DNA of 22,676 nucleotides from Saccoglossus kowalevskii (lineage: Eukaryota > Hemichordata > Enteropneusta > Harrimaniidae). The stretch covers positions 634,050 to 656,725 of the forward strand of contig NW_003133346.1 in the NCBI RefSeq assembly GCF_000003605.2, read 5' to 3'. Under the pieces are notes generated by a model. It was given only the letters and a program-made list of their open reading frames with translations, had not been told where the DNA came from and ran no database searches. A program made the position numbers and the translations under genes. This document shows, one piece after another, positions 1 to 22,676 of the stretch. The stretch's first letter is position 1. The number at the start of each line of letters is the position of its first letter.

Positions 1-851
1 GATTGAGTGATAACAAATCAGAGTGCAGCAAATGGGGTTGATCTTCCCGACGTACGCCGTGACTTGTTTTGTCACATTGTTGCCGTTGCGTGCAATGGGC
101 AAATTATTGCTATTCTAGTTATTTTTTTATGATTTGGAGGCTCTGCACCTTTGAAAGACTTCGCAACATATTGCAGACTTCCGTTTTTATCACTGTCTTT
201 GTATGGCTAACAAAAGCGGGATTACCTAAATCGATCAATACATGTTATTGTTTTAAATACGTGCAAGACGAGACTGACACTTGTAAACAAAAATATAAAC
301 ATCACGGCTGAGTGACCAAGCGTCACGGACAAAGGGCAAGCATCACGACCGAGTGTCCAAGCGTCACGGTACCGTGTCGCTTCAGAGGCCTGGGGAGAAC
401 ACTGAGTAGGGTATGGGAACCGACTTATTATTAGAGAAAACTCGTAGCAAACAAGTCATGAGTCTCACGGTCTCGTGAGCATCACAGACCTGACATCACC
501 TTGCCTGCTAATGACATTTTTTTTCCATTCATTTTGGCTATCTGTGGAAAATTTCACCAGGTGATATGTTCTCATTAAAAGAATTTCTGGTGTAACGTCT
601 GACTTGTATATTGTCCAATTGCTCCATATGATACATACATACACTTATGTAAATTAGAGGTGCTTCTATGGTCAAAATAGATTTTTTTTTAATAATCAGT
701 ATACAACAATGCTATTTTTGGTTTATTTGCACTTCTGCTTGTACAAATACGATAATTTACATGTCAAGGGCTTCCAATAAAATATTGGAGTCAATATAAC
801 TTTATTGTTGTCACACTTTGATAGGTTTTCCTTTAATTTTTGTACTTGCAG
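1..851. other. Non-coding left flank, probably an intron of the plus-strand gene
   Basis: No exon could be supported here. The stretch is AT-rich and ends in a 3' splice site (AG at 850-851). It contains a short imperfect direct duplication at about 300-368: a 27-base motif beginning CATCACG and ending AAGCGTCACGG occurs twice with a period of 42 bases. An 80-codon open frame at 69-311 has no recognisable domain and no credible splice context. Upstream exons of the gene probably lie left of the window. Confidence 0.5.
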
Positions 852-2415
852 AAATTCATTAGTATTCAGCCCATCTATAGCAGAAACTTACCGACTGCCA
901 ATAAATCCATGGAGTTCTTCACCTATAAATGGTACTTACGATACTAAACTTGGAAGGTATGTTTCAGCTTTTAAAGATGATCTAACTCAAATTGTTCTAT
1001 TCAATGCATGTACACAATAAATATTTCTTAGAATATGCTGAACAGTATATACTTTTTAACTTTGCTGTTGGCTTTCTCGATCAAATATTTGTGATGTTAA
1101 CCTTTGTTATCTAATTTTAGTGAACTATTTCTAATGTCTCTTTGAAAACAGTCATCATGATTGTTTTGATATTTTACAGCAAGTCTCAGAAGTATTGGGC
1201 AGCCAATTTGCAAAACTCGCTAGCGAATTGGCTAATTGCTTGGGTTTTGACCAAATGGTTGGCTTTCGAATCTCGCTGGTGCTGTCTTGTGTTCACGCCC
1301 ACTTAAGACGAGTCTATGTAACAGTAGGGGACGATCCTCATACTTAAGGAGCTAATCTGCGACTGCCTTATAGTTGGATGGCGATTTTGCTTTCAAATAT
1401 ACCAGGGAAAGTGTTCTATGCTCTTTGTGTCCACACAAAAACGACGAATGAAGTTGATTTTTTCAGCGGTTGGTTTAATGTTAGCCCAATGGATCGTTTG
1501 AGTGTGAAAGTTCCTTATTTTCTCCCTGATTTGTAGGAAACTGTTTCTCAACTTGTCTATTTAGTTTCAAGTAGTGTTCAAGTTAACCTTGTATAATAAA
1601 TATCGGTGGATTAATCGCATTTATAATATTATCACGTCAGCTGACTGTGGCCATTTTCAGCTCAAATCATTCAGGGGAATCCAGACATGTACCAGCCTGA
1701 GGATGTGTAAAAAACTTTCTATGTCCCCTAATGCAATATAGACTCGCCAAGAGTGGACGCGATCACAAACCCCAAGCAGTTAGCCATAGAATGCTCCGTT
1801 TTAACTTAGAATTATCAAAAACTCCACATCCTGGTAGGGAGAACCCTATCTCTCCCACTTAGTGGCGCTGCTGAATTGCAGTGCTCCCTCTTACAGTTTT
1901 TTTCTAGAAAAAACCCTGGTATATCATAAATATATTCAATGGTGCAGTCACTGCAGTATGATTTTTTTTGTCATTGATTTCAGATACACTCCACCAAGTA
2001 CTCCAAGCTCCATCAATAGTTCTATTGGTCACCCATCTCATACACCTAACAATAGTAGTAATGGTAATAGTTTACTAGATAATGATGATATTCCTATTAA
2101 ACCAGGAATAGAACCAAAAAATCTTATGGTGGTAAGTTTATGATTATATTTTAAAGTTATTTCTGTCATACGTAAGAATTAATAATAATAACTTATTCAT
2201 ACTCAGCTATTACCAATATTTTAATAGAATTACATGACACAAAGAAATTTCTATGTTCTCTAAAAAAAAAATCCATTTTTGAAAGCCACTGGCAAAATTG
2301 TTTATTACTAATAATTGTGCTGAGAACAATGTTTACTGTAGTTACAATAATCCTTCCTCCTTTTTTTTTTTTTTTATAGATTTTTGATGATGCTGCCCTG
2401 TCTGATTCTGACTGA
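852..2415 (+). CDS. C-terminal three exons of an unrecognised Ser/Asn/Pro-rich protein (partial gene)
   Basis: Three exons join in one frame: 852-956 (acceptor TTGCAG, donor AAG/GTATGT), 1984-2131 (acceptor TTTCAG, donor GTG/GTAAGT) and 2380-2415 (acceptor after a long T tract, TATAG; stop TGA at 2413-2415). The exon 1 donor is phase 2 (AG+A makes Arg) and the exon 2 donor is phase 0, so all junctions are compatible. They encode 95 residues. The first part contains LPINPWSSSPINGTYD. The middle is a low-complexity Ser/Asn/Pro/Thr stretch (TPPSTPSSINSSIG and onward). The end is the hydrophobic-acidic tail NLMVIFDDAALSDSD. This looks like the disordered C-terminus of an intracellular regulatory or scaffold protein, with SD motifs that could be CK2-type phosphosites (inference). 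I could not place it in a family, and its catalytic or folded part is outside the window. Confidence 0.75.
1217..1290 (+). repeat. Possible tRNA-derived SINE head (RNA polymerase III boxes)
   Basis: Inside the intron between the first two exons, a segment reads like a decayed tRNA. An A-box-like TTGGCTAATTGCTTGGG lies near 1229-1245, and a B-box-like TTTCGAATCTC lies at 1264-1274, at about tRNA spacing. No intact cloverleaf can be folded by eye, so a functional tRNA is unlikely. A short interspersed element derived from a tRNA is the best guess; the non-tRNA body downstream is not recognised. Confidence 0.35.
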
Positions 2416-4625
2416 ACGATTCATTCATTTCTTAATAAGTTGAAATTTCTGGCATATATATATATATATGACATATATGCATATATTTTATCATGTTGCA
2501 AATTTTGTTTTGTTCTGTCCAGTAATGTGCAGATGCATTGCATGGCATCATATACAGCATTGCAAAATTCTGTAACCACTTCAAAGTGCCACAGTCGCCG
2601 TGTTTGATACGAGTTCCATGCAACGTGTATATAATGCTAGTGAATTGCATTGTGTACATGAATTCAACTGCTAGCTGTGCGAGGATTGTGGCTCCTTTGA
2701 TTTCATGAGACACAATTTTGCGAGTTAGTAAAAATTGCAAAATTATATTTGAAATACAATATTATTAGTAGTTTCATGGTACTATATATTTGCCATATGA
2801 CAATCATTTTTTTGTTAGAATTCATTAAAATTCTGAGCCCAGTTTATGACTGCTTCTGAGATCTCAATAATCTGTGATTTGTTTCAAGAACAGTTGTAGT
2901 GCTCTCATGGCCTATCTATACAGAATTCCCATGGGATGTAGTTCATTATTTGGTTGTAGAGGTCTTTAGTATTTGCAAGAATGTTTGATTTAGAAAGATT
3001 TCTTGTTGAAGTTCAGTTTAGACAGGTTTTACTTTTAATTAATATCTGTTTTCTAGTTGCCTTGCCACCAACTGTTAGCATGTTGCCGTCATTATGCAAG
3101 ATTAGTTCCAAACTTTATCATCAAAACTGTAGATTAGTTTACAAATTTGATGGTTAGATAAAATGTAATCTTGTATCTATTATAACTTTTTTTTTTGATC
3201 ATGAATTTTTTAATGTGTAAAGGAGATGTAGATGTTTGGCTTTTTGTTTTATACACAGTAAAGCATGACCATCCGTATATGGAAGTTTACTTTCCGATGA
3301 AGTCGACAATCGGGGGATTTCAATGTGTGTGCATTGGTTTTTAATTTTGCTATTTTCACTAATGAGTAAAGTTTATTAAAGTATTTAGACATGCAGAATA
3401 ACAATATAACTCATTGTTTCTCTGCCAAGTTCGTGAAATTAAAACCCAGTAAAATTGCTTAAAATAGTGAAATTAAATAACAGTGATAACAAATGATTTT
3501 ACAATATATCTGTAACTCCAGGTTAACAATGCAGGAGTTGTCTACCACACTCATTTTTACAAAACCTTCATGTATATGGTGTCGTATAAAAATTTCCTAT
3601 TTGCATTGGTAACCATCTGGACCATTGACATTTTAACCAAAATGAAAACGGTAAATTGCCATTTTTCAAGTAGTAGTACAGATGGTCAAGAGATTTACTT
3701 TGGAAGTAGAACTACATTAGAAACATTTGATTTACGACAGAACATTTGTATTACAAGAAATGAAAACATGCAGAATACAAATTTTGACGGGGGTTTTTGG
3801 AAGTGAGAAGGAATTAATATTTTATATGTAACAGTAAATTTTTTTTTCTGTGTGAATTCTAATTTAAATATTTTCAGGCAAGACAATCTATGAATTGAAA
3901 CCTCTTGCTCAACCGTAGAAAAGTTTGATTTAAATCATTTTGTCAAGTGCGATAGTATAGTTTTTGGTTGGGAAAGATCGATTATTTTTTTTAAAATATT
4001 TAATTTGTATCTAGCTATGCCTTATAGCTTACATTTTCACTTTTGTAATTGGGGCGCATGTATGTGTTTGAGAGGGGGGGGCATGATGATTGGGATTGGA
4101 TACAATCGAGTATTTTACAAGATGTTTAACAGTGCCATAGTTTGACTAAATAGAATTTATAAATGTAATCTTTTACAGAGTTTTGTTGAAGTAATTTGTT
4201 ACATATATTGTTAAGAAATTAATACACATTTCCTTGCTGGAAATGCCATCACTGCCACCTGTATCAAATGGGCATGTTTCTTTTGTTTTATTTGTTTCTT
4301 AATGCAACTTGATCTATTATATGAAGGTCACGTACATTTCTTCCACTGCCAATTCAAAATTTACAGATTTGAAGAGATTTTATGTCAAAGTACCAGGATG
4401 TCTGACCTTGAGAATGTGAGACTTGTACAAGTATTTATTTTGAATGTTGTGGTAGTTGAACTGAATTGTGAGAATTCATGGTTGTATTTGTCATTTTTAG
4501 ATAATTATTGATAATTTGTTGCAACTGAATTTTCATTAAACACAATTCTTGGTTCTTCTACCTTTGAATCCAATACACTGCCATTTTGTATCGGTATGAA
4601 TAAAGTTACTATTGTTTCACTAGAA
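2416..4625 (+). other. 3' untranslated region of the plus-strand gene
   Basis: From the stop at 2413-2415 to the poly(A) signal there is about 2.2 kb of AT-rich sequence with no supported coding exon. A perfect UGUANAUA Pumilio-type element (TGTATATA) lies at 2626-2633, and a (TA)n tract that can fold on itself lies at 2455-2485. Open frames at 3570-3806 and 4302-4511 have no recognisable content. The UTR end is inferred from the poly(A) signal only. Confidence 0.55.
4599..4604 (+). terminator. Poly(A) signal AATAAA
   Basis: A canonical AATAAA is followed within 30-40 bases by a GT-rich tract (CTTGTTTGTTTTC). This is the arrangement expected of a cleavage and polyadenylation site on the plus strand. 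It would give the upstream gene a 3' UTR of about 2.2 kb. Confidence 0.6.
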
Positions 4626-6247
4626 CAACTTGTTTGTTTTCATTCAGTTCAAAGTCGTATCTTTTAGGCTTTTGCTGCAGTGTTTACTTGGCATTTGCAT
4701 CTGTTGCTAAGTGATATGAATGAAAGAATGAGACTGGAGTTTACAAGAATGCATAGGCGACTGGAAGAGCTTACATAATAGGACAGCTAATGGGCACTTT
4801 GCTGTTCCCGAAGCTAAATAACTATAAAAGGGCACAGTCACAATGATAGTACATGTATGACGATTATTGCTGGTTTTGTCATGATATAAGTCTTTTAGGT
4901 AAACTTTTGAAAATAAAAACTTTTCAACATTTGCAGATATATGGCCCCTATAACTTGATGATCCTATACATACAAATTATCTACAGGTAAAACAAACATT
5001 GCACCAAAAATACCAGTTTTCAAAACCGACAATGTTCTACTACCAGGGAGCAAATCGAGTGTCGCGTTACCATTGACCATTGTTCTTGCAGTCTACAACA
5101 TACTTATATTTAATAAGTAACTTTTTTTCTATAGACCTAATATACGTAGCAATATTTTGATAGTGGTTTCAGTGTCGTATATGTAGGAGACAAAACTGTT
5201 GTGATGTTGGTGCCTCCTGTGGTGGAAAGCTGAACACCTCAATGTTATAGCTGTAATCTTGCTGCGTGAAAACAAACCTATATTTAAGTAATAATTACTT
5301 TGCAGAAAATAGAGTGATGATGTCATCTTCTGAAGCAACACCCTGTAGTCAACATGAACTAATTTTACTACAAATGTAGTAAATGGTCACAACAACTGCG
5401 ATGGAAACCTTGCAGCGACAAGTACTACCGTAGTATTAAATTCAATACACAGGCCATATGTGCTTCGACTACCGTAAAGTTCAATGTAACGCTTCACGCC
5501 ATATAATATTAAAACGAAATCTGCTGTTCATTATTTGATTAATTATTTTGTTGCCATCAAAACTGGTTCAGGAACGACCATTTTATTATATTATTTCTTT
5601 TAATCCATTCAATATGATTATGAATAGTCAAGTTAATTTCGATGACTACAATCGTTTATGGAATTTATGACATGTGCTCAAAATGTCACTTCATCTGAAG
5701 TTAAGTAATACTCTCACCTTAGGAAGTGTGACGAAACTTCACGTCATCTGAAAATAGAACAATACCTCAGGGTCAAAACAATCGATTGGGAAAGAATATC
5801 ATTAATTTGTCTACAGAGATTTTTTGTGAAGATCATATATTGGTTGCCATAGTAACACAGTTCTAAGATGATGTCCGTTTTCTTTTTAAAAATGATTGAT
5901 ACCAGTACGCATGCACATAAGAGAATTTCATTGTTTATCATAAAACATGTTATCTTCAATTGACATTCAATAGTATGTTTTGGGGGGCATTTTAAGTTGT
6001 GACAAAAATGTTTGCTACATGTATTAGAAACAATGAGAATAGATTTTATTTTCGTTTCAATTTTGAGAAAATTTTGCCGCAGTTGTGTAACATAATCCTG
6101 CTTTTTAAGTACTATGAAATATTTTATTTTCAATAGGAATTAATTTACGCTGAAGAAATGATTCAGTGAAAATAAAATCCAGCAAATATACCTTTTTTTT
6201 GCTGTCTTTTACATTTAACTTGCCAACTAGCAGCTTGTCGGCTGAGA
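4626..6247. other. Intergenic, nothing convincing
   Basis: AT-rich sequence between the convergent 3' ends of the plus-strand gene and the minus-strand lectin-like gene. The open frames (including 129 codons on the minus strand at 5744-6133) are Ile/Lys/Leu-rich, have no domain or splice context, and look like chance. A short motif (TCAGTGAAAATAAA) at about 6162 recurs at 7018, flanking the repeat element described next. Confidence 0.5.
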
Positions 6248-7012
6248 TAGCTCCGCTGTTATTCATGCACATTTCAATTAATGAACTGAAGGTATTATTA
6301 GAAAATGAACAACATGTATAGTATTAAAGCAAGCAGACTTGCTGTTTTGAAGAACAAAATCATCTCGAAATGAACAAATCTGAGAGGTCTACCTGTAGTA
6401 CCTATGTAGTTTATATAATATCAAAGCAATTAGACTTGTGGTTTTTAACAAGAAGTCGAAAATATCACTTTTTACCAAAAATGACAAAAATATTCATGAA
6501 AATTAGAGAATTAAAGATATCATCACGAAATGAACAAATCTGAAAGAGGTCTACATGTATTACCTAGATATGTAATATCAAAGCAATTGGACTTGTGGTT
6601 TTTAACAAGAAGTCGAAAATATCACTTTTTACCAAAAATGACAAAAATATTCATGAAAATTAGAGAATTAAAGATATCATCACGAAATGAACAAATCTGA
6701 GAGAGGTCCACATGTAGTACCTAGATATGTAATATCTAAACAATCGGACTTGCGGTTTTTAACAAGAAGTCGAAAATATCACTTTTTACCAAAAATGAAA
6801 AAAATATTCATCAAAATTAGAGAATTAAAGATATCATCACAAAATGAACAAATCTGAGAGAGAACCACCCAAGGTACCTTCCTGGAAAGTTTCACAGCTA
6901 TACAGTTTGTGGTTTTTAAGAAGAAGTCGAAAATGTAAAGTTGACGACGGCGACGCCGACAGACAATCAGTAATACTATAAGCTCCGCTCGACTTCGTCG
7001 ACAGCAGAGCTA
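6248..7012 (+). mobile_element. Non-autonomous transposable element with a 157-bp tandem-repeat core (Helentron/HINE-like)
   Basis: The left end reads TAGCTCCGCTGTT (about 6248-6260). The right end carries the inverted counterpart, GACAGCAGAGCTA (7000-7012). Just before the right end sits a palindrome, AGCTCCGCTCGAC-TTC-GTCGACAGCAGAGCT, giving a strong terminal hairpin. The interior is a tandem array with about three full and two partial units. There is no coding capacity. Short inverted ends, a central tandem array and a 3' hairpin are known features of Helentron-associated elements such as Drosophila DINE-1 and bivalve pearl-type elements. Class assignment is inference; a MITE carrying an internal satellite is the alternative. 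Confidence 0.6.
6421..6890 (+). repeat. 157-bp tandem repeat, about three full copies
   Basis: Units begin at 6421, 6578 and 6735 (each starting near TCAAAGCAAT, or its variant in the third copy), a constant spacing of 157 bases. They share blocks such as AACAAGAAGTCGAAAATATC and TTCATGAAAATTAGAGAATT with only scattered substitutions. A shortened copy precedes (about 6320-6420), and the start of another follows (about 6890-6935, GGTTTTTAAGAAGAAGTCG), running into the GACGACGGCGACGCCGACAG segment near the element's right end. Confidence 0.85.
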
Positions 7013-7390
7013 AAAATCAGTGAAAATAAATTCCATACAAAACACCCAAAAAGTATTTTCAGCTAAAATTAATTCCAGCTAAAATAAAGTATTTTACAGT
7101 ACGATAGTTACAATGTTGTCTACATTGAGCTTAATTATAGTGTGATACCTATATACAACCCATCGAAGAAGAAGAACTCGAGTACAAACAAGTTATGTAT
7201 TTAGTTCTATTCTGTTCATTGAAGTGTCAGTAAAATTGGTAAACAGTTGAGAATACATTGCTATATTGAAATCTATACAGCTCTCGTAATTATATATTAA
7301 GAATGATAAAGTTTTAAAGATGATCAAATTTGATGAAAACAACTGATCAACATAGCTTGTGTGCATGCGCCGCTGTAGTGTACAACTAAT
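7013..7390. other. Probable 3' UTR of the minus-strand lectin-like gene and intergenic sequence
   Basis: On the minus strand this follows the stop codon at 7393-7391. No canonical AATAAA was found on the minus strand here; an AATATA variant (about 7290) is the nearest candidate. The transcript end is therefore not fixed. Three short related AT-rich repeats (TCAGTGAAAATAAATTCC and similar) cluster at about 7017-7085. Confidence 0.35.
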
Positions 7391-7478
7391 TCATCCCGAG
7401 TAAACCTGGGATGTAGAACAGATATAGTTGGCTGTCATAGAACACACTTCATCTTCCCATACGAAGCCACCATTATTC
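7391..7478 (-). CDS. Coding exon 5: end of the C-type lectin-like domain and stop
   Basis: The acceptor TTTGTCTTTTCTCCAG is followed by one base that completes the split Trp codon from exon 4 (TG+G). The exon then reads NNGGFVWEDEVC and SMTANYIC, then STSQVYSG and TGA (7393-7391). WEDEVC occupies the place of the WND motif of sugar-binding CTLDs, and YIC supplies the final conserved cysteine (257). The exon is too short and too far from the main ORF to be seen by ORF finding. It is what makes the lectin-like domain complete. Confidence 0.9.
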
Positions 7479-10400
7479 CTGGAGAAAAGACAAATGACAT
7501 TACGTCACGTTAAACTGTATACTGCTGAAGAAAAGAGCCATTCAATCCGCGTGTAATTTGACATGACAACATGATGCCATGGCAACGTGATGTCATCATT
7601 TACTAGCTTAACTAACTCGATGTAATTATATATATATATTATTTGTGGATGTGTTGGGATAATGTATTTAATCCTACCATACTCACACCGAGTTAATATC
7701 GCATCCATTGTTAACAAATTAAAATACCCTCCACTCACCATTTTAAAAGTGCGCAGTCTTCATTATCATTCTGTGGCGTTACACCTGTCTCCCAGTTGTT
7801 GTAACAAACTTTATCACTTTTGGAATCGCCATACACCCATGTTCCCTCCGTGATTTTATCATTTCCTCCGAGCCAATAAGCGTTGAGTGGATCGAGATTG
7901 GTATTTAACAGTTGTTGCGTTCGACTGTCGATGATCTTGGCAAGGTACCCACCATCATTCTCGCAAGTGGTGGTAGACTCATCCCACGTTGCAGTATCTG
8001 AATGTATGGTATACGTCACGCATCGTCTGATGCCGTCTACATCGGGCAGTGTCGTAGTGACTTCTGCTGGTATTGCTGAAACGAACAAATAAACAACAAC
8101 AAAAAATAAACATATTTCTGCTAGCAACAATCGAAGTCCCTCAATGTTGAAGGACTGAGCAACAATGCAGAGGGTATAAGAGGGCGCTATTCCTGATACT
8201 AGCCCTGAGTACAGTCATGTAGGCTGGCCTCCTTCCGCTGATCATTCGGCTCCCACAGTCCAGAAAAGTCGCATAGACCGAGGATTCGACACCGTTTGAA
8301 GGGCTGTATCGGGCGATTTAAGAGGCATTCAGCTTTGCAGCTAAAAAATAAGCAGGTCAATACGTCTAACTATTCCAAATAACTTAACTGGAAGCTAAAT
8401 TACATATGATTTCTTATGGGGGCCAAATGATCAGCGGAAGGTGGCCAACCTACAGGACTGTATTCAGGACTATCCTGATACTCACGCTAGATATAACCAT
8501 GGAAGGTACTTCCATGATATAACGAAATGACGATGGAACAAAATTCACAAATTCTCTCGCCACTTCAACAATAGAATAGAATAGAATAGAATAGAATAGA
8601 ATAGAATAGAATAGAATAGAATAGAATAGAATAGAATAGAATAGAATAGAATAGAATAATGCTTTATTAATACCGTAAAGAAAGAGTTAACATTTCCTTT
8701 TAGGTTTTCAGATTAATAAAGTAAATAATAAAAGTACATGTACATGAAATGTAAAAATTGATTTAAAAAGAATTCAAAATTAGTGAACGACAAAAATACT
8801 ACAGACAATTATTAATAATATAAGAAATATTAAAATACTGTGATATGTAAGTATCACTGTATGTAGCATAGAATATGTAAAAAATATAAAAGAACATGAC
8901 AAAATAAAAGAATTAGTCTTGTTTAGATTTAACTAAATATTTGCAGAGAGTGATAAGATTGTTTGTATTTGGTGACTGTAGTACAAGTATAAATTGTTCA
9001 ATAGATGTCGTTGCACGAATTGAGATTAAAGTACTTTAAGGTTTATTTGTGTTGTGAGAAATATTTGATAACATATACGTGTGAATTACAAAAGTTATTA
9101 TATGGACCAAATCCCCCAATTTCTGCGATGTTTTTAGTGGCTCGTTTTAATCGTGTTCGCACGTACATTATGTATATTTACAAAGCCGCACTAAGTAGGA
9201 CGAACTCCCAACTATTTGCTGCAATTTGTATATATTCATTTCTGAACTCCGACTCAGTATTTTGAATAAAATACACAAGAACTGTCCGCAATAACAATTA
9301 CTAACTATGAACAAATACCTTATACGTGTGTAACTTTAGAGGGCGCTGGTCGCCATGGGAGCATTCAAATTTCGTGTAAACAAAGAATGTACAGTATAGT
9401 ATAGTATATTTTATTTGACTCAAATTAATGAATTGGAAGTACATTAACCATGGTCAATAACCATACACAAAAAAAAAAACAATAACAAGAAATACAGATA
9501 TTAAAACAAAATACTGTAAAATGTTAAAACAAATAACACTAACAACTATTAGGTATTACATTGTAAAATTATGTTAATAAACTTTCCTAGACTATTGGCA
9601 ATGAAACTGTCTTTTATTCCCATAATATGCACAAACATATCTTCTTTTGGTAATTTTAAAATATTATCATTGTATAATGATAGAGTATTCCAAAAGTAGC
9701 TACGTGCCTTTACAATTTCATCCAGTTTGCAGTCAAAAAGAGCATGCATTTCATCACCAACAGACTGATCAGAACACAGTGTGCAAAATCTTTGCTCTGA
9801 GGGTATTTTTTGGTATCTTAATTTTTCAATTGGTAATTTATGTGCTGAAATTCTAAATTTGGTTACACTTACTCTGTGATTTAAATTATTAATTTTATTC
9901 AGATATGGTTCAAATTCATAATCTGATTTGTATTTATTGTAAATACGTAGTTTATTAAGTTCCTTTTTGGAATAGAGTTGGCAACCAAATTTTTTCATAG
10001 TAAATTCTTTTAAGATTGTTTCTAAAAATGTTAGCATTATGATCCGTTTCATTTGATCGAGTTATTTCAAGTAGTTTGCTAACAAAGTTTGCCCATGAAT
10101 TACTATTGATTGTACACTTTTTACTCTTAACCAAAACTTGTACATTTAGGTACAAATTTCAGTAATTAGGGGATAACTACCAAGCTCTGCTCTAACAGCA
10201 ATATTACATGCCCTTTTGTNNNNNNNNNNNNNNNNNNNNNNNNNNNNNNNNNNNNNNNNNNNNNNNNNNNNNNNNNNNNNNNNNNNNNNNNNNNNNNNNN
10301 NNNNNNNNNNNNNNNNNNNNNNNNNNNNNNNNNNNNNNNNNNNNNNNNNNNNNNNNNNNNNNNNNNNNNNNNNNNNNNNNNNNNNNNNNNNNNNNNNNNN

Positions 10401-13400
10401 NNNNNNNNNNNNNNNNNNNNNNNNNNNNNNNNNNNNNNNNNNNNNNNNNNNNNNNNNNNNNNNNNNNNNNNNNNNNNNNNNNNNNNNNNNNNNNNNNNNN
10501 NNNNNNNNNNNNNNNNNNNNNNNNNNNNNNNNNNNNNNNNNNNNNNNNNNNNNNNNNNNNNNNNNNNNNNNNNNNNNNNNNNNNNNNNNNNNNNNNNNNN
10601 NNNNNNNNTGTCACTCCTGCATTAGGCCAATTTAAAAAGAAGTCCTTCTCTCCAAACACTATGTAATGTATGTTACGTCACGTGCGTTGTACAACGTCGC
10701 ATGAGACCCTCACCGAACAAGACACAGCATGACGACAACCGCCTTTTACTATATAAAAGACATATTGAGAATATGGACAATGAGGAAATATTGTTATTGA
10801 TTTAGAATTTTCAAATACGATGACAGGGGGTTGCCACATCTCACGGACATTAAGTGAGGGGAGGCAAGGGGGTAGCTGGTACGGTTTTACGGGAAATAAA
10901 AAGGCCGTTTTACAATTTACAAGGGAAAAAAGACGTTTTTACAGTTTACAGTGTTAAAAAAGGAACATTGAATGGTCCGAAGAGCTCTCCGACTCAAATT
11001 CTCCGCCATTGCTGCGCCGTGTGTAGAGATGCACGCGCATATTACCCTCATAATGCTCTTCATTCGGTTAGAGGGCCTTTTACGTCTTGACATTCAATTT
11101 TATAGTGAATTTTGTCATCTTAGTCGTTTTACAGTTTCTTATAATGTAATTTCCCTGGATTATTCTTTACGATTTTTTTATTTGGATGTAAATCCTTGTA
11201 CGTACCGAGAAAAATGGCACATTTTTACAGTGTACGAAAAAAATATTTGATCGATTACGTTGTACGTCTAGCCTGTGATTACAGAATTACGGAATTTATT
11301 TTTTCAATTTACGTAGTACGAACAAAAAAATATTGCAATTACGTTGAACGAAAATAACCCTTGCCCCCCCCCCCTCATTGATGGGTAGAGTCACTACAAC
11401 TTTTGCTGGAATTTTGAGAGTGTGCACGGGGAAAGACTGTGGAAACATATATAGGAAACTACTACGATAATGAATAACACAATGTAACCCACCTTCGCAA
11501 TCGAAGTCATTCGACAGGTTGATGCATGTAAACCCCGGTCCACACGGCTCATCAGCGCAATGGTCAACCTCAACTATAAAAAAAACCATAGTGAAACTAT
11601 AAGAACTTTGCCCTTGCTTAATCTCAACTTTTTGTCACGAATTAAAGAATGATACAATCTAAACTATCCAATAATTGTGACACTTTCATTCCTAACATAG
11701 ATTGAAATGAAACTGTCCAATGAAAACTATTTAAAATAGGTTCGCCCTCTAGTGGCAAAACGTTTTCGTGACGTAAATTGGCTTAAGGGATATCATTTCC
11801 AGCTTTTTTATTGTTTTAATTTGGAATTGCCCGTTAATAAAGAATTACTATACCAGTATTCTAAATGACCAGCGGCTATATAATCACTTTTTTTATATTT
11901 CTGACACCGATCTACACATAGTTGGCGCCAGGGAAGCTCAAAAGAAGGCACAATTTATAGAAAAGCAGTACAAAGTACATTATCTAGATACTTCATACGA
12001 ATTTTGCTTTATTGAAGCCCCTAATTTGTTGTCTGAGATTCAAGTGACAAGTAGAAAAAGAAGGGTAGAAAAGTAAAATTTATAACGGACGCTCATCGCG
12101 AGAGACACCCACCGTGACACCTACCGGATGCATGACGCCACCTAGTCCCCGAACGAACAGACAGCAAGTCAATATCATTTTATTATATTAAAGATCAAGG
12201 TCCAAAATGATTTGAAAAAGACGTCATTCTAAGTTATAACATTAGAACAACAAACAATGAACAACTTTTCGAGAAACAAGAGTCAGAGTGGTCTTTGAAA
12301 AAATGCAAGTTGACTGTGATGAAAGTATAGGCTGGATGTGTTACACATTGATATTGATGTGAATCTTAATATTGTTACACGTTATTGAGCCCCAATCTGA
12401 GAAAGTTGTTTATGGAAATGTTTCTCCCACAATGCATTGAACACACGCTCGGTATCGTGCTCAGTAGATGATAGTTACCGCAATTGAGTCCACATTGTAC
12501 GCTTGGCAAGTCATCGGGATCACAGCCTTCACCGGGGTATATGTATACTTCATAATTCACACAAGTAGCGACATTATCCGGCGGATTATGGAACTGTTCG
12601 CAAATAGTACAGTCTTCGGTGCAAGTAGGCGGAAAACTCATCCACTCTACAATCTCACAATCATAGTCCTGGGGTGGGTCTACCAGACGAGAGGTCACGA
12701 CTATCTGAAAATATACCGTTGTTCACGAATGACGTCAATGAGCATTACGTCATATGATTAATTCGGAGAAACAACAAATAAGATAACAAAAAATGATATT
12801 TAAACATATTGTATACATTTGTATCTTGAATTCCAATGTGTTTATCAACATGATTGTTTAGTCATTTTTAAAGAAAAATCATATATATCTGATCATTCTT
12901 TGAACATCTTAGAACTGTGAGAGGAACACACTGTTTGATGAGCTTTTGTAAATATTTTTCATAATTTGTTCTAAATATAATTTGTGCAATACACTTTGTT
13001 TTTCATTACATTGCAGCACATGCAAGTGTTTACCATACTGAGTACATTTTGCAACATAGACTACATTCACGTGTTTTTCGTTTATGACAGTGCTGTGCAG
13101 TCATTTATATACTGGTATCAATCAGGTCTAGTTGAACACAAGAATCTGCGGACCCTATCTAAGCTTTCCCTAAAGTCGCACATGGTAGGTCTTTTAATGG
13201 TTGGCTTTTAATGACCGGTAAATTGTACATAGATCATTCAAGTAAGTGCATTAATATGTTAGATTGTTTTTAATAAGGATCACTATCAACCTATGTGTAC
13301 TACACTATCAACCTATGTGTACTACACTATCAACCTATGTGTACTACACTATCAACCTATGTGTACTACATTATCAACCTATGTGTACTACACTATCAAC

Positions 13401-14930
13401 CTATGTGTACTACACTATCAACCTATGTGTACTACACTATCAACCTATGTGTACTACACTATCAACCTATGTGTACTACACTATCAACCTATGTGTACTA
13501 CACTATCAACCTATGTGCACTACACTATCAACCTATGTGTACTACACCGTGGTAGTTGATTATAGTATATTGTATGGACAACAAATCGATAAATCAGTTA
13601 TGCAAATTATTAGAATGTCTCTGGTCTAATTATTTCCTCCAATGTGATATTCAAGTAAACATATCCAGAAATGGTGCGACGAATGGTAATGGTAATGTTC
13701 GTACCAAACGTTATTATTTCATCGAATGAATTCTAGCTGCGTGCCGACGACAACGTTACATAAAAACACAATTCATAATTCAATAATTAAATTTAAAAAT
13801 TACATCTTTCATTCATATTGCATTCCGAATAATATCAAATTTTTTTTTTTTGTCTGACAGTGAAACACATTTGAGCATATATTTTTTGTCATCAAACTTA
13901 ATGACTGAATTTTTTAAAAGTCTTGCATCGTTCAACATCGCACATTGTTCAACTTTTACACGCCATGAGCTATACAGGCGAAGCGATATGTCAACGAAAA
14001 CTAAAAATAATTAGAATATAATTAGATTTTTTTTTTTTAAATTAAAAGTAACTTGGCTTCTAACTATGATTAATGTTTATAAAATATTCTAAAATGTCAG
14101 ACCTCGTATTCGGAGAGAGTCTGAGATCGAAAGGTTTAGTGGTCAACTGTTCATGTAAAAAATCGAAAATGTGAAGGCGCACTATCATCTTCATTACATT
14201 TCTAACCAGATCTTAGAGTGTAAGTAAGTTTAATTACTAGTATTAAAGTAAATTGATATTTTTTTTAATTTTTTTACCATAGAGATTTCGCTGTTCGACG
14301 CTTCAGATTTATGTCATGTCTATTTTTTTCAGAAATGTTCTTGAACAGCGCTAGTTCTGTGACAAAACCTGCAACGATACTGTCCTTAGAAAGTGTTTAA
14401 CTAATGTTTCGTGAGAGTGTGGACTAGAACGGTACACATAAAGATGGAATAAACTGCTCAGCGCGTGCTTTATTATGGTTCATTTGAAATTTACGACACC
14501 ATGGACCAGAGCTGACGTACAAATTGTCAGGTTACAAAGTTCAATTTTTCTCCCGTTATTGCAACCATTTTCAACGACTTTCAAAATACAATGTAGTTGT
14601 TTCTGCCTAATGTCGGATTCATTCGTGGAAATTTTGAGCACTACTTAATGATTTAATTTAATTTAATTAATTTATAAAGCCTTTGGAGACGACAGACGAC
14701 AATTAGTAAACGATAAGAAATACAATTGTTAGAAGAATAAGGGTGTCAGCGCCATAGTTACGGTAATCGGGTGATACGGAAAACATCGTGACAACAAACC
14801 GACTTGGTTTTTGGTTTTAAAATACACACAGGTCGGGATTACAAATATTATGAAACTGACTCACCGATCGAACACATGTGAGAGAAGATACGAACACCCA
14901 CAGCAATATGCAAAAATATACACTGGTCAT
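7391..14930 (-). CDS. Secreted protein: signal peptide, TSR-like module, half EGF, C-type lectin-like domain (265 aa, five coding exons)
   Basis: Five minus-strand exons join in frame: 14930-14865, 12704-12479, 11573-11493, 8075-7739 and 7478-7391. They total 798 nt, exactly 266 codons, with ATG, stop, GT-AG at every intron and matching phases 0,1,1,2. The product has a signal peptide (1-22), an eight-cysteine thrombospondin-type-1-like module (38-97), a four-cysteine EGF-like segment (103-123) and a C-type lectin-like domain (143-257). The 8-residue tail carries no membrane anchor, so the protein should be secreted; recognition or adhesion is the likely role (inference). No function is proven. 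The third coding intron contains the assembly gap, so a further phase 1-1 exon could be missing. I do not recognise this domain combination as a named gene. Confidence 0.75.
7739..8075 (-). CDS. Coding exon 4: main part of the C-type lectin-like domain
   Basis: Acceptor GTTCGTTTCAG (phase 1 start) and donor AAATG/GTGAGT (phase 2). It encodes residues 126-236 plus part of codon 237. A short Thr-rich linker (VTTTLPDVDG) precedes the fold. Hallmarks are TWDESTTTC (154-162), GGYLAKI (166-172), WLGGNDKITEGTWVY (192-206, the WIGL-type motif plus strand), NNWETG (217-222) and NEDC (229-232). The position that normally reads EPN or QPD before NEDC is TPQ (224-226), so canonical calcium-dependent sugar specificity is not predicted. 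Extra cysteines at 143 and 215 could pair with each other. Confidence 0.9.
8191..8481. mobile_element. Inverted-repeat (MITE or foldback type) element, about 290 bp
   Basis: The left arm (8191-8256) and right arm (8417-8481) are imperfect inverted copies of about 65 bases. They share GATCAGCGGAAGG, GGCCARCCTACA and GACTGTAYTCAGG. The 160-base interior has no open frame. The element lies in the third coding intron, ending about 115 bases upstream of the acceptor of the CTLD exon. A transposon family cannot be named by eye, and no clear target-site duplication is visible. Confidence 0.7.
8571..8659 (-). repeat. (ATAGA)n pentamer microsatellite, LINE 3' tail
   Basis: About 17 nearly perfect pentamers. 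On the minus strand the array reads (ATTCT)n and is immediately preceded by ATTAATAAAGCATT. That is the arrangement of a non-LTR retrotransposon 3' end, in which the reverse transcriptase reiterates a short tail. Confidence 0.85.
8660..9300 (-). pseudogene. Degenerate 3' fragment of a non-LTR retrotransposon (LINE fragment 1)
   Basis: The minus strand just upstream of the pentamer tail reads as the very C-terminus of a LINE ORF2-like protein: IQNTESEFRNEYIQIAANS, then WEFVLLSAAL and a stop, then YVRTRLKRATK in the same frame. The rest, down to 8660, is 3' UTR-like. No zinc-finger or reverse transcriptase block remains, so this is a 5'-truncated, inactive copy. The right boundary is approximate. 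Confidence 0.55.
9391..10219 (-). pseudogene. 3' fragment of a LINE with C-terminal zinc-binding domain (LINE fragment 2)
   Basis: A minus-strand frame at 10052-9549 ends in a typical non-LTR retrotransposon C-terminus. It has HRVSVTKFRISAHKLPIEK, a basic stretch (RYQKIPSEQRF), then a zinc-knuckle-like CTLC-x(9)-H-x(4)-C (CTLCSDQSVGDEMHALFDC), as in zf-RVT tails. The upstream part (10155-9990: SWANFVSKLLEI and FRNNLKRIYYEK) is in another frame. The frames meet in an A-run near 9991-9996, so one indel breaks the ORF. A TATAC-type pentamer tail at 9393-9410 marks the 3' end. The 5' part enters the assembly gap. Inactive. Confidence 0.8.
10220..10608. other. Assembly gap (389 N)
   Basis: A run of unknown bases inside the third coding intron of the minus-strand gene, abutting LINE fragment 2. 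It may hide more of the LINE, another repeat, or an additional phase 1-1 exon such as the second half of the EGF module. Open frames running through it are artefacts. Confidence 0.99.
10609..11360. repeat. Intron segment with recurring TTTAC-type motif, probably a decayed repeat
   Basis: Between about 10880 and 11345 a loose motif, TTTACRGTKTACR, recurs about nine times at irregular spacing (for example GTTTTTACAGTTTACAGTG near 10935, TTTTTACAGTGTACG near 11221, GATTACGTTGTACG near 11257, CAATTTACGTAGTACG near 11306). A C-run of 11 follows at 11363-11373. Open frames here (10854-11090, 10972-11250) lack domains. A palindrome, CGTTGTACAACG, lies at about 10685-10696. It looks like an old dispersed repeat of unknown class. 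Confidence 0.35.
11493..11573 (-). CDS. Coding exon 3: half EGF-like module
   Basis: An 81-base exon with acceptor TTTTTTATAG and donor CGAAG/GTGGGT, phase 1 at both ends, as is typical of shuffled extracellular modules. It encodes HCADEPC-GPGFTC-INLSNDFDC (residues 102-123), matching the first four cysteines of an EGF domain (spacings 4, 5, 8). The usual C5 and C6 are absent. Either the domain is truly shortened, or the second half is on an exon in the 10220-10608 gap. Splicing directly into the CTLD exon keeps the frame. Confidence 0.75.
11742..11755 (-). promoter_or_regulatory. CTCF-like motif
   Basis: The minus strand reads CCACTAGAGGGCGA. This matches 13 of 14 positions of the known CTCF core CCASYAGRKGGCRS. 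It lies in the intron between exons 2 and 3 of the lectin-like gene. Binding is not shown; such words are also carried by repeats. Confidence 0.35.
11756..12478. other. Intron 2 of the lectin-like gene, otherwise featureless
   Basis: AT-rich intron sequence between coding exons 2 and 3, with no supported exon, repeat or RNA. Confidence 0.5.
12479..12704 (-). CDS. Coding exon 2: eight-cysteine thrombospondin-type-1-like module
   Basis: The acceptor TATTTTCAG gives a phase-0 start that matches exon 1. A second AG four bases further in would break that frame. The donor is TTGCG/GTAACT, phase 1. Residues 23-97 hold Cys 38, 50, 54, 57, 70, 83, 93 and 97. The layout CE-x3-W (38-43), then C-TED-C (50-54), a late G-x-G-C (80-83), and the closing C-GLN-C (93-97) follows a thrombospondin type-1 repeat. 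However, only one of the usual tryptophans and none of the stacked arginines is present, and there are two extra cysteines. TSR-like is therefore an inference from spacing. Confidence 0.65.
12730..12752. promoter_or_regulatory. Pair of CRE-type sites in intron 1
   Basis: A perfect palindromic TGACGTCA (12730-12737) and a TTACGTCA (12745-12752) lie 15 bases apart, about 25-48 bases upstream of the exon 2 acceptor on the minus strand. This is the form of a CREB/ATF site pair. The intronic position makes a promoter role doubtful; an enhancer or chance are both possible. Confidence 0.25.
13282..13545 (+). repeat. 12-copy 22-bp minisatellite
   Basis: The unit ACTATCAACCTATGTGTACT+AC is repeated exactly twelve times. 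Only two substitutions are evident (a T in copy 5, GCAC for GTAC in copy 11). The right flank carries a partial inverted copy (GGTAGTTGATTATAGT). Homogeneity implies recent expansion. It lies in intron 1 of the minus-strand gene. Confidence 0.97.
13546..14864. other. Intron 1 of the lectin-like gene, right part
   Basis: AT-rich, with homopolymer runs and a short (AATTT)n tract at about 14650-14670. No exon, RNA gene or recognisable repeat family is seen. Confidence 0.5.
14865..14930 (-). CDS. Coding exon 1: signal peptide
   Basis: ATG at 14930-14928 opens 22 codons and the exon ends at donor TCG/GTGAGT (phase 0). The residues, MTSVYFCILL followed by WVFVSSLTCVRS, have a hydrophobic core and small residues near the end, typical of a cleaved signal peptide. 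The ATG has A at -3. An AG lies one base before the exon body (TTGCAG/G-ATG), so the ATG probably sits at the start of an exon whose 5' UTR is spliced from further upstream. An out-of-frame ATG lies just 5' (within ATGTTGCAGG), which would be intronic under that model. Confidence 0.7.
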
Positions 14931-15250
14931 CCTGCAACATATACATAGTTTTTAGATATAAAGTTAATTGCCCGTTCAACTCGACAGATGAAAAAAACAC
15001 ATATGGTCATTATAGTTCCAACCAACAGCCCACAGCAACAACTGACATTACTTTTACAAATTCAAATACTAGTAAGTGTAGAACAATGCTTTTAGTGTCC
15101 GACAACTGAACACAAACTCGCTGTAATCTTTAGAACTACCATGTAATCTTATGGATTGTAAAAATTATATTAAATTTTAATTTTTTTAATTATAACTTCA
15201 CAGTTACTGTACTGCACTGAGCAAAAACGAAGCTAATGACGACCACCTAC

Positions 15251-15412
15251 CTTGTTTCCGTGGCGTTAGATTGTCGATGTGCGTCTCTTAAGTAACTCCT
15301 GCTAGATATCCAACGCCTCACTTGTTCACACTTGGTGTTCCGTGGAGACTATGGTATGTACAGCAGGTATACCACGTGTCGGCATATGTGTTCGTTGATC
15401 GTCATATATATA
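15251..15412 (-). promoter_or_regulatory. Candidate proximal promoter and 5' UTR exon of the lectin-like gene
   Basis: On the minus strand a TATATATATATG tract (about 15402-15413) is followed by roughly 150 bases and then a good splice donor, AACAAG/GTAGGT (exon end 15251). Splicing to the AG at 14933-14932 would put the exon 1 ATG one base after the junction. This is inference from motif order only. The TATA-like tract may be a simple microsatellite. Confidence 0.3.
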
Positions 15413-16376
15413 TATGAATATATACACCCCGATATTATATAGTTTAATTAGTTTTCGATATTTTCAATACCCGAGGGTCAGGATGGCAAAAAACACGATT
15501 TGCCAGTTTTAGAATATTAACGGAACACAAGATTTGAGTAATTTCCTCCCTCGTCACTTCATTAAGCACGTAAAATGACTTGTTGGTTATGCTTCGTCGG
15601 TTGTTTCTAGCTTATTTCCATAGTATCGTGCTTTTGACAATCATCTGACATGCGTACCACTATCACGCAGCGTTAATTATGTTCTAAAGCTGAACAAAGT
15701 ATATATATGATATACAATACAGAACGTGTTAAAATATTTAGTTTAACCATATGTCGAATTCATTATTTTGTGACATTAATTTATTTACCGGTTCGGAAAA
15801 TGAAAAAAAAAACGAATCATTTTATAGAAATTTGACATAATTTTAAGACACCTCTCAATGTCACGTGGTACGGACAACTTTTCGCATGTTGTTTGTCACA
15901 GGTATACCTTGAATAGTAAGGTGGTTTGCGCTGGCACGATTCGTAAATTCATTCACTTAATAAATTATAAACTGGGGTTAGCCAGATACACTTGACCCAT
16001 TGTTACACTTCACACTTTCATCAGAATACTATCACATATTAATGGGCGTGGCTACAAAGTGAGAGTCGAGCCCGAGAACAAATAGATGCAACTGCACATG
16101 GCGTTCTAAGAACATATTATATTATTGAATGGAACTTTTTTGTTATCGGCATACCAATTCTCGCATGGGAGTCACCGTGACGGGGTTTAACAAACCACAT
16201 ACACTGAAAGCCGTATTTTTCCCTTTTCAGCCTTAAAACATGTAACATGTATATACGGACCCACCTGTGGACATATATCAACTTCTTCACTTACACGAAC
16301 AAAATATAGAATTTTGTTGAAAGAAAATATTTTTTCCTCGGGATTAGATTACAATTCAGGTGAATTCGAAATTTAC

Positions 16377-16544
16377 CTGATGTATTGATGAAGATGAAGA
16401 ACAACTGGATAGACAGGACTGTCTAAATCCGACGAGACTGTTCTATATAATAAAGTGCAGTTTTCGCAATTTTGTTTTTCGTATAACACGTTAGTATCAT
16501 GCTTCAGACGTCAGCCAATTACGCTTCAGACGTCAGCGAATCAC
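16377..16544 (-). promoter_or_regulatory. Candidate distal promoter: tandem CRE/CCAAT-type boxes, TATA box and donor
   Basis: On the minus strand two 22-base tandem copies (16523-16544 and 16501-16522) each carry GCTGACGTCTGAAGC, which includes the CRE half-site TGACGT. One copy adds ATTGG (inverted CCAAT). About 50-60 bases further on is TTATATAGAA (16442-16451), and about 70 bases after that is a donor, CATCAG/GTAAAT (exon end 16377). Spacing fits an upstream element, TATA box and short 5' UTR exon that could splice to the exon 1 acceptor. It is the better of the two promoter candidates, but the sequence alone does not prove it. Confidence 0.4.
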
Positions 16545-17224
16545 GCGAAGAAGACATGTATACTTCATATATAGTGGAGGACTAACTGCCACCTAAACAA
16601 TTAAAGATTGTACGATCTTTATTTACCCGCCAAAAAATATCGAATACAAGATAAATACGCAGTAACTGGACACAGTCTGAAATATTGCCTTTGTCATCAC
16701 GTGACTGTATGTACCATACGGCAGCGCTACACTACAATTGACTAACTGATTTCATGTAAATTAGCATCAATAGTGGTATCGGTACCAATTTAAATCAGAC
16801 CTAATTACTTTCAATTATTTGCTGGAGTCACCTTATTGCAACGCTGAATATTCCATAAATTGAAAGAGAATTGATATCTTTGTGGATGTACATCTTCTGG
16901 ATGGTTAATTCAGTTCATGCATCACATACGCCTCTCCTCGCATAGAGTAATCTGAACACTCTCTATTAAACTGAGACATAATTAGTTCGAATGCGCTACT
17001 GTGATTGGTCAGAATGACAGACGCGCGATGCATAAATAAAATATAGCATTATATTGCGTAATTAACAGTATATGTTTTTTAAACAAACAACAAAACACGT
17101 CAGTAATACTTTATTCTGTAGATGATGCCATAGAATACAAAGTGTCTATCATGACGTCGACCATGGGGCAGTATGAATCTCGTCTGTGTATATGCCTCTA
17201 TTGTCTAAGTATTTTATAATGGCA
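16545..17224. other. Upstream non-coding region, nothing convincing
   Basis: AT-rich intergenic sequence between the candidate distal promoter and the GC-rich hairpin. No gene, RNA or repeat family is recognised. Confidence 0.45.
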
Positions 17225-17331
17225 GTCGTCGCGCCGCGTTCTGTTCGACATGGGACTCATAGCGACGAATACAACGCGTGTAAAATACATTGTTTATTTA
17301 CATGAAATTCGAACACAAGCTGCGCGACGAC
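17225..17331. repeat. GC-rich inverted repeat (hairpin)
   Basis: The left arm GTCGTCGCGCCGCGTTCTGT+TCGA (17225-17248) is complementary to the right arm ending GCGCGACGAC (17309-17331), with about 20 paired positions around a 60-base loop. CpG density is conspicuous in AT-rich surroundings. It has no coding potential. It could be a transposon end pair, a structured RNA or a regulatory island. Confidence 0.7.
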
Positions 17332-17339
17332 CGACCACC

Positions 17340-17710
17340 GCGCTTTAAGTTCAGCCATATCTATAGGGACTAATCATGTCCTGTGAAGTTTTTCTAGAAG
17401 ACCATGACGTTCTGTGCAGCACGAGAAGCTGAAAAGTTACGGACTTCGAGATACAAAAAGAACACGCCATATTTTAGAATCCACGCCCCAATTGTAATTC
17501 GATTTTCAATTAACAGTTAACAGAACTTCGAGTTATGGGCAACATACCATGGCTCAGCCATGCTATGAGGGTTTACTGGTCTTGTGAAGTCTTCAGAGAG
17601 CACCACCCTGCTATATACAGTATTCATATGTCAATTGGGTTTCAGACATACCATATGAGAGTTTACTCTGTCTTGTGAAGTCACCCTAACTGACCACCCA
17701 CATTTATTTT
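17340..17710 (+). repeat. Degenerate tandem units around TTGTGAAGT
   Basis: A motif of about 50 bases (CATACCATATGAGAGTTTACT, then GTCTTGTGAAGTC and ACCACCC) occurs at about 17640-17700, more diverged at about 17550-17610, and weakly at about 17350-17405. The two clear units are about 92 bases apart. The block partly overlaps direct repeat B1. Confidence 0.5.
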
Positions 17711-17773
17711 TAACCTTTTCAATCTTTAGTAACTTGACCAAAAATCAAATCATCGACACCTAACATTGTGCCC
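17579..17773 (+). repeat. Direct repeat B, copy 1
   Basis: About 195 bases, starting GTCTTGTGAAGTCTTCA and ending ACATTGTGCCC. They recur at 19274-19474 with few substitutions and a 6-base indel (TATATACAG versus TATATACTAGTACAG). No open frame is shared between the copies. Confidence 0.95.
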
Positions 17774-17920
17774 TTTATTAAAACAACTGACAATATTTAT
17801 ATAGGAAACAATTCAAGATTCCGTGTACATTTCGCATCAATCTTAAACGAAATCGCTTCACATAGAATATTGATTTTGTATTACTGCTCCATCTTAGATC
17901 ATCCATTACAAAGCATCCAT

Positions 17921-18299
17921 AGCACTGGGGCTTTTCAACTGACGGCGAATCTTCCGTGCCAGCACGAAGTGAGAGAAGGGAGGGCACTCCTCAGATGACG
18001 TCATGTGGTACACAGTGTAACTCACAAAAATTAAATATAGTATATTGTCGACACATTTACACCACAGCCACGATCAAATCACGCAAATATGGAATGACGC
18101 AAATAAAACACGTTTGAAGGGTCTCCCCTGTACGAAAATGACCATCACAACCATTAATTTGATGCTGATTGGCGGAAATAGCTGTGTATCACTGGCTAAA
18201 ATTCAGATAATATTTAGCTGTGACATCATCTGGGGTGAGGAGTGTCCTTCTTTCTCGCACTAGGGGATTCGCTGTCAGTTGACAAGACCCTGTGGTGCA
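17921..18299. mobile_element. Inverted-repeat element, about 380 bp (MITE-like)
   Basis: The left arm (17921-18003) and right arm (18221-18299) are imperfect inverted copies of about 80 bases. They share TCAACTGACRGCGAATC, GAGAAAGAAGG-type purine tracts, CACTCCTC and an inner AGATGAYGTCA. The roughly 217-base spacer has no coding content. The left arm carries a perfect TGACGTCA (17996-18003). The form suggests a foldback or MITE element; the family is unknown. Confidence 0.65.
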
Positions 18300-19065
18300 T
18301 TAACGATTCCAGTGTGCAATTCAGTGTCTCAACGACACTCAAAGATGCCGTTAACTCAATCATAACCGAACGTATGAAACTATTGGCAGGGCACTTCTAA
18401 CGCAGATAGCGTAACTGTCATTGTACAGCATCACAGGACATGCCAAAGTGTTACCGACAATACAACTTCAAGCAGTACACGAGTAATATAACCGGACAAT
18501 TCAGATAATCATGGGCGTTTGGGAATTTTGACGCTGGATGGGCCACTTCAATGACATTCACGTCGACACAGGAACGGATCATGAATATAACATATTAAAA
18601 ATGAAATTATTGTTGGGCTTTACGTCCGAGTCAAAAAATATTAAAAGCGTTTAGAAACCACCACTCACTGAGCTTTGAATCGCGAATTATTTTATTGATA
18701 TAATCAGCGGCAAAAGTCGATATCGTTAGATATTATTATCGAACATGTTCTCACATGAGAAATTTTTAAATTACAAAATCTTTCATCAACTCGAGCAAGG
18801 ACTTTGGAATTATCGTCAAACGGCAGAACAAACACAATTTTGGGGAAATTTACCTGCGTTCTTTGCAACCTTTAATAATCAGTTCAATGTGTGTCTATAT
18901 ACAGAGCTACCGGTAAAAGGATTGTTGTGTTGCATTGTTTGTTAAATAATTGTTGTATTGTAGAAACATACGTCACATACGTAATACGAAAACAATATGC
19001 CAAACATTGGCATTACGATGAGTCAGACCGCATTCCGAAGTGCAGCAGCAAAACAAATCACACCA
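18300..19065. other. Intergenic, nothing convincing
   Basis: The open frames at 18745-18945 and 18891-19082 show no domain. No repeats or RNA were seen. Confidence 0.45.
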
Positions 19066-19273
19066 CACACCGTGTGCGGTAAGTTGACTTCAAACCGGAC
19101 GGAGTTCAAATTAACTAATTCAGGGAACGTTTTGTATAAAAAAAACACATAGAAATTGTATTGCTATAACGAGATCAATAAACTACCCGAGATGTGAATA
19201 TGACTCACATAAAAAGACTCACTCTTTCCATAACACAGGCTTAATCAGTACATAACATTTAATCGGATATCCA
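19066..19273 (+). repeat. Direct repeat A, copy 1
   Basis: Begins CACACCGTGTGCGGTAAG and ends AATCGGATATCCA. It is nearly identical to 19476-19698 except for one substitution in the TTCAAATTAAC block and expansion of a TA/A tract. It directly abuts repeat B copy 2. Confidence 0.95.
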
Positions 19274-19474
19274 GTCTTGTGAAGTCTTCATAGAGCACCA
19301 CCCTGCTATATACTAGTACAGTATTCATATGTCAATTGGGCTGCAGACATACCATATGAGAGTTTACTCTGTCTTGTGAAGTCACCCTAACGAACCACCC
19401 AAATATATTTTTAACCTTTTCAATCTTTAGTAACTTGACCAAAAATCAAATCATCGACACCTGACATTGTGCCC
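19274..19474 (+). repeat. Direct repeat B, copy 2
   Basis: Second copy of the 17579-17773 segment in the same orientation, sandwiched exactly between two copies of repeat A, with no unique sequence at either junction beyond about one base. Confidence 0.95.
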
Positions 19475-19475
19475 G

Positions 19476-19698
19476 CACACCGTGTGCGGTAAGTTGACTT
19501 CAAACCGGACGGAGTTCAATTTAACTAATTCAGGGAACGTTTTGTATATATATATATATAAAAAAAAAAAAACATAGAAATTGTATTGCTATAACGAGAT
19601 CAATAAACTACCCGAGATGTGAATATGACTCACATAAAAAGACTCACTCTTTCCATAACACAGGCTTAATCAGTACATAACATTTAATCGGATATCCA
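19476..19698 (+). repeat. Direct repeat A, copy 2
   Basis: Second copy of 19066-19273. It is longer because of a (TA)n and A-run expansion at about 19545-19572. After ATATCCA the sequence becomes unique (TTTAATATCTG). Confidence 0.95.
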
Positions 19699-21274
19699 TT
19701 TAATATCTGAAGTAGCAACAAATATAACTAAATTACAACTGCCATATAAAACATTTCTTGTTCAGGTGAATTTAAAAACAATTAAGATAATTGTTATATG
19801 GGCGACATCTTTTAGATATTATATACATACGTACCACTAACGGACATACAAGTAATGGTATAATATGTATTTATAACATTGACATTTTAACGGAATTTTA
19901 CGTATACATATAAATATAAATATAATACACAGAACCAGCTTGACGAAATGCACCACTAACCCGCCACCAACCCATCTAATTTCACAATCACAACAGTATT
20001 TTAATAATTAGGACATCCTGATAATAATTTAATGACTTAATAAAATTGAACCTTCGAACTCCCGCCTCCTATGGAAATATTACGATTCTCATTAGTATTC
20101 TGAGGAATATGATCCGTTATTAATTATAATAAATCGTTTGTATATTATATTGGTTTACAAGTCCACGTCTATTACAAGATAAGTTCGAATTAAATATGCT
20201 CACGCAAAACGGAAAACTAAGTAATCATGGAACATAAACATTCACCATGACGATTTATATCGTCCCAGGATGTATTCTCATATTAACAGTGCAAGGGATT
20301 ATGATCTCAAGAGAACGTAATGTTGAAACAAACTAGTCCCGTCAAATTATGGACAGAAATTTTGTTAATTTGGCAAAAATATAGCTTTATGTCTAATGTA
20401 CAGCATTCCGACTATTTATGTTGTCGCCTTTTTTTAGCCCAGTCCGGTCAATAATATTGCGAGTTGCGCTTTCAATCGACGGGGCTATACATATCGGCAG
20501 AGAATGGAATAATTACAACTTGGATTCTACTGGTTCGAACAGAATTGTTGCCGTTTTCGACCGACATCAATTATTTGAAATAGCGTTGCAGTATTTGTGA
20601 AATGTATCATTAACGTAGAATAAATCGCCAACCCTACAAGAAAATGAGTTATTTTTTAATTGTAAAGCACATTCTAAATTCAAAAATCAAAATGTTGCCA
20701 GAAACGTTGCAAACATTTTAATATCAGTTTTCGTTTTTTTTTGTAATTTTCAAAACAATTCTCCAAAATCGAAACACTCTGGTCACCATTATTCAAAAAA
20801 TGCAACATTTGCATATTTTACGTATTTTTTATGACTTTTGATCAAATAGACTCAATTTTCATTGGCTACAAAATTGTATTGTGAAATAATGACAAGAGTT
20901 GGTTAAAGTCTCCTTGTAATTAAATTAAACAAACTAGACTCAGTGAGACACGTGACACGTCGACTGACATGAGTACATCAACCAGAGATAGTGTTAGTCG
21001 GTCAATAATATTGATAAATTTACATAATAAACGTTCATGCCTACATGAAATACATTGGAATGATGGCCTATAAGACAAAACACATGACAAATCAAACTTT
21101 GTTACAATCAGAATATTACACCTAACCAAAATTTGGATGACAGGGCTGCGTGGGGTGGGGTGAAGGATGAAGAGAAAACATGCGACACTTTGACGAGAAA
21201 CATTGACAGTGGGACACAGCAGTATCTTAGATTTTGTTTATACACCATCCCTTCTTTTTAAGCGCTTAGTATCC
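19699..21274. other. Intergenic; probable 3' UTR of the EAR gene at its right end
   Basis: AT-rich, without supported exons. Downstream of the minus-strand stop at 21277-21275 no canonical minus-strand AATAAA was found; ATTAAA-type variants occur near 20655 and 20717. The 60-codon frame at 20418-20600 has no recognisable feature. Confidence 0.45.
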
Positions 21275-22335
21275 CTATGGTGTTGGAGCCCATCTATAGA
21301 GGGCGTCAAGCCCACTTCCAATTTCAGGTATCAATATTAGATATGTATCACCTTGGTAACTGAATATATGACATGCTTGGAATTTCCCGCCAGTTTGATA
21401 GAGAGATTCAATATCAAATTCAGTTATTCGGGGTCGGAAAACCTCCGAATAGAACAAGCCATTTGATGTAACAAGCACTGGATAGTGGTCGATTACAAAA
21501 GTACACATACTACCGTCGGCTTTGTTCATAAAGGCATATGAGGGCGAGAAATCCATTGGCGTGAAATCACCGTTCTGCCAGACATGCGCGAATGCCGCGT
21601 CACGATAAGTGACCAATATCGGTGTACATTGGAAAGTGAATGTGGAAAAGCCATGCGTTTCACTGATGGTGGTTGTAGGGGTGTAACTCTGAAATTCCGT
21701 TCCGTCTGCAGTTAACTGGTACATGTCGACATCCATGGCTGTTCGGGCAAACAACAGGTAAGTTGTCTGGTAGTCTGTAAAGAAGGTCGACTCGAACGCT
21801 CTATTGGTGGGAATGTTCTGAAAATGGTCGAACGTGTCGGTAATTGGATTCCACTTCGCGACCACGCTGTCAGCAATAACCACCGTCGAACCCCCAGTCT
21901 GGAAGACCGTCAACACGAGAAATCTCCCGTGCGAAGTACTGAAAAAGTTAAAATGCATGCCAACTCCAAATGGATTATTATCGAGCTCCACAAATTTCGA
22001 ATCAACGGAACTCCACTCGAAAATTGTTGAAACGCCTGGACCGACTGATACTGCCACCGCTAAAAATTGCCGATCGCCAATGACGAATGGTTCTATATGT
22101 GATACATACTCCATTGAGTGTCCGTTAAAGAAATCGCCAGTGATTAATTGCACGAAACCAGTGTTGTCGAACTTATACACGCGGACAACGTCAGTGCTGG
22201 TGGCGCCACTCGTCAGGACGTAGAGTTCGTGATTGATTGTAAATGACGTAATTCGAATGACCCCACTATTATCTAGTTGGTTACTGATGGTCACCGGTGC
22301 AAATTCTCCGTTTATCTCACTCGTTTCCGCGTCAC
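21275..22335 (-). CDS. Terminal exon of an EAR (EPTP) repeat protein: complete seven-blade beta-propeller
   Basis: The exon starts after CTATCACAG (phase 1) and runs 1061 bases to TAG at 21277-21275, giving 352 residues. After a short lead (GDAETSEINGEFAPVTISN) there are seven repeats of about 43-54 residues. Repeats 2-7 open with F-x-x-[LMFYE] (FVQL, FVEL, FDHF, FQSY, FTPM, FDIE) and most close with an aromatic such as VYKF, FEWS, VAKW, HVW or YRWAPTP. Epilepsy-associated repeats form a seven-bladed propeller in LGI1, TSPEAR and ADGRV1 and bind extracellular partners. The chain ends right after blade seven, as in LGI and TSPEAR. The upstream part (signal peptide plus LamG, LRR or other) is beyond the window, so the subfamily cannot be chosen. 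Confidence 0.9.
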
Positions 22336-22676
22336 CTGTGATAGATATATAAAAAAACGAAAGTTTTAACCACATGGATCATATTTAATATAAGAACTGT
22401 CCTTGTACCGGTGTGAATTTTTGGTCTTTAGCTAGAGATTTCACAAATTTATTCATAAAAGAAATTATCATATAAAACAATAACATTGACACGGTAGGGC
22501 CAATCTAGATCCATGGCTAAGTACTGTTTAACATTGCATTGATGCCAAATTACTAGTACTAGAATAAATCGCACTTTTACTAAAATCGAATGCTAGCAAG
22601 TGTAAATATATTCCCAGCATGTGTGACTTGTATCATCTGTCCTTTACCTCCATGCGTGTATGTATGTATCTATGTA
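22336..22676 (-). other. Intron upstream of the EAR exon
   Basis: Intron sequence on the minus strand, with no further exon identified. A short (GTAT)n microsatellite reaches the right edge (about 22655-22676). Confidence 0.55.

Follow-up and report, generated by a model that had tools for sequence, protein, structure and literature searches.

A probable five-exon minus-strand gene of Saccoglossus kowalevskii with a C-type-lectin-like domain behind cysteine-rich modules

We analysed a window of 22,676 nt from the hemichordate Saccoglossus kowalevskii (assembly GCF_000003605.2, contig NW_003133346.1, positions 634,050 to 656,725 of the forward strand). It contains a five-exon gene on the minus strand whose product carries a C-type-lectin-like domain (CTLD; Table 1) and, on the same strand and ~6.3 kb upstream of its start codon, the end of the coding sequence of an EPTP (EAR-repeat) gene (21275-22378, minus strand; Pfam EPTP 40.4 bits, TAG at 21275), any further exons of which lie off the window. 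Intron 1 of the CTLD gene holds a 22-base minisatellite (13281-13547; twelve copies, 98% matches), and intron 3, the longest at 3417 bases, holds a perfect AATAG microsatellite (8570-8658; 17.8 copies), a reverse-transcriptase-like remnant and an assembly gap.

Table 1. Exons of the CTLD gene and features of its introns and 5' end, in coordinates of the window.
Feature	Position	Strand	Description
Exon 1	14930-14865	minus	66 nt; 22 codons with the ATG and a signal-peptide-like segment; phase-0 donor
Exon 2 (borders less certain)	12704-12479	minus	226 nt, ~75 aa; eight cysteines; phase 0 to 1
Exon 3	11573-11493	minus	81 nt; symmetrical 1-1 exon; four cysteines
Exon 4	8075-7739	minus	337 nt; Lectin_C 44.8 bits by itself
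Exon 5	7478-7391	minus	88 nt; one base of the W237 codon, last 28 residues, TGA
Assembly gap	10220-10608		389 N, inside intron 3
Reverse-transcriptase-like remnant (C-terminal end)	9552-10061	minus	in intron 3; zf-RVT 17.7 bits, below the 27.5 cut-off
Acceptor-like AG/G, one base before the ATG	14931-14932	minus	score 7.19; exon would begin at 14931

Extracting and joining the five exons gave 798 nt that run from ATG to TGA with no internal stop and encode 265 amino acids; all four introns begin with GT and end with AG, in phases 0/1/1/2. The structure proposed in the initial annotation (five minus-strand exons with GT-AG borders, these phases, and 266 codons from ATG to TGA) is thus borne out. 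Base composition follows the same borders, with a GC content of 0.409-0.519 in the exons vs. 0.325-0.354 in the introns. As far as can be judged from sequence, the gene is real, and the case supports the view that the small first and last exons of a gene are readable from raw sequence.

Closure by itself is weak proof of this model, since three further models with identical exons 3-5 likewise close. Two of them begin at 14946 or 14940, leave the first donor unchanged, and use an inner exon 2 acceptor at 12679 (262 or 260 aa), and the third uses an inner donor at 12533 (247 aa), which leaves five of the eight cysteines of exon 2 and drops three. By generic matrices, the inner acceptor at 12679 scores 7.6 vs. 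4.9 for the border at 12704, and the inner donor at 12533 scores 7.3 vs. 6.6 for the border at 12479; given these two inner sites, the borders of exon 2 are less certain. We prefer the start at 14930 because its hydrophobic core scores 3.08 vs. 2.47 for the alternative start, and the donor at 12479 preserves all eight exon 2 cysteines; the models via 12679 or 12533 are less likely. A scan of 12705-22600, with minima of 4 for the donor score and 1.8 for the hydrophobic core, returned ten ATG-to-donor starts, four of them in phase 0, and among these four the exon 1 start has both the top donor (9.6 vs. 4.4-5.0) and the top core. The acceptor-like AG just before the ATG suggests an upstream non-coding 5' exon.

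We compared the splice sites of the model with all 1454 GT and 1042 AG sites on the minus strand, using generic matrices that are untrained on this species. On this scale the donors of exons 1-4 rank 7, 46, 3, and 4 among the GT sites, and the acceptors of exons 2-5 rank 96, 73, 9, and 1 among the AG sites. From phase and site strength we infer the links between exons 1 and 2, 2 and 3, and 3 and 4. The junction of exons 4 and 5 lies well beyond chance, since the match to the Pfam family Lectin_C rises from 44.8 bits for exon 4 alone (profile positions 3-85) to 56.9 bits when exon 5 is added (positions 3-106 of 107).

A Pfam search with the whole protein reported one family, Lectin_C (PF00059; residues 153-258, E 1.6e-14, 55 bits where the cut-off is 22.6). 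Four core cysteines (C162, C232, C249, and C257) fall in the places aligned with the C1-C4, C2-C3 scheme, with pairing that is predicted, so the CTLD label of the initial annotation stands. Eight residues separate the last CTLD cysteine from the stop. The protein has two extra cysteines, C143 and C215, which are not known to have a partner in the canonical CTLD scheme. A PDB search at E up to 10 yielded 90 distinct sequences, and among the best 60 of these 90, macrophage mannose receptor 1 and tetranectin (CLEC3B) lead. The CTLDs of macrophage mannose receptor 1 give the top match (E 1.1e-17, spread over three stretches), but that receptor has several CTLDs vs. one here, and no membrane-like stretch follows residue 22 in the present protein.

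Tetranectin matches across the domain (E 2.3e-10), and in the alignment Q226-N227-D228, E230, and W244-E245-D246 stand opposite its Q-P-D, E, and W-F-D; the Q-P-D, E, and D of tetranectin are calcium ligands, and each has a Q-x-D, E, or D opposite it. The two proteins differ in that an asparagine replaces the proline of QPD and two cysteine-rich modules precede the CTLD here; tetranectin carries a trimerising coiled coil. The canonical sugar-binding motifs EPN/QPD and WND are absent from the CTLD, which has QND (or TPQ) and WED in their stead. The Q-N-D reading hinges on how the domain is aligned. P225 (in T224-P225-Q226) is the only nearby proline; were it the cis-proline, TPQ would be the motif instead, which makes calcium binding by the CTLD uncertain. 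Active variants of the EPN/QPD and WND motifs are listed for bivalve lectins in PMC12842671, where several of the lectins with such non-canonical motifs are reported as Ca2+-dependent and some as Ca2+-independent; QND does not occur in that paper.

The product of the five-exon gene is probably secreted. Its 22-residue start has a hydrophobic core of 3.08, and beyond residue 22 no membrane anchor is evident in 19-residue hydropathy windows, the best of which has a mean of 0.37. Together with the Lectin_C match, these observations support, at the level of "probably", the description of the product in the initial annotation as a secreted CTLD protein.

The two modules in front of the CTLD are harder to name. 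The initial annotation called exon 2 TSR-like, and its eight cysteines, where a TSR has six, fit a spondin-type TSR spacing; 17 of 20,000 shuffles also fit, a figure that is not a fair probability, as the pattern was written after seeing the exon. The other marks of a TSR are absent: neither WxxW nor RxR, both named among TSR features in the accessible parts of PMC7663992, is present in exon 2, and at E up to 10 (with HMMER filters that drop most matches above 0.1) no TSP1/TSR Pfam family was reported for the whole protein or for exon 2 alone, nor any PDB chain for exon 2. The sole Pfam line for exon 2 is WDR90 (E 0.16; 11.5 bits vs. a cut-off of 50), which we took as noise. Similarly, exon 3, labelled "half-EGF" at the outset, has four of the six EGF cysteines in a spacing that is fairly described as an EGF first half, but no C5/C6 pair adjoins its C4 and it has no Pfam match. 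Until relatives or a structure become available, cysteine-rich is a safer name for both front modules than TSR or EGF.

Our preferred reading, which we consider reasonably probable, is one animal gene of five exons that encodes a C-terminal CTLD behind a cysteine-rich and a four-cysteine module. We hold it with reserve because of the other closed models and because of an acceptor at the gap edge. This acceptor-like site (score 7.3; exon start at 10616, minus strand) lies 8 bases before the 389-N gap in intron 3, with a phase-1 frame open into the gap; the gap could hide an exon, and this acceptor makes that a real possibility. The model would then be incomplete, with the second half of an EGF module or more EGF/TSR exons in the gap or missed elsewhere, and the true product would be a somewhat longer, ordinary EGF-CTLD protein. 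Such an outcome is possible, if on the doubtful side. Exon 3 is a 1-1 exon that ends after the fourth EGF-like cysteine, and an extra 1-1 exon would keep the frame; the frame nevertheless closes without one, and a scan of the readable introns for 1-1 exons with cysteines (43 candidates, mostly versions of known exons) gave none that we judged EGF-like, so we set aside an exon for a second EGF half within the readable sequence of intron 3. In addition, the gap lies ~0.9 kb from exon 3 and ~160 bases from the reverse-transcriptase-like sequence, and may itself be an unresolved repeat.

The same intron raises the question of whether two genes are present, one with exons 1-3 and one with exons 4-5, separated by 3.4 kb with a transposon remnant. 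Intron 3 is the longest of the four and holds both the remnant and the gap, and no Pfam profile match crosses the junction of exons 3 and 4; we nonetheless regard two genes as quite unlikely, since exon 4 has a strong phase-1 acceptor (rank 9 of 1042) that matches the donor of exon 3, also in phase 1 (rank 3 of 1454). Five acceptors score at least 5 in 8076-11400. Used for a terminal exon behind exon 3, three of them give tails of 6, 6, and 0 residues; of the other two, one lengthens exon 4 and the other runs into the gap. With tails this short, we set aside a gene end within the readable sequence of intron 3. We likewise set aside the idea that exon 4 has a signal exon of its own, as the open hydrophobic frame just above exon 4 lacks an ATG. 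Scanning 8076-14864 for signal-like starts (donor at least 3, hydrophobic core at least 1.6) gave eleven, and only two of them have phase 1, namely exon 3 itself (with an ATG in its polypyrimidine tract) and a start at 12178 with a weak donor (4.8). We consider it very unlikely that the locus is a CTLD pseudogene or a degenerate gene copy. The TSR- and EGF-like modules are degenerate, the QND/WED motif is non-canonical, and no A[AT]TAAA poly-A signal was seen on the minus strand in 6300-7391; against this, all five exons are open, every border is intact, and the CTLD is far above the Pfam cut-off with its core cysteines kept.

Returning to the single five-exon gene, its 22-residue start would be cleaved to give a secreted protein of ~243 residues, in which a cysteine-rich module at the N-terminus would be followed by a short module with four cysteines, a short linker, and the single C-terminal CTLD. 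The protein would be exported and would fold by disulfide formation in the secretory pathway; its front modules may form a stalk or docking surface stapled by disulfides. The upper loops of the CTLD may recognise a ligand, either with help from Ca2+ or unaided, and this ligand could be a galactose-type glycan or another protein. The likely setting would be extracellular matrix, mucus, or immune recognition. Both ligand and setting are tentative, far more so than the gene and its domains.

Related sets of domains are described in other animals. Invertebrate adhesive, skeletal, and immune proteins carry C-type lectin, EGF, and TSP1 domains, as far as the accessible literature describes them. For example, excerpts of PMC6410801 give this toolkit for the adhesive proteins Mlig-ap1 and Mlig-ap2, and those of PMC7333891 give the same toolkit for limpet mucus proteins. 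These proteins are far larger: the regions of Mlig-ap1 span thousands of amino acids (PMC6410801, in the same excerpts) and the limpet C-type-lectin-like proteins have 1113 and 1854 amino acids (PMC7333891, likewise), vs. 265 for the whole protein here. CTLD architectures are diverse in animal immune repertoires; in Mnemiopsis, CTLDs are combined with EGF, Ig, and Sushi domains (PMC11797021), a likeness in domain content. In the accessible literature on the architecture we found no named family of this size and domain order, and an NCBIfam search returned no family. Pattern searches matched none of the viral contigs, and in bacterial and archaeal genome contigs 11 stretches match a pattern, none of which encodes a relative.

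The protein adds one CTLD member to a large known class, and its status is that of an ordinary CTLD protein, perhaps lineage-specific. A bolder reading is that it represents a compact family restricted to its lineage. A TSR remodelled by an additional cysteine pair and by loss of the Trp/Arg ladder, together with a stable, free-standing half-EGF, would have turned into a fixed stalk that carries one CTLD, whose calcium site would be QND/WED; we regard this as unlikely. If the half-EGF and the altered TSR are real and conserved, they would offer a small example of shuffled modules degrading into new stalks.

Scans of the whole window for tRNAs and, at gathering scores, for Rfam families gave no matches, and the remaining features that we observed are repeats. 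A tandem repeat with a 157-base unit, in about three copies, occupies 6359-6934, 3' of the CTLD gene. Between the CTLD and EPTP genes there are two pairs of direct repeats, 17616-17773/19317-19474 (158 bases, 96%) and 19138-19273/19563-19698 (136 bases, 99%), which perhaps reflect recent mobile-element or segmental duplication.
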